Positions 1-64,000 of a stretch of 64,000 nucleotides of DNA are shown here, in pieces. The DNA is from Hydrogenophaga intermedia. GTDB taxonomy: Bacteria > Pseudomonadota > Gammaproteobacteria > Burkholderiales > Burkholderiaceae_C. The notes beneath the pieces are model-generated. The model did not search any database. It was given only the letters and a program-made list of their open reading frames with translations, and had not been told where the DNA came from. Position 1 is the first letter of the stretch; every line of letters begins with the position of its first letter. A program made the translations under genes and the position numbers. The stretch lies in the NCBI RefSeq assembly GCF_023715105.1, contig NZ_JAMBNO010000009.1, forward strand, positions 124,001 to 188,000. The letters are read 5' to 3'.

Positions 1-104
<104 letters not shown>

Positions 105-113
105 GGTGACACC

Positions 114-1220
114 ATGAGCCAGGCCGCAGACATCATCGACGTCGAATACGAACAGCCCGCCTGCCCCACGCAGCACGCCTGGGCACGGGTGCCGGTCGAG
201 CCCGGGCCGAAGCAGCGCGCCGAGCTCATGGAGAAGATCAAGCGGCTGCTCAAGGAGCGCAATGCGGTCATGGTGTCGCACTACTACGTGCACCCGGACC
301 TGCAGGACCTCGCCATCGAGACCGGCGGCATCGTGAGCGATTCGCTGGAGATGGCCCGCTTCGGCCGGGACCACCCGGCCACCACGCTGGTGGTCTCGGG
401 CGTGCGCTTCATGGGCGAGACGGCCAAGATCCTGAGCCCCGAGAAGACCGTGCTCATGCCCGATCTCGATGCGACCTGCTCGCTTGACCTCGGCTGCCCG
501 ATCGAGCAGTTCAGCGCCTTCTGCGACGCCAACCCCGACCGCACGGTGGTGGTCTACGCGAACACCAGCGCGGCGGTGAAGGCGCGCAGCGACTGGCTCG
601 TCACGAGCAGCTGTGCGCTGGACATCGTGCGTGCGCTCAAGGACAAGGGTCACAAGATCCTGTGGGCGCCCGACAAGCACCTGGGTGCCTACATCCAGCG
701 CGAGACGGGCGCCGACATGCTGATGTGGAACGGCTCGTGCATCGTGCACGACGAGTTCAAGGCCTTCGAGCTGGCCGAGCTCAAGAAGCAGCACCCGCAG
801 GCCAAGGTGCTGGTGCACCCCGAAAGCCCGGCTGACGTGATCGCGCTGGCCGATGCGGTGGGGTCCACCTCAGGCATCCTCAAGGCCGCGCGCGAGTTCG
901 ACGCGCCCGAGTACATCGTGGCCACCGACAAGGGCATGATGCACATGCTGCGCCAGCAGAACCCGGGCAAGCTCTTCATCGAGGCACCCACCGCGGGCAA
1001 CAGCGCCACCTGCAAGAGCTGCGCGCACTGCCCCTGGATGGCCATGAACGGCCTGGCCGGCGTGGCCGCGGTGCTCGAAACCGGGCGCAACCAGATCCAT
1101 GTCGACCCCGCGCTGATCCCGCGCGCGCGCCTGCCGATCGACCGCATGCTGGCCTTCACCGCCGCGCACAAGGCAGGGCACGACGCAGGCGCCCTGGTGC
1201 CCGACATCGGCGCCGCGTGA
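114..1220 (+). CDS. nadA: Quinolinate synthase NadA
   Basis: This 368-residue protein condenses iminoaspartate with dihydroxyacetone phosphate to give quinolinate, in the cytoplasm. Family features are clear: [17 protein letters not shown] near residue 51, the cysteine in [10 protein letters not shown] (C122), the one in WNGSCIVH (C209), and the C-terminal CKSCAHCPW group (C300-C306). One cysteine from each region should ligate the oxygen-sensitive [4Fe-4S] cluster. A GAGGT ribosome-binding sequence precedes the ATG. It follows nadC closely and runs head-on into nadB, its partner enzyme, with no base between the stop codons. Confidence 0.97.
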
Positions 1221-2819
1221 TCAGCGCCCGGGCGGTACCAGGATGGTCGGCTTGGCTTGCGGCAGCATGTCCGGGTAGTCCAGGCTGAAGTGCAGGCCAC
1301 GGCTTTCGTGGCGCAGCATGGCCGACATCACGATCAGGTCGGCCACTTGCACCAGGTTGCGAAGCTCCAGCAGGTCGCGCGTGACGTGGAATTGCGCGTA
1401 GAACTCCTGGATCTCGCGCTGCAGCAGGGTGATGCGGTGCGCCGCGCGCTCCAGCCGCTTGTTGGTGCGCACGATGCCCACGTAGTCCCACATGAAGCGG
1501 CGCAGCTCGTCCCAGTTGTGCGAGATCACCACCATCTCGTCGGCATCGGTCACGCGGCTGTCGTCCCACTCGGGCAGCGCGGGTGGGGCGCCCAGCGGTG
1601 CGCTGCGGATGGCACCCACGGCGGCCTGCGCAAACACCATGCATTCCACGAGTGAATTGCTCGCCAGCCGGTTGGCGCCGTGCAGGCCGGTGCAGGTGGT
1701 CTCACCCACCGCGTACAGGCCGCCGATCTCGGTGCGGCCATCGAGGTCGGTCACCACGCCGCCGCAGGTGTAGTGCGCGGCCGGCACCACGGGAATCGGC
1801 TCCTTCGTGATGTCGATGCCCAGCTCCGCGCAGCGCGCCAGGATGTTGGGGAAGTGCTCGCGCAGGAACTCGGGGCTCTGGTGCGAGATGTCCAGGTGCA
1901 CGCAGTCCAGGCCGTGCTTCTTCATTTCGTAGTCGATCGCGCGCGCCACCACATCGCGCGGCGCGAGTTCGGCGCGCGGGTCGTGGTCGGGCATGAAGCG
2001 GTGGCCGCCCAGGTCACCCAGGTGCGGCGGCAGCTTGAGGATGCCGCCCTCACCGCGCACCGCCTCGGTGATGAGAAAGCTCTTGGCGTGCGGGTGGTAG
2101 AGGCAGGTGGGGTGGAACTGGATGAACTCCATGTTCGCCACCTGGCAGCCCGCGCGCCAGGCCGCGGCGATGCCATCGCCGGTGGCGGTGTCGGGGTTGG
2201 TGGTATAGAGGTAGACCTTGCCCGCGCCGCCCGTGGCCAGCACGGTGTGTCGCGCGGTGAAGGTGACCACCTCGTCGCGCACGGTGTCGAGCACGTAGGC
2301 GCCGAAACAGCGGTGCCCGCTGCCCGAGCCCGGCACACGGCGGTCGGTGATGAGGTCCACCAGCATGTGGTGCTCGAACACCGTGATGCCGGGCGTGTCT
2401 TTCACGCGCTGTACCAACGTGGCCTGCACGGCAGCGCCGGTGGCGTCGGCCGCGTGCACGATGCGACGGTGGCTGTGGCCGCCTTCGCGCGTGAGGTGCA
2501 GCTCGCCGGCTTCGGTGGAAAAGGGAACGCCCAGCTCTTGCAGCCAGGCGATCGCTGCGGGCGCGTTCTTGACGGTGAACTCGGTCGCCTCACGGTCGCT
2601 CAGGCCGGCACCGGCCACCAGCGTGTCCTCTACGTGTGACGCGTAACTGTCGCCTTCGGCCAGCACGGCCGCGATGCCGCCTTGCGCCCAGTTGCTGGAG
2701 CCGTCGAGCAGGGCGCGTTTGGTGATCACGGCCACGCGGTGCGTGGCCGACAGGTGCAGCGCGGTGGTCAGTCCGGCCAGGCCGCTGCCGATCACCAGCA
2801 CGTCGAATTCTTGGGTCAT
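1221..2819 (-). CDS. nadB: L-aspartate oxidase NadB
   Basis: This 532-residue flavoprotein oxidises L-aspartate to iminoaspartate, the substrate of NadA. Visible motifs are the N-terminal FAD dinucleotide fold [15 protein letters not shown] (residues 9-23), [20 protein letters not shown], and [10 protein letters not shown] with the [18 protein letters not shown] region near residue 370-390. The length matches the family (about 530). The gene lies on the opposite strand to nadA and the two stop codons abut. It is probably transcribed on its own or after scpA, whose stop is about 36 bases upstream of its start. Confidence 0.97.
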
Positions 2820-2855
2820 GGGGCGGGTATGGGTTGGCGGCGCGGCCCCGGCGGC

Positions 2856-3713
2856 TCAGGCGGCCGTGGTGTACGCCAGGCGCACGTAGATCGGTGCGAA
2901 GGCCTCGGCCTGGGTCAGCTCGATCAGGGTTTCCTTGGCCAGCTCGAGCATGGCGATGAAGGTGACGACCAGCACCGGCTGGCCCTTGCTCACGTCGAAC
3001 AGCTCACCGAATTCGACGAACTGGCGACCCTGCAGCTTGCGCAGCACGATACTCATGTGCTCGCGCACCGAGAGTTCCTCGCGGCTGATCTTGTGGTGCT
3101 GCACCAGCTTTGCGCGCTTGAGGATGTCGCGCCAGGCGCTTTGCAGGTCCAGTGCATTGACGTCAGGAAAGCGCGGCACCAGGGCCTGCTCCACATAGAC
3201 CTGCGCGCGCAGGAAGTCGCGTCCATACTGTGGCACTTCAGAGAGGCGCTGCGCGGCGAGCTTCATCTGTTCGTACTCGAGCAGTCGGCGCACCAGCTCG
3301 GCGCGCGGGTCTTCGGCTTCTTCGCCCTCGGCCGTCTTCTTGGGCGGCAGCAGCATGCGCGACTTGATCTCGATCAGCATCGCGGCCATCAGCAGGTACT
3401 CGGCCGCGAGTTCGAGGTTGCTGGCGCGGATCTCCTCGACATAGGCGAGGTACTGGCGCGTCACGCCGGCCATCGGGATGTCGAGGATGTTGAAGTTCTG
3501 CTTGCGGATCAGGTAAAGCAGCAGGTCCAGCGGGCCCTCGAAGGCTTCGAGGAAGACGCGCAGCGCGTCGGGCGGGATGTACAGGTCCTGCGGGAGTTTG
3601 AACAGCGGCTCGCCATACAGCCGCGCGAGCGCGACGCCGTCCACCACGTTGGGCAGCACCTCGTCCAGGCCTTGCGGGGCCTCGTCGAGGATCGGCGCCG
3701 GCTCGTTGCTCAC
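2856..3713 (-). CDS. scpA: Segregation and condensation protein A
   Basis: This is the kleisin subunit of the SMC-ScpA-ScpB chromosome condensation complex, 285 residues from the chosen start. The kleisin signature FEGPLDLLLYLIRKQNFNILDIPM lies about 60 residues in. It is followed by the helix AAEYLLMAAMLIEIKSRMLLP and a C-terminal winged-helix region (VVTFIAMLELAKE). The start is placed at a GTG (3711-3713) that overlaps the TGA of the DUF3460 gene upstream, a typical translational coupling. An in-frame ATG at 3809 would lie deep inside that gene. No scpB or smc gene is in the window. Confidence 0.93.
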   Translation of the reverse strand: MSNEPAPILDEAPQGLDEVLPNVVDGVALARLYGEPLFKLPQDLYIPPDALRVFLEAFEGPLDLLLYLIRKQNFNILDIPMAGVTRQYLAYVEEIRASNLELAAEYLLMAAMLIEIKSRMLLPPKKTAEGEEAEDPRAELVRRLLEYEQMKLAAQRLSEVPQYGRDFLRAQVYVEQALVPRFPDVNALDLQSAWRDILKRAKLVQHHKISREELSVREHMSIVLRKLQGRQFVEFGELFDVSKGQPVLVVTFIAMLELAKETLIELTQAEAFAPIYVRLAYTTAA

Positions 3714-3922
3714 TTCAAGCCGGGCTCGGTCTGGTAGACGTAGGGCTTCTGCGCCACGCGGGCGGCCTCTGCCTGGGCAGCGAGTTCGCGGTCGATCTGC
3801 TTGTCCCACAGCAGCGCGCGGCCCTGGCGCTGCGCCTGCTCCAGCCCGGGGCGGCTGGCCTTGAGCTGGTCGATGAACTCGGTGGCTTCGGAGCGGTAGT
3901 CGGGGCGGCGAAAGAACGACAT
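3710..3922 (-). CDS. DUF3460 family small protein
   Basis: This is a 70-residue soluble protein starting MSFFRRPDYRSEATEFIDQL. The sequence matches what I know of the small betaproteobacterial DUF3460 family, which has no established function. It is rich in charged residues and Q/A, probably helical, with no signal peptide or membrane segment. Its stop codon overlaps the GTG start of scpA, so the two are likely co-translated and a link to chromosome maintenance is possible but only inferred. An in-frame upstream ATG at 3997 exists, but the sequence there looks non-coding. Confidence 0.8.
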   Translation of the reverse strand: MSFFRRPDYRSEATEFIDQLKASRPGLEQAQRQGRALLWDKQIDRELAAQAEAARVAQKPYVYQTEPGLK

Positions 3923-3956
3923 GGCGTGGCTTATCCGGGGCGGGAAACCGGCCATT

Positions 3957-5609
3957 TTACCGGCCAGCCCCGTTCGCGCCGGCCAGTCGGTCGGCAAAGC
4001 CAGAACGCTGCATCAGCGAGGCCGGCTGGGGTTGCAGGCCGGTGATCTGCATCCGCCCGCCGCGGCGCTGCACCGCCTTGTGCAATTGCTCCAGCGCGTC
4101 CAGCCCGGTGGTGTCGAGCGAAACCATCATGTGGGCATCCAGCACCAGGTGCACCGGGCCGGGCGCGCCTTGCACGGCGTCGATCATTGGGTCGATCTTC
4201 GTGACCGCACCGAAGAACAGCGAGCCGTAGAGGCGCCAGGTTTGCTGACCTTCGGCACTGCCCACCGGCTCGACGCGAAAGATGTCCTGCTGGCGGCGCA
4301 CGAACAGCACCACCGCCAGCACCAGGCCCAGCTCCACCGCCACCGTGAGGTCGAACACGATGGTGACGGCGAAGGTGCTCAGCAGCATGAGCCGGTAGTG
4401 GTTGCTGAAATGCTTCAGGCGCGCGAACTCGCGCCACTCACCCATGTTCCAGGCCACGAACAGCAGCACCCCGGCCAGCACCGCGAGCGGGATGTGAAAG
4501 GCCAGCGGCGCCGCCGCCAGCACCACCAGGGCGAGCGTGGCCGAATGCACCAGGCCCGCGATGGGCGAGGTGGCCCCGGCGCGGATGTTGGTGACCGTGC
4601 GCGCGATGGTGCCGGTGACCGGCATGCCGCCAAAGAACGGCACCACCGCATTGGCCACGCCTTGCGCCATGAGTTCCTGGTTGGGGTCGTGCTTGGGCGT
4701 GTCGGAGAGCTGATCGGCCACCCGCGCGCACAGCAGCGACTCCACCGCGCCCAGCAGCGCGATGGTGAGCGTGGGCGTGACCAGCAGGCGCACGGTTTCC
4801 CACGAAAAGTCGGGCAGCACGAAGGCCGGCAGGCCCTGCGGAATGCCGCCGAAACGCGTGCCGATGGTCTCCACCGGCCATTGCATGGCCCAGGCCAGCA
4901 GCGAGAGCGTGACCAGGGCGATCACCGGGCCCGGGATACGCGAGGTGGCGCGCAGCGCGCCCGGTACCTCCAGCGCCTCGATGCGCCGGCGAAAGCGCGA
5001 ATCGGCGGCCCACAACCGCGGCCAGATGAACAGGCCGAGCACACAAAGCAGGCCCAGCAGCAGCGCCCACGGATTCCAGCTCTGTGCGTGCGTGGCCAGG
5101 GTGTGCATCTGGCCGAAGAAGCTCGCCGGCATCTTCTCCACCTGCAGGCCCAGCAGATCGCGCAACTGCGACAGACCGATCAGCACCGCGATGCCGTTGG
5201 TGAAGCCGATCACCACGCTCACGGGCACGTAGCGCACCAGCGCGCCGAGCTTGAACAGGCCCAGCAAGAACAGCAGCACGCCCGCGCTGGCGGTGGCGAT
5301 CAGCAGGTTGGCCAGGCCATAGCGCTCGACGATGCCGTAGACGATCACGATGAAGGCGCCCGCGGGGCCGGCGATCTGTACCGAGGTGCCACCCAGCGCG
5401 GACACCAGCAGCCCGCCGATGATGGCCGTCCACAGGCCGGCCTGTGGCGGCAGCCCGCTGGCGATGGCGAACGCCATGGCCAGGGGCAGCGCCACGATGC
5501 CCACCGTGAGGCCGGCCCCCACGTCGCGCCCCAGGCGGGCGCGGTCGTAGTCGCGCAGGTCCGCCATCAAACGGGGGCGGAACGACGCCAGCGGGGGCAG
5601 ATTGGCCAT
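3957..5609 (-). CDS. SulP family inorganic anion transporter with STAS domain
   Basis: This 550-residue inner-membrane protein has an N-terminal SulP transporter core (about residues 25-420, roughly 10-12 hydrophobic segments). It includes the family motif GLTVGIVALPLAMAFAIASG and PQAGLWTAIIGG at the start. A C-terminal STAS domain follows, with LVLDAHMMVSLDTTGLDALEQL near residue 490. SulP proteins carry sulfate, bicarbonate or other anions; the substrate cannot be read from the sequence. It stands alone, transcribed away from the BamE-like lipoprotein gene that starts 80 bases upstream on the other strand. Confidence 0.92.
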   Translation of the reverse strand: MANLPPLASFRPRLMADLRDYDRARLGRDVGAGLTVGIVALPLAMAFAIASGLPPQAGLWTAIIGGLLVSALGGTSVQIAGPAGAFIVIVYGIVERYGLANLLIATASAGVLLFLLGLFKLGALVRYVPVSVVIGFTNGIAVLIGLSQLRDLLGLQVEKMPASFFGQMHTLATHAQSWNPWALLLGLLCVLGLFIWPRLWAADSRFRRRIEALEVPGALRATSRIPGPVIALVTLSLLAWAMQWPVETIGTRFGGIPQGLPAFVLPDFSWETVRLLVTPTLTIALLGAVESLLCARVADQLSDTPKHDPNQELMAQGVANAVVPFFGGMPVTGTIARTVTNIRAGATSPIAGLVHSATLALVVLAAAPLAFHIPLAVLAGVLLFVAWNMGEWREFARLKHFSNHYRLMLLSTFAVTIVFDLTVAVELGLVLAVVLFVRRQQDIFRVEPVGSAEGQQTWRLYGSLFFGAVTKIDPMIDAVQGAPGPVHLVLDAHMMVSLDTTGLDALEQLHKAVQRRGGRMQITGLQPQPASLMQRSGFADRLAGANGAGR

Positions 5610-5689
5610 GGAGCGATGTTACCGATGGCTACGCAAGCCGCCGCGTCACGGCCTACACTGCGCGGCCCGAGCCTGATGGAGAGCGTCGC

Positions 5690-6214
5690 ATGACCCGACC
5701 CGACACGACCAGCGCCTGGTGGCGCCTGGGCCGCCTGATCACCGCCGCCCTGGCCGCGGTGGGGTTCGTCGGCGCCTGTGACCTGCAGAACATCGCCGAG
5801 CTGGAGCCTGGCGTTTCCACCGACGCCGATGTGCGCGAGAAGTTCGGCCCGCCCGAGGCGGTGTGGGAGGGTGCCGACGGCGCCCAGATCTACGAGTACA
5901 ACCGCCAGCCCGAGGGTGTGGTGAACTACATGATCACCGTCGGTGCCGACGGCGTGCTGGTGAAGGTGTCGCAGGTGCTCACCGAAGAGAACTTCGCCCA
6001 GGTGCAGCCCGGCATGGCGATGGAGCAGGTGCGCCGCCTGCTCGGCAAGCCGCGCAGGGTGCAGACCTTTGCCCTCAACGGTGAAACCAGCCAGGACTGG
6101 CGCTTCCAGCCCAAGGGCCAGACCGAGCCGATGATCTTCAGCGTCGCCTACGACCGCGACTTGCGCGTCATTCGCTCGGGCATCATGCCCGACCCGGACC
6201 TGCAGCGACGCTGA
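5690..6214 (+). CDS. SmpA/OmlA (BamE-like) outer-membrane lipoprotein
   Basis: This 174-residue protein has an N-terminal signal of about 29 residues ending in the lipobox VGAC, so C30 should be lipidated. The mature part contains two BamE/OmlA-type repeats: LEPGVSTDADVREKFGPPEAVW and VQPGMAMEQVRRLLGKPRRV. This is the fold of BamE, a lipoprotein of the outer-membrane assembly machine, but two copies in one chain differ from classic BamE, so a paralogue is likely. The gene converges on metG with no intervening base. Confidence 0.8.
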   Translation: MTRPDTTSAWWRLGRLITAALAAVGFVGACDLQNIAELEPGVSTDADVREKFGPPEAVWEGADGAQIYEYNRQPEGVVNYMITVGADGVLVKVSQVLTEENFAQVQPGMAMEQVRRLLGKPRRVQTFALNGETSQDWRFQPKGQTEPMIFSVAYDRDLRVIRSGIMPDPDLQRR

Positions 6215-8269
6215 TCAGCGCACCCGCATGCCCGGCTTCGCGCCGACCGTCGGTTCGAGCACGTAGATGCCCGGCTCGGCTTTCTCGTCGGCGTGGCTCG
6301 CCGCCAGCACCATGCCTTCGCTCACGCCGAACTTCATCTTGCGCGGCGCCAGGTTGGCCACCAGCACCGTGAGCTTGCCCTTGAGCTGTTCGGGCTGGTA
6401 GGCGCTGGCGATGCCGCTGAAGACGTTGCGCGTTTTCCCCTCGCCCACGTCGAGCGTCAGGCGCAGCAGCTTGGTGGAGCCCTCCACGCGCTCGCATTCC
6501 ACGATCTGCGCGATGCGCAGGTCGATCTTCGCGAAGTCGTCGATGGTGATGGTCTCGGCGATGGCCTCGCCACCGGGCAGCGGTGCGGCTTCCACCGGCG
6601 CCGGCGGCGGCTCGAACAGGGCGTCGAGCTGCTTCACGTCCACGCGCTGCATGAGGTGCTGGTAGGGGTTGATGGCGTGGCCCGGGCCGAGCAGGCCGGC
6701 GGCATCGGCCCAGCGCAGCGGCTTGACCTGAAGGAAGGCCTCGACCTGCGTTGCCAGTGCGGGCAGCACCGGCTTGAGGTAGAGCGTGAGCAGGCGGAAG
6801 GCTTCGATGCAGGTGCTGCACACGTCGTGCAGGCGCGCGTCCTGACCTTCCTGCTTCGCGAGCTCCCAAGGCTTGTTCTGGTCCACGTAGGCGTTCACCT
6901 GGTCGGCCAGCGCCATGATCTCGCGCAACGCCTTGCCGTACTCGCGGCTGTCGAACAGGGCAGCCACCCCATCGGCGCGTGCCTGCAACGCCTGCAGCAG
7001 CGTGGCGCCGTCGGCCGATGCCGTGCCCAGTCGGCCGCCAAAGCGCTTGGCAATGAAGCCGGCGGCTCGGCTGGCGATGTTGATGAACTTGCCCACGAGG
7101 TCGCTGTTGACCCGCAGCATGAAATCCTCGCGGTTGAAGTCGATGTCTTCGTTGCGCGGCGAGAGCTTGGCGGCCAGGTAGTAGCGCAGCCACTCCGGGT
7201 TCATGCCCAGGCTGAGGTACTTCAGCGGGTCCAGCCCGGTGCCGCGGCTCTTGCTCATCTTCTCGCCGTTGTTGACGGTGAGAAAGCCGTGCACGAACAC
7301 GGCGTTGGGTGTCTTGCGGCCACTGAAGTGCAGCATGGCCGGCCAGAACAGCGTGTGGAAGGTGATGATGTCCTTGCCGATGAAGTGGATCTGCTCGGTG
7401 TGCGGGTCGGCCATGAAGGCGTCGTAGTCGATGCCTTGCTTGCCCAGCCAGTTCTTGAGCGAGGCCAGGTAGCCCACCGGCGCGTCCAGCCACACGTAGA
7501 AGTACTTGCCCGGTGCGTCGGGGATCTCAATGCCGAAGTAGGGCGCGTCGCGCGAGATGTCCCAGTCGCCGAGCTTGGTGTTGCCGTGTTCGTCGGGCGC
7601 GATCCACTCGCTGATCTTGTTGAGCACCTCGGGCTGCACCGCGCCACTGTGGGTCCAGTCCTTCAGGAAATCCAGGCAGCGCGGATCGGAGAGCTTGAAG
7701 AAGAAGTGCTCGGAGTTTTTCAGCACCGGCTTGGCGCCCGAGAGCGCCGAGTAGGGGTTGATCAGGTCGGTGGGGCTGTAGACCTTGCCGCAAACCTCGC
7801 AGTTGTCGCCGTACTGGTCCTTGGCGTGGCAGTTGGGGCACTCGCCCTTGATGAAGCGGTCGGGCAGGAACATGTTCTTCTCAGGGTCGAAGAACTGTTC
7901 GATGGTGCGGGTCTCGATCAGGCCGTTGGCCTTGAGGTCTTTGTAGATCTGCTGCGCGAGCTCGTGGTTCTCGGGCGCGTCGGTGCTGTGCCAGTTGTCA
8001 AAGCCGATGTGAAAGCCGTCAAGGTAGGGCTTGCGGCCGGCGGCGATGTCGGCCACGAACTGCTGCGGCGTCTTGCCCGCCTTGTCGGCCGCGATCATGA
8101 TCGGCGCGCCGTGGGCGTCGTCGGCACAGACGAAGTGCACCTCGTGCCCCTGCATGCGCTGGAACCGCACCCAGATGTCGGCCTGGATGTATTCCATGAT
8201 GTGGCCGATGTGGAAGTGGCCGTTGGCGTAGGGCAGGGCGGTGGTGACGAACAGGCGGCGCGGGCTCAT
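6215..8269 (-). CDS. metG: Methionyl-tRNA synthetase
   Basis: This 684-residue class I synthetase charges tRNA-Met. It shows the HIGH-type motif [12 protein letters not shown] near residue 15 and a zinc-binding knuckle with CPNCH and CEVCG around residues 145-165. GEKMSKSRG is the KMSKS loop near residue 335. A C-terminal Trbp111/EMAP-type tRNA-binding domain starts at [22 protein letters not shown]. The start [10 protein letters not shown] is chosen because it is the conserved family N-terminus; an in-frame ATG at 8428 would begin inside the hairpin repeat. The Shine-Dalgarno is weak (AGAAGAAAG). Confidence 0.97.
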
Positions 8270-8342
8270 GGCGGGGCTTTCTTCTGGGGAATCGGGGATT
8301 TTAGGGACTCGGCGGTTTGCTCTGGCGTTCTCCGGCCGCGCC

Positions 8343-8452
8343 GGGCCTTGGCGACCGGGGTGTCCGATTCCGCTCATGTCCCCCGGATCGGGCTTGTAGC
8401 CCGATCCTCCTCCTTTACTTCGCTCCATCGGACACCCCGATCACCAAGGCCC
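8343..8452 (+). repeat. Composite palindromic element, copy 1
   Basis: The element has outer inverted arms at 8343-8368 and 8427-8452 (26 bp each, 2 mismatches). The inner stem is 10 bp and perfect (GGATCGGGCT at 8385-8394 and AGCCCGATCC at 8398-8407) with a 3-base loop. Between arms and stem lie two single-stranded segments, TGTCCCCC on the left and TCCTCCTTTA on the right. The same segments recur in copy 2, while the paired stem sequences differ. It looks like a dispersed, structured repeat; whether it acts as RNA or DNA is unknown. Confidence 0.75.
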
Positions 8453-8504
8453 TCGTGGACGCTCGTTGCTGGCGTGCCCGGCTGCCGCTTCAGCGCGCGG
8501 GTGT

Positions 8505-8580
8505 GGGGTGCTTCACGCAGCGGCATAAAGGAGGAGGACCGCGCAGCGGTCCGGGGGACAGCCGCGGAGTGAAGTACCCC
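8505..8580 (-). repeat. Composite palindromic element, copy 2 (inverted)
   Basis: This is a second copy of the element, in the opposite orientation. The outer arms are GGGGTGCTTCAC (8505-8516) and GTGAAGTACCCC (8569-8580), with one mismatch. The inner stem is GGACCGC (8536-8542) and GCGGTCC (8546-8552) around a GCA loop. The linker segments AAAGGAGGA and GGGGGACA match copy 1 read on the other strand. Both the outer and inner stems have different bases from copy 1 yet still pair. Confidence 0.75.
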
Positions 8581-8761
8581 GCGACCGCGAGCAGGCGAGG
8601 TCTTCGAGTGAAATACGGCGCGGGCCAGCCAACAAGTCCGTACTCCCCCTGTGTGAATCACGTCCCGGGAGCCCGGACGGTAGACTTGCCGCCGCCGCAG
8701 AGCAACGCCCGGCCCCCGCTGGCCGCGCGCAGACCCCACTTTCCCCTGGAGCCATTTCCCC

Positions 8762-9853
8762 ATGTCCGTCGATCAACAGGCGCTGATGCAGGCGCTGCAA
8801 GCCGTGCAGGACCCGAACACCGGGCGCGATTTCGTCACCACCAAGGCGCTCAGGAACCTGCAGGTGCACGACGGCGACGTGTCGTTCGACGTCGAGCTCG
8901 GCTACCCCGCCAAGAGCCAGATGCCCGCGCTGCGCAAGGCGCTGATCGCGGCCGCCCGCTCCGTGCCGGGCGTGGAAAACGTGTCGGTGAACCTCGCCAC
9001 CAAGGTCATCCCGCACGCCGTGCAGCGCGGCGTGCAACTCATGCCCAACGTCAAGAACATCATCGCCGTGGCCTCGGGCAAGGGCGGCGTGGGCAAAAGC
9101 ACCACCGCCGTCAACCTGGCCCTGGCCCTGGCCGCCGAGGGCGCCAAGGTGGGCGTGCTCGACGCCGACATCTATGGCCCGAGCCAGCCCATGATGCTCG
9201 GCATCGAAGGCAGGCCCGAGAGCGCCGACGGCCAGACCATGGAGCCGCTGGAAAACTACGGCATCCAGTGCATCTCGATCGGTTTCCTGATCGACCGCGA
9301 CGAGGCCATGATCTGGCGCGGCCCGATGGCCACGCAGGCGCTGGAGCAGCTGCTGCGCCAGACCAACTGGAAGGATCTCGACTACCTCATCGTCGACATG
9401 CCTCCCGGCACCGGCGACATCCAGCTCACGCTGTCGCAGCGCGTGCCGCTCACCGGTGCGGTGATCGTCACCACGCCGCAGGACATTGCATTGCTCGACG
9501 CGCGCAAGGGCATCAAGATGTTCGAGAAGGTGGGCGTGCCCATTCTGGGCATCGTGGAAAACATGGCCGTGCACGTGTGTGAGAAATGCGGTCACGTCGA
9601 GCACATCTTCGGCGCCGATGGCGGCAAGAACATGGCCGCCGAGTACGGCATGGACTACCTGGGCGCACTGCCGCTGAACATGAGCATCCGCGTGCAGGCC
9701 GACAGCGGCATGCCCACCGTGGTGGCCGACCCCGACGGCGAGATCGCTGGCCTGTACAAGGGCGTGGCGCGTCAGGTGGCGATCAAGATCGCGGCCAAGG
9801 CCAAGGACTTCTCGTCCAAGTTCCCGAGCATCAAGATCTCGAAAGAGACCTGA
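8762..9853 (+). CDS. apbC: Mrp/NBP35-type iron-sulfur carrier ATPase
   Basis: This 363-residue cytoplasmic protein binds and transfers Fe-S clusters. The N-terminal MIP18/DUF59-like domain spans about residues 1-85. A deviant Walker A P-loop, SGKGGVGKST, sits at residues 105-114, followed by DADIYGPSQPMM and the DMPPGTGD motif. A CEKCGH pair near residue 272 provides the bridging cluster site. Length matches the family (about 360). A weak TGGAG ribosome-binding sequence precedes the ATG. Many Fe-S proteins in this window (NadA, IspH, BoxA, formate dehydrogenase) are potential clients, by inference. Confidence 0.95.
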   Translation: MSVDQQALMQALQAVQDPNTGRDFVTTKALRNLQVHDGDVSFDVELGYPAKSQMPALRKALIAAARSVPGVENVSVNLATKVIPHAVQRGVQLMPNVKNIIAVASGKGGVGKSTTAVNLALALAAEGAKVGVLDADIYGPSQPMMLGIEGRPESADGQTMEPLENYGIQCISIGFLIDRDEAMIWRGPMATQALEQLLRQTNWKDLDYLIVDMPPGTGDIQLTLSQRVPLTGAVIVTTPQDIALLDARKGIKMFEKVGVPILGIVENMAVHVCEKCGHVEHIFGADGGKNMAAEYGMDYLGALPLNMSIRVQADSGMPTVVADPDGEIAGLYKGVARQVAIKIAAKAKDFSSKFPSIKISKET

Positions 9854-9965
9854 CGCACGCCCTGCGGGTTGGTGTTTCCCCCGGGGTGGGAATACCGCCG
9901 CGGGGGTATGGGCCGCGGCGGCGGATTGCGGTGTCATCGGTGCTTCACCGAAGGAGCGCACCGCG

Positions 9966-10817
9966 ATGCAGCACCGGAACCACCACATCCAGCGCATGTC
10001 GCGCGCCGACCTGGGCCTGGCCCTGCAATGGGCCGACCAGGAGGGCTGGAACCCCGGCCGGCAGGACACCGACATCTTCCACCCCATCGATGTCCGCGGC
10101 CATTTCATGGCGCGTGTGGACGACGAGCCCGTGGCCTCGGTGAGCGGGTTGCGCTACAGCGTGAGCTACGGCTTCCTCGGCCTGTACATCGTGCGCCCGC
10201 CCTGGCGCGGGCGCGGCCTGGGTCTGGCGGTGTGGAATGCGGCGCTCGACCACCTCAAGGGCTGCGTCGTGGGGCTCGATGGTGTGGTCGAGCAGCAATC
10301 CAACTACCGGCGCAGCGGGTTCGACCTCGCGTGGCACAACCGACGCTACCAGGCCACCGGGCGTTCGCCGCGTCCGCGCGATCCGCACATCGTCAAGCTC
10401 ACCGGTTTGCCGTTTTCAACCCTGGCGACCTACGACCGCGCCTTTCATCCCGAGCCGCGCCCGGTGTTCCTGCAGGCCTGGATCCAGCAACGCCATGGCA
10501 TGGCCCTGGGCTGGCTGCAGGACGGCCGTCTGCGCGGCTATGGCGTGGTGCGCGCCTGCACCCACGGACACAAGATCGGCCCGCTGTGCGCCGACACACC
10601 CGAGATCGCCGACGCGCTGCTCGATGCCTTGCTGGGCTGCGTGGTGCTGCGCGAACCGGTCTGGCTGGACGTTCCCGAGCCCAACCGCGAGGCCATTGCC
10701 CTGGCCGAGCGCCATGGCATGGTGGCGGGGTTTCCCACCGCCCGCATGTACCGCGGCCCGGCGCCGCACATCGACCTCGCGCGCCAGTACGCGCTCACGG
10801 CGCTCGAGATCGGCTAG
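9966..10817 (+). CDS. GNAT family N-acetyltransferase with YitH-type C-terminal domain
   Basis: The protein has 283 residues. The N-terminal GNAT domain is seen in LGLYIVRPPWRGRGLGLAVW (about residues 72-92), the acetyl-CoA-binding R/Q-x-x-G-x-G/A region. The second half, from about residue 150, resembles the YitH/Acetyltransf_18 domain (GWLQDGRLRGYGVVRACTHGHKIGPL, then GMVAGFPTARMYRG). The acceptor substrate is unknown. An AAGGAG ribosome-binding sequence sits about 10 bases before the ATG. It stands between apbC (112 bases upstream) and the convergent bclA gene, 16 bases downstream. Confidence 0.85.
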   Translation: MQHRNHHIQRMSRADLGLALQWADQEGWNPGRQDTDIFHPIDVRGHFMARVDDEPVASVSGLRYSVSYGFLGLYIVRPPWRGRGLGLAVWNAALDHLKGCVVGLDGVVEQQSNYRRSGFDLAWHNRRYQATGRSPRPRDPHIVKLTGLPFSTLATYDRAFHPEPRPVFLQAWIQQRHGMALGWLQDGRLRGYGVVRACTHGHKIGPLCADTPEIADALLDALLGCVVLREPVWLDVPEPNREAIALAERHGMVAGFPTARMYRGPAPHIDLARQYALTALEIG

Positions 10818-10833
10818 CAGCGCCTGCCGTGCC

Positions 10834-12396
10834 TCAGCCGGCCGCCTTCTCGCGTTCGCGCAGCCGAAAGCGCTGGATCTTGCCGGTCGCGGTCTTGGGC
10901 AACTCGTCCAGGAACTCGATGAAGCGTGGGTACTTGTAGGGCGCCAGGCGCTCTTTCACGAAGGCCTGCAGGTCGGCCGCGCTGGCCTGCTGGCCAGGCT
11001 TGAGCACCACGTACGCCTTCGTCTTGGTCAGGCCGTCGTTGTCTTCCTTGCCGATGACCGCGGCCTCCAGCACCGCGGGGTGCTGCACCAGCGTGGCCTC
11101 CACCTCGAACGGGCTCACATAGATGCCGCTGACCTTGAGCATGTCGTCGTTGCGACCGGCGTAGGTGTAGGTGCCGTCGGCGTTGCGCAGGTACTTGTCA
11201 CCGCTCTTGGTCCAGCCGCCCTGGAACGTGTCACGGCTCTTGGCGCGGTTGTTCCAGTACAGCAGCGCCGCGCTCGGGCCCTGGATGTAGAGGTCGCCGA
11301 TCTCGCCGTCCGGTACCGGCTGCCCGTCCTCGCCACGCAGTTCCACCGCGTAGCCGGGCACCGGAAAACCGGTGGTGCCGTAGCGCACTTTGCCCGGCAC
11401 GTTGGACAGGAAGATGTGCAGCATCTCGGTGGAGCCGATGCCGTCGATGATCTCGACGCCGAAATGACGCGTCCAGCGCTCGCCGATGTCTTGCGGTAGG
11501 GCTTCGCCGGCCGAGGAGCACAGGCGCAGCGCGACCGCTTTGCGGGGCGGCAGTTCGGGGCTGGCGAGCATGCCGCCGTAGCCGGTGGGTGCGCCGCAGA
11601 AGATGGTGGGCTGGTGCTCGGTCAGGCGCTTGAACACCGCCTGCGGCGTCGGCCGCTCGGCCATCAGCACCACGCTGGCGCCCACGCTGAGCGGAAAGCT
11701 CAGCGCGTTGCCCAGTCCGTAAGCAAAGAACAGCTTGGCGGCCGAGAACACGGTGTCGCTCTCGCGCATCCGCAGCACGCCGCGGCCGTAGAGCTCGGCC
11801 GTCCAGTACAGGTTGCCCTGCGTGTGCACCGTGCCCTTGGGTGCGCCGGTGGAGCCGCTGGAGTAGAGCCAGAACGCGGGCTCGTCGGCGTGGGTGTCCG
11901 CCGCTTCTGCGGGTGAAGCACCCTGAAGAAGCGCGTCGAACGCCTGGGCCCCGGCCGGCAGGGCGCTGCCGCGCGAGACGATCAGGTGCTTCACCTCATG
12001 GCCGCCCAGCGCCATGGCCTCCTGCAGCGTGGGCAGCAAGGCGCCCGAGGCGATGACGGCCTGCGCGCGGCTGTCGCCCAGCATGTAGGCGACGTCCTTG
12101 GCCGGCAGCAGGGTGTTGATGGCGACCGGCACCACGCCCGCGTGCAGCGCGCCGAGGAAGGCCACCACCCAGTCGCTGCTGTCGTGCGCGAACAGCAGCA
12201 CGCGTTCTTCGCGACGCAGGCCCAGGCTTCGAAGCGCGCCGCTGAAGCGCGCCACCGCATCGGCGAGTTCGCCGTAGCTCAGGCGGCCCTGATCGTCGAT
12301 CAGGGCCGCCTTGCCTGCCCGCGCGGCGTTGCGTTCGATCAGGTGACGTGCGAAGTTGAAGCGTGCCGGCGGTGCGGCCACATCGGGCTGGCTCAT
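10834..12396 (-). CDS. bclA: Benzoate-CoA ligase
   Basis: This 520-residue AMP-forming acyl-CoA synthetase activates benzoate to benzoyl-CoA, the entry step of the box pathway. The adenylation P-loop YSSGSTGAPKGTVHT is near residue 175. GIGSTEMLHIFLSN and the D-x-x-K hinge (SGDKYLRNADGTY, NDDMLKVSGIYVSP) follow, and the C-terminal catalytic lysine lies in TATGKIQRFRLRE. The substrate is assigned from the strong family look and from the box genes around it. It lies downstream of boxD on the same strand with a 30-base gap, so the two form an operon. Confidence 0.93.
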   Translation of the reverse strand: MSQPDVAAPPARFNFARHLIERNAARAGKAALIDDQGRLSYGELADAVARFSGALRSLGLRREERVLLFAHDSSDWVVAFLGALHAGVVPVAINTLLPAKDVAYMLGDSRAQAVIASGALLPTLQEAMALGGHEVKHLIVSRGSALPAGAQAFDALLQGASPAEAADTHADEPAFWLYSSGSTGAPKGTVHTQGNLYWTAELYGRGVLRMRESDTVFSAAKLFFAYGLGNALSFPLSVGASVVLMAERPTPQAVFKRLTEHQPTIFCGAPTGYGGMLASPELPPRKAVALRLCSSAGEALPQDIGERWTRHFGVEIIDGIGSTEMLHIFLSNVPGKVRYGTTGFPVPGYAVELRGEDGQPVPDGEIGDLYIQGPSAALLYWNNRAKSRDTFQGGWTKSGDKYLRNADGTYTYAGRNDDMLKVSGIYVSPFEVEATLVQHPAVLEAAVIGKEDNDGLTKTKAYVVLKPGQQASAADLQAFVKERLAPYKYPRFIEFLDELPKTATGKIQRFRLREREKAAG

Positions 12397-12426
12397 GGGG
12401 TGTCTCCTCTTTGGGGGCGTGTTGTG

Positions 12427-14004
12427 TCAGAGGCTCAGGGTTGTCGCCTGATTGGCCAGCGCGTCCAGCGCGCCAGTGTGTGCCTGCACCGCACTGCGGC
12501 GGTGGTAGAAGTTGAGCGCGCGCAAGCCGCCGAGCTCCTCGCCGCCGCCCGCGCGGCCGGGGCCGCCGTGTTGCGAGTGCGGCATCACGTTGCCGTGGCC
12601 GGTCTGGGATTGCGCCACCTCGGGCGAGATGGCGTGCACGCGGCCGTGGCTGTCGGCCAGTTCCAGCGCGGCTCGGGCGGTGAAGGCCGCGTCGGCGCTG
12701 TAGACCGACGCCACGAGCGAGCCTTGGCCGCGGCGGATCAGCTCGAAGGCCTGGGCCTCGTTGTCGTAGGGCATGAGCGTGGCCACCGGGCCGAACACCT
12801 CGACCTCGTGCAGCACGCGCGCAGCCACCGGGTCGGTGGTGCCCAGCAACACCGGCTGCGCGCAGGCGGCCACCGCAGCGTCCGCGTCCACCAGCGCCTG
12901 GGTGCGACCGTCGTACAGGGGCGTGGCTTCGCTCAGCAGTTGCGCCAGGCCCTCGCGCACGCTGTTGAACTGCGCGCGGCTCACCAGCGCGCCCATGCGC
13001 ACCGCTTCGTTGCGCGGGTTGCCCACGGTCGTTTTCGCCAGCTTGGCGCCGATGGCTTCGGCCGCAGCGTCGTACAGCGCGCGCGGCACGAAGGCGCGGC
13101 GGATCGCGGTGCATTTCTGCCCGCTCTTGACCGTCATCTCACGCACCACCTCGGCCACGAAGAGCTTGAACGCTTCGCTGTCGGCGGTGGCCGACGGGTC
13201 GAGCAGGGCGCTGTTGAGACTGTCGGCCTCGATGTTCACGCGCACCGAGCGTTGCGCCACCGCCGCATGGCTGCGGATCACGGCCGCGGTTTCGGCCGAG
13301 CCGGTGAAAGACAGCACGTCGAACGGCGTGAGCGCGTCGAGCAGGCCGGCGGAGGAGCCGCAGATCACCGACAGGGCGCCCGCGGGCAGCACGCCGGCTT
13401 CGACCACGTCCTGCACCATGCGCTGCGTGAGCCAGGCGGTCGGCGTGCCGGGCTTGACCACGACCGGCACGCCTGACAGCAACGCGGGCGCGGCCTTTTC
13501 CCACAGACCCCAGCTCGGGAAGTTGAAGGCGTTGATGAACAATGCTAGGCCGCGCGTGGGCGTGAGGATGTGCTGGCTCTGGAAGCCCTCGTCCTTGCCC
13601 AGTCGGATGCGACCGCCGTCAAGCAGCACAAGGGCGTCTCCTAGCTTTTCGCCCCATTTCGCGTACTGGCCTAGCGTGAAGATGCCGCCGTCGATGTCGA
13701 CCGCCGAATCGCGCGTGACGGTGCCCGAGTTGGCGGTGGCGATCGCGTAGTAGTCGTCGCGCTTGGCCTGCAGCACCTGCACCACCGCAGCCAGGAGGCG
13801 GGCGCGTTCACGGTAGCTGAGCGCACGCAGCGCGGCGCCACCTTGTTCGCGCGCAAAGCGGAAGGCGCTCGCCACATCAAGCCCCTCGCGGCTCACACGC
13901 ACGAGTTCGGTGCCCAGCACCGGATCGAACAACGGGGTGCCGGCGCCCTGGCCGGTTTGGGCCTTTCCGGCAACGATGTTGGGCAATAGAGGGGTCTGTG
14001 TCAT
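12427..14004 (-). CDS. boxD: 3,4-dehydroadipyl-CoA semialdehyde dehydrogenase
   Basis: This 525-residue aldehyde dehydrogenase oxidises the ring-cleavage product to 3,4-dehydroadipyl-CoA with NADP+. Visible features are the coenzyme region FNFPSWGLWEKAAPALLSG, the SFTGSAETA loop, and the catalytic cysteine in SGQKCTAIRRAF around residue 300. The start MTQTPLLPNIVAG at 14004 is chosen because the frame upstream runs through the BoxR-controlled intergenic region. A putative promoter (-35 at 14094-14099, -10 at 14071-14076) overlaps the BoxR operator. It is the first gene of the boxD-bclA unit. Confidence 0.93.
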   Translation of the reverse strand: MTQTPLLPNIVAGKAQTGQGAGTPLFDPVLGTELVRVSREGLDVASAFRFAREQGGAALRALSYRERARLLAAVVQVLQAKRDDYYAIATANSGTVTRDSAVDIDGGIFTLGQYAKWGEKLGDALVLLDGGRIRLGKDEGFQSQHILTPTRGLALFINAFNFPSWGLWEKAAPALLSGVPVVVKPGTPTAWLTQRMVQDVVEAGVLPAGALSVICGSSAGLLDALTPFDVLSFTGSAETAAVIRSHAAVAQRSVRVNIEADSLNSALLDPSATADSEAFKLFVAEVVREMTVKSGQKCTAIRRAFVPRALYDAAAEAIGAKLAKTTVGNPRNEAVRMGALVSRAQFNSVREGLAQLLSEATPLYDGRTQALVDADAAVAACAQPVLLGTTDPVAARVLHEVEVFGPVATLMPYDNEAQAFELIRRGQGSLVASVYSADAAFTARAALELADSHGRVHAISPEVAQSQTGHGNVMPHSQHGGPGRAGGGEELGGLRALNFYHRRSAVQAHTGALDALANQATTLSL

Positions 14005-14041
14005 GTCTGGGGCTGGTGTGTGGGCCGGCTTGGCGATAAAG

Positions 14042-14055
14042 TGCACTATCTTGCG
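14042..14055. promoter_or_regulatory. Degenerate BoxR-type site
   Basis: The sequence TGCA-CTATCT-TGCG matches the BoxR operator pattern TGCA-N6-TGCA except for the last base. It lies 13 bases from the perfect site at 14068-14081 in the boxD-boxR intergenic region and could be a secondary, weaker binding site. It rests on one pattern match only. Confidence 0.45.
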
Positions 14056-14067
14056 TGCGGCAGAACC

Positions 14068-14081
14068 TGCATTAAAGTGCA
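14068..14081. promoter_or_regulatory. BoxR operator in the boxD-boxR intergenic region
   Basis: TGCA-TTAAAG-TGCA is an exact match to the TGCA-N6-TGCA operator described for BoxR in Azoarcus. It overlaps the proposed -10 of the leftward boxD promoter (TTTAAT on the minus strand), so bound BoxR would block RNA polymerase. It is also about 45 bases before the boxR start and may mediate autoregulation. Confidence 0.8.
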
Positions 14082-14099
14082 TGTTGCGCCGTTTGGCAA
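14071..14099 (-). promoter_or_regulatory. Candidate boxD-bclA promoter
   Basis: On the minus strand TTGCCA (14094-14099) and TTTAAT (14071-14076) are separated by 17 bases, a good sigma70 layout. The -10 falls inside the perfect BoxR operator. This is a reading of motifs; the start of transcription is not known. Confidence 0.5.
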
Positions 14100-14125
14100 G
14101 CCCGACAACCCAAGTCCCGCCCACC

Positions 14126-15052
14126 ATGGACGCCGACGTCAGTACCGCCATCTCCTCACACCCCGCTCCCCACGAGGACGAGGCCCGCCATCCCTTCCTG
14201 CTGGCGCTCGGCGAGCGCGTGCGCACCCTGCGCTCGCGCCGTGGCATGACGCGCAAGGCGGTGGCGCTGGCGGCCGACGTGTCCGAACGCCATCTCGCCA
14301 ACCTCGAATACGGCACCGGCAACGCGTCCATCCTGGTGCTGCTGCAGGTGGCCGATGCCCTGCATTGCCCGTTGGCCGAACTGATCGGTGATGTGAGCAC
14401 AAGCTCACCGGAATGGCTGCTGATTCGCGAGATGCTGGCCGGGCGCTCCGAGGCCGAATTGCGCCGCGTGCGCGTGGCCATCGGCGGTGCGCTGGGGCAG
14501 GGCCAGGCCGACACCGACGCCGCGCGCCGCACCCGCATCGCGCTCATCGGCCTGCGCGGCGCGGGCAAGTCGACGCTGGGCCAGCGGCTCGCCGACGACC
14601 TGGGCTACGCCTTCATCGAACTCAGCCGCGAGATCGAGAAGTTCGCCGGCTGCAGCATCGACGAAATCCACAACCTCTACGGCACGCCGGCCTACCGCCG
14701 CTACGAGCGCCGCGCGCTGGAAGAAACGATCCAGATCTACCCCGAGGTGGTGATCGCCACGCCCGGTGGGCTGGTGTCGGATGCCGCCAATTTCAACCTG
14801 CTGCTCGCGCACTGCACCACCGTGTGGCTGCAGGCCGACCCGGCCGACCACATGGGCCGTGTCGCGGCGCAGGGCGACATGCGGCCCATGGCCGCCAGCC
14901 GCGAGGCCATGGAAGACTTGAAGCGCATCCTCGCGGGCCGTTCGGCCTTCTATTCCAAGGCTGAACTGCACTTCAACACCAGCGCCTACGACGGCGTCGA
15001 CGAGGCCTTCGCCGCCTTGCGTCAGCAGGTGCGGTCCTTGGTCGACACCTGA
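14126..15052 (+). CDS. boxR: Benzoyl-CoA-responsive regulator BoxR
   Basis: This 308-residue repressor has two parts. Residues 25-90 form an XRE-type helix-turn-helix domain (RVRTLRSRRGMTRKAVALAA, SERHLANLEYGTGNAS). Residues from about 135 form a shikimate-kinase-like domain with P-loop GLRGAGKST (142-150). In characterised BoxR the kinase-like part binds benzoyl-CoA as inducer and the repressor controls the box promoters. The ATG at 14126 fits the family start; a longer frame back to 13910 would overlap boxD. Operators sit before this gene and before boxC. Confidence 0.93.
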   Translation: MDADVSTAISSHPAPHEDEARHPFLLALGERVRTLRSRRGMTRKAVALAADVSERHLANLEYGTGNASILVLLQVADALHCPLAELIGDVSTSSPEWLLIREMLAGRSEAELRRVRVAIGGALGQGQADTDAARRTRIALIGLRGAGKSTLGQRLADDLGYAFIELSREIEKFAGCSIDEIHNLYGTPAYRRYERRALEETIQIYPEVVIATPGGLVSDAANFNLLLAHCTTVWLQADPADHMGRVAAQGDMRPMAASREAMEDLKRILAGRSAFYSKAELHFNTSAYDGVDEAFAALRQQVRSLVDT

Positions 15053-15078
15053 TCTTCATCCGACCGGCGGTGAAAACA

Positions 15079-15092
15079 TGCACAAAAGTGCA
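15079..15092. promoter_or_regulatory. BoxR operator upstream of boxC
   Basis: TGCA-CAAAAG-TGCA is an exact match to the BoxR site and ends directly next to a TTGACG -35 hexamer at 15093-15098. A bound repressor would cover the upstream edge of the boxCBA promoter. Its N6 spacer shares the AAAG core with the site at 14068-14081 (TTAAAG and CAAAAG). Confidence 0.8.
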
Positions 15093-15122
15093 TTGACGCC
15101 GCCTCATGGCATGCAATATTAT
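15093..15122 (+). promoter_or_regulatory. Candidate boxCBA promoter
   Basis: TTGACG at 15093-15098 is followed, 17-18 bases on, by ATATTA/TATTAT at 15116-15122. The boxC ATG lies about 66 bases further. This short AT-rich patch in GC-rich sequence, next to an exact BoxR operator, makes a BoxR-controlled sigma70 promoter likely. Confidence 0.6.
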
Positions 15123-15188
15123 TCCGGTCACGCTGACGACATCGGCATTTCTCTGCCGCTGTCGCCCCCGCCCCCTGAGGAGACCGTC

Positions 15189-16847
15189 ATGAGCCAGCCC
15201 GCATCCGTCGACTACCGCACCGACCCCAGCCAATACCGTCACTGGAAACTCAGCGTCGATGGCCCCATCGCCACGCTCGCCGTGAACATCGACGAGGACG
15301 GCGGCATCCGCCCCGGCTACAAGCTCAAGCTCAACAGCTACGACCTGGGCGTGGACATCGAGCTGCACGACGCGCTCAACCGCATCCGCTTCGAGCACCC
15401 GCAGGTGCGCACCGTGGTCGTCACCAGCCTGAAGGACCGCGTGTTCTGCTCGGGCGCCAACATCTTCATGCTCGGCCTCTCCAGCCACGCCTGGAAGGTG
15501 AACTTCTGCAAATTCACCAACGAGACGCGCAACGGCATCGAGGATTCCTCGAAGCACAGCGGCCTGAAGTTCATCGCCGCGCTGAATGGCGCGTGCGCCG
15601 GCGGCGGCTACGAACTGGCCCTGGCCTGCGACGAAATCGTGCTGGTGGACGACCGCAGCAGCGCCGTGAGCCTGCCCGAGGTGCCGCTGCTGGGTGTGCT
15701 GCCCGGCACGGGTGGCCTCACCCGCGTGACCGACAAGCGCCACGTGCGCCATGACCTGGCCGACATCTTCTGCACCACCAGCGAAGGCGTGCGCGGCAAG
15801 AAGGCGGTGGAGTGGCGCCTGGTGGACTCGATCGCCAAGCCGCAGCAGTTCGCGGCCCACGTGCAGGAGCGCGCTGCCGCGCTGGCTGCCCAGAGCGACC
15901 GCCCGGCCGACGCGAAGGGCGTGGCGCTGCCGCGCGTGGCACGCACCGACAGCGCCGACGGCATCGAGTACGCCTTCGTCAACGTCGCCATTGACCGTAG
16001 CAAGCGCACCGCCACCCTGACGGTGAAGGCCCCCACCGGCGCGCAGCCTACCGACATCGCCGGCATTGAGGCCGCGGGCGCCGCGTGGTGGCCGCTGCAG
16101 ATGGCGCGCGAACTCGACGACGCCATCCTGAACCTGCGCACCAATCAACTCGACATCGGCACCTGGTTGCTCAAGACCGAAGGCGACGCCGCCGCCGTGC
16201 TGGCCAGCGACGCTGCGCTGCTGCGCCATCAGGATCACTGGTTCGTGCGCGAGACCATCGGCCTGCTGCGTCGCACCTTCGCGCGCCTGGACGTTTCCTC
16301 GCGCAGCCTGTTCGCCCTCGTCGAGCCGGGCTCGTGCTTCGCCGGTTCGCTGGCTGAACTGGCCTTCTGTGCCGACCGCACCTACATGCTGGCGCTGCCC
16401 GACGACGCAGACAAGGCTCCGCGCATCACGCTCGGCGAGTTCAACCTCGGCCTTCTGCCGATGGTGAACGGCCAGTCGCGCCTGCAGCGCCGCTTCTATG
16501 AAGAAGCCGCGCCGATGGAAGCGGTGCGCGCCGCGGTGGGCAAGGCGCTCGACGCCGACGCCGCGCTCGCGCTCGGTCTCGTGACCTCCGCGCCCGACGA
16601 CATCGACTGGGCCGACGAGGTGCGCATTGCGATTGAAGAGCGTGCTGCCATGTCCCCCGACGCGCTGACCGGCCTGGAGGCCAACCTGCGCTTCGCCCAG
16701 AAGGAAAACATGCTCACGCGCATCTTCGGCCGCCTCACCGCCTGGCAGAACTGGATCTTCATCCGCCCCAACGCCGTCGGCGACAAGGGCGCGCTCAAGG
16801 TCTACGGCAAGGGCGACAAGGCGATGTTCGACTTCAACCGCGTCTGA
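15189..16847 (+). CDS. boxC: Benzoyl-CoA dihydrodiol lyase / 2,3-epoxybenzoyl-CoA dihydrolase
   Basis: This 552-residue enzyme opens the ring of 2,3-epoxybenzoyl-CoA and releases formate, giving 3,4-dehydroadipyl-CoA semialdehyde. It belongs to the crotonase superfamily: CSGANIFMLGLSSHAWKVN near residue 95 and the oxyanion-hole region ALNGACAGGGYELALACDEI near residue 137 are visible. The length (about 550) is that of BoxC rather than a simple enoyl-CoA hydratase. The start MSQPASVDY follows a GAGGAGA ribosome-binding sequence. It is the first gene of boxCBA. Confidence 0.95.
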   Translation: MSQPASVDYRTDPSQYRHWKLSVDGPIATLAVNIDEDGGIRPGYKLKLNSYDLGVDIELHDALNRIRFEHPQVRTVVVTSLKDRVFCSGANIFMLGLSSHAWKVNFCKFTNETRNGIEDSSKHSGLKFIAALNGACAGGGYELALACDEIVLVDDRSSAVSLPEVPLLGVLPGTGGLTRVTDKRHVRHDLADIFCTTSEGVRGKKAVEWRLVDSIAKPQQFAAHVQERAAALAAQSDRPADAKGVALPRVARTDSADGIEYAFVNVAIDRSKRTATLTVKAPTGAQPTDIAGIEAAGAAWWPLQMARELDDAILNLRTNQLDIGTWLLKTEGDAAAVLASDAALLRHQDHWFVRETIGLLRRTFARLDVSSRSLFALVEPGSCFAGSLAELAFCADRTYMLALPDDADKAPRITLGEFNLGLLPMVNGQSRLQRRFYEEAAPMEAVRAAVGKALDADAALALGLVTSAPDDIDWADEVRIAIEERAAMSPDALTGLEANLRFAQKENMLTRIFGRLTAWQNWIFIRPNAVGDKGALKVYGKGDKAMFDFNRV

Positions 16848-16935
16848 TTCGAAACCGTTGTGCGGTGGGTTCTCCGGTGGAGCCAGCCGCAACCGCAGGA
16901 CAGTCCACCGACAGGAAACCCGCAGGAGCACCGCG

Positions 16936-18363
<1,428 letters not shown>

Positions 18364-18371
18364 TCTTTCTC

Positions 18372-19655
18372 ATGAATGCGCCCGTTGAACTCGCTGTCAT
18401 CCAGCAACACCTGATCGACCCGGAGATATGCATCCGGTGCAACACCTGCGAGGCGACCTGCCCCGTGGGGGCGATCACGCACGACGCGAACAACTACGTC
18501 GTCGATGCGGACAAGTGCAACCTGTGCATGGCCTGCGTGCCCCCGTGCCCCACGGGGTCGATCGACAACTGGCGCACGATGCCCAAGGTGCGCGCCTACT
18601 CCATCGAGGAACAGTTCGGCTGGGAATCGCTGCCGGCCGAGTTGCCCCCCGAGGAGCTGGCCGCCGCCGGGGCCGATGTGGCCGAGACCGGTCCGGCCGC
18701 AGCGCCCGCACCCGTCAGCGCGTCGCCCGCGGCCACGGAAGACAAGTTCGTTGCCACGCGCTATGGCGCCACGCTGCCGCCCTGGTCGGCCGCGCACGCC
18801 TACACCAACCTCTACGGCCCCAAGGCCGCGCAGAAGACCGTGACCGCCACCGTGGTGGGCAACCTGCGCGTCACCGAGGTCGGCACCGAGTACGACACGC
18901 ACCACATCGTGCTCGACTTTGGCGCCATGCCTTTTCCCGTGCTGGAAGGCCAGAGCATTGGCGTGATCCCGCCAGGCACCGACGAGAAAGGGCGCGCCCA
19001 CCATGCGCGTCAGTACAGCATCGCAAGCCCGCGCAACGGCGAGCGTCCTGGCCACAACAACCTCTCGCTCACCATCAAGCGCGTGCTGCAGGACCACCAG
19101 GGCCGCCCGGTGCGTGGTGTGGCGAGCAACTACATGTGCGACCTCAAGGTGGGCGACAAGGTCGAGGTGATCGGCCCGTTCGGCGCGAGCTTCCTCATGC
19201 CCAACCACCCGAAGAGCCACATCGTGATGATCTGCACCGGCACCGGCTCGGCGCCGATGCGGGCAATGACCGAGTGGCGCCGGCGCCTGCGCGCCTCCGG
19301 CAAGTTCGAGGGCGGCAAGCTGATGCTGTTCTTCGGTGCCCGCACGCAGCAGGAGTTGCCGTACTTCGGCCCGCTGCAAAGCCTGCCGAAGGACTTCATC
19401 GACAGCAACTTCGCTTTCAGCCGCACCCCGGGCCAACCGAAGAAATACGTGCAGGACGCCATGCGCGAGCGCGCTGCCGATCTTGCCGCGCTGCTGAAGG
19501 ACCCGAACGCGTACTTCTATGTGTGCGGCCTCAAGAGCATGGAAGAGGGCGTGGTGCTGGCGCTGCGCGACATTGCCAGCGGCGCCGGGCTCGACTGGGA
19601 GGCCGTGGGTGCTGCACTGCAGCGAGAAGGCCGCCTGCACCTCGAGACGTACTGA
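18372..19655 (+). CDS. boxA: Benzoyl-CoA 2,3-epoxidase, reductase subunit
   Basis: This 427-residue iron-sulfur flavoprotein passes electrons from NADPH to BoxB. Two ferredoxin motifs open the protein: C20-C23-C26-C30 and C49-C52-C55-C59. After an Ala/Pro-rich linker (about residues 95-120) comes a ferredoxin-NADP reductase-like module with the FAD motif [10 protein letters not shown] and the nucleotide site [12 protein letters not shown]. The C-terminal [12 protein letters not shown] is typical of that family. No clear ribosome-binding sequence precedes the ATG, so coupling to boxB translation is possible. It is the last box gene. Confidence 0.95.
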
Positions 19656-19720
19656 GCCGGCGGGGCAAGCACGCGTTCGGCAGCGTGCGCCGGGGCGATG
19701 ACGTACAGTCTCGCCTTGAT

Positions 19721-20329
19721 ATGCATGCTCACCATACGTCTGCCCCCGCGCGACAGCGGCCCGTGATCGAGGTCGATGTCGTGATGCGCCGCGAGCCGGT
19801 CAGCGGGCCCATGGCGCGCTGGCAGCCCTGGCGCTGGGTGCTGGCCGACGTGATGCTTCATGCGGCGCCCGAAGAGGCCGCGCTGCTCGATCCGGACGAA
19901 GCTCACGAACCCCAGGCGGTCGAGCCGATCGACGCTGCCCAAGCGCCTGCCGGTAGCAGCCACTGGCTCCACCCGCGCTTTCGCGTCGAACTGTTCCGCG
20001 ACGATGCCGAAGGCTACTTCCTGAATCTCAACAGCCCGCAGCCTTGCTTCTGGGTCATGTGGCGGCTCGATGAATCGCGCCTGCTCGACGGTGAACCCGT
20101 GGCCGTGCCGCTGATCACGACGCTGAGTTACCACGACGCTGGCCGCTGGCTCGATGCCCAGGAGCGTGTGGATCAGGTGCCCGCGCCCGCCGAGGTGGTG
20201 GACTGGATGCGCGCTTTCGTCGACGCGACCTATGTGCCCGAGCCCAAGCGGCGCAAGCGTCCCGAGAGCTTCCGGCCGCTGACGGACCGTTTCGGCCAGC
20301 CGGTGCGCATCAGCACGGAGAAGCGATGA
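19721..20329 (+). CDS. DUF3305 domain-containing protein of the formate dehydrogenase cluster
   Basis: This 202-residue soluble protein has no signal peptide or membrane segment. The sequence (PVIEVDVVMRREPVSGPMARWQPWRWVLADV and FWVMWRLDESRLLDGEPVAVPLITTLSYHDAGRWLDA) fits DUF3305, a family found beside DUF3306 and formate dehydrogenase genes. Its function is unknown; a role in maturation is inferred from context. The ATG at 19721 lacks an obvious ribosome-binding sequence. Its TGA overlaps the ATG of the next gene (ATGA at 20326-20329), so the two are translationally coupled. Confidence 0.78.
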   Translation: MHAHHTSAPARQRPVIEVDVVMRREPVSGPMARWQPWRWVLADVMLHAAPEEAALLDPDEAHEPQAVEPIDAAQAPAGSSHWLHPRFRVELFRDDAEGYFLNLNSPQPCFWVMWRLDESRLLDGEPVAVPLITTLSYHDAGRWLDAQERVDQVPAPAEVVDWMRAFVDATYVPEPKRRKRPESFRPLTDRFGQPVRISTEKR

Positions 20330-20931
20330 GCACCGACGAAGGCAATTTCTTCTCGCGCTGGTCGCGTCGCAAGGAGGCGGTGCGCAGCGGCCAGGCGCTG
20401 CCGCCTGAACCCGCTGTGGTACCTGCACCTGCGCCGGCCGCAGTGGCCCCTGCCAGCTTGCCCGCAACGTCCGCGCCCCGTGCCGAACCCGAAGAGGCCA
20501 AGGCTCCCGCGCCCACGCTGGACGACGTCGCACAGCTCACGCCCGAGTCCGATTTCCGCCGCTTCGTGGCGAAGGACGTGCCCGGTGACGTGCGCAACGC
20601 CGCGGTGAAGAAGCTGTTCGCCGACCCGCACTTCAACGTGATGGACGGTCTGGACGTCTACATCGACGACTACAGCAAGCCCAGCCCGCTGTCCAAGGCC
20701 GAGCTGGCCATGATGGTGGGCGCAAAATTCCTCAAGCTCGTCGACGACCCGGACGAGAAGAAAACCACCGAGGCCACCGCGCCTTCGGCCCCCACAGACG
20801 GCGGACCCACCGCCGCCACCCCCGGCCCCGAGACGGCCGAACCGACCCCGCCCCACGATGACCACGTTGATCTGCAACTGCAACCAGACCATGACCCTGG
20901 ACGCGAAAGCCCTGGGCCAGGCGCTGGATGA
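20326..20931 (+). CDS. DUF3306 domain-containing protein
   Basis: This 201-residue protein opens with MSTDEGNFFSRWSRRKEAV, the N-terminal signature of DUF3306, followed by a Pro/Ala-rich linker (residues 25-60). A conserved block comes next: LDDVAQLTPESDFRRFVAKDVPGDVRNAAVKKLFADPHFNVMDGLDVYIDDYSKPSPL. The tail is low-complexity Pro/Thr/Ala. Function is unknown. It is coupled to the DUF3305 gene by ATGA, and its last 74 bases overlap the polyferredoxin gene in another frame. Confidence 0.78.
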   Translation: MSTDEGNFFSRWSRRKEAVRSGQALPPEPAVVPAPAPAAVAPASLPATSAPRAEPEEAKAPAPTLDDVAQLTPESDFRRFVAKDVPGDVRNAAVKKLFADPHFNVMDGLDVYIDDYSKPSPLSKAELAMMVGAKFLKLVDDPDEKKTTEATAPSAPTDGGPTAATPGPETAEPTPPHDDHVDLQLQPDHDPGRESPGPGAG

Positions 20932-22960
20932 GGACCTGACCACTCACACCACGCTGTGCCGGCGCGACGCGCCGGCCTTCCAGCGAGCCACCCGCAGCAG
21001 CGACGAACTGGTGGTGGCCTGCACCCAGGAAAGCCGCTTGTTCAACGAACTGAGCGAGCAGACCGAAGGCGCTGTCGCAATCGACGTTCGCCCCATCAAG
21101 TTCGTCAACCTGCGCGAGACCGGCGGCTGGGGCCGCGAGGGCCGTGCCGCCACGCCCAAGATGGCCGCGCTGCTGGCCGCGGCGCGCCTGCCCGAGCCCG
21201 AGCCGGTGCCCACCGTCACCTACAAGAGCGCCGGTCGCACCCTCATCGTCGGCCCGCTCGACGCGGCCGAGCGCCTGGCTGCCCGTGTGGCCGACGTGCT
21301 CGACGTGACCGTGCTGGCCCAGGGCGGACGCGGCCAGCAGGCGCGCACCTGGCCGGTGGTGAGCGGGCAGGCCGTGGCGGTCACTGGCTGGCTCGGTGCC
21401 TTCGACGTCAGCTGGGACAGCGCCAACCCGATCGACCTGGACCTGTGCACCCGCTGCAATGCCTGTGTGGCCGCGTGCCCCGAAGGTGCCATCGGCCTCG
21501 ACTACCAGATCGACCTGGACAAGTGCAAGAGCCACCGCGACTGCGTGAAGGCTTGCGAGGCGGTGGGTGCGATCAACTTCCAGCGCGACCCCCAGTCGCA
21601 CCGCGAACGCTTCGACATCGTGGTCGACCTGCGGGCACAGCCCGCGTTCACGCAGCACGCCCACCCGCAAGGCTACTTCCACCTGCCCGAGGGCGTGAAC
21701 AGCGATGCCGGCATCGACGCGGTGACGCGCCTGCGCGAGCTCGTGGGCGAGTTCGAGAAGCCGAAGTTCTTCGTCTACAAGCAAAAGCTCTGCGCGCACG
21801 GCCGCAACGAGACCGTGGGTTGCGATGCCTGCGTGCAGGTGTGTTCGGCGCTGGCCATCCGCAGCGAGGTCGAGCGCCAGCAGATCGCGGTGAACCCCAA
21901 TCTGTGCGTGGGCTGCGGCGCCTGCACCACGGTGTGCCCGACCGGCGCGCTGAGCTACGCTTACCCGCGCGCCAGCGAGCAGGGCGTGAAACTGCGCACC
22001 GTGCTGGCCACCTACGCCAAGGCCGGCGGGCAGGACGCCGCCCTGCTGCTGCACAGCCAGGGGGCGGGCAGCGAGCTGATCAACGCGCTCGGTCGCGAAG
22101 CCATGCTGCGGCCCAAGGCCGTCAAGGGCGTGCCGGCGCGGGTGATTCCGCTGCCGCTGTGGCACACCGCCTCGCTCGGGCTCGATGTGTGGCTCAGCGC
22201 ATTTGCGTACGGTGCGTCTCAGGTGTGGGTGCTGATGACCGACGAGGAGGCACCGCAGTACGAGGCCGCGCTGCGCGAGCAAATGGCGGTGGCGCAGGCC
22301 ATCGTCAACGGCCTGGGCTACAGCGGCACGCATTTCCGCTTGATCCGCACCACCGACGTCGCGACACTGGACACCCAGCTCGCGTCGCCGCCGGCGCAGG
22401 GCGTCAAGCGCCGCGCCAGTTTTGCGCTGCAAGCCGAAAAGCGCGCCACGCTCGAGCTGGCCATCGACCACCTGCTGCAGGACAGCGCCACGCTCAACCG
22501 CACCGCGCAGGCCGTTGCCTTGCCCGCGCCGGCCCTGTTCGGCGCCGTCAACGTCAACAAGGACAGCTGCACGCTGTGTCTGAGCTGCGTGAGCGCCTGC
22601 CCGGCCAATGCGCTCCTCGACAACGCTGAACGCCCGCAACTGCGCTTTGTCGAGAAGAACTGCGTGCAATGCGGCCTGTGCGCCACCACCTGCCCGGAAG
22701 ACGCTATCACGCTGGAGCCGCGCCTGTTGCTCACCGAGCAACGCAAGCAGCCGCGCGTGCTCAACGAGGCCCAGCCCTACGCCTGCATTCGCTGCGGCAA
22801 ACCCTTCGGCACGCTCAAAGGCGTGGAAGTGATGCTCGCCAAGCTCTCGGGCCACGCCATGTTCCAGGGCGAGGCGCTGGAGCGCCTCAAGATGTGCGGC
22901 GACTGCCGTGTCGTGGACATCTACTCCAATCCGGGCGAGGCCCGCATCACCGACGTTTGA
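20858..22960 (+). CDS. Polyferredoxin-like 4Fe-4S protein
   Basis: The protein has 700 residues and no signal peptide, so it is cytoplasmic. Cysteine groups in order: a CNC pair at 6/8 in a unique N-terminal domain (also C34, C55); CTRCNACVAACP (197-207); C223/C229/C233; C312/C322/C325/C329; CVGCGACTTVCP (350-360); CTLCLSCVSACP (571-581); CVQCGLCATTCP (602-612); and a C-terminal CIRC...CGDC set (643-683). This implies about six [4Fe-4S] clusters plus a metal knuckle. An electron-transfer or Mo-enzyme maturation role is inferred from its place before the TorD-like gene. The start overlaps DUF3306 by 74 bases; a shorter start at 20891 would lose the conserved CNC pair. Confidence 0.82.
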   Translation: MTTLICNCNQTMTLDAKALGQALDEDLTTHTTLCRRDAPAFQRATRSSDELVVACTQESRLFNELSEQTEGAVAIDVRPIKFVNLRETGGWGREGRAATPKMAALLAAARLPEPEPVPTVTYKSAGRTLIVGPLDAAERLAARVADVLDVTVLAQGGRGQQARTWPVVSGQAVAVTGWLGAFDVSWDSANPIDLDLCTRCNACVAACPEGAIGLDYQIDLDKCKSHRDCVKACEAVGAINFQRDPQSHRERFDIVVDLRAQPAFTQHAHPQGYFHLPEGVNSDAGIDAVTRLRELVGEFEKPKFFVYKQKLCAHGRNETVGCDACVQVCSALAIRSEVERQQIAVNPNLCVGCGACTTVCPTGALSYAYPRASEQGVKLRTVLATYAKAGGQDAALLLHSQGAGSELINALGREAMLRPKAVKGVPARVIPLPLWHTASLGLDVWLSAFAYGASQVWVLMTDEEAPQYEAALREQMAVAQAIVNGLGYSGTHFRLIRTTDVATLDTQLASPPAQGVKRRASFALQAEKRATLELAIDHLLQDSATLNRTAQAVALPAPALFGAVNVNKDSCTLCLSCVSACPANALLDNAERPQLRFVEKNCVQCGLCATTCPEDAITLEPRLLLTEQRKQPRVLNEAQPYACIRCGKPFGTLKGVEVMLAKLSGHAMFQGEALERLKMCGDCRVVDIYSNPGEARITDV

Positions 22961-22971
22961 AGGCTGTTGTC

Positions 22972-23589
22972 ATGATGGAACGCATCCCTGTCTCGTCGAC
23001 ACTGGACGAGGAAACCGCGCGAGCCGAGGTCTATGGCCTGCTCGCGGCCCTGTACTACGCACCGCCTGCGCCCGAACTGCTGAGCCAGTTGCGCGTGGCC
23101 GCCACCGAAGCGCCCGCCGCCGGCGCCTTCCTGGAAGAACCCTGGCGCGCCGTGGTGGCTGCAGCGCGCGAGCGCAGCGACGCGCAGATCGCCGACGAAT
23201 ACGACGCGCTGTTCGGCGGTGTCGGCAAGCCCGAGATCTTCCTGTTCGGTTCGCACTACCTCAGCGGCTTCCTCAACGAAAAACCCCTGGCCCGCCTTCG
23301 CAGCGACCTGGCCGAGCTTGGCCTCGCGCGCGATGAAGCCATGCCCGAGACCGAGGACCACGTGGCCTACGTGTGCGAGGTCATGCGCTATCTCATCGCC
23401 GGCGACGACGTGGAGATCGCCAACCTCACGCGCCAGCGTGCGTTCTTCAGTGCCCATGTGCAGCCGTGGGTACCGCAGCTGTGCGAAACCATTGCTGGCC
23501 ACCCCAAGGCCGGTTTCTACGCCGCGCTGGCGGCTTTCACCAACGCCTTCATCGGCGTCGAGGCCCAGGGCTTCGACATGCTGGTGTGA
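22972..23589 (+). CDS. TorD/DmsD family molecular chaperone
   Basis: This 205-residue, mostly helical cytoplasmic protein has the TorD-type core EYDALFGGVGKPEIFLFGSHYLSGFLNEKPL (about residues 66-96) and the EDHVAYVCEVMRYL helix. Chaperones of this family bind the Tat signal of molybdoenzymes and hold them until cofactor insertion. The formate dehydrogenase alpha subunit 4.5 kb downstream has a Tat signal and is the likely client. Two adjacent ATGs (22972, 22975) are possible starts; the first is used. It follows the polyferredoxin gene by 11 bases. Confidence 0.88.
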   Translation: MMERIPVSSTLDEETARAEVYGLLAALYYAPPAPELLSQLRVAATEAPAAGAFLEEPWRAVVAAARERSDAQIADEYDALFGGVGKPEIFLFGSHYLSGFLNEKPLARLRSDLAELGLARDEAMPETEDHVAYVCEVMRYLIAGDDVEIANLTRQRAFFSAHVQPWVPQLCETIAGHPKAGFYAALAAFTNAFIGVEAQGFDMLV

Positions 23590-23603
23590 ACCGGGGCGGG
23601 GAT

Positions 23604-23906
23604 ATGGCCAAGGGTTACTGGGTTGCGCACGTCGATGTGGACGACGTCGAACGCTACAAGGACTACATCGCCGCCAACGCGGAGCCATTTCGCGCCCATG
23701 GCGCACGGTTCGTGGTGCGCGGCGGGCGCTTCACCTGCGTGGAGGGCAACAGCCGCAGCCGCCACGTGGTGATCGAGTTCCCTTCCTACGAGCAGGCCCT
23801 GGCCTGCTACCACTCGCCGGCCTATCAGGCCGCGGTGGCACTGCGCGCGCCGGTGTCGGTGGCCGACATCGTGGTCATCGAAGGCTACGACGGCCCGCAA
23901 CCCTGA
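23604..23906 (+). CDS. DUF1330 domain-containing protein
   Basis: This 100-residue ferredoxin-fold-like small protein has MAKGYWVAHVDVDDVERYKDYIAANAEPF and the FPSYEQALACYHSPAYQAA motif of the DUF1330 family. It has no signal peptide and no known activity. It closes the rightward run from DUF3305, 14 bases after the TorD-like gene. Its stop is one base from the stop of the convergent sensor kinase gene. A role in formate oxidation is only suggested by position. Confidence 0.85.
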   Translation: MAKGYWVAHVDVDDVERYKDYIAANAEPFRAHGARFVVRGGRFTCVEGNSRSRHVVIEFPSYEQALACYHSPAYQAAVALRAPVSVADIVVIEGYDGPQP

Positions 23907-23907
23907 A

Positions 23908-26013
23908 TCACTGCGCGCCGGGGCGGCCGTTGCCGGTGGCTGCCGCTTGCGGTGCCTGGGGTTCGGTATACAGATTGACCGTCAGCACCGCGCCGTGCGC
24001 CCCGTCGCTGCGATTGGCGGCGCTGATGTGCCCGCCGTAGCGCTCCACCAGGCCCTGGCTGATCCAAAGGCCCAGGCCGTTGCCGTCGTTCTTGGTGGTG
24101 AAGAAAGGGCGAAATAGTCGCTCCAGTGCCGCCGGGGGAAAGCCCGAGCCGCTGTCGATCACCTGCAATTCGGCGCCGGCCTCGTTGTCGCGCGTGCCCA
24201 GGCGCAGCGTGCCGCCTTCGGGCATGGCCTGAATGGCGTTGATGAGCAGGTTGATGATGACCTGCTGCAACTCCTGGCGGTTGATGCCGACGCGGTGCGT
24301 CGCGCGCAGATCGCGCTCGATGGTGATGCCGGTCTTGGCGAGCAGGTGGCTCACCAGCACCAGACAGTCTTCCACCGTGCGGTTGAGGTCCAGTGCATCG
24401 ACGTAGCCCGCGTATTCCGTGGGCCGCGCGTACTGCAGCAACTGCGTCACGATGATGCGCATGCGCTCGATCTGTTGATCCAGCAGCGCCAGTTCGCCGC
24501 GGACCGCGTCGGCGCGCGGGCCCAGCGTGTCGCGCATCAGGTCCAGGTTGCCCTGCATCACCGCAATGGGGTTGTTGATTTCGTGCGCGATGCTGGCCGT
24601 GAGCTGGCCGATGGCGGCGAGTTTCTCGCTCTTGACGAGCTGCTCTTGCGCCAGCTTGAGCGAGGCGTTGCTGGCCTGCAGTTCCTGGGTGCGCTCGGCC
24701 ACCTTGCGGTCGAGCTCGTCGGCCCATCGTTGCAGCGCCGCGGTCTTGTCGTCGATCACGTCGAGCAACTGATCCAGGTGGCCCGCCAGCGCCCCGAGTT
24801 CGTCACGGGCCTGCAGCTCGCCAACGCGCGCGGTGCTGTCGCCCAGCTCGACGCACTGCATCGTCAGGTTCATTTGCTGCACCGGCTCGAAGATGCTGCG
24901 TGCCCAGCGCAGCGAGAACCAGGCCGATGCGGCCATCACGCCACCGAAGATCAGTCCGATGAGCGCGAGCATGGCGTAGCGCATCAGGCGAAACGGCGCC
25001 TCGGTGAAACCGACGTAGAGCATGCCGATGCGTTGCCCGTGCACATCGGTGAGTGGCTCGTAGGCCGAGACGTACCAGTCGTTGACGACGAAGGCCAGGT
25101 CGAGCCAGGTGCGGCCCTCGCCCAGGACCGTGTTGCGCACCGCCTGCGACACCCGTGTGCCGATGGCGCGACGGTCCTGGAACAGGCGCACGTTGGTGGT
25201 GATGCGAACGTCCTCGAGGAACAGTGTGGCCGTGCCCTGGCTGTCGAACGGCAGCGATCCTGCGGGATAAACGATGCGGTTGATGTGGTCGATGAAGTCC
25301 AGGTTCTGGTTGAGCAGCAGGCCACCACTGAGCACGCCCAGACGACGGCCCTGGGCGTCGATCACCGGCAGCGTTGCTTGCGCCACCATGGCGCGATCTT
25401 CCGTTTCACGCTTGGTTGGGGCGGCGTTGCGTGTGGGCACCAGGGCGATGCTGGTGCGCGATGCCAGGTGCGGGACGACGGCGCGCAAGGCCTCGTTGTC
25501 GAGCAGCAGCAGCCGTGCCTTGGCCCGCTCGCGCTGCGTCTGCACCGACTCGGCCAGCACCGGGGGCAGGCGCTGTTGTCCGGCACGCTGGTCCTCCACG
25601 CTCAAGCCGGGCGGGGCGCCGCGCGCCATGGGCCGGCCCGCCGTGTCGTACAGCACCAGGAAGTCCAGGCCCAGGCGTTCGCGCTCGGCCGCGAGATGTG
25701 CCGAGAGTTGCGCTCGCGCCTCGGGCGTGCCGGGGCGCAATGCATCGGCCAGCGCGCGCGAATCGGCCACACCCAGCGTGCCCGAGCCGACCTCGATCAG
25801 CACCTGATCGAAGTAGCCCTGTGCCACCGCCAGATCACTGCGCACCTTGGTGATCAGCAACCGGTCGTAGGCCTGGTTGCTCCAGATGGCCAGCGCCAGC
25901 ACCAGCAGCGGGAACGCCACCAGCAGCGGCAGCAACGCCATCGCCAGCAGCTTGTTGCGCACCGAGGTGGCCAGCCACCGTGGGGTGCGCCAGCCGATCA
26001 AGCCTGGCCCCAC
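23908..26013 (-). CDS. Membrane sensor histidine kinase with periplasmic Cache-type domain
   Basis: The protein has 701 residues. Transmembrane helices lie at about 24-44 and 343-363, with a roughly 300-residue periplasmic sensor between them that looks like a single-Cache type (GQRIGMLYVGFTEAPF at its end). A HAMP linker and a coiled coil (420-465) lead to the histidine box with H477 (ASIAHEINNPIAVMQGN). The ATPase domain has LINAIQAMPEGG, DSGSGF and GNGLGLWIS. The GTG start at 26011-26013 overlaps the end of the response regulator gene by 16 bases, marking them as a pair. The signal is unknown; formate or a related metabolite is inferred. Confidence 0.9.
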   Translation of the reverse strand: MGPGLIGWRTPRWLATSVRNKLLAMALLPLLVAFPLLVLALAIWSNQAYDRLLITKVRSDLAVAQGYFDQVLIEVGSGTLGVADSRALADALRPGTPEARAQLSAHLAAERERLGLDFLVLYDTAGRPMARGAPPGLSVEDQRAGQQRLPPVLAESVQTQRERAKARLLLLDNEALRAVVPHLASRTSIALVPTRNAAPTKRETEDRAMVAQATLPVIDAQGRRLGVLSGGLLLNQNLDFIDHINRIVYPAGSLPFDSQGTATLFLEDVRITTNVRLFQDRRAIGTRVSQAVRNTVLGEGRTWLDLAFVVNDWYVSAYEPLTDVHGQRIGMLYVGFTEAPFRLMRYAMLALIGLIFGGVMAASAWFSLRWARSIFEPVQQMNLTMQCVELGDSTARVGELQARDELGALAGHLDQLLDVIDDKTAALQRWADELDRKVAERTQELQASNASLKLAQEQLVKSEKLAAIGQLTASIAHEINNPIAVMQGNLDLMRDTLGPRADAVRGELALLDQQIERMRIIVTQLLQYARPTEYAGYVDALDLNRTVEDCLVLVSHLLAKTGITIERDLRATHRVGINRQELQQVIINLLINAIQAMPEGGTLRLGTRDNEAGAELQVIDSGSGFPPAALERLFRPFFTTKNDGNGLGLWISQGLVERYGGHISAANRSDGAHGAVLTVNLYTEPQAPQAAATGNGRPGAQ

Positions 26014-27386
26014 TCGGCCACGCGCCGTTCCAGCGTGCGACGCGACACCCCGAGCAGTTGTGCTGCACGCGTCTTGTCGCCATGCACCGAGTCGAGCACC
26101 GAGAGGATGTGCATCTTCTCCAGCGAATGCAGGTCGATCGGGCGGCCTTCGGGCAGGGCCTGGGGCGTACCGGGGTAGAGCGCCGACACGTTGAGGCTGC
26201 CGAGGATGAGCGAGCGCTCGATCAGGTTGCGAAGTTCACGCACGTTGCCCGGCCAGCCGTACTGCTGCAGGAATGCCATCTCCTCGCCGCTGATGCTCAA
26301 AGGGTCGGCACCGAGCGCGGGCGCAAGTTGCGCCATGAAGTGAGCCACCAGCGCGGGGATGTCTTCCTTGTGTTCGCGCAGCGGCGGCAGCGTGAGCTCC
26401 ACCACCTGCAAACGGAAATACAGGTCCTTGCGGAAGCGCCCGGCGGCAACCTCGGCGCTGAGTTCCCGGTTGGTGGCGGCCACGATGCGCAGGTTCACCG
26501 GCACCAGCTGTTCGCTGCCCACCGGGCGGATCTTCAGGTCCTCGAGAGCGCGCAGCAGGGTGGCCTGGATCGGCAGCGGAAGTTCGGCCACCTCGTCCAG
26601 GAAGAGCGTGCCGCCCTGCGCGTAGTGAAACAGGCCGTCGCGCGCGCGCGTGGCGCCGGCGAAGGCACCTTTGGCGTGGCCGAACAGTTCGCTCTCGATG
26701 AACTCGGGAGACATGGCCGCGCAGTTGACCGGCACGAACGGCCCGCCGGCGCGTGCACTGCGCGCGTGCAGTTCGCGCGCCACGAGCTCCTTGCCGGTGC
26801 CCGACTCACCCTGCAACAGGACCGTGCTGTCCACGGCGGCCACGCGTTCCAGCGACGCGCGCAACGCGCGCAGGGCCGGCGATTCGCCGACCAGCGCCGC
26901 GCGGTTCATCGGTGCGTGTGCCACGGTGCGACGCAGCACGAAGTTCTCGCGTCGAAGCCGCGCGCGCTCGTGGCACTGCTTGATCGCATTGAGGATCTGC
27001 GGCACGCGAAACGGCTTGAGGATGAAATCCGAGGCGCCCGCGCGCAGGGCCTCGATCGCCGTGTCCAGGTCGGCAAAGGCGGTGATCAGGATCACTTCGC
27101 CGCTGTAGCCCTGTTCACGCAGTTCCTTGAGCCATTCGACCCCGCTCTTGCCCGGCAGGGAGATGTCCAGCACCACCAGGTCGACCCGGTGGCCGCGCAG
27201 CCACTCGGCACCGTCCTCGGCGCTGGTGGCACTCATCACGAAGCGGCAGCGCGGCGCCAGCGTCTTGACCAGGAAGTTGAGCATGCCCTGCTCGTCATCC
27301 ACCACCAGGATGGACCAGTCGGGCCAGCCCTCGAGCGTGCGTTCGGGGCCGGAAGGGGTCGGTGCGTTGTTGTCCACCGACGGCAT
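25998..27386 (-). CDS. Sigma54-dependent response regulator (NtrC family)
   Basis: The protein has 462 residues from the chosen ATG. The receiver domain has DDE at 30-32 and phospho-acceptor D74 (VVLDISLPGKSG). The AAA+ domain has Walker A GESGTGKE, the sigma54-contact loop GAFAGA, and GGTLFLDEVAELP. A Fis-type helix-turn-helix closes the protein (GDKTRAAQLLGVSRRTLERRV). It should activate sigma54 promoters when phosphorylated by the kinase encoded next. An upstream ATG at 27428 is also in frame; neither has a good ribosome-binding sequence. Confidence 0.92.
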   Translation of the reverse strand: MPSVDNNAPTPSGPERTLEGWPDWSILVVDDEQGMLNFLVKTLAPRCRFVMSATSAEDGAEWLRGHRVDLVVLDISLPGKSGVEWLKELREQGYSGEVILITAFADLDTAIEALRAGASDFILKPFRVPQILNAIKQCHERARLRRENFVLRRTVAHAPMNRAALVGESPALRALRASLERVAAVDSTVLLQGESGTGKELVARELHARSARAGGPFVPVNCAAMSPEFIESELFGHAKGAFAGATRARDGLFHYAQGGTLFLDEVAELPLPIQATLLRALEDLKIRPVGSEQLVPVNLRIVAATNRELSAEVAAGRFRKDLYFRLQVVELTLPPLREHKEDIPALVAHFMAQLAPALGADPLSISGEEMAFLQQYGWPGNVRELRNLIERSLILGSLNVSALYPGTPQALPEGRPIDLHSLEKMHILSVLDSVHGDKTRAAQLLGVSRRTLERRVAEWGQA

Positions 27387-27599
27387 TCTAGGAAGGAGGC
27401 TGATCGATTCACTCGGGCATTGGCGCAATCCCGACGCTGCGTGTGGGTCGACACAGACCGCAAGGGCGCGACAAGTTGTCGCAGAAGCGTCCGACAGACT
27501 GGCGCGGCAAAGCGATTTCGTAGACCAAAGTTCTGCGGGTTAGCCCGCGGTTTCGATGTCCACCGCCAGTTGCTTGAGAGCGGTTCTCATCGTCATGGT

Positions 27600-27615
27600 T
27601 GGCATGGTTCTGGCT
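27600..27615 (+). promoter_or_regulatory. Candidate sigma54 (-24/-12) promoter
   Basis: TGGCATGGTTCTGGCT keeps the GG and GC doublets exactly 10 bases apart, as in the consensus TGGCAC-N5-TTGCA, with three differences. It points toward the formate dehydrogenase genes, whose neighbour is a sigma54-activating regulator with a GAFAGA loop. The distance to the first start codon is about 185 bases, which is long. This is a motif-and-context call. Confidence 0.35.
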
Positions 27616-27708
27616 ATCAAAAGCGGAGCGCGGGCCCATTGGTCGGGGGTGGCCTGCATGGTCATGGCATGCTGCTCCGCAGCGAAGTTCACTGAGGGCG
27701 ACGAGCGG

Positions 27709-27737
27709 TTGCACGTGTACCGCGCGCGCAGTAGATT
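27709..27737 (+). promoter_or_regulatory. Candidate sigma70 promoter
   Basis: TTGCAC (27709-27714) and TAGATT (27732-27737) are 17 bases apart, each matching 4 of 6 consensus bases. It would start transcription about 55 bases before the small Tat-signal gene at 27800. It may act together with or instead of the -24/-12 site. Confidence 0.35.
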
Positions 27738-27799
27738 CGGTCTTATGCAAAGAGCCCACACGTGGTGTGTGCGGGTCTTGTGCAGCCTTGGAGACACGA

Positions 27800-28024
27800 A
27801 TGAAAGACGCCCCCCGATCCGGCGACCAGCCCACCCGCCTGAGCCGCCGCACCGTGTTCGCCGGCGCCACCACGGTGGGCGCGCTGGCCGCGGCGGCCGC
27901 CGTGCTGCCGCGCGTCGAATCGCAGGACACCGCCGCGACCCAGACCAAGCCAGCGCCCAAGCGCGGCGGCGGTTATGCCTTGAGCGACCACATCAAGCAT
28001 TACTACAGCACGGCCCGCATCTGA
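27800..28024 (+). CDS. Small twin-arginine signal protein of the formate dehydrogenase operon
   Basis: This 74-residue protein has a Tat-like N-terminus: LSRRTVFAGATTVGALAAAAAVLP (about residues 14-37) contains the twin arginine and a hydrophobic stretch. Only about 36 residues follow, ending in GGGYALSDHIKHYYSTARI. Such short Tat proteins occur upstream of formate dehydrogenase alpha genes and have no proven function; a role as export companion or anchor is inferred. A GGAGA sequence lies 5 bases before the ATG. The alpha subunit starts 101 bases downstream. Confidence 0.8.
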   Translation: MKDAPRSGDQPTRLSRRTVFAGATTVGALAAAAAVLPRVESQDTAATQTKPAPKRGGGYALSDHIKHYYSTARI

Positions 28025-28125
28025 TACATGCCGGCCTGACCGAAAAGAAGCGCCCCTCGAACCGTCCCGCCGGCCCGCGGGCACGCCCCTCAAGGCAAGC
28101 CTGAAGGCCTCCCAGGAGACACACC

Positions 28126-31086
28126 ATGTTGCTGACCAAAAAATCCTCCCACGCCGGTGGCGGCGCCTCGCGCGCGCACACCGGGCTTGTTCATCACCTG
28201 CAGCGCGGGCTCTCTGCCGCACTGCCCACCATGGACCGCCGCGGCTTCCTGCGCCGCTCGGGCCTGGGCCTGGGTGTCGGCCTCGCCGCCACGCAACTCA
28301 CGCTGGTGAAGAAGGCCAAGGCAGCCGAAGGCAAGTCGATCGACGGCACCGGCAAGATCGAGGTGCGCCGCACCGTCTGCACCCACTGCTCGGTGGGTTG
28401 CGCAACCGATGCCATCGTCGAGAACGGCGTGTGGGTGCGTCAGGAGCCGGTGTTCGATTCGCCGATCAACCTGGGTGCGCACTGCGCGAAGGGTGCCGCG
28501 CTGCGCGAGCACGGCCACGGCGAGTACCGCCTGCGCTACCCGATGAAGCTGGTCAACGGCAAGTACCAGCGCATCAGCTGGGACGAGGCCTACGACGGCA
28601 TCGTCAAGAAGATGAAGGCACTGCGCGAGGCCAGCGGTCCCGACTCGGTGTACTTCGTCGGCTCGTCCAAGCACAACAACGAACAGGCGTACCTGATGCG
28701 CAAGTTCGTGAGCTTCTGGGGCACCAACAACTGCGACCACCAGGCACGCATCTGTCACTCCACCACGGTGGCCGGCGTGGCCAACACCTGGGGTTACGGC
28801 GCGATGACCAACTCGTACAACGACATGCAGAACAGCAAGTGCGCGTTGTACATCGGCTCCAACGCCGCCGAGGCGCATCCGGTCTCGATGCTGCACATGC
28901 TGCATGCGAAGGAGAACGGCTGCAAGATGATCGTGGTCGATCCGCGCTTCACCCGCACCGCGGCCAAGGCCGACGAGTTCGTGCGCATCCGCTCCGGCAC
29001 CGACGTGCCTTTCCTGTTCGGCCTGCTGTACCACATCTTCAAGAACGGCTGGGAAGACAAGCGCTACATCAACGACCGTGTCTTCGGCATGGAGGCCGTC
29101 AAGGCCGACGTGATGGCCAAGTGGACACCGGACAAGGTGGAAGAGGCCTGCGGCGTCAAGGAAGAGCAGATGGCCCGCGTGGCCGAGATGATGGCCAAGA
29201 ACCGGCCTTCCACGCTGGTGTGGTGCATGGGCCAGACGCAGCACTCCATCGGCAACGCCATGGTGCGTGCCTCGTGCATCGTGCAACTGGCGCTGGGCAA
29301 CGTCGGCGTGAGCGGCGGTGGCGCGAACATCTTCCGTGGTCACGACAACGTGCAGGGCGCCACCGACGTGGGGCCGAACCCCGACTCGCTGCCCGGTTAC
29401 TACGGCGTGGCCGCCGGCTCGTGGAGGCACTTCGCGGCCGCCTGGGGCGTTGACTACGACTGGATCAAGTCGCAGTACGCCGAAGGCATGATGGAGAAAC
29501 CCGGCATCACGGTGTCGCGCTGGATCGACGGTGTGCTGGAGAAGAACGAGCTCATCGATCAGGGCCCGAACATCCGCGGCATGTTCTTCTGGGGCCATGC
29601 CCCGAACTCGCAGACGCGCGGTCTGGAGATGAAGAAGGCCATGGACGCGCTGGACCTGCTGGTGGTGATTGACCCGTACCCGTCGGCCACCGCGTCGATG
29701 GCGGCCATGCCGAGCGACAAGATCAATCCCGAGCGCGAGGTGTATCTGCTGCCCGCGGCCACCCAGTTCGAGACCAGCGGTTCATGCACCGCGTCCAACC
29801 GCTCGATCCAGTGGCGCGAGAAGGTGATCGACCCGCTGTGGGAGAGCCGCAGCGACCACATGATCATGCACGAGCTGGCCACCAAGCTCGGCTTCGGCGA
29901 GCAGCTCAGCAAGAACTACAAGATGCAGAAGATCAAGGGCCGCGACGAGCCGATGCCCGAGGACATCCTGCGCGAAATCAACCGCTCGGTCTGGACCATC
30001 GGATACACCGGTCAGAGCCCAGAGCGCCTGAAGGCCCACATGCGCCACATGGGAGCGTTCGATATCAAGACGCTCAAGGCCAAGGGCAAGATCGTCGACC
30101 AGGAGACTGGCTACGACATCAGCGGCGACTACTTCGGCCTGCCCTGGCCCTGCTTCGGCACGCCTGAGGTCAAGCACCCCGGCTCGCCCAACCTGTACGA
30201 CACGTCCAAGCACGTGATGGACGGCGGCGGCAACTTCCGCGCCAACTTCGGCGTGGAGCGTGACGGCGTGAGCCTGCTGGCCGAGGACGGCTCGCACTCC
30301 GTGGGTGCCGAAATCACCACCGGCTACCCCGAGTTCGACCACCTGCTGCTGAAGAAACTGGGCTGGTGGGAAGACCTCAGCGCCGAGGAGCAGCAAAAGG
30401 CAGAGGGCAAGAACTGGAAGACCGACCCGACCGGGGCGATCATCCGCGTGGCCATGAAGCACGGCTGCCACCCCTTCGGCAACGCCAAGGCCCGCGCCGT
30501 GGTGTGGAACTTCCCCGACGCGATTCCGCAGCACCGCGAGCCGATCTATGGCACCCGCCCGGACCTGATCGCCAAGTACCCCAGCCACGACGACCAGAAG
30601 AACCGCTGGCGTCTGCCCATCCTCTACAAGTCGCTGCAGGCGAAAAACGTGGAGGACAAGATGCACGAGAAATTCCCGCTCATCCTGTCCTCCGGCCGCC
30701 TGGTCGAGTACGAGGGTGGTGGCGAGGAGACGCGCTCCAACCCCTGGCTGGCCGAACTGCAGCAGAACATGTTCGTCGAGATCAACCCGAAGTCGGCGGC
30801 CGAGCGCGGCATCCGCCAGGGCGAGCAGGTCTGGGTGACGACGCCGACCGGTGCGCGCATGAAGGTGATGGCCCTGGTGACCGAGCGTGTGGACGCCGAG
30901 CACGCCTGGATGCCGTTCCACTTCTCGGGGCACTGGCAGGGCACCGACATGAAGCCCTACTACCCGGACGGTGCGTTCCCCGTCGTTCGCGGCGAAGCCG
31001 TCAACACCGGCACCACCTACGGTTACGACATCGTGACGATGATGCAGGAAACCAAGACCACGATCTGCAACATCGAGAAGGCGTGA
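28126..31086 (+). CDS. Formate dehydrogenase, catalytic alpha subunit
   Basis: This 986-residue molybdopterin enzyme oxidises formate to CO2 outside the inner membrane. A long leader precedes the Tat motif DRRGFLRRSGLGLGVG (37-52). One [4Fe-4S] cluster is bound by C85, C88, C92 and C120. The metal ligand is cysteine, not selenocysteine (C210 in ARICHS, followed by a conserved TTVAGV). C-terminal pterin-binding regions follow (SSGRLVEYEGGGEETRSNPWL, WVTTPTGARMKV). The ATG at 28126 has an AGGAG 9 bases upstream, so it is preferred over M36. Beta, lipoprotein and gamma genes follow. Confidence 0.95.
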   Translation: MLLTKKSSHAGGGASRAHTGLVHHLQRGLSAALPTMDRRGFLRRSGLGLGVGLAATQLTLVKKAKAAEGKSIDGTGKIEVRRTVCTHCSVGCATDAIVENGVWVRQEPVFDSPINLGAHCAKGAALREHGHGEYRLRYPMKLVNGKYQRISWDEAYDGIVKKMKALREASGPDSVYFVGSSKHNNEQAYLMRKFVSFWGTNNCDHQARICHSTTVAGVANTWGYGAMTNSYNDMQNSKCALYIGSNAAEAHPVSMLHMLHAKENGCKMIVVDPRFTRTAAKADEFVRIRSGTDVPFLFGLLYHIFKNGWEDKRYINDRVFGMEAVKADVMAKWTPDKVEEACGVKEEQMARVAEMMAKNRPSTLVWCMGQTQHSIGNAMVRASCIVQLALGNVGVSGGGANIFRGHDNVQGATDVGPNPDSLPGYYGVAAGSWRHFAAAWGVDYDWIKSQYAEGMMEKPGITVSRWIDGVLEKNELIDQGPNIRGMFFWGHAPNSQTRGLEMKKAMDALDLLVVIDPYPSATASMAAMPSDKINPEREVYLLPAATQFETSGSCTASNRSIQWREKVIDPLWESRSDHMIMHELATKLGFGEQLSKNYKMQKIKGRDEPMPEDILREINRSVWTIGYTGQSPERLKAHMRHMGAFDIKTLKAKGKIVDQETGYDISGDYFGLPWPCFGTPEVKHPGSPNLYDTSKHVMDGGGNFRANFGVERDGVSLLAEDGSHSVGAEITTGYPEFDHLLLKKLGWWEDLSAEEQQKAEGKNWKTDPTGAIIRVAMKHGCHPFGNAKARAVVWNFPDAIPQHREPIYGTRPDLIAKYPSHDDQKNRWRLPILYKSLQAKNVEDKMHEKFPLILSSGRLVEYEGGGEETRSNPWLAELQQNMFVEINPKSAAERGIRQGEQVWVTTPTGARMKVMALVTERVDAEHAWMPFHFSGHWQGTDMKPYYPDGAFPVVRGEAVNTGTTYGYDIVTMMQETKTTICNIEKA

Positions 31087-31096
31087 GGAGAAAACC

Positions 31097-31699
31097 ATGG
31101 CACGAATGAAATTCATCTGTGACGCCGAGCGCTGCATCGAGTGCAACGGCTGCGTCACCGCCTGCAAGAACGAGCACGAGGTCCCCTGGGGCGTGAACCG
31201 CCGCCGCGTGATCACCCTCAACGACGGCGTCCCCGGCGAGAAATCGATCTCGGTGGCCTGCATGCACTGCAGCGATGCACCCTGCATGGCCGTCTGCCCG
31301 GTGAACTGCTTCTACCGCACCGACGAGGGTGTGGTGCTGCACGACAAGGACGTCTGCATCGGCTGCGGCTACTGCTCCTACGCCTGCCCCTTCGGCGCGC
31401 CCCAGTTCCCTTCGCAGGGCACCTTCGGTGTGCGCGGCAAGATGGACAAGTGCACCTTCTGCGCCGGCGGCCCCGAGGCCCACGGCAGCCAGAGCGAGTT
31501 CGAGAAGTACGGCCGCAACCGCTTGGCCGAAGGCAAGCTGCCCGCCTGCGCCGAGATGTGCTCGACCAAGGCGCTGCTCGCCGGTGACGGCGACGTGGTT
31601 GCCGACATCTTCCGCAACCGGGTCCTCACCCGCGGCAAGGGTGCCGAGGTGTGGGGTTGGGGCACCGCCTACGGCACCGCACAAGGACAGAAACCGTGA
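31097..31699 (+). CDS. Formate dehydrogenase iron-sulfur beta subunit
   Basis: This 200-residue electron-transfer subunit has four cysteine groups, enough for four [4Fe-4S] clusters: C13-C16-C19-C23, C55-C58-C63-C67, C87-C90-C93-C97 and C119-C122-C151-C155. This is the layout of the beta subunits that link a molybdenum subunit to a membrane cytochrome b. It has no signal peptide and is expected to be exported in complex with the alpha subunit. A GAGGAG ribosome-binding sequence overlaps the end of the alpha gene. Its TGA overlaps the GTG start of the next gene. Confidence 0.95.
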   Translation: MARMKFICDAERCIECNGCVTACKNEHEVPWGVNRRRVITLNDGVPGEKSISVACMHCSDAPCMAVCPVNCFYRTDEGVVLHDKDVCIGCGYCSYACPFGAPQFPSQGTFGVRGKMDKCTFCAGGPEAHGSQSEFEKYGRNRLAEGKLPACAEMCSTKALLAGDGDVVADIFRNRVLTRGKGAEVWGWGTAYGTAQGQKP

Positions 31700-31953
31700 T
31701 CAAGCGCCTGACCTACACCTCCCTCGCCGTGGCGGCGTTGCTGGGCCTGGCGGCCTGCGGCGACCAGCCCCAGGAAATGAACGCCAATGGCGTCAAGCAG
31801 GACAACGCGTCCTACCAGGGCGTGGCGCACGAGAGCCAGTACGTGCAGGCCGGCTGGAAGGCCGGCGACAAGACGAGCTGGGAACAGCAACTCAAGGCGC
31901 GTGCCCAGTACGGCCAGAACGATTACCAGCGCGTCGGCGCTCAGCCGAAGTAA
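31696..31953 (+). CDS. Small lipoprotein within the formate dehydrogenase operon
   Basis: This 85-residue protein begins at a GTG (31696) that overlaps the beta-subunit stop as GTGA. A signal peptide ends in the lipobox LAAC (C at about residue 21), giving a 65-residue lipid-anchored mature part that starts GDQPQEMNANG. The rest is polar, with no recognised domain. Placement between beta and gamma subunits suggests a complex accessory or assembly factor, which is inference. I do not recognise the family. Confidence 0.75.
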   Translation: MIKRLTYTSLAVAALLGLAACGDQPQEMNANGVKQDNASYQGVAHESQYVQAGWKAGDKTSWEQQLKARAQYGQNDYQRVGAQPK

Positions 31954-31963
31954 AGGTCTGTCT

Positions 31964-33166
31964 ATGCACATCAATACCTCGACGCGCTGGCGGGCCTTGC
32001 TGGCGGCCGCGGTGTTCGGTCTGAGTGCGACCTGGGCGCAAGCCCAGACGCTCAAGGTCGACCCCGCGGACGATCCGGCGCCGGCCCAAGGCCAGCAGGC
32101 GGCACCAGCCGCCCAGGGCGGCATCAAGAGCCAGAACATCTTCGAGATCCGGCCCGACGCCGACACGGCCCCGAACTACGCCGAGCAGAACAATGCCCAG
32201 CGTGGTCAGGTGCAACCGGGCAACAACGCGCCCATGTGGCGCGATGTGAGCAAGGGTGTGACCGGCCAGACGATGCTGCCGTATCCCGAGTACGGCAACC
32301 TGATCCAGGGCTTCGTGCAGTACCCCGGCTCCAGCCTGACCACCGCGGGTGAAGCCTGGCGCCAGGTGCGCAACAACTGGATCATCCCCTACGGTGGTTC
32401 GCTGCTGCTGATCGCGCTGGTTGCGCTGGCGCTGTTCTATTTCACCAAGGGAACCATCGAACTGCACGGCAAGGAGACGGGCCGCAAGATCGAGCGCTTC
32501 ACCTACTTCGAGCGCGCCGCGCACTGGACGAACGCAATCGCCTTCGTCGCGCTGGCGATCTCGGGCATCGTGATGGCCTTCGGCAAGTTCTTCCTGCTGC
32601 CTGTCATGGGCAGCACGCTGTTCGGCTGGCTCTCGTACGCGCTGAAGAATCTGCACAACTTCGTCGGCCCGCTGTTCGTGGTGTCGCTCGTGGTGGTGTT
32701 CCTCGTCTTCGTGCGCGACAACATGCCGAGCAAGGAAGACGTGCAGTGGCTGCTCAAGGGCGGCGGTCTGTTCGGTGGCCAGGAGGTTCCTTCGCACCGC
32801 TTCAACGCGGGCGAGAAGGTGCTGTTCTGGGCGGGCGTGTTCCTGCTGGGCGCCCTGGTGGCCGGCTCCGGCGTGTTCCTCGACAAGATCGTGCCGGCGG
32901 TGGAGTACACCCGCGCCAACATGCAGGTCGCCCACATGATCCACGCCAGCGCTGCGGTGCTGATGATGGCCATGTTCATGGGTCACATCTACATGGGCAC
33001 GCTGGGCATGCGCGGCGCCTACAGCGCCATGAAGACCGGCTACGTGGACGAGACCTGGGCCAAGGAACACCACGAGCTTTGGTATGACGACATCAAGGCG
33101 GGCAAGATTCCGGCGCAGCGTTCGGTGACCAAACCCGACGCCGCGGGCGCACCCGCCAAGGCCTGA
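31964..33166 (+). CDS. Formate dehydrogenase cytochrome b gamma subunit
   Basis: This 400-residue integral membrane subunit passes electrons to quinone. It starts with a cleavable signal peptide (ending near TWAQAQ, residue 28) and a roughly 100-residue polar region. Hydrophobic segments lie at about 145-160, 188-207, 232-250, 286-305 and 325-345. Histidines placed to bind b hemes include H187 (RAAHWTN), H231 (KNLHNFVGP), H324/H327 and H341 (MGHIYMGT). The long periplasmic N-terminal part is larger than in the short FdnI type. It follows the lipoprotein gene by 10 bases. Confidence 0.93.
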   Translation: MHINTSTRWRALLAAAVFGLSATWAQAQTLKVDPADDPAPAQGQQAAPAAQGGIKSQNIFEIRPDADTAPNYAEQNNAQRGQVQPGNNAPMWRDVSKGVTGQTMLPYPEYGNLIQGFVQYPGSSLTTAGEAWRQVRNNWIIPYGGSLLLIALVALALFYFTKGTIELHGKETGRKIERFTYFERAAHWTNAIAFVALAISGIVMAFGKFFLLPVMGSTLFGWLSYALKNLHNFVGPLFVVSLVVVFLVFVRDNMPSKEDVQWLLKGGGLFGGQEVPSHRFNAGEKVLFWAGVFLLGALVAGSGVFLDKIVPAVEYTRANMQVAHMIHASAAVLMMAMFMGHIYMGTLGMRGAYSAMKTGYVDETWAKEHHELWYDDIKAGKIPAQRSVTKPDAAGAPAKA

Positions 33167-33188
33167 GCCCGACAACGGAGACCACCGA

Positions 33189-33485
33189 ATGAAAAAGCAA
33201 CTGTTCCTTGCCGTTCTGACCGGGCTGGCGATCACCACCGCGCACGCCAAGCTGCCCGCGCCGGCACCCCTCACCCCCGAGGCTGCGGCCAAGGCCGAGG
33301 AAGCCAAGGCCAAGGCTGCACACGGTGCCAAGGTCGAGAACTTCAAGCTGTGCAAGTCCATGGAGAAGGCTGCTGCCAGCCACTTCAAGACCACGGCGGG
33401 TGCCGGCAAGCAGCCGTCGCCCAAGGCGGTGGCCTGCGCCGACCCCGGCCCGTTCGTCTACACGCCCGCTGCGCCCAAGTCCTGA
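33189..33485 (+). CDS. Small periplasmic protein at the end of the formate dehydrogenase operon
   Basis: The protein has 98 residues. A signal peptide (MKKQLFLAVLTGLAITTAHA) is cleaved before KLPAPAP, leaving a soluble, Ala/Lys-rich mature part of about 78 residues with two cysteines (FKLCKSMEKAA and AVACADPGPF). These could form a disulfide. Family and function are not recognised. It starts 22 bases after the gamma gene with a GGAGA sequence before the ATG, and a strong terminator follows, so it is the last gene of this transcription unit. Confidence 0.75.
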   Translation: MKKQLFLAVLTGLAITTAHAKLPAPAPLTPEAAAKAEEAKAKAAHGAKVENFKLCKSMEKAAASHFKTTAGAGKQPSPKAVACADPGPFVYTPAAPKS

Positions 33486-33506
33486 GCCCACGCTGCGTAC
33501 CCGTGA

Positions 33507-33535
33507 AGAGGCCCCACCCGGGGCCTCTTTTCTTG
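33507..33535 (+). terminator. Rho-independent terminator of the formate dehydrogenase operon
   Basis: A 9-bp perfect stem (AGAGGCCCC and GGGGCCTCT) around an ACCC loop is followed by a T-rich run. It lies 22 bases after the stop of the small periplasmic protein gene and before fdhD, so fdhD probably has its own promoter. Confidence 0.88.
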
Positions 33536-33579
33536 TGGCCTTGCCAGCAGGGCCTTCGCCCGCACCGCATACTTCGTCC

Positions 33580-34470
33580 ATGAGCGCCGATTCCGCCACC
33601 CTCGCTGCACCCCCCGCCGTGCGCCGCCCACAGCTCACGCAGGCCAGCGCACCGCTCACGCAACGGGTGACGGTGATCGATGAGTTCGGTGCCGCCAGCG
33701 AGGTGCACATCCCCGCCGAGCGCGATCTCACCGTCTATGTCGACAAGCGGGAACTCGTCACGCTCATGACCCTGGGCGCGCACCCCGAGTGGTTGACCCT
33801 GGGCTACCTGCTCAACCAGCGTCTCATTGCCTCTGTCGATGAGGTCGAATCCGTCACGGTGGACTGGGACGTCAACGCCGTGAGCGTGAAGACCCGCGAG
33901 GGCATCCAGCGCATCGAGGAGCGCACGGCGCGCCGTGTCGTCACCACGGGTTGCGGCCAGGGCAGCGTGTTCGGCGGGTTGATGGACGAGATCGATGCCA
34001 TCCGCCTGCCCGAGGGCGTGTTGCGCCAATCGCAGCTCTACGCCATCGTCAACGCCATCCGGCTCAAGGAGAGCACCTACAAATCCGCGGGTTCGGTGCA
34101 CGCCTGCGCCCTGTTTCGCGGTACCGAGCTGGCGCTCTTCGTCGAGGACGTGGGCCGCCACAACGCGGTCGACACGATTGCTGGCTGGCTCAGCCTTCAG
34201 GACGATGCTGTGCGCGACAGCGGCGACATGCTCGACAAGGTCTTCTACACCACCGGGCGCCTCACCAGCGAGATGGTGATCAAGAGCGCACAGATGGGCG
34301 TGGCCGCGGTGATCTCGCGCAGCGGCATCACGCAGATGGGCCTGCAGGTGGCCGAGCGCGTGGGCCTTTGCGCGGTGGGGCGGGCCACCAACAAGCACTT
34401 CCTGTGCTACGCCAACCCGCAGCGGCTGGTGCTCGACGCGGTGCCGCCGCCATCGCCGCAACGGCCCTAA
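33580..34470 (+). CDS. fdhD: Formate dehydrogenase accessory sulfurtransferase
   Basis: This 296-residue FdhD-family protein transfers sulfur from IscS to the molybdenum cofactor before it enters formate dehydrogenase. Typical segments are the [31 protein letters not shown] region, [13 protein letters not shown], and [17 protein letters not shown]. The active-site loop has one cysteine (GCGQG), where E. coli FdhD has two in CGxCG. It lies after the operon terminator but is clearly tied to it by function. The start at 33580 was chosen because the frame upstream overlaps the preceding gene. Confidence 0.93.
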
Positions 34471-34482
34471 ACTTGCGGCACG

Positions 34483-34513
34483 CGGGCGCCCGGTCGGCGC
34501 CCGTTCTGTTTTC
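34483..34513 (+). terminator. Possible terminator after fdhD
   Basis: An 8-bp GC stem (CGGGCGCC and GGCGCCCG) with a 5-base loop is followed by TTCTGTTTTCT. It lies in the 53-base gap between fdhD and upp. The T-run is broken, so termination may be partial. Confidence 0.4.
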
Positions 34514-34523
34514 TGCACCGAAC

Positions 34524-35156
34524 ATGAGCCGAGAAGTCCACGTCATCGCCCACCCCCTGGTCCAGCACAAGCTCACGCTGATGCGCCGCAAGGACACCAG
34601 CACCAAGAGCTTTCGCGAGCTGGTGCACGAACTCAGCGCGCTGCTGGCCTACGAACTCACGCGCGACATGCCCATGCAGGAGATCGACATCGAGACCCCG
34701 CTGGAGCCGATGAAATCGCGCGTGATCGACGGCAAGAAGATCGTGCTGGCCTCCATCCTGCGCGCCGGCAACGGCTTTCTCGACGGCATGCTGCAGGTGA
34801 TTCCGGGCGCGCGCGTCGGTCACATCGGCCTGTACCGAGACCCGGCCACGCTCAAGGCGGTGGAGTACTACTTCAAGATGCCGCAGGACATGCACGAGCG
34901 CGACGTGATCGTGCTCGACCCGATGCTGGCCACCGGCAATTCGGCCGTGGCCGCGGTGGACCGGCTCAAGAAAACGAACCCGCGCTCGATCCGCTTCGTC
35001 TGCCTCGTCACCTGCCCCGAAGGCCTCAAGACCTTCCACGACGCCCATCCGGACGTGCCGGTGTACACCCCGGCGATCGACCGCGGCCTGAACGAGCACG
35101 GCTACATCGTGCCCGGCCTGGGCGACGCCGGCGACCGCATCTTCGGCACCAAATGA
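34524..35156 (+). CDS. upp: Uracil phosphoribosyltransferase
   Basis: This 210-residue salvage enzyme makes UMP from uracil and PRPP in the cytoplasm. It has the conserved [23 protein letters not shown] start, [12 protein letters not shown], the PRPP-binding [12 protein letters not shown], and the uracil-contacting tail [23 protein letters not shown]. Length matches the family (208-210). Its TGA overlaps the first ATG of the following permease gene. Confidence 0.97.
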
Positions 35157-37729
35157 ACGCGCCGCGCGCGGCGCGCTCCAAGCCCACCATGGCCGAACCT
35201 CCCACCGCAATGCCCATCCGTTTCTGGTCCCTGGGCTGGACCTCGCTCTGGCGCGACTGGCGTGCAGGCGAGCTGCGCCTGTTGGTGATCGCGGTCACGC
35301 TGGCGGTGGCCGCGCTCACGGCGGTGGGCTTCTTTGCCGATCGGCTGCAGGGCAGTCTGGCGCGCGACGCGCGTGCGCTCATCGGAGGCGACGCGGTGGT
35401 GGTGGCGGACAAGCCTCCCGCGGCTGCGTTCGGCGAGCGCGCCGACGAGCTGGGCCTGGCGCGCACGCTCTCGCTGAACTTTCCCACCATGGGCCGCGCA
35501 TCCGAGGCCCAGGGCGGCAGCGCGCGTCTGGTGGCGCTCAAGGCCGTGGGCGACGGCTACCCCCTGCGCGGCAGTCTGCGCGTGGCCGACGGCCCCGACG
35601 CACCCGATGCCCCCACGCGCGAGGTGCCGGCGCGCGGCACCGCCTGGGTCGATGCGGCGCTGCTCGCGCAACTGGGGCTGCGCATGGGCCAGCCGCTGTT
35701 GCTGGGCGATTCGAGCTTCACCATCGCGCGCGTGCTCTCGTTCGAACCCGACCGCGGTGCCGGCTTCCTGGCCTTCGCGCCGCGCGTGATGATCCACAGC
35801 GATGACCTGCCTGCCACGGGCCTGGTGCAACCCGCCAGCCGCATCGTCTACCGCCTCGCCGTGGCCGGGCCCGACGCCCGCGTGGCCGAGTTCAGCCGCT
35901 GGGCGCAGCAGGTGGTCGATCGCCCCGACACCCGCGGCGTGCGGCTCGAATCGCTGCAGGGTGGGCAGCCGCAGATGGAGCAAACGCTCGCACGGGCCGA
36001 GAAATTCCTCAACCTCGTGGCCTTGCTGGCCGCGCTGCTGTGTGCGGTGGCGGTGGCCATTGCCGCGCGCGGCTTCGCGCAGCGCCACCTCGACGACTGC
36101 GCCATGCTGCGCGTGCTGGGCCTTTCCCAGGGCACCATGGCGCGTGCCTACACGCTGGAGTTCGCGCTTACCGGCCTGTTTGCCAGCGTGCTGGGTGTGG
36201 TCATGGGCTGGGCGGTGCACCACGTGTTCGTGCTCCTGCTGGCCGGCCTGGTGGAATCGAGCCTGCCCGCACCCACCATGGCGCCCGTGCTGCTGGGCCT
36301 GGGCATGGGCCTCACGCTCATGCTTGCCTTCGGCCTGCCGCCGGTGCTGCAGCTGGCCAAGGTGCCGCCGCTGCGGGTGATCCGTCGCGACGTCGGTCAG
36401 GTCAAGCCCGCCACGCTGGCAGTGCTGGGCCTGGGCATGACGGGCTTTGCCGCGCTGCTGCTCGCGGCCAGCCACGACCTCGTGCTCGGTGGCATTGCGG
36501 TCGGGGGCTTCGCGGCCGCGGTGGCGGTGTTTGCGCTTATCAGCTACGGTGCGGTGCGCCTGCTGCGCGCCAGCGTGAACGAGGCCACCGCACCGCGCGC
36601 GTTGGTCATGGCCACCCGCCAGGTGTCGGCGCGCCCGGCGTTTGCGGTGGTGCAGATCAGCGCCTTGTCGGTGGGCCTGCTGGCGCTGGTGCTGCTGGTG
36701 CTGCTGCGCACCGACCTCATCCAGAGCTGGCGCGCTGCCACGCCTCCCGACGCACCCAACCGATTCGTGATCAACGTGCAGCCCGAGCAGGCCGAGCCCT
36801 TCCAGGCCGCGCTGCGCGAGGCGGGCGTGCAGCGCTTCGACTGGTTTCCCATGATCCGCGGCCGCCTGGTCGCCATCAACGGGCGCGAGGTCTCACCGCA
36901 GCAGTTCGAGGCCGATCGGGCGCAGCGCCTGGTGGAGCGCGAGTTCAACCTCTCGCACGCCGCGCAGCCGCCCGCGAACAACCCCATCGTGGCCGGCCGC
37001 TGGACGCCCGACGAGGCCGATGGCCTGAGCGTGGAGGAGGGCCTCGCTCAGGAACTGGGTCTGACGCTTGGCGACACGCTCACTTTCGACATCGCGGGCC
37101 AGCCCGTCGAGCGGCGCATCACCAGCCTGCGCAAGGTGGACTGGGCGTCGATGCGCGTCAACTTCTTCGTCATCTTCCCGCTCGCGCAGATGCCCGACGT
37201 GCCGCTGACCTACATCAGCGCATACCACGCCCCTGAACAGCCCGGTTTCGACAACGCGCTGGTGCGCGAATTTCCCAACATCACCAACGTCGACATGACG
37301 CAGACCATCGCCCAGGTGCAGCGCGTGCTGGGCCAGGTGATTGCAGCGGTGGAGTTCCTGTTTGCCTTCACGCTGGCGGCCGGCCTGGTGGTGCTGCTGG
37401 CCGCGGTCACCGCCACACGCGCCGAGCGCGAGCGCGAGTTCGCCATCCTGCGCGCGGTGGGTGCGGGTTCGGCGCTGCTGCGCCAGGTGCAGCGCGTCGA
37501 ACTGCTCGGCGTGGGCCTGCTCGCGGGCTTCCTTGCCTCGGCGGTGGCGGTGGCGGTGGGCTGGGCACTGGCGCGCTACGCGTTCCAGTTCGCCTGGACC
37601 GCCTCGCCATGGGTGCCGCTGGCCGGTGCCGTGGCGGGCGCACTGCTTGCGCTGGCCGCCGGCTGGTGGGGTCTGCGCAGCGTGCTGCGCACGCCGGTGG
37701 TCGAAACCCTGCGCAAAGCCGCCGTCTGA
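35153..37729 (+). CDS. FtsX-like ABC transporter permease (YbbP type)
   Basis: This 858-residue membrane protein has an N-terminal helix ([19 protein letters not shown]), a periplasmic MacB-type domain, three helices near residues 283-400, and more helices at 420-530. A second periplasmic block follows, then three C-terminal helices. The two FtsX blocks ([55 protein letters not shown]) mark the YbbP family. No ATPase partner is adjacent. The first ATG overlaps the upp stop; an ATG at 35189 (MAEPP) is an equally good start. Confidence 0.9.
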
Positions 37730-37736
37730 GAACGCC

Positions 37737-38156
37737 ATGGCCGAATCCGTTCAACCCATTGAAGAAAAACCGCCTTTTGACACCCCGTTCGAATGGATCG
37801 GTGGCGAGGCGCGCGTGCAGGCGCTGGTCGATCGCTTCTACGACCTGATGGACATCGAGCCTGGCTACCGCGAGTTGCGCGCCGCGCACGGCAACACGCT
37901 GGAGGACGCGCGGCAGAAGCTGTTCTGGTTCCTGTGCGGCTGGCTCGGCGGGCCCGAGCACTACACCTCGCGCTTCGGCCACCCGCGCCTGCGCATGCGG
38001 CACATGCCGTTTGCCATCGGCATCGTCGAGCGTGACCAGTGGCTCGCGTGCATGGACCAGGCCATGGGGGAAACCGGCGTCGACCCGGTGCTGCGCGAGC
38101 GGCTCAAGCGCAGCTTCTTCCAGACCGCCGACTGGATGCGCAACAGCCCGGGCTGA
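37737..38156 (+). CDS. Group II truncated haemoglobin
   Basis: This 139-residue haem protein has the family's FEWIGGEARVQALVDRFYDLMD start, WLGGPEHYTSRFGHPRLRMRHMPFAI with proximal histidine H89, and the G8 tryptophan W102 (RDQWLACMDQAM) that defines group II. Such globins bind O2 or NO; the exact job here is unknown. It starts 7 bases after the permease gene, so the two may be co-transcribed, although no functional tie is known. Confidence 0.93.
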   Translation: MAESVQPIEEKPPFDTPFEWIGGEARVQALVDRFYDLMDIEPGYRELRAAHGNTLEDARQKLFWFLCGWLGGPEHYTSRFGHPRLRMRHMPFAIGIVERDQWLACMDQAMGETGVDPVLRERLKRSFFQTADWMRNSPG

Positions 38157-38168
38157 CCCCGGTGCTGC

Positions 38169-38960
38169 TCAGACCGCCACCGCCCGCTTGCGCAGGGCGA
38201 GCGGCCCGTACCAGGCCTGTGTGGTCACGCCGGTGTTGTTGCTGTCGGTCATGAGGCCCAGGCCGGTGAGGGCACCCGGTGCCTGACCGAAGGCGGCCTC
38301 GTAATCGGCCCGCACGTCGCGATCGTGCTCGACCCACCGGCCCAGGCCCTCGGGCCCCCGCTGCACCACCAGCTTGCGGATGCGTTGCGTGTGCGGGTTG
38401 GGGATCACGCTGCCCACGGGGTAGCGGTCGTCCCAGACGTACATCAGCGTGGCATAGGGCATGGGTTCGCCGGTGACCAGTTGCGCCAGCTCCGAGAGCA
38501 TGTGATCGCGGCGCGACCAGCTTGCCCGATCGCCATCGAACGAGAGGATCACGCGCGCCACCGCGTCGTCGGCGTCGGCGGTCTTGAGGTCGGCGTGGGG
38601 CAGCAGCGCCGGCACCCACCAGGAAAAGTACAGCCGTGCCCCGGGAGGCAGGGGGCGCGGTTGCAGTGGCAGGCGCAGGGTGCTGTTGCCCGATTCGCTC
38701 AACGCGTGCAGCGCCGGCCGGCCATCGCGCTCGGCAGCGCGGTACAGGGTGGGGCGGCGGTTGCCGTAGCGCCGGTGCACCCAGGGGCCGCTGGCCGACA
38801 TGCCGTCCAGCGTGGTGGCGCGTGCCCAGGGCGATTGCGACAGACGCTGTGGCTCGTCGGCGTCGGGCGGTGTGCTGGCGCAACCCCCCAGGGCCAGCGC
38901 GCCCACGCCCAGCAGCCAGCGGCGGCGCTGGGCATCGTGCGGGGCGCTGGGTGCGTGCAT
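38169..38960 (-). CDS. DUF3047 domain lipoprotein
   Basis: This 263-residue protein has a short signal with twin-arginine-like RRRWLLGVGALALGGC, ending in a lipobox cysteine at about residue 27. The body shows features of DUF3047: LYFSWWVPALLPHADLKTADADDAVARVILSFDG and the ASPGA-like YATLMYVWDDRYPVGSVIPN stretch. Function is unknown. The start MHAPSAPHD at 38960 puts the signal at the N-terminus; the frame upstream is Arg/Cys-rich and looks non-coding. It converges on the globin gene. Confidence 0.82.
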   Translation of the reverse strand: MHAPSAPHDAQRRRWLLGVGALALGGCASTPPDADEPQRLSQSPWARATTLDGMSASGPWVHRRYGNRRPTLYRAAERDGRPALHALSESGNSTLRLPLQPRPLPPGARLYFSWWVPALLPHADLKTADADDAVARVILSFDGDRASWSRRDHMLSELAQLVTGEPMPYATLMYVWDDRYPVGSVIPNPHTQRIRKLVVQRGPEGLGRWVEHDRDVRADYEAAFGQAPGALTGLGLMTDSNNTGVTTQAWYGPLALRKRAVAV

Positions 38961-39036
38961 GGCACGATGATGCGCCGCCGGCGTGACAACGGCGTGAGTG
39001 GCGTGTGCCGGTTGCGACATGACAACGTGCGGCGTG

Positions 39037-39672
39037 TCACGCCGGGCGCAACAGCACGACGAGCGCCCCCGCGCCGCCCTCGGCCGGGCGCGCCTGAACG
39101 AAGGCGAGCACTTCCTTCTTCTGCACCAGCCAGCGCAGCACACGGCCCTTGAGCACCGGCGTGCGCCCCGGCGAGCCCAGGCCCTTGCCATGCACCACGC
39201 GCAGGCAGCGCAGGCCGTGCTGGTGGCTTTCGCGGATGAATCGGCCCAGGGCCTCGCGCGCTTCGTCGGTGCGCAGGCCGTGCAGGTCGATCGCCCCCTG
39301 GATCGCCCAGCGGCCCTCGCGCAGCTTGCGCACCACGTCGGGCCCCAGGCCGGGGCGGCGGTAGCTCAGCAGCTCGTCGGTGTGCAGCAGCGTCTCGACG
39401 TCGAACTCGTCGGACAGGGCTTCACGCATCACCGCGGCCTCATCGCGCTCACGCTGCAAGGGGCGAGGTTCGGGGCGCGGGCGGGCGGGCTGCACACGTC
39501 CGTGCGCGGGCAGCCGCTGCACCGGCCCGACGGCGATTTCGAACAGCCGGCGTTCGCGTTCACGCCGTACCGCGGCCAGGCGCTCGGCTTCGCGCTCGGC
39601 CGCTTCGCGCGCGCGGCGTTCGGCCAGCGCATTGCGGATGGCTTTGAGCTCGCCGAGCGTGTTCACCTTCAT
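39037..39672 (-). CDS. Smr domain protein
   Basis: The protein has 211 residues. The N-terminal third is charged and helical (AERRAREAAEREAERLAAVRR). The C-terminal Smr domain has the two hallmark motifs: DLHGLRTDEAREAL (about residue 128) and the HGxG-type VHGKGLGSPGRTPVLKGRV (about 160-180). Stand-alone Smr proteins are related to the MutS2 C-terminus and can be endonucleases or RNA-binding factors; which applies here is not known. It lies 42 bases after radC on the same strand. Confidence 0.92.
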   Translation of the reverse strand: MKVNTLGELKAIRNALAERRAREAAEREAERLAAVRRERERRLFEIAVGPVQRLPAHGRVQPARPRPEPRPLQRERDEAAVMREALSDEFDVETLLHTDELLSYRRPGLGPDVVRKLREGRWAIQGAIDLHGLRTDEAREALGRFIRESHQHGLRCLRVVHGKGLGSPGRTPVLKGRVLRWLVQKKEVLAFVQARPAEGGAGALVVLLRPA

Positions 39673-39714
39673 GGCGCGATTGTCGGGCCCCGCACCCCGC
39701 AGGGCCGTCGCGTG

Positions 39715-40407
39715 TCAGAGAAGCCCGAGCTGCGCCAGGGATGCCGTGCGCGCGCGCGTGACCACGATGTGGTCCAGCACCCGCACGCCCACCAGGGCCA
39801 GCGCATCGATCAGGTTGCGCGTGAGCGCCACGTCGGCCGCCGACGGTTCGGCCAGGCCGCTGGGGTGGTTGTGGGCCAGCACCACGGCCGCGGCCTGGTG
39901 GTGCAGGGCGCGCAGCACCACCTCGCGCGGGTAGACGCTGGCCTGGTTCACGGTGCCGCGAAACAGCTCCTCGAAGGCGATGAGCCGGTGCTGGCTGTCC
40001 AGCAGCAGCAGCGCGAACACCTCGTGCGGGCGGTCGCCCAGCTGCAGGCGCAGGAAATCGGTCGCGTCCTGCGGGTCGTTGAGCAACGCGCGTTGTTGCA
40101 GCGGTTGTGCCAGCGCGCGGCGCGCGATCTCCATCACCGCGGCGATCTCGGCCTGCTTGGCGGGCCCCAGGCCCTTGATGGCCTTGAGGGCCGCCACGTC
40201 GGTGGCGAGCAGGCCGGCGATGCCGCCGAAGGTGTCGAGCAGTTCCTGGGCAAGCTGCAGCACGTGTTTGCCGGCCATGCCGGTGCGCAGCAGCAGGGCC
40301 AGCAGTTCGGCATCGCCCAGGGCGGCCGGGCCGCGCGCGAGCAGTTTTTCGCGCGGGCGCGCGTCGCTGGGCAGGCCCTTCAGACCCGCCCGCTGGTGGC
40401 TTTGCAT
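39715..40407 (-). CDS. radC: RadC family JAB-domain protein
   Basis: This 230-residue protein has an N-terminal helix-hairpin-helix region ([24 protein letters not shown]) and a C-terminal JAB1/MPN metalloprotease-like domain. The latter carries the zinc motif ([17 protein letters not shown], then [17 protein letters not shown]). The old link to DNA repair in E. coli is disputed, so function is uncertain. The start [13 protein letters not shown] at 40407 fits the family; the longer frame overlaps fkpB. It is divergent from fkpB (87 bases between starts). Confidence 0.92.
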
Positions 40408-40494
40408 GCGATTCCTCCCTGGGCAATCGCCCTTGTCGGGGCGCTTTCTACAATAGGCGGTTCGCGCATCCTCCCCGGGTGCATCGCCCGCACC

Positions 40495-40941
40495 ATGCCC
40501 CACGTCCAGCCCGGCTCCTTTCTCACCCTGCACTACCGCATGAGCGATGCGCAGGGCCAGGTCATCATCGACACCTTCAACGGCCAGCCCGCCACGCTCA
40601 GCCTGGGCACCGGCGAGCTCTCACCCGCCATCGAGCAGCGCCTGATCGGCCTGGAAGAGGGCACGCGAACGGTGATCGACCTTGCCCCTGGCGAGGCCTT
40701 TGGCGAGCGCCAGCCCGAGATGCAGCAGTGGGTGGCGCGCAAGCTCCTGAACGAGCTGGGCGACCCGGCCGAGCAGTACGCGGTGGGCGACGTGGTGCAG
40801 TTCCCCACGCCCGATGGCGCGGGCAGCTATGCTGGCGCCGTGCGCGAGGTGCGTGCCGACGGCGCCGTTCTGTTCGATTTCAACCACCCGCTCGCCGGCC
40901 AGCCCGTGCGCTTCGAGGTGCAACTCATCGGAGTGCTCTGA
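40495..40941 (+). CDS. fkpB: FKBP-type peptidyl-prolyl isomerase (SlpA/FkpB)
   Basis: This 148-residue cytoplasmic protein has the two-part FKBP/insert-in-flap pattern: [46 protein letters not shown], the metal/flap insert, and [21 protein letters not shown] at the end. Length and sequence match SlpA. It precedes ispH by one base (TGA then C ATG), the same order as fkpB-ispH in E. coli, so this pairing is ancient and the genes are co-transcribed. Confidence 0.95.
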
Positions 40942-40942
40942 C

Positions 40943-41878
40943 ATGGCGCTGGATCAAGTCATCCTGGCCGAGCCGCGCGGCTTCTGTGCCGGCGTCGATC
41001 GCGCCATCGACATCGTGGAGCACGCGCTTGCCAAGTTCGGTGCACCGATCTACGTGCGCCACGAGATCGTGCACAACACCTACGTGGTGAATGATCTCAA
41101 GGCCAAGGGCGCGATCTTCATCGAGGAACTGGCCGATGTGCCGCCCGGCGCCACGCTGGTTTTCTCGGCCCACGGCGTGAGCAAGGCGGTGCAGCAAGAG
41201 GCCGAACAGCGCGGGTTCCAGATCTTCGACGCCACCTGTCCGCTGGTGAGCAAGGTGCACGTGGAGGTGGCCAAGCTGCACCGCGAAGGCTACGAGTTCA
41301 TCATGATCGGCCACAAGGGCCATCCCGAGGTGGAAGGCACCATGGGCCAGCTCGACAGCGGCATCCACCTGGTGGAAGACGTGGCCGACGTGTCGCGCGT
41401 GCAACCGTCGCAGAGCGACAAGCTCGCCGTGGTCACGCAGACCACGCTGTCGGTGGACGATGCGGCCGAGATCCTGGCCGCCGTGAAGGCGCGCTTTCCC
41501 AAGGTGCGCGAGCCCAAGCAGCAGGACATCTGCTACGCCACCCAGAACCGCCAGGACGCGATCAAGCTGCTGAGCCCGCAGGTGGACGTGGTCATCGTCG
41601 TCGGCAGCCCGACCAGCTCCAACAGCAACCGGCTGCGCGAACTCGCCGTCAAGCTCGGCACGCCGGGCTACATGATCGACAGTGCCGACGAGCTGCGCGC
41701 CGAGTGGTTCGAGGGCAAGGCGCGTGTGGGCCTCACGGCCGGCGCCTCCGCCCCCGAGGTGCTGGTGCAGCAGGTGATCGACCGCCTCAAGGCCCTGGGC
41801 GCCATCTCGGTGCGCTCCATGGACGGCCTCACCGAGACCGTGAAGTTCCCGCTGCCCAAGGGCTTGAAGCTCGACTGA
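40943..41878 (+). CDS. ispH: 4-hydroxy-3-methylbut-2-enyl diphosphate reductase
   Basis: This 311-residue Fe-S enzyme makes IPP and DMAPP in the last step of the MEP isoprenoid pathway. The three cluster cysteines are visible: C15 in [12 protein letters not shown], one in [12 protein letters not shown], and one in [12 protein letters not shown]. Catalytic and substrate residues show in [24 protein letters not shown] and the SSNSNRL motif. It lies between fkpB and serS in a likely operon. Confidence 0.97.
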
Positions 41879-43201
<1,323 letters not shown>

Positions 43202-43244
43202 AGTGGCGGCCCGGGCACCGGCCACGCCTTTGCAGCGACCATGA

Positions 43245-43269
43245 AAAAGCCCCGCTCGGCGGGGCTTTT
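43245..43269 (+). terminator. Bidirectional terminator between serS and tRNA-Ser
   Basis: The stem AAAAGCCCCGC and GCGGGGCTTTT around a TCG loop gives a T-run on either strand. It can end serS rightwards and the tRNA-Ser transcript leftwards; the tRNA 3' end is only 5 bases away. Confidence 0.9.
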
Positions 43270-43274
43270 GTGTC

Positions 43275-43366
43275 TGGCGGAGAGAGAGGGATTCGAACCC
43301 TCGGTACAGGAGAACCTGTACGCCGGATTTCGAATCCGGTGCATTCGACCACTCTGCCATCTCTCC
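43275..43366 (-). tRNA. serU-like: tRNA-Ser (anticodon CGA)
   Basis: Read on the minus strand, the 92-base gene folds into a type II cloverleaf. The acceptor stem is GGAGAGA/TCTCTCC, a D-arm follows, and the anticodon stem CCGGA/TCCGG holds the loop TTCGAAA (anticodon CGA). A long variable arm and the T-loop GGTTCGAATCC come next, with an encoded CCA tail after discriminator G. It decodes UCG. It runs toward serS and shares a terminator with it. Confidence 0.96.
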
Positions 43367-43468
43367 GTGTCGAAGCCCGCGATTCTAGCAGGCCGCCACG
43401 GCAGGCCCACGGGTGCGCCTGCACCGCAGCGGCGGGTGCGACAATGCGCGCGCCCACTGCCCCGACCC

Positions 43469-44908
43469 ATGCTCGTCGACACCCAACCCGCCACCCACCA
43501 GCACGCCCCGGCATCCCCCGAGGTGCGCGACGCCTGGGTCAATGCCCAGCTGATCGGCGTGTTGATGGACAACGTGGGGCCCACGGTCGCTGCGGCCGCC
43601 GTGGCGGTGCCGGTGCTGGTGATCCTCATGGCCGGCGAGGTCTGGACGCCTGCCTTGGTGGCGTGGACGGTGGCGATCATGGCCATGCTGCTGTTTCGCT
43701 ACCGCCTGATCGGCCTGTACCGGCTGCGTCACGACAGCGTGGAGGGGCCGCAACGCCAGGCCTTCATCGACACCTACCGCTGGACCTGGTTGGCCGTGTC
43801 GCTGCTGTGGGGTGGCCCGGTGGCCATGAGCTTCCTGCAAGCCGGCTTCATCACGCAGTTCGCGTGTGGCCTGGTGGTGCTGGGGCAGGGGCTGTTCACC
43901 CTCAATGCCTACAGCGCCTACCTGCCCGTGTTCCGCGCCTTTACGCACGGTCTCGCGGCGTCGGTGCTCACGGGCTTGCTGATCGGTGCGTTCACGCACC
44001 CCGATGCGCCCGATGTGGTGCGAACCACCACCGTGTTCGTGCTGCTGGTGATCGCGTTCTGGGTGCTGCTGCTCATGGCCGGCGCCCGGCTGCACCGCGT
44101 GCACCGCTCCAGTTTCGAACTGCAGTTCTCCAACCAGGAGCTCATCGACTCGCTCACGCTGCAGACGCGCGCCTCCTTGCGCGCCGTCTCCACCAAGAAC
44201 CGCTTTCTCGCCTCGGCCGCGCACGACCTGCGCCAACCGGTGCATGCGCTCAGCCTGTATGCGGACTGGCTCGCGAGCGAGCCCGAGATGGCGCGCGACA
44301 TCGCCCCGCGCATCTTGCAGTCAACGCGCGCCATCAACGAGTTGTTCGACTCCCTGTTCGACCTCACGCGCATTGACGCGGGCAACTACAAGGTGCGCCT
44401 GCAGCACGTCGATGTGCAGAAGCTGTTCGCCGATCTGGAGCTGCAGTTCGAACCGGTGGCTGCGGGCAAGCAATTGCGGCTGCGCACCCGCACCCGCCCG
44501 CTCACGCTGTGGTCCGACCCGGTGGTGCTGCGCCGCATTCTCGGCAATCTCATCTCCAACGCCTTGCGGCACACGCAGCGCGGCGGCGTGCTCGTGGCGC
44601 TGCGGCAGCGCCAGGACGTGATCGTGTTCGAGGTCTGGGACACCGGCGTGGGCATCGCGCGCGAGCACCAACAGGCGATCTTCCAGGAATTCTTCCGTGT
44701 CTCGCAGCACCAGGGCACGGAGGACAGCCTTGGCCTGGGCCTGACGATCGTGTCGAAGCTGGCGGCACTGATGGGCTACCAGCTCGCGCTGCAATCCGAG
44801 GCGAACCGGGGCAGTGTGTTCCGGGTGATGCTGCCGGCCTACACGCAGCAGGCGCCGGGCGAACAGCCGCAACCCACTGTGGTGCAGGCGCAGGCGCCCG
44901 CCGCCTGA
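43469..44908 (+). CDS. Membrane sensor histidine kinase
   Basis: The protein has 479 residues. The N-terminal part (about 30-205) holds about six hydrophobic segments and no large extracellular domain, so it likely senses within the membrane or indirectly. The histidine box is SAAHDLRQPVHALSLYADWL with H252. The ATPase region has ISNALRHTQRGG, DTGVGI and DSLGLGLTIVSKLA. The start MLVDTQPATH at 43469 was chosen because the longer frame runs into the tRNA. It converges with a LuxR-type regulator 22 bases away, its likely partner. The signal is unknown. Confidence 0.9.
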   Translation: MLVDTQPATHQHAPASPEVRDAWVNAQLIGVLMDNVGPTVAAAAVAVPVLVILMAGEVWTPALVAWTVAIMAMLLFRYRLIGLYRLRHDSVEGPQRQAFIDTYRWTWLAVSLLWGGPVAMSFLQAGFITQFACGLVVLGQGLFTLNAYSAYLPVFRAFTHGLAASVLTGLLIGAFTHPDAPDVVRTTTVFVLLVIAFWVLLLMAGARLHRVHRSSFELQFSNQELIDSLTLQTRASLRAVSTKNRFLASAAHDLRQPVHALSLYADWLASEPEMARDIAPRILQSTRAINELFDSLFDLTRIDAGNYKVRLQHVDVQKLFADLELQFEPVAAGKQLRLRTRTRPLTLWSDPVVLRRILGNLISNALRHTQRGGVLVALRQRQDVIVFEVWDTGVGIAREHQQAIFQEFFRVSQHQGTEDSLGLGLTIVSKLAALMGYQLALQSEANRGSVFRVMLPAYTQQAPGEQPQPTVVQAQAPAA

Positions 44909-44930
44909 GGCTGGCGCGGGCCTGTCGGCC

Positions 44931-45524
44931 TCAGAGGTCGAGCAGACCGGCCGTGCGGGCCAGGTGGCTGGCTTGCGAGCGGCTTTTCACGTTGAGGCGG
45001 CGAAACAGCCGCCACAGGTGCACTTTCACCGTGTGCTCGCTGATCTGCAACTGCTCGGCGATGTCGCGGTTGGACAAGCCGCGATCGAGCATCACCAGCA
45101 ACTGCTTCTGGCGCTTGGAGAGTTTTTCGGGGATCGTGGGCGCGTTCTCGTCCTCGATCTCCTCGGCCAGGAATTCGCGCAACACCTTGGCGATCTGGGC
45201 GGCACCGGCCGACTTCTCCACGTACGCGTCGGCCCCGGCCTCGCGGGCCAGATCTTCGTAGTCGGAGGAAGGTGAGGCCGACAGCACGATCAGCGAGGTG
45301 TCGGGCAACATCTGGCGGATCTCGCGCACACCGGAGACGCCGTTGGTGTCGGGCAGTTTGAGGTCCAGGCACACGAGTTCGGGCTCGCCGTGCTCGGCGA
45401 TCGCCTTGCTCACCGAGGCCAGCCGCTCGAGCTCGACAACCTGGGTCGATGCGCGCAGGCGGCGCAGCAACATGACCACGGCCTCGCGCATCAGCGGATG
45501 ATCATCAATGACAAAAATACTCAT
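44931..45524 (-). CDS. LuxR/NarL-type response regulator
   Basis: The protein has 197 residues. The receiver domain has DDH at 7-9 and D54 (LVCLDLKLPDTNG). A short linker with acidic EEIEDENAP leads to the LuxR helix-turn-helix (LSKRQKQLLVMLDRGLSNRDIAEQLQISEHTVKVHLWRL, about 133-172). It faces the sensor kinase gene across a 22-base gap and probably forms a two-component pair with it. Targets are not evident in this window. Confidence 0.92.
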   Translation of the reverse strand: MSIFVIDDHPLMREAVVMLLRRLRASTQVVELERLASVSKAIAEHGEPELVCLDLKLPDTNGVSGVREIRQMLPDTSLIVLSASPSSDYEDLAREAGADAYVEKSAGAAQIAKVLREFLAEEIEDENAPTIPEKLSKRQKQLLVMLDRGLSNRDIAEQLQISEHTVKVHLWRLFRRLNVKSRSQASHLARTAGLLDL

Positions 45525-45669
45525 GTCGCAGGGCGCAGTTCATGATTTGGTATGACATCGCAGCATAAATGCAATGCCGCTGTTTGGCGAGCCTTCCATG
45601 CCCTGAACCGGGCCGGATTGTCCCCATTGTTCCGCCGGGTCGCCGGTTTGGGCGCGATTGTGACCGAAT

Positions 45670-46971
45670 TCAGGTTGCCGACTCGCGCAGCGCAGTGAGC
45701 GCCAACGTGACGCGCTGCACATCCTCGGGCGCAATCAGATGTTGCGCCATTGCATCGAGCGCAACCGATCCTTCCTGCTGCAGCCGGGCCATGGCCTGGG
45801 CAGCCTCGCGAGGGGCCGCGAAGCCGCGGCTTTGCAGCAGCAGCGCGCCCTTGGCGTCGGTGAGCTTGAAGTAGAACAGGCCGTCTTTCTCGCGGTACTG
45901 CTTGAAGACCGGCAGCGCTGTCCTGGCGGCCTTGGCAACGGCGCCCTGGGCCTCGGGGCGCGCGTCGAGCGCGCGCAGGCCCACCGCGTGGCGCAAGCGC
46001 TGTGTGAAGGGCGTGGCGATGTCTCGCGCCTTGGCCGCACCCATCTTGAGCGTCTGCTCGATGCGTGCCGGGTCCTGGATGAGTTCGTCGTAGACCGCGC
46101 GCATCGGCGCAATCTCCTGGTCCAGGCGTTCGAACAGCCGTTGCTTGGCCTCACCCCAGCCGATGCCGTCGGCAAAGGCCTGAGCCATCGCAGCGGTCTC
46201 TTCGGCACTGGCGAAGGCCTGAAAGAGCTGGAACAGCGCCGAGCCCTCGGTGGCCTTGGGTTCCCCGGGCGCGCGCGAGTCGGTCACGATGCCCATGATG
46301 AGCTTCTTCAACTGCTCGCGCGGCGCAAACAGCGGGATCGTGTTGTCGTAGCTCTTGCTCATCTTGCGCCCGTCCAGGCCGGGCAGCGTGGCCACGTGCT
46401 CCTCGATCACCGCCTCGGGCAGCGTGAAGTGCTCGCCATAGAGGTGGTTGAAGCTGGACGCCATGTCGCGCGCCATCTCGATGTGCTGGATCTGGTCGCG
46501 CCCCACCGGCACCTGATGGGCGTTGAACATCAGGATGTCGGCGGCCATCAGCACCGGGTACATGAAGAGGCCGGCGCTCACGCCGTCGTCGGGCTCGCTG
46601 CCGGCTTCGGTGTTCTTGTCCACCGCGGCCTTGTAGGCATGGGCGCGGTTGAGCAGGCCCTTGCCCGTCACGCAGGTGAGCATCCAGGTGAGTTCGGGGA
46701 TCTCGGGGATGTCGGACTGGCGGTAGAACGTGACCTTCTCGGGGTCGAGCCCACAGGCCAGCCAGGTGGCGGCGATCTCCAGCGTGGAGCGCTGCACGCG
46801 CGCCGGGTCGCCGCCGGTCTTGATGAGGGCGTGGTAGTCGGCCAGGAAGTAGAAGCTCTCCACGCCGGCAAGCCGGCTGGCTCGCACTGTGGGGCGGATG
46901 GCGCCTACGTAGTTGCCCAGGTGGGGCGTGCCCGAGGTGGTGATGCCGGTGAGGACGCGAACGGGTTTCAT
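45670..46971 (-). CDS. trpS: Tryptophanyl-tRNA synthetase
   Basis: This 433-residue class I synthetase has the HIGH-like motif TTSGTPHLGNYVGAI near residue 10 and KMSKS in GLDGRKMSKSYDNTIPLF near 205. It is about 100 residues longer than the E. coli enzyme; the extra C-terminal segment (from about residue 340, LFYFKLTDAKGALLLQSRGF) is a known extended form in some betaproteobacteria. The start at 46971 follows the family N-terminus MKPVRVLTGI. It directly follows the M50 protease gene on the same strand, one base after its stop. Confidence 0.95.
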   Translation of the reverse strand: MKPVRVLTGITTSGTPHLGNYVGAIRPTVRASRLAGVESFYFLADYHALIKTGGDPARVQRSTLEIAATWLACGLDPEKVTFYRQSDIPEIPELTWMLTCVTGKGLLNRAHAYKAAVDKNTEAGSEPDDGVSAGLFMYPVLMAADILMFNAHQVPVGRDQIQHIEMARDMASSFNHLYGEHFTLPEAVIEEHVATLPGLDGRKMSKSYDNTIPLFAPREQLKKLIMGIVTDSRAPGEPKATEGSALFQLFQAFASAEETAAMAQAFADGIGWGEAKQRLFERLDQEIAPMRAVYDELIQDPARIEQTLKMGAAKARDIATPFTQRLRHAVGLRALDARPEAQGAVAKAARTALPVFKQYREKDGLFYFKLTDAKGALLLQSRGFAAPREAAQAMARLQQEGSVALDAMAQHLIAPEDVQRVTLALTALRESAT

Positions 46972-46972
46972 G

Positions 46973-47641
46973 TCAGAGCAGCAGGAGACGGATCGGGGTG
47001 AGCAGCCATTCGATGGCGGCACCCGTGAGGTTCATGAGCGGGCGCAGCCAGAGGTTGCCCACGATACCGGTGACCACCAGGGCCAGCACGATGAAGAAGC
47101 CGAAGGGTTCGATGCGCGAGAACGCGGCCGCCTGCTTCCAGGGCAGCAGGCCCACGACGATGCGCCCGCCGTCCAGCGGGGGCAGCGGGAACAGGTTGAA
47201 GGCGAACATCACCAGGTTGACGATGAAGCCCGCGCGGCACATGTCGAGCCAGAAGCGTTCGCTGACGTCCAGCGAGCGCAGCACGTACAGCAGCAGCAGC
47301 CACAGCGCGGCCTGCAGCAGGTTGGAGCCCGGGCCTGCAAGCGCGACCCAGATCATGTCGCGCTTGGGGTTGCGAAGCCGCCCGAAGTTGACGGGCACCG
47401 GTTTGGCGTAACCGAACAGGAAGTTGCCTGCCGTGGCGAAGTACAGCAGCAGCGGCATGGCGATGGTGCCCAGCGGGTCGATGTGCTTCATCGGGTTGAG
47501 CGTGACGCGACCGAGCTGCCAGGCCGTGGGGTCGCCGTAATGGCGTGCCACATAGCCGTGCGCCGCCTCGTGCAGCGTGATGGCGAACAGCACCGGGATG
47601 GCGTAGAGCGTGACCGTCTGGACGATGAGGGCGATATCCAT
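46973..47641 (-). CDS. Site-2 protease family (M50) membrane protein
   Basis: This 222-residue protein has about five hydrophobic segments. The zinc site is HEAAH (H24, E25, H28) in the first helices, with the third ligand D157 in NLFPLPPLDGGR. It is a short stand-alone member with no PDZ domain. The substrate is unknown. It sits between the YciO-family gene (33 bases upstream) and trpS in a run of same-strand genes. Confidence 0.92.
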   Translation of the reverse strand: MDIALIVQTVTLYAIPVLFAITLHEAAHGYVARHYGDPTAWQLGRVTLNPMKHIDPLGTIAMPLLLYFATAGNFLFGYAKPVPVNFGRLRNPKRDMIWVALAGPGSNLLQAALWLLLLYVLRSLDVSERFWLDMCRAGFIVNLVMFAFNLFPLPPLDGGRIVVGLLPWKQAAAFSRIEPFGFFIVLALVVTGIVGNLWLRPLMNLTGAAIEWLLTPIRLLLL

Positions 47642-47674
47642 CGGCGGATTGTCCCAGAGGCCGCAAAGCCGGGC

Positions 47675-48310
47675 TCAAAGCCCCAGCGGCGCCAGCGCAC
47701 CCTGACCCTGGCGCACCACCTCGGGGTCGCCACCGGTGCCCATGGGCACGAGGTCGAGCACGGTGGTCGGCTCAAGCGCGCAGGCGCCCGCGTCGATCAC
47801 CGCGTCCACCTCGTGCTGCAGGCGTTCGCGGATGGTCTCGGCGTCGTTGAGCGGGTGCTCGTCGCCGGGCAGTATGAGCGTGGTGGCCAGCAGCGCGGCG
47901 CCATGTGCCTGCAGCAGGTCGAGCAGCGCGCGGTGCTCCGGCACGCGCAGGCCGATGGTCTTGCGCGAAGGATGGCTCACGCGGCGTGGCACTTCCTTGC
48001 TGGCCTCCAGGATGAAGGTGTAGGGCCCGGGCGTGGCGAGCTTGAGCAGGCGGTACTGGCGGTTGTCGACCTTGGCGTAGCTCGCCAGTTCGCTCAGGTC
48101 GCGACACAGCAGGGTCAGGTGGTGCTTGTCGTCCACCTGGCGGATGTGGCGCAGCCGATCGGCTGCGGCCTTGTCGTCAAGGTGGCAGGCCAGCGCGTAG
48201 CTGGAGTCGGTGGGCACCGCGATCACACCGCCGCGTTGCAGCAGCGCCACCGCCTGCTTGAGCAGGCGCGGTTGCGGGTTGTCGGGGTGCACGCTGAACA
48301 GCTGGGACAT
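47675..48310 (-). CDS. yciO: YciO-family Sua5/YrdC-like protein
   Basis: This 211-residue protein has the YrdC fold: GGVIAVPTDSSYALACHLDDKAA, DDKHHLTLLCRDLSELASYA, TPGPYTFILEASKEVPRR, KTIGLRVPEH and TTVLDL. The start SQLFSVHPDNPQ and overall pattern match YciO more than TsaC/Sua5, so the threonylcarbamoyl-AMP synthase role in tRNA modification is possible but not certain. Its ATG overlaps the stop of the EamA gene upstream (48308-48312). In E. coli yciO also neighbours the PHP-domain gene found 2 kb away here. Confidence 0.88.
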   Translation of the reverse strand: MSQLFSVHPDNPQPRLLKQAVALLQRGGVIAVPTDSSYALACHLDDKAAADRLRHIRQVDDKHHLTLLCRDLSELASYAKVDNRQYRLLKLATPGPYTFILEASKEVPRRVSHPSRKTIGLRVPEHRALLDLLQAHGAALLATTLILPGDEHPLNDAETIRERLQHEVDAVIDAGACALEPTTVLDLVPMGTGGDPEVVRQGQGALAPLGL

Positions 48311-49200
48311 CAATCCTCCGGCGGCTGGATGGGCACGGGTCGGTTGCGCACGGTGCGCCAGCCGCTCACGGCGCCGCACAGCACGATGAGTGCGATGCCC
48401 GTCATCTCGATCGACCCGGGCGTGTGATCGAAGACGACCCAGCCCAGCAGCATGGCGAAGGCGATCTGCGCGTAGAGGTAGGGCGCGATCGTGGAGGCGG
48501 GTGCGCGCTGGTAGGCGAAGATGAAGAGCAGGTGGCCCACGGTACCCGCCACGCCAACCAGCACCAGCAGGGCCAGCGTGCGGCCATCGGGGATGGCCTG
48601 CCACACGAAGGGCAGCAGTGCGCTGGCCACCAGCGCGCCGACCCAACCGGTGTAGAGGTGCATGGTCAACGGGTCCTCGGTGCGTGCCATCTTTGCGGTG
48701 AGGATCTGGAAGCACGCGGCGAGAAACACCATGGCCAGTGGAAGCAGGCCTGCCCAGCCAATGTCGCTGCCCACCGGGCGCACCACCAGCAGCGCACCGG
48801 CGAAGCCGCCGATCACCAGCAGCCATTGCCAGGCCGTGACGCGCTCGTCCAGCAACGTGGCACCGAGCAGGGTGACGGCCAGCGGCGTGACCATGAGGAT
48901 GGCGGTGAACTCGCCCACGGGCATGCGCTGCAGGGCGATGAAGCCCAGCAGGCTCAGCGACAGCAGCAACACGCCGCGCAGCAACTGAAAGCGCGGATGC
49001 GCGGTGCGCAACGCCGCGCGACCACGGCGCGGCAGCAGCCAGGCCGTCATGGCCAGCGCGTGAAACAGGTAGCGGAACCAGATCACGAGCAGCACGGACA
49101 CCACCGCGCCCACGGTCTTCACGGTGGTGTCGAGTACCGCGAAGCAGGCGGTGGCCGCGACCGCCAGCCCGATACCCGTGAGCGATCGCTGGTGCACCAC
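48310..49200 (-). CDS. EamA/DMT family transporter, copy 1
   Basis: This 296-residue inner-membrane protein has about ten hydrophobic segments in two EamA repeats (GIGLAVAATACFAVLDTTVKTVGAVVS at the start; FQILTAKMARTEDPLTMHLYTGWVGALVAS at the repeat boundary). It starts with GTG directly after the stop of copy 2 (TGA-GTG). The substrate, an exported metabolite in this family, is unknown. It closely resembles the upstream gene, so the pair is a tandem duplication. It overlaps yciO by 1 base at the stop. Confidence 0.9.
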   Translation of the reverse strand: MVHQRSLTGIGLAVAATACFAVLDTTVKTVGAVVSVLLVIWFRYLFHALAMTAWLLPRRGRAALRTAHPRFQLLRGVLLLSLSLLGFIALQRMPVGEFTAILMVTPLAVTLLGATLLDERVTAWQWLLVIGGFAGALLVVRPVGSDIGWAGLLPLAMVFLAACFQILTAKMARTEDPLTMHLYTGWVGALVASALLPFVWQAIPDGRTLALLVLVGVAGTVGHLLFIFAYQRAPASTIAPYLYAQIAFAMLLGWVVFDHTPGSIEMTGIALIVLCGAVSGWRTVRNRPVPIQPPED

Positions 49201-50106
49201 TCAGGCCTCCGGCGGCTGGATGGGCAGGCGCTGCTCGCGCGCCGTGATCCAGCTCGCGGTGGCGCCGCACAGCACGATGAGCGTGATACCGGCGAGCTCC
49301 AGCCCACCGGGCACGTGGTCGTACACCACCCAGCCGCAGAACATCGCGAAGGCGATCTGCGTGTACAGGTAGGGCGAAAGCGTGGACGCCGGTGCGCGCT
49401 GGAACGCCAGGATGAGCAGGAAATGCCCCACCGTGCCCATGAGCCCGATGAGGCACAGCTGCGCCAACGTGCGCGCGTCCGGCACCGCTTGCCACACCGC
49501 GGGCAACACCAGGCTGGCCACCAGCGCGCCCACCCAGCCGGTGTAGAAATGCATGGTCATCGGGTCTTCGGTGCGCGCCATCTTCGCGGTCAGGATCTGG
49601 AACCAGGCGTAGGCGAACACCATCACCAGCGGCAGCAGCGCGGCCCAGCCGATCAGTCCGCCACCCGGGCGCACCACCAGCAGCGCGCCCGCAAAGCCGC
49701 CCGTGACCAGCAACCAGCGCAGCGGGCGCACGCGCTCGCGCAGGAACAGCGCCGCCAGCAGCGTCACCGCCAGCGGCGTCACCATCACGATCGCGGTGAA
49801 TTCGCCCACCGGCATGTACTGGACAGCGAGGAACGACAGCGCGCTCACCGACAGCAACAGCACGCCGCGCAGCATCTGAAAGCGCGGGTGCTCGGTGCGC
49901 AGCAGGGAACGCCCACGCAGCGGCAGCATGATGGCCGTGACCGCCACCGCATGGAACACATAGCGAAACCACACCGCCAGCAACACCGACACCACGGCCC
50001 CGACCACCTTCACGGTGGTGTCAAGCACCGCGAAACACGCGGTGGCGGCGATCAGGAAGCCGATGCCGGCCAGTGCCTGGCCGGGGGCCGGCGCGCTCGC
50101 GCCCAT
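49201..50106 (-). CDS. EamA/DMT family transporter, copy 2
   Basis: The protein has 301 residues with the same two-repeat, ten-helix plan as the downstream copy. Shared blocks include TACFAVLDTTVK, VGAVVSVLL, MPVGEFTAI, MVTPLAVTLL and FQILTAKMARTEDP, so the pair clearly came from duplication. Differences are mostly in loops and in the C-terminal part. The ATG (50104-50106) overlaps the TGA of the PHP gene upstream. The same-strand run PHP, EamA, EamA, yciO, M50, trpS probably forms one unit. Confidence 0.9.
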   Translation of the reverse strand: MGASAPAPGQALAGIGFLIAATACFAVLDTTVKVVGAVVSVLLAVWFRYVFHAVAVTAIMLPLRGRSLLRTEHPRFQMLRGVLLLSVSALSFLAVQYMPVGEFTAIVMVTPLAVTLLAALFLRERVRPLRWLLVTGGFAGALLVVRPGGGLIGWAALLPLVMVFAYAWFQILTAKMARTEDPMTMHFYTGWVGALVASLVLPAVWQAVPDARTLAQLCLIGLMGTVGHFLLILAFQRAPASTLSPYLYTQIAFAMFCGWVVYDHVPGGLELAGITLIVLCGATASWITAREQRLPIQPPEA

Positions 50107-50960
50107 CAATGCACCCGCTCGGCGAGCAGCGTCCACACCGGCGTCACGCTGCCGGGCAGGTCGGGCAGCTGGCCGAGGTCGGTGTGGCTTTCGTCCGGGC
50201 TGTGGAAATCGCTGCCGCGCGAGGCGGCCAGGCCGAACTCGGTGCAGAAGCCGGCGTATTTGGCGTATTCGGCCTGGCTGTGGGCACCTGTCACCACCTC
50301 CACCGCCTGGCCACCGTGCTGCTTGAACTCGGTGAACAGCGCGTATTCCTCGGTGGCGGTGAACTTGTAGCGCCCCGGGTGGGCGATCACGGACACGCCG
50401 CCGGCGCCGGTGATCCAGCGCACCGCGTCGCCCAGTGCGGCCCAGCGGTGCGGCACGAAGCCGGGCTTGCCTTCGGTCAGGTACTTGCGGAACACCTCGG
50501 GGACGTCCTTGCACACGCCGCTGTCCACCAGATGGCGCGCGAAGTGTGAGCGCGAGATCAGGTCCGGGTTGCCCACGTAGCGCAGCGCGCCCTCGAACGC
50601 GCCCTTGATGCCCACCTGCGCCAGACCATCGGCCATTTCCCGCGCGCGTTGCTCGCGCCCGCCGCGCGTGGCGCTCAGGCCGTCGCGCAGGGCCTGATCG
50701 TCCGGGTCCATGCCCAGACCCACGATGTGCACCGTGACACCAGCGAAGGTGACGGAGATCTCCGCACCGGTGACGTAGGGCAGGCCGAGTGCGCGCGCTG
50801 CGGCGATGGCGCGGTGCTGGCCGCTGACCTCGTCGTGGTCGGTGAGTGACCACAACTCCACCCCGTTGGCCTTGGCGCGCGCGGCCAGGGCCTCGGGTTC
50901 CAGGGTGCCGTCGGAGACGGTGGAGTGGCAGTGCAGGTCGGCGTTGAGCAAAGGGTTCAC
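50106..50960 (-). CDS. PHP-domain phosphoesterase (YciV/RNase AM type)
   Basis: This 284-residue metal-dependent phosphoesterase has PHP motifs in order: DLHCHSTVSDGTL near residue 8, SLTDHDEVSG, GAEISVTFAGVTVHIVGLG, VIAHPGRY and GSDFHSPDE. Members act as 3',5'-nucleoside bisphosphate phosphatase or, in E. coli, as RNase AM, which trims rRNA 5' ends. The activity here is not known. The start is a GTG (50958-50960). Its synteny with yciO is shared with E. coli. Confidence 0.9.
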   Translation of the reverse strand: MNPLLNADLHCHSTVSDGTLEPEALAARAKANGVELWSLTDHDEVSGQHRAIAAARALGLPYVTGAEISVTFAGVTVHIVGLGMDPDDQALRDGLSATRGGREQRAREMADGLAQVGIKGAFEGALRYVGNPDLISRSHFARHLVDSGVCKDVPEVFRKYLTEGKPGFVPHRWAALGDAVRWITGAGGVSVIAHPGRYKFTATEEYALFTEFKQHGGQAVEVVTGAHSQAEYAKYAGFCTEFGLAASRGSDFHSPDESHTDLGQLPDLPGSVTPVWTLLAERVH

Positions 50961-51014
50961 ACCGCCGATTTTAGGTGGCGGGGGTATTTCCTGCTGACGG
51001 CATGCCGGGCCGCT

Positions 51015-53786
51015 TCAGCCCGTGTTGCGCAATCCCGCCGCAATGCCGTTGATGGCGATGTGGATGCCGCGGCGCAGCTTGCCGTCGGTGTCGTGCGCAA
51101 GCGCACCCGCGCGGTGGCGACGGATGAGCTCGACCTGCAGGTGGTGCAGCGGATCGATATAGGGGAAGCGGTGCTCGATCGAGCGGCGCAAGGCGGCGTT
51201 GCCGGCCAGCCGCTCGGCCTCGCCGGTGATCAGCGAGAGCGCGTCCACGGTGCGCTGCCACTCGGCCTCGATGGCCGCGAACACCTTGCGGCGCAGGGTC
51301 TTGTCTTCCACCAGTTCGGCGTACAGCGAGGCCAGCGCCATGTCGCTCTTGGCGAGCACCATGTCCATGTTGGAGAGCAGGGTGTTGAAGAAAGGCCAGT
51401 CGCGGTGCATGCGCTTGAGCAGCGCGGCGTGCTTCGGGTCCTGCGCCACAAAGGCCTGCACCGCCGAGCCGAAGCCGTACCAGCCCGGCAGCGTGAGGCG
51501 GCACTGGCCCCAGCTGAACCCCCAGGGAATGGCGCGCAGGTCCTCGATACGGCCGGTGGCCTTGCGGCTCGCGGGGCGCGAGCCGATGTTGAGCTCGGCG
51601 ATCTCGCGGATCGGCGTCGCACCGAAGAAGTACTCGGCAAAGCGCGGCGTGTCGTACACCAGTGCCCGGTAGGCTGCCATGCTGGAACGCGAGAGCGCTT
51701 CGGCCGCTTTCAGGAACGCCGCTGCGGCCTCCTTCGTGGGCTGCAGCAGCGTGGCTTCCAGCGTGGCCGCCACCAGGGTTTCGAGGTTGCGGCGGCCGAT
51801 CTCGGGGTTGGCGTACTTGGCGCCGATCACCTCGCCCTGCTCGGTGAGGCGGATCTGCCCGCGCACCGTGCCCGGCGGTTGCGCGAGGATGGCCTGGTAG
51901 CTCGGCCCGCCACCGCGGCCCACGGTGCCGCCGCGGCCGTGGAACATGCGAAGTTCGATGGGCGCAAGCTCCTCGAACAGTTTCACCAGCGCGGTCTCGG
52001 CGCGGTAGAGCTCCCAGTTGCTCGTGAAGATGCCACCGTCCTTGTTGCTGTCGGAGTAGCCGAGCATCACGTCCTGCTCGCCATAGCCATCGGCCGCGCC
52101 GCGCTGCACCATGGCGCGCACCCCGGGCAGTGCGTAGTAATCGCGAAGAATGGGCGCCGCGTTGCGCAGGTCTTCGATGGTTTCGAACAGCGGCACGACG
52201 ATCAGGTCGGCCACCGCGTCCTGCGAAAGCGTGCCGCGCACCAGACCGGCTTCCTTTTGCAGCAGCAGCACTTCGAGCAGGTCGCTCACGCTCTCGGTGT
52301 GGCTGATGATGGCGTGTCGGATGGCCACGTTGCCGAAGCGCGCGCGGCCCAGGCGTGCGGCGTCAAAGATCGCGAGTTCGCCCTGCGCGTGTTCGCTGTA
52401 GGTGGCGCCGGGCACGCGCAGCGGGCGCACATCATCGAGCGCGCGCAGCAGCACGGTACGTTTGGTTGCTTCATCGAGCGCGCTGTAGTCGGGCTCCACG
52501 CGCGCCACGGCCAGCAGCTCGGCCACCACGCGCTCGTGCTGGTCGGAGCTCTGGCGAAGGTCGACGGTGGCGAGGTGAAAACCGAACACCTCGATCGCGC
52601 GGATCAGCGGGCGCAGTCGCGCGTCGACCAGCGCCGCGCCATGGTTCGCCAGCAGCGAAGCTTCGATGGTGCGCAGGTCGGCCAGCAGTTCGTCGGCGCT
52701 GGCATAGGGGTCTTGCGGTGCCACTGCATGGCGCGCGGCCTCGCCGCCCGTGAGGGCCTTGAGCGTGGCCGCCAGGCGCGCGTACATGCCGGTGAGGGCA
52801 CGCCGGTAGGGCTCGTCCTGGCGGTGCGCATTGGTGTCGGGCGAGCGCTCGGCCAGCGCCTGCATCGCCGGGCTCACGCTCACCAGCATGCCGGACATCG
52901 ACAGCTCGCCACCCAGCAGGTGCAGTTGCGTGAGATGGTGCCGCAGCGCGAGGTCGCCTTGACGCTGCAGCGCGAGCTCCAGCGTGGCTGCCGTGACGTT
53001 GGGGTTGCCGTCGCGGTCGCCGCCGATCCACTGGCCCATGCGCAGGAACGGCGCCACCGGTTGGCCCAACCCGGCTTCGAGCTCGGCGTACAGACGCGGA
53101 ATCTGCGTGAGGAAGGTGCTCTCGTAGTAGCTCAGCGCGTTCTCGATCTCGTCGGCCACGCTGAGCTTGGTGAAGCGCAGCAGCCGCGTCTGCCACAACT
53201 GCGTGACGCGCGCGCGCATCTGCGTTTCGATGTGCGCCTGCTCGCGCGGCAGCGCGGCGTCGCGCTCGGTGAGCCAGCGCGCGATGTCACGCTCGGCATC
53301 GAGGATGCTCTTGCGCTGCACTTCGGTGGGGTGGGCGGTGAGCACCGGCGAGAGGTGGGCTGCCGCCAGCGTGCGCGCGACCGTGTCCGGCGTCAGGCCA
53401 GCCTGCTGCAGGCGCTGCAGGGTCAGGGCCAGACTGCCGGTCTGCAGAGCGCCAGCGCGCTCGTGCACCGCGCGGCGGCGGATGTGGTGGCGGTCCTCGG
53501 CCAGGTTGGCCAGGTGGCTGAAGTAGGTGAAGGCGCGGATCACGCTGACCGTCTGGTCGGCGCTGAGCGTCTTGAGCAGGCGCTTGAGTGCCTGGTCGGC
53601 CGCGCGATCGGCATTGCGGCGAAACGCCACCGACAGTTGCCGGATGCGCTCGACGAGTTCGTATGCCGCAGCACCTTCCTGCTCGCGGATCACGTCGCCC
53701 AGGATGCGCCCGAGCAGGCGGATGTCGTCGATGAGGGGTTGATCCTTGTCGTCGCGGCGCGCAGCGCCCGGGGTCGATCGGCTCAT
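51015..53786 (-). CDS. ppc: Phosphoenolpyruvate carboxylase
   Basis: This 923-residue enzyme carboxylates PEP to oxaloacetate to refill the TCA cycle. Signature sites are visible: [16 protein letters not shown] with the catalytic histidine near residue 155, [38 protein letters not shown], and the C-terminal [13 protein letters not shown]. The start [16 protein letters not shown] at 53786 is the family-like N-terminus. It lies divergent from hemC with 178 bases between, which include a 10-bp palindrome ATGCTAGCAT at 53845-53854. Confidence 0.97.
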
Positions 53787-53964
53787 GGCGAGGCGCGGCA
53801 GCGCGCGCAGGAGAGGGGCTGATGGGCAGGCAAGAGGCGGGGCCATGCTAGCATCGACCGAGACCCGGGCGGTTACGCAACGGGTACCGAACCGGGCGCC
53901 ACGTCAGTCGGGCGTCAGCCCCCCGCGCGGCTTGCCGCGACTTCGATTGCGAGTTCGATTGTCC

Positions 53965-54915
53965 ATGCCCCAGCCCTCACCCCAGGCCATCACCATTGCC
54001 ACCCGTGAAAGCCGCCTGGCCCTGTGGCAGGCCGAGCACGTGAAAGCCCTGCTCGAAGCGCGCGGGCATCGCGTGACGTTGCTGGGCATGACGACGCTGG
54101 GCGACCAGATCCTTGACCGCACCTTGTCCAAGGTGGGGGGCAAGGGCTTGTTCGTGAAAGAACTCGAACTCGCGCTCGAAGACGGTCGTGCCGACATCGC
54201 GGTGCACTCGCTCAAGGACGTGCCGATGGAACTGCCAGCCGGCTTCGCACTGGCTTGCGTGATGGAGCGTGAAGACCCGCGCGACGCATGGGTGTCGCCG
54301 CACTGCGAGGGCCTGGCCGATCTGCCGCCGAATGCGGTGGTGGGTACCTCCAGCCTGCGTCGCGTGGTGTTGCTGCGCGACGCCCTGCGCGCGCTGGGCC
54401 GCCACGACGTTCGCATAGAGCCGCTGCGCGGCAACCTGGACACGCGGCTGCGCAAGCTCGACGAAGGCCAGTACCACGCCATCGTTCTCGCGGCGGCAGG
54501 CCTCAAGCGGCTTGGCCTGTCGGCACGCATCCGTTCTGTCTTCGAACCCGAGCAGTCGTTGCCGGCCGCCGGGCAGGGCGCCCTGGGCATCGAGGTGCGG
54601 GCCGACCGTGCCGATCTCATCGAGGCGCTGCGCCCACTCGCGCACCAGGCCACCTGGTTGCGCGTGGCCGCCGAGCGCACGGTGTCGCGGGCCATGGGGG
54701 GTAGCTGTTCCATGCCGCTGGCGGCGCACGCCGACTGGTTGGGCGAGCGCCTGCGCCTGCGCGCCGCCTGGGGTGAGCCCGAGGGCAGTGCGCCCCTGGT
54801 GCGCGCCGAATCGGTGGTCGAGGTCAGCGATCTTGCGGCCGCCGAAGCCCTGGGCGCGCGTGTGGCCGCCGCACTGCGCGAGGGCGGTGCCCACGCGAGC
54901 GCACAGGAGGTCTGA
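53965..54915 (+). CDS. hemC: Hydroxymethylbilane synthase (porphobilinogen deaminase)
   Basis: This 316-residue enzyme joins four porphobilinogens for haem synthesis. Family motifs are [68 protein letters not shown], and the dipyrromethane-cofactor cysteine in [12 protein letters not shown]. Length is normal. It heads the hemC-hemD-hemX-hemY run and is divergent from ppc. The start at 53965 fits the family; a longer frame back to 53746 overlaps ppc. Confidence 0.97.
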
Positions 54916-54918
54916 GCC

Positions 54919-55830
54919 GTGGACCCCCTGCACAACGGCCAGCCCGAGGCGGGGCCGGGCGTGCGAATGGTCTTGCCCGGTGAGGCGTCGACGGGCTCAC
55001 CGCCGGACACAGCCCCGACGTCCTCGCGAGTACAGCGCGTTGTGATCACACGGCCCGAGCCCGACGCCACGCGTTGGGTGCAGGCCCTGCGCGAGCGCGG
55101 CTGGCCCGCGGAGGCCTGGCCGTTGCTGCGCATCGCCGAACCGCAGAGTGCGGCCGAACGCGAGCGGCTGGCGCACTGGCGCGAGGCCTGGCCGACGCAA
55201 GACGCGCTGATGTTCGTGAGCGCGGCCGCGGTACAATGTTTCTTCGCCGAGCCGGTGTCGCCAGGCCCCGGGCAAACGCGCTTCTGGGCGCCAGGCCCGG
55301 GCACGGCGCGTGCGCTGTCCCAAGCCCTGTGGTCGCTGGGAATCGGCAGCGAACGCATCGACGCACCACCGCGCGACGCTGCGCAGTTCGACTCGGAACA
55401 CCTTTGGCCGGTGGTGGCGTCGCAGTTGGCGCCGGGGCGTCGCGTGCTGGTGGTGCGTGGTGCGTCCGAGGGGAGCGAGGGCAGCCTTCCCGGGCAAGGC
55501 CGCGAGTGGTTGATCGAGCGTTGCCGCGCGGCCGGCGCCGAGGTGCAGGCCTGCGTGGCTTACCGGCGCGAGCGCGTGGTGCCAGCCGGGGCCGATCTGC
55601 TGCGGTTGCCTCAGTGCGTGGGCGAGGGCCAGGTGTGGGTGCTCAGCAGCAGCGAGGCGCTGCAATCACTGCAAGGGGTGTGGCCGGCGGGCGCACGGGC
55701 CGTGGCACTGGCCACGCACCCCCGCATCGCGCAGGCCGCACTGGCGCTGGGTTTTGCCGAGGTCATCACCGCGCGTCCGGCCCTGGCCGACGTGGTGCGC
55801 GCCCTAGAATCCTGGGCCAGCCCGTCATGA
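54919..55830 (+). CDS. hemD: Uroporphyrinogen-III synthase
   Basis: The protein has 303 residues. The conserved body starts at VVITRPEPDATRWVQALRERGW (about residue 41) and includes FVSAAAVQCFF, WAPGPGTARALSQAL, VLVVRGASEGSEG and the second-domain VWVLSSSEALQSL. It cyclises hydroxymethylbilane to uroporphyrinogen III. The 5' end is uncertain: a GTG at 54919 gives a leader of about 40 residues, and internal starts closer to VVITRP are possible. It is 3 bases after hemC and overlaps hemX by ATGA. Confidence 0.9.
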   Translation: MDPLHNGQPEAGPGVRMVLPGEASTGSPPDTAPTSSRVQRVVITRPEPDATRWVQALRERGWPAEAWPLLRIAEPQSAAERERLAHWREAWPTQDALMFVSAAAVQCFFAEPVSPGPGQTRFWAPGPGTARALSQALWSLGIGSERIDAPPRDAAQFDSEHLWPVVASQLAPGRRVLVVRGASEGSEGSLPGQGREWLIERCRAAGAEVQACVAYRRERVVPAGADLLRLPQCVGEGQVWVLSSSEALQSLQGVWPAGARAVALATHPRIAQAALALGFAEVITARPALADVVRALESWASPS

Positions 55831-56984
55831 ACACCGTCACGCCCGCATCGTCCGCCGCCAACGAGCCGCCCGCATCGCCCGAGCAGGCCAGGGTCGCATC
55901 GACCACGGCTGCGCCCGGCGCCTCCCCGACGCCGCGCGCGGGCAACGGTCTCGTGCTGTTGGCCCTGGCCCTGGCGGTGGTGGCCCTGGTGCTGTGCGGC
56001 CTGATGTGGCAACGCCTGGCTTTCACGCAGGAGGAGCTGGCGAAGCGCGCGCGCGACACCGAGGCCCAGGTGGTCGAGGCACGCACCCTGGCTGCCCAGG
56101 CCGAAGCGCTGACGCAGGAGCTGCAGGCCCGCCTGGGTGTGGCCGAGGTGCGGCTGTCCGAAGTAAGCCTGCAGCGCAGCCAGCTCGAGGAGCTCATGCT
56201 TTCGCTCTCGCGATCGCGCGACGACAACCTCGTGCAGGACCTGGAGGCCACGTTGCGCGTGGCCTTGCAGCAAGCACAACTCACCGGGAGCGCGCAACCG
56301 CTGGTGTCGGCCCTGCAGGCCGCCGAGCAACGCATCGCGCGGGCTGCGCAGCCTCGCCTGAACCCGGTGCAGCGCGCGATCGCCCGCGACATCGATCGCA
56401 TTCGCGGCGCGGCACTGGCCGATATCCCCGCACTCGCCGCCCAGCTCGACGAGCTCGTGCGGCAGGTGGACGCCTGGCCGGTGGCCAACGCCGTGGGTGT
56501 GAGCACCGAGGCCTCCGCACCGACGCGGCCCGACCCCGTGCAGCCGGCCCAGCCGGCCGTGCCACCCGAAGCCGATGGCGCGGCGCCCGGTGCTTGGCGC
56601 CAATGGGCAGCGCGCTGGAACGCCTGGTGGCGCAGCGCCATCGACCACAGCCTGCAGCAGGCGCGCGACCTGGTGCGCGTGAGCCGCATCGACCAGCCCG
56701 ACGCCGCCCTGCTGGCGCCCGAGCAAGCATTCTTCTTGCGCGAGAACCTCAAGCTGCAGTTGCTCAATGCACGCCTGGCGCTGCTGGCGCGGCAACTGCC
56801 CGCCAGCCAGGCCGATGTGCAGGCGGTCGAGAACAAGCTGCGCCGCTACTTCGACACGCGCTCGCCCGCGGTGGCCGGCGCGCTCACGAGCCTGGGCCGT
56901 CTGCGGCGCGACCTGGTCGCGCAAGACCTGCCGCGTCCCGACGAGACGCTGGCCGCGCTCGCGGCAGCGGCCGGGGGGCGCTGA
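55827..56984 (+). CDS. hemX: HemX-like membrane protein
   Basis: This 385-residue protein has a disordered Ala/Pro/Thr-rich start, one transmembrane helix (LVLLALALAVVALVLCGLMW, about 42-61), a coiled coil (about 65-130) and a HemX domain (ARDLVRVSRIDQPDAALLAPEQAFFLRENLKLQL). HemX proteins are often labelled uroporphyrinogen-III C-methyltransferase, but no SAM-binding methyltransferase domain is visible here. It sits between hemD and hemY and is presumed to aid tetrapyrrole synthesis at the membrane. Confidence 0.9.
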   Translation: MNTVTPASSAANEPPASPEQARVASTTAAPGASPTPRAGNGLVLLALALAVVALVLCGLMWQRLAFTQEELAKRARDTEAQVVEARTLAAQAEALTQELQARLGVAEVRLSEVSLQRSQLEELMLSLSRSRDDNLVQDLEATLRVALQQAQLTGSAQPLVSALQAAEQRIARAAQPRLNPVQRAIARDIDRIRGAALADIPALAAQLDELVRQVDAWPVANAVGVSTEASAPTRPDPVQPAQPAVPPEADGAAPGAWRQWAARWNAWWRSAIDHSLQQARDLVRVSRIDQPDAALLAPEQAFFLRENLKLQLLNARLALLARQLPASQADVQAVENKLRRYFDTRSPAVAGALTSLGRLRRDLVAQDLPRPDETLAALAAAAGGR

Positions 56985-58294
56985 TGCGCACGCGGCAACG
57001 CGGCGCAATGCGCAGCGTCTTCTGGCTGCTGGGGCTGGCCGCGCTGGCGGTGGCGCTGGCCCTGCTGGTGGGCAACAACCGCGCCACGGTCACGTTGTTC
57101 TGGCCGCCCTGGCGTTTCGACGTCTCCTTCAATTTCTTTGTCTTTGCGCTCATCGGCGGCTTCGTGCTCGTCTACGCCGCACTCCGGGCCCTGGCGGTGG
57201 TGCGTGAGCTGCCCACCCAGGCGCGGCGCTGGCGCAGCCAGCAGCTCGAACGTGCGGTGGTGGGCTGGGTGCTCGACGCGCTGGCCAATCAACTGGCCGG
57301 GCGCTTCGTGCGCGCGCAGGGCGCAGCGCAGAACGCGCTGGACCACCTGCGTGGTGGCAGCAGCCGCGACTGGCCACGCCGTGCCCAACTCGAAGCGCTG
57401 GCGCACCTGTTGGTGGCCGAGAGCGCGCACGCCCTGCAGAACCGAGCCAAACGTGACGAGCACCTGCAGGCCACACTCACTCCCGCGACGGCCAAGGCCT
57501 CGCCGGAGGTGGTTGAAGGCGCCTTGCTGCGGGCGGTGCGCTGGGCGGTGGAGGACCGCGACCCCGCGGCGGCGCGCAGCCGGTTGGCCGAACTGCCGCA
57601 AGGCGCGGCGCGACGCATCCAGGCCCTGCGCCTGCGCCTGCGCGTGGCCCGCCTGGGCGACGCCACGGCCGAGGCGCTGGAGACAGCGCGCCTGCTCGCC
57701 AAGCACCGCGCCTTCTCGCCCGAGGCGGCACGCAGCATCGTGCACGGACTGGCGCTCGATGCCCTGCGCGGCGCGCACGACCTTGCCCAGTTGCAGCGCG
57801 TCTGGGACGGTCTGGACGCCGGTGAGCGCATCACGCCCGGCGTGGCGTTGCTGGCCGCCGAACGCGCGCACGAGCTGCTCCCGGCCGAGGTGGGCGAACG
57901 TGATGCGCTGCAGGCGACCAACGCCGCGCGCGTGCGTGCCTGGCTCGAGCCGCTCTGGGACGATTTCGGTGCACTGGAGCCCGCACAACAGGCGCGCCTG
58001 GCACACGCTTTCGAACCCGAACTGATGCACCTTGACGCTGCCGGGCTGGCACGGCTGGAGCAATTGCAGCGCCAATGGCCGCAGAACGCCCACCTGCAAT
58101 ACCTGGCGGGGCAAGCCTGCCTTCATCGCCAGCTCTGGGGCAAGGCAGGGCAATTGCTGGGCCAGGCCCGCCATGGGCTCGTCGACCCGATGCTCAAGCG
58201 CCGCACCTGGCGCGCGCTGGCCAGGCTGGCCGAGGAACGCGGCGACAGCGTTTCCGCGCTCGAAGCCTGGAAGAACGCCGCGCGACTCGACTGA
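56984..58294 (+). CDS. hemY: HemY-like tetratricopeptide membrane protein
   Basis: The protein has 436 residues. Two hydrophobic helices (about 11-30 and 47-67) precede a HemY domain with TLFWPPWRFDVSFNFFVFALIGGFVL. A long helical TPR-like region follows (LEQLQRQWPQNAHLQYLAGQACLHRQLWGKA). It is not the protoporphyrinogen oxidase of the same name. Its exact role is unknown; it accompanies hemX in many proteobacteria. The start overlaps the hemX stop (TGATG), and a terminator follows. Confidence 0.9.
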   Translation: MRTRQRGAMRSVFWLLGLAALAVALALLVGNNRATVTLFWPPWRFDVSFNFFVFALIGGFVLVYAALRALAVVRELPTQARRWRSQQLERAVVGWVLDALANQLAGRFVRAQGAAQNALDHLRGGSSRDWPRRAQLEALAHLLVAESAHALQNRAKRDEHLQATLTPATAKASPEVVEGALLRAVRWAVEDRDPAAARSRLAELPQGAARRIQALRLRLRVARLGDATAEALETARLLAKHRAFSPEAARSIVHGLALDALRGAHDLAQLQRVWDGLDAGERITPGVALLAAERAHELLPAEVGERDALQATNAARVRAWLEPLWDDFGALEPAQQARLAHAFEPELMHLDAAGLARLEQLQRQWPQNAHLQYLAGQACLHRQLWGKAGQLLGQARHGLVDPMLKRRTWRALARLAEERGDSVSALEAWKNAARLD

Positions 58295-58316
58295 CGCTCT
58301 CGCGTACGTGAGCCAC

Positions 58317-58346
58317 AAAAAAGCCACCGCGGGCGGTGGCTTTTTT
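58317..58346. terminator. Bidirectional terminator between hemY and rne
   Basis: Six A, a GCCACCG/CGGTGGC stem and six T make an intrinsic terminator that works on either strand. It ends the hemCDXY run rightwards and the rne transcript leftwards; the rne stop is 29 bases away. Confidence 0.9.
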
Positions 58347-58374
58347 GATCCGGGGTACCGCTCGCGCGGCCGGG

Positions 58375-61300
58375 TCACCGATTCTCGAACGGCAGCGTCA
58401 TGTCGCGCAGGTCCTTGCGCGTCTCGACCATCACCAGCGGGCCGTCGTCGAGCACCGCGGCCGGCTTGGGTTCGCGCGGAACATGCACGGGCTTGGGTTC
58501 GGCGGCGATGGCGGCCTGCACCTGGGCCACTTTCGCGGCGTCGGAGTTGACCCATTCGAGGCCGCTGGCCGCGGCGACGGCCTGCATCTCGGCCACGCTG
58601 AGCGTGTACGGCTGCACCCTGGGCAGTGCGCGCGTTGTCGGCGAAACGGCCGCAGCGGGGGCCGCCGGCACGGGCGCAGCCACCGGGGCAGCCGCGGCAG
58701 CCGGCACTGCGCTTGCGACGGGCGCAGCAACAGGTGCAGCAACAGGCGCAGTCATCGGTACAGCCGTTGGCGCGGCAACAGCGCTCGCCGACGCAGGCGC
58801 GCTCACCGTGGCGGCTGGCGCGCTCGCCGTGGCCGGCAGGGTGAAGTAACTGCGTGCGGGCGGCGCATCGTCCGCTGCGGGCGCAGGGGCGACCTCACCG
58901 TCGTAGGCCATGGGCTGGGTGTCGCCGGCTTCGGCGGGCGCATCGGCACCTTCGCGTGCCGGGCGATCACGGCGATCACCGCGGCGGTCGCGGCCATAGC
59001 GGTCACGGCCGCGGCGCTCGCGCGGGGCCTCGCCGTTCTGCGCATCCTGGTTTTCGGGTGCAGTCGCCTCGGCGCCGGGTTCCACCGTCCCGCTGGCGGC
59101 AACGGCGTCCTGGCCCTCGGGGCGACGGCGCTCGCCGTCGCGTCCACGTCCGCGGCCACCGCGCTCGCCACGCTCACGGCGCGGTGCCTGCTCGGCGCTG
59201 GCGTCCACCGTCTCGCTCACGGGCAGGCTGGTCGCGCCTTCATGGATGGCCTCGGCGGGTGCGGTGTCCCGGCGCTCGCCGCGCCGATCACCACGACGGC
59301 CTTCGCCACCACGCTGGCCCTCGGGGCGCTCGCCGCGCTGGCCCTCGGGGCGCTCGCCACGCTGACCTTCCGGGCGCTCGCCGCGCTGGCCTTCGCCACG
59401 CGGTTGGTCACCGCGGTTGTCGTTGCGGCGGTTCTCGCCACGGGCGCCGCGCCCTGGCTGGGCCTCCGCGCCGGCATCGCGCTGGTTGTCGCGTTGTTGT
59501 GCGTCTCGGGCACCGCCACGGCCATCACCGCGTCCTTCGCCACGCTCGCCGCCGCGACCACCGCGGCGGCCGCGGCCGCCATCACGGCCGCCATCGCGGG
59601 CTTCGGCGCGTCGGCCGTCGGGCCGTGCGCCTTCACGTGCCGCAGGGGCCGGCGCGGGTGCCGCAGGGGCGGGTGCAGCGCCACCGCCGAACAGGCTCTT
59701 GAGCCAGCCGAAGAAGCCTTTCTCGGCCGGGGCTGCAGCGGCGACCGGTGCCTTGCGCGCCACGGGCGCCGCGGGCGCCGCAGGTGCGGCGGCCGGTTGT
59801 TCGGGCTTGGGCACCGCCACGGGAGCCGGCGCGTCGGGCAGCACGCCCTTGATCACCGGTTCCTGCTTGTTGGTGCGTTCCTGGCTGCGGCGCGTGAAGC
59901 TGGCCACGTCGTCCACTTCCTCGGCCAGCTTGTAGCTGGAGTCGAGGTTGTCCAGGCGGGGGTCGTCGTGCTTCAGGCGCTCGAGCTTGTAGTTGGGGGT
60001 GTCGAGCGACTTGTTGGGTACCAGCAGCACGTTGATGCGCTGCTTGAGTTCGATCTTGGTGATCTCGGTGCGCTTTTCGTTGAGCAGGAAGCTGGCCACT
60101 TCAACCGGCACCTGCACCAGCACAGCGGCGGTGCTGTCCTTGAGCGACTCCTCCTGAATGACGCGCAGGATCTGCAGCGCAGAGGATTCCGTGTCGCGGA
60201 TGTGGCCGGAGCCACCGCAGCGCGGGCAGGGAATGGAGGCGCCTTCGTTGAGCGCGGGCTTCAAGCGCTGGCGGCTCATCTCGAGCAGGCCGAACTTGCT
60301 GATGGAGGCGAACTGCACGCGCGCGCGGTCCTGGCGCAGTGCGTCGCGCAGGCGGTTTTCCACCTCGCGGCGGTTCTTGCTCTCCTCCATGTCGATGAAG
60401 TCGATCACGATCAGGCCGCCGAGATCGCGCAGGCGGGCCTGGCGCGCCACTTCGTCGGCGGCTTCGAGGTTGGTGCGGGTGGCGGTTTCTTCGATGTCGC
60501 CGCCCTTGATGGCGCGCGCCGAGTTCACGTCCACCGCCACCAGGGCTTCGGTCTGGTCGATCACGATGGCGCCGCCGCTGGGCAACTGCACGATGCGGCT
60601 GTAGGCGGTCTCGATCTGGTGTTCGATCTGGAAGCGGCTGAACAGCGGCGCGTCGTCGCGGTAGCGCTTCACGCGGTGCCCGTGCTCGGGCATCACGTGG
60701 CTCATGAACTGGTGCGCCTGATCGAAGATGTCATCGGTGTCGATGAGGATCTCGCCGATATCGCTGTTGAAGTAGTCGCGGATGGCGCGGATCACCAGGC
60801 TCGATTCCTGGTAGATCAGGAAGGCGCCCTTGCCTGATTGCGCGGCGCCGTCGATGGCGGTCCAGAGCTTGAGCAGGTAGTTGAGGTCCCACTGCAGCTC
60901 GGGCGCCTCGCGGCCGATGCCGGCCGTGCGCGCGATGATGCTCATGCCGTTGGGGTACTCGAGCTGGTCGAGTGCGGCCTTGAGTTCGGCGCGCTCATCG
61001 CCCTCGATGCGGCGCGAGACGCCACCGCCGCGCGGGTTGTTGGGCATCAGCACCACATAGCGGCCCGCCAGGCTGATGAAGGTGGTGAGGGCGGCGCCCT
61101 TGTTGCCGCGCTCTTCCTTCTCGACCTGGACGATCAGCTCCTGACCTTCCTTGATCACGTCCTGAATGCGGGCCTGGGAGGGCGGCGTGTTGCCCTGGAA
61201 GAACTGGCGCGCGATTTCCTTGAACGGCAGGAAACCGTGGCGGTCTTCGCCGTAGTCGACGAAGCAGGCTTCCAGCGAGGGCTCGACGCGCGTGACGACG

Positions 61301-61431
61301 GCCTTGTAGATGTTGCCCTTGCGCTGCTCGCGCCCTTCGATCTCGATCTCGTAGTCGAGGAGCTTTTGCCCGTCGACGATGGCCAGGCGGCGTTCTTCGG
61401 CCTGCGTGGCGTTGATCAGCATGCGTTTCAT
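58375..61431 (-). CDS. rne: Ribonuclease E
   Basis: This 1018-residue endoribonuclease is the core of the degradosome and of rRNA/tRNA processing. The catalytic half starts [21 protein letters not shown], carries the S1 domain ([23 protein letters not shown]), the DNase-I-like site ([23 protein letters not shown]) and the zinc-link [21 protein letters not shown]. The C-terminal half (from about residue 520) is disordered, rich in Ala/Pro/Arg/Gly, with tandem GERPEGQR repeats and Arg-rich stretches for RNA binding. The ATG at 61431 is the family start. Confidence 0.97.
59312..59395 (-). repeat. 24-bp tandem repeat inside rne
   Basis: About 3.5 units of 24 bases encode repeated RPEGQRGE octapeptides in the unstructured C-terminal half of RNase E. 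The units begin at 59312, 59336, 59360 and 59384, with a few substitutions. Such units can expand or contract by slippage. They lie in a coding region and are not a CRISPR array. Confidence 0.85.
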
Positions 61432-61998
61432 GTTGCGTTTCCTTCTGTGCACACACGGCGGCGCACGGGCTTGCAAAGCCCGGGCCACCCGTCAGGCCGG
61501 GAAGCCGCACACGCAACGAACGCAGGAGGAATTGCCGGAGAGCCGTGACCGGGCGTGGGTTGGCGTCGCGCGCGTCAGGCGCAGTGACGCCATGCCGGGT
61601 CGGGCATGGGCGCGTGGAGTCGGATCTGGAAGAGAGGGGGCTCGATGGCTGTCGTCGACATGATCTGGCCGTTGTCTCTGCGGTCTCGTCGTCCTCGCTC
61701 AGGCCACGTTTGTCGGGCCTGGGCGATTGGGGTATTCCGTTGTCGGTTCGCTGTGGGTCTGCGGATTCCACCGCGGCGTCCGCCGGATCGCGGCCGACCG
61801 GGATGCCTCGTGGCGCATCGGGGATCGGACTCGGGAACCGGGTGCCGCAGCTGGCCACCTTTGCCCGCCGGGCCCCCGGCAGTTCCGGGCCGGCCACTGC
61901 CGTGTTGGCTGCCTTAAACTCCAAGGCAAATCAAACACTTACAGCACACAACGGGCGTCGCTCATTATAGACACGTCACCCGCTGGCGTGGTGGATTC
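61432..61998. other. Long rne leader and rne-rluC divergent intergenic region
   Basis: The 567 bases between the divergent rne and rluC starts hold no gene I can support. On the rne strand a perfect -10 TATAAT lies at 61964-61969, so the rne transcript may carry a leader of about 520-530 nt. A clean hairpin, CGGGCTT-GCA-AAGCCCG at 61466-61482, lies about 35 bases before the rne start codon. Long leaders allow RNase E to control its own mRNA in E. coli; the same is proposed here. Confidence 0.6.
61964..61969 (-). promoter_or_regulatory. Candidate -10 element for rne
   Basis: TATAAT on the minus strand is a perfect consensus hexamer in very GC-rich DNA. The matching -35, about 17 bases upstream on that strand, is weak. 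Because the site is only 30 bases from the rluC start, its rightward promoter must overlap it. Confidence 0.5.
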
Positions 61999-62964
61999 AT
62001 GAACGCCCCTGCCGCTCCCGCCGTACGCCACCTCACCGTCGACGAAGAATCCGACGGCCAGCGCCTGGACAACTTCCTGTTGCGCGAACTCAAGGGCGTG
62101 CCCAAGACCCACGTCTATCGCATCATTCGCTCGGGCGAAGTGCGCCGCAACAAGGGCCGGGTCAGTGCCGACGATCGCGTGCAGGCCGGCGATGTTTTGC
62201 GCATTCCGCCGATTCGCCTGTCCGCGCAAATCGAGGAAAAGGCCGAGAAACCGGCGCCACCGCGCGAATTCCCGGTGGTGCACGAAGACGAGGGCCTGCT
62301 GGCGATCGACAAGCCCGCGGGTGTGGCGGTGCACGGCGGCAGCGGGGTGAGCTTCGGCGTCATCGAGCAATTGCGCCGGGCGCGGCCCACGGCGCGCTTG
62401 CTTGAATTGGTGCACCGGCTCGACCGCGAAACCAGCGGGCTGCTGCTCATCGCCAAGAAAAAAAGCGTTCTGAAGGCTGTTCAGGACCAATTCCGGGAGC
62501 GCGAGACCGACAAAATCTATCTGGCGCTGGTGGTGGGCAGTTGGCCGGTGCGCAAGAAGGTCATTGATCAGCCACTGCACAAATTCCTGCTGGCCGACGG
62601 CGAGCGCCGGGTGCGGGTGACGGATGCCGGTGACCCCGACGGAATGCGAGCGATCACCCTCCTGAAGATCGTCCAGCAATGGCCATCGACGCAGGACCGG
62701 CCCGCACTCAGCCTGCTGGAGGTGACGATCAAGACCGGGCGCACCCACCAGATCCGCGTGCACCTGGCCAGCGCCGGCCACCCGATTGCCGGTGACGACA
62801 AATATGGCGATTTCGAGGTCAATCGGCAATTGGCGCGCACCGGCCTGCGGCGGATGTTCCTGCATGCCTGGCGATTGCGCCTGACGCAGCCACTGACGCA
62901 GCAGCCCCTGGCATTGCAGGCGGAATTGCCCGCTGAATTGAAAAATTACATCAACGGGCTTTGA
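61999..62964 (+). CDS. rluC: 23S rRNA pseudouridine synthase RluC
   Basis: This 321-residue enzyme makes pseudouridines at several sites of 23S rRNA. An N-terminal S4 RNA-binding domain (GQRLDNFLLRELKGVPKTHVYRIIRSGEVRRNKGRV) precedes the RluA-type catalytic domain. That domain holds VHRLDRETSGLLLIAKK with the catalytic aspartate near residue 141, then KTGRTHQIRVHLASAGHPIAGDDKYGD. It is divergent from rne, as in E. coli and many other proteobacteria. Confidence 0.96.
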   Translation: MNAPAAPAVRHLTVDEESDGQRLDNFLLRELKGVPKTHVYRIIRSGEVRRNKGRVSADDRVQAGDVLRIPPIRLSAQIEEKAEKPAPPREFPVVHEDEGLLAIDKPAGVAVHGGSGVSFGVIEQLRRARPTARLLELVHRLDRETSGLLLIAKKKSVLKAVQDQFRERETDKIYLALVVGSWPVRKKVIDQPLHKFLLADGERRVRVTDAGDPDGMRAITLLKIVQQWPSTQDRPALSLLEVTIKTGRTHQIRVHLASAGHPIAGDDKYGDFEVNRQLARTGLRRMFLHAWRLRLTQPLTQQPLALQAELPAELKNYINGL

Positions 62965-63038
62965 TCCGCGAATAGAATGCCGCCAGCGTCGCTGCGATGG
63001 CGCTGCATTCCATTCCAACAGGCAAAAAGGAACAATCA

Positions 63039-63347
63039 ATGGCAACGTATTCCGAGTTGATGGCACAGGCGCAGAACCTGATGGCACAGGCCGAACAGGC
63101 GCGCAAGAACGAATTGGCGGGCGTGATCGCCGACATCAAGGCGAAAATGAAGCAATACGGCATCACCGTGGCCGATCTGGGCGGTGCCAGCGGTGGCGGT
63201 GGTGGCAAGCGCGCGGCCAAGACGGCGGCGGCACCCAAATACCGTGGTCCGAACGGCGAACTCTGGGCCGGTGGCCCGGGGCGCAAGCCGCAGTGGGTGC
63301 GCGACGTGCTGGCCGCCGGCAAGAACCTGGACGCCTACCGCATCTGA
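63039..63347 (+). CDS. H-NS family DNA-binding protein
   Basis: This 102-residue nucleoid protein has an N-terminal coiled coil for dimerisation (SELMAQAQNLMAQAEQARKNELAGVIADIKAKM), a flexible Gly/Lys/Ala linker (49-65), and the C-terminal DNA-binding motif YRGPNGELWAGGPGRKPQWV. It represses AT-rich or foreign DNA. The ATG follows AAAAAGGAA; an in-frame upstream ATG at 62997 is less likely. It has its own terminator. Confidence 0.93.
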   Translation: MATYSELMAQAQNLMAQAEQARKNELAGVIADIKAKMKQYGITVADLGGASGGGGGKRAAKTAAAPKYRGPNGELWAGGPGRKPQWVRDVLAAGKNLDAYRI

Positions 63348-63368
63348 GCCGGTTCAACGCTGTTTTCG

Positions 63369-63394
63369 AGGCCCGCCCCCTGGCGGGCCTTTTT
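63369..63394 (+). terminator. Terminator after the H-NS gene
   Basis: A 9-bp perfect stem (AGGCCCGCC and GGCGGGCCT) with a CCCT loop and a T-run follows the H-NS-like stop by 21 bases. Confidence 0.9.
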
Positions 63395-63442
63395 CATCGC
63401 CCTGCCCGAAGGGGGGCGCGGGCGCTGGTTATCCTTTCGCAC

Positions 63443-63925
63443 ATGCACAGGGTTCTGTTGGTCTGCATGGGCAACATCTGCCGCTCGCCCTTGGCCAGCG
63501 CCGTGATGCAGGCCGAGGTGGTGCGCCGCGGCCTGCAGGGCAGGGTGGCGGTGGCATCGGCCGGTGTGTACGACGGCCACGCGGGCGAACGCGCCGATGG
63601 CCGCGCGCGCCGTCTGGCCCTGGACCGGGGCTACCCGGCCATCGAAACCGAGCGCGCACGCGGCGTGCGCGACGATGACTTCGAGCGCTTCGACCTGATC
63701 CTCGCGATGGACCACAGCAACCTGCGCGGCCTGCAGCGCCGTTGCCCCGAGCCGCACCAGCACAAGCTGCACCTGTACCTGGCCTACGCCGGCCTGGGCG
63801 AGCGCGAGGTGCCTGACCCGTACTACGGGCCGATCGAGGGCTTCGAGCTCGTGCTGGGCTTGTGCGAGCAGGCCAGCGGTGCGGTGCTGGACCGCCTGCT
63901 CGCCAGTCGCACTCAGACGCCGTAG
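63443..63925 (+). CDS. Low-molecular-weight protein-tyrosine phosphatase
   Basis: This 160-residue cytoplasmic phosphatase has the CX5R catalytic loop VCMGNICRSP (C8, R14) at the N-terminus and the general-acid motif DPYYG in the second half (VPDPYYGPIEG). In bacteria such enzymes often regulate tyrosine kinases of exopolysaccharide synthesis. The convergent gene at the right edge looks like a sugar-nucleotide epimerase, which fits that idea. Its stop overlaps that gene by 13 bases. Confidence 0.94.
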   Translation: MHRVLLVCMGNICRSPLASAVMQAEVVRRGLQGRVAVASAGVYDGHAGERADGRARRLALDRGYPAIETERARGVRDDDFERFDLILAMDHSNLRGLQRRCPEPHQHKLHLYLAYAGLGEREVPDPYYGPIEGFELVLGLCEQASGAVLDRLLASRTQTP

Positions 63926-64000
63926 TACCCGCGGTACCAGCGCACGAAGCGATCGATGCCTTCGGCCAGCGGCGTGGCGGGGGCAAAACCCACCCAGTCC
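63913..64000 (-). CDS. Sugar-nucleotide epimerase/dehydratase, C-terminal end only
   Basis: The last 29 codons of a leftward gene are visible. They read WVGFAPATPLAEGIDRFVRW and end in YRGYYGV and a TGA at 63913-63915. 'TPLAEGIDRFVxWYRxYY' is the typical end of NAD-dependent epimerases such as UDP-glucuronate 4-epimerase. The start is beyond the window, so the exact enzyme cannot be fixed. Confidence 0.7.
   Translation of the reverse strand, partial: DWVGFAPATPLAEGIDRFVRWYRGYYGV

Follow-up and report, generated by a model that had tools for sequence, protein, structure and literature searches.

The window considered here, a stretch of 64 kb, is part of contig C150 of a 4.65 Mb draft Hydrogenophaga genome (G000). 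Two of its genes, which from their sequence we take to be metG on the left and mrp (apbC) on the right, are separated by a gap that holds two imperfect hairpins of opposite orientation (Table 1). Both were present where the initial annotation had placed two copies of a structured repeat, and the unpaired segments it had described as common to the copies, TAAAGGAGGAGGA and GGGGGACA, recur in both. Its second copy is rightly located but drawn too short, as the hairpin extends over about 8496–8597 by fold, and the arms of that copy are mostly self-complementary, apart from one A–C mismatch on the quoted strand that is a G–U pair on the plus strand. The two copies are inverted as described; rather than separate copies, they form the two halves of a single unit, about 288 bp long.

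Table 1. Positions of the unit, its hairpins and the adjoining genes in the window.
Feature	Position	Strand	Basis and remarks
Whole unit, putatively mobile, about 288 bp	8326..8613	none	hairpin 1, spacer, hairpin 2 and short conserved outer ends
Hairpin 1, type A	8343..8452	-	fold z -10.6; model core 8356-8439, 85.6 bits
Hairpin 2, type B	8496..8597	+	fold z -5.4; model core 8504-8581, 96.2 bits
Conserved purine strand TAAAGGAGGAGGA, hairpin 1	8405..8417	-	5' side of internal loop; last letters run into inner stem
Conserved GGGGGACA, hairpin 1	8377..8384	-	3' side of internal loop; sequence and fold
Conserved purine strand TAAAGGAGGAGGA, hairpin 2	8526..8538	+	sequence match and fold
Conserved GGGGGACA, hairpin 2	8553..8560	+	sequence and fold
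Left neighbour gene (presumably metG), outside the unit	6215..8269	-	ORF; start common to relatives
Right neighbour gene (presumably mrp/apbC), outside the unit	8762..9853	+	ORF; match in 36/36 genus genomes

The edges of the unit were set, with a precision of a few bases, by comparison with copies in the relative G028 (Hydrogenophaga intermedia S1), and its outer ends match the points at which homology stops among 20 pairs of that genome (…GGAGAAA at one end and approximately …GAGCGAAA at the other). None of 200 shuffles was as stable as hairpin 1 (folded over its full extent) or hairpin 2 (folded over 8480–8602). With up to two mismatches allowed, TAAAGGAGGAGGA occurs at just the two places of Table 1 in the 64 kb, and two matches arose in 1 of 100 shuffles. 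An Rfam scan of the window gave only a tRNA; the best weak match at the element reached 23 bits against a cut-off of 168.

Occurrence, pairing and insertion sites

With the purine core as a search pattern, 14 places were found in the window's own genome and none with a reversed control pattern. A covariance model (R1) built from these 14 matches gave 20 hits in the same genome; across the genus, 33 of 36 Hydrogenophaga genomes have between 2 and 55 hits each. Outside the genus it gave hits in one of 24 relatives from other families and in at least 13 of 300 genomes of the order, where 15 candidates were scored in each genome. Scanning named genomes with the pattern returned at least 120 stretches. 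R1 fits 119 of the 120 listed (79 of the first 80, the exception being L100, and all 40 others). Host genera among the matches listed are Variovorax, Hydrogenophaga, Rhodoferax, Ramlibacter, Rubrivivax, Polaromonas, Aquabacterium, Methylibium, Caldimonas, Xylophilus, Pseudorhodoferax and Sulfurisoma. Gammaproteobacteria are represented there by Pseudoxanthomonas (L131, L175) and a Stagnimonas MAG (L141), which suggests transfer between classes or, for the MAG, a contaminated bin. Three Variovorax plasmid records contain partial matches with no feature annotated beneath them.

The hairpins share one plan: an outer stem, a 3×3 loop GNA/GGA, a middle stem, then the internal loop AUAAAGGAGGA / GGGGGACA; the inner stem ends in a triloop, for the most part GCA. 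The outer stem reaches about 20–26 bp and the middle stem up to five steps. Judged by free energy, 13 of the 14 own-genome copies adopt this plan; the remaining one, c61, keeps the outer stem and not the inner one. Hairpin length is about 100–110 nt, and full-length model cores measure 64–107 nt with a G+C content of 0.59–0.81.

Pairing of the hairpins is highly regular. The tally of 13 Hydrogenophaga genomes (9 + 4) comprises 278 model hits, among which 93 pairs lie less than 300 nt apart, and all 93 face outward. The cores of 91 of these pairs are spaced by 53–80 nt and those of the other two by 109 and 223 nt, while 92 of the 278 hits fall outside close pairs, being single or farther apart, some of them at contig ends. 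Similar figures were obtained for the first 80 pattern-matched loci with 40 neighbouring pairs: 38 are outward with 40–81 nt between them, one is outward with 673 nt, and one is inward with a weak partner (40.8 bits). In other families, too, the coordinates show hairpins arranged outward, with spacings that reach about 180 nt. The unit in the window is one case of a family.

At the locus of the window the element is present here and missing in relatives. Mrp was found in all 36 genomes of the genus; of the 30 loci fetched, only the window's own carries the hairpins, and metG adjoins mrp in 28 of the 29 others, so that 28 relatives lack the unit in this gap. The block is missing from all 14 relatives whose gap was aligned. 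In the nearest relative, whose Mrp is 97% identical, the gap measures 178 nt compared to 492 nt here. About 26 nt of this difference fall outside the unit, which was therefore not the only change here. A target-site duplication is not evident at this one site, where the ends are known to a few bases. Within G028, from which 20 pairs were fetched, identity between copies at separate loci reaches 97%, with a median of 82% in 133 comparisons; near-identical copies differ by compensated changes.

Gene context was assigned with a home-made gene caller for those 50 of the 80 pattern-matched loci that had enough flank. Co-directional genes surround 31 sites, convergent genes 15 and divergent genes 1; three sites could not be resolved, and none lies inside a gene. 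The single divergent case among the 47 classified sites compares with about 43 of 120 other gaps in the same loci (gaps of at least 100 nt, minus the 47 counted; Fisher p about 1e-6). Two of ten own-genome sites, that of the window included, are divergent, and own-genome sites occur in co-directional, convergent and divergent contexts alike. A constant role as leader or 3'-end RNA was rejected on account of these mixed contexts.

Constraint on the fold

Covariation was followed in three alignments by counts that take no account of kinship. Alignment A2 contains the 14 own-genome copies, aligned with MAFFT and not fitted to the model, whereas A3 (112 distinct hairpins from named genomes) and A4 (109 distinct hairpins from other loci) were fitted to R1 and lean towards its structure. 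In A2, 94.8% of cells pair and both sides have changed at 17 of 25 pairs; slid controls pair at 33–43%, and none of 500 shuffles reached the observed percentage. The outer 13-bp helix of A2 is paired in 100% of cells with both sides changed at 10 of 13 pairs. The corresponding values are 95.9% with changes on both sides at 25 of 25 pairs in A3, and 95.7% with 24 of 25 pairs in A4. That the stems change while they keep pairing, first noticed in two copies, therefore holds far beyond them. The covariance-model search of relatives, set beforehand as a test, yielded further copies with compensated stem changes, and these many covarying intergenic copies support the proposed selection on a fold.

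The stems also reveal which strand is held to pair. Outer-stem cells of A3 contain 158 G·U against 4 A·C combinations in 1438 cells, and those of A4 contain 91 against 5 in 1408. A G·U pair becomes A·C when the opposite strand is read; as G·U is tolerated and A·C is not, only the AAAGGAGGAGG strand is held to pair. This favours RNA or one strand of single-stranded DNA over a cruciform, an option of the initial annotation that is accordingly disfavoured.

Two further sites depart from Watson–Crick pairing. A two-step block of the middle stem reads GA/TC in 71, GG/CC in 9, AA/TT in 1 and GA/GA in 30 of the 112 hairpins of A3, with one gap and no half-changed form seen. In A4 (n=109) the same block reads GA/TC in 42, GG/CC in 22, AA/TT in 1 and GA/GA in 39 hairpins; three more forms were each seen once, and there were two gaps. 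A GA/GA block corresponds to the tandem sheared G·A arrangement, which is familiar in RNA as well as DNA.

The second site lies in the purine loop, where the middle bases of GGxGG and the opposite GGyGG were compared in the 260 of 274 distinct hairpins that could be parsed (14 could not). The combinations were A/G in 232, G/A in 16, C/G in 4, A/A in 3 and A/C in 1; rows TG (3) and GG (1) look like parsing slips, and L093, listed as GG, reads G/A. The loci of A3 were chosen by loop letters, which makes its loop conservation partly circular. Fairer are A4, even if the model that retrieved it was itself built from such copies, and the 78 hairpins outside the seed pattern, in which A/G occurred 52, G/A 16, C/G 4 and A/A 3 times, plus three rows of one hairpin each. 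For the A and G rows, Fisher p is about 1e-11 with kinship ignored. As these bases covary, they probably face each other as a pair. The G/A form (loci L093, L150, L348 and L364 among others) was found in Hydrogenophaga, Variovorax, Polaromonas, Aquabacterium, Sulfurisoma (L318 in G282) and one further family, and this spread over several genera suggests that it arose several times. A single unit can carry a different form in each of its hairpins, as in L348 and L364; the exchange thus happens within a hairpin and is not tied to the partner.

Two other readings of the loop were set aside. Ribosome binding by AAAGGAGG is not the driver, as copies with AAAGGGGG or AAAGGCGG lose the match and keep the loop pair. 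A simple G-quadruplex seems less fitting than a base pair, since the two opposing bases change together among A/G, G/A and C/G.

Compensated stems alone could result from template-switch correction of imperfect palindromes during replication, with pairing kept without selection and the repeat inert. Template switching is able to create and maintain hairpin stems, according to excerpts of PMC8794818, and the compensated differences between near-identical G028 copies would be in agreement with it. Correction yields Watson–Crick complements, however, and neither an A–G to G–A exchange nor tandem G–A blocks, and it does not give 158 G–U against 4 A–C. For the loops this explanation is already hard to hold, and we regard it as very unlikely overall. 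It is the covarying A·G and tandem G·A sites that argue for a selected fold.

A structured RNA, whose transcribed hairpins would serve to stabilise 3' ends, to terminate transcription or to bind proteins and would have been spread by duplication or a mobile carrier, would account for the one-strand G–U bias, for tandem G–A and A–G pairs as in RNA internal loops and for the sites mostly downstream of genes. The Beta-proteobacterial repeat element (BRE), a possible relative, partly overlaps a transcribed small RNA in Bordetella (excerpts of PMC3110155). The outward pairs, on the other hand, place one hairpin on each strand, so that no single transcript carries both in the folding sense. Own-genome sites lie between genes of all three relative orientations, 11 single hairpins between co-directional genes are oriented in the gene sense in 7 cases and not in 4, and no Rfam match was obtained. 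Taken together, an RNA function appears unlikely.

Proposed mobility and relation to known repeats

We assign a probability of about 70% to a non-autonomous mobile unit of about 290 bp, REPIN- or MITE-like, whose hairpins would be recognised in trans as single strands. The unit consists of two imperfect hairpins of about 100–110 nt that point outward from a short spacer, each followed by a short conserved outer end. By analogy with REP and IS200-type ends, the AAAGGAGGAGG strand of each end would fold whenever the DNA becomes single-stranded, and a putative enzyme acting in trans would recognise the internal loops by shape and move the unit. Insertions would persist mostly downstream of genes. 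Several observations count against this reading: no mobiliser was found, with no hairpin in any of the 59 Y1 loci described below, and three genomes have hairpins and no Y1 hits; no target duplication is evident and about 26 nt of extra length lie outside the unit at metG–mrp; 92 of 278 hits lie outside close pairs, some of them at contig ends; and the window's site, with one more of ten own sites, is divergent.

An IS200-like Y1 gene was found in 31 of the 36 genus genomes, nearly always in one copy, and in 25 of 28 further genome entries (G282 and G340 are one genome, and G351 is G028). The own genome has a single Y1 gene of 228 aa on C150 (L008, 1462–2148). One copy in most genus genomes searched would suit a domesticated transposase. 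Such a protein is the obvious candidate for a mobiliser, by comparison with REPs, and a true REPIN moved in trans by this single-copy, unlinked, RAYT-like protein was considered. Excerpts of PMC3733652 describe some RAYT-like genes as bounded by long, partly self-complementary repeats that share GGGGWSAS, a motif that type-B GGGGACAG fits by eye. No hairpin was found beside Y1 in 30 and 29 fetched loci (59, of which 57 are distinct, with up to 1.5 kb on each side), and a RAYT linkage was therefore rejected for these loci. Hairpins occur without a Y1 hit in G205, G221 and the Xylophilus genome as well as in five genus genomes (G002, G006, G020, G021, G031; all but G002 less than 90% complete), and Y1 occurs without hairpins in G004, G009 and G016. 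Linkage and co-occurrence neither demonstrate nor refute the connection, and movement by this protein seems to us rather improbable.

Among the options raised for the two copies, a REP-like element fits best, as the unit is dispersed and extragenic, its hairpins face outward in pairs, and a site that it occupies in one relative is empty in others. The available parts of PMC3733652 and PMC2817692, the latter of which describes RAYTs, present REPs as extragenic palindromes in many copies that form inverted dimers with a short spacer and compensated stems, mostly between co-directional or convergent genes. The element resembles REPs and REPINs in dispersal (20 own copies), extragenic position (none of 50 examined sites inside a called gene) and inverted, closely spaced dimers (all 93 close pairs point outward). 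It differs in size, with a three-stem hairpin of 100–110 nt (cores 64–107 nt) compared to 20–40 bp for a REP, in the lack of a Y1 gene beside its copies in the 59 fetched loci, and in the letters at the tag position, where GCAG is far more common than GTAG. Of the 112 hairpins of A3, 97 have GCA and 4 have GTA before the G of the middle stem; for the 109 of A4 the respective counts are 78 and 14.

TIRtrons and TIRYTs, as far as portrayed in excerpts of PMC3733652, share long, partly self-complementary ends, moderate copy number and dimers with the element. Read by eye, the short and degenerate GGGGWSAS fits type B and is not matched by type-A GGGGACAT. Unlike in those systems, no Y1 gene lies between or beside the element ends in the fetched loci, and the long-gap pairs that were read hold other genes. 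MITEs are similar with respect to a non-coding unit of 70–300 bp, inverted ends, recent-looking copies and empty sites in relatives; they differ in that the ends of the element are long three-stem hairpins, that no parent insertion sequence was found in the long-gap pairs read and that no target duplication is evident at the one site.

BREs (Hot et al. 2011) are given in excerpts of PMC3110155 as 75–91 bp long with an average G+C of 69%, mostly intergenic, and present in Bordetella and Comamonadaceae including Polaromonas and Rhodoferax. Compared by description only, the element is similar in size and G+C (cores 64–107 nt, 0.59–0.81), intergenic position, hosts among Betaproteobacteria including Comamonadaceae and signs of mobility, with Polaromonas and Rhodoferax among its matches listed. 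In contrast, the same excerpts describe BREs as tandem arrays with few bases between them and mention no fold, whereas the element forms inverted pairs with mostly 53–80 nt between cores. Bordetella, Acidovorax and Delftia do not appear among the matches listed (at least 120). That the element is the BRE or a branch of it is quite conceivable, somewhat short of an even chance; this would concern the name and is compatible with a mobile unit. The titles and abstract openings surveyed, a collection in which subscription journals are thinly covered, include no description of this fold, and the motif letters led, among the titles listed, to unrelated ones. In summary of these comparisons, the element works like a REPIN, is by tag, size and gene linkage not a REP, and may be a BRE or a BRE relative.

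More tentatively, the element could represent a class of its own, distinct from REPs and not driven by RAYTs, whose mobile paired hairpins border exchangeable single-gene cargo at the proC–ubiA locus discussed below. Its ends would be read by shape by a putative new enzyme through a purine-rich 3D motif, composed of the central A–G / G–A / C–G pair and the switchable tandem G–A block. We consider this possible, though doubtful.

For nucleic-acid recognition the family represents a natural experiment: hundreds of copies change their letters, and on a single strand they retain their pairing, the covarying A·G site and the two-state middle stem. Because letters change with the fold retained, reading by shape can be tested against reading by sequence. 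A covariance model now exists for these repeats of Hydrogenophaga, Variovorax and their relatives, which reached no Rfam cut-off in the present scan, and R1 offers a direct test of whether the little-understood BRE is the same repeat.

Hairpins at the proC–ubiA locus

At a locus whose genes we presume to be proC and ubiA, the hairpins of eight Hydrogenophaga genomes enclose differing contents (L072, 1671–4371 on C95 of the own genome; L224; L286–L290; L381), and it looks like a hot spot with exchangeable cargo. In G011 the enclosed stretch is 53 nt, and in G014 it is short and of unclear content. One gene is enclosed in each of G017, G027, G025, G021 and G033. The cargo of G017 is trypsin-like (below the curated cut-off), that of G027 a DUF2625 gene and that of G025 a weak beta-propeller match, while the genes of G021 and G033 gave no Pfam match. 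These single-gene cargoes have a third-position G+C of 0.54–0.62 compared to about 0.9 in host genes.

The pair in the window's genome encloses a DDE transposase along with a CcdB-like gene. An autonomous parent inside this long-gap pair was considered and rejected, since other genomes hold other genes there, and between the long-gap pairs that were read no related autonomous insertion sequence was found. The cargo edges resemble each other, on the right with at most two mismatches in the window's genome, G025 and G014, on the left with at most three in G025 and G021. For G033 and G027 the model finds one hairpin and misses the second. Apart from this locus, a single long outward pair was noted, L120, which encloses what we take to be an ordinary host gene.
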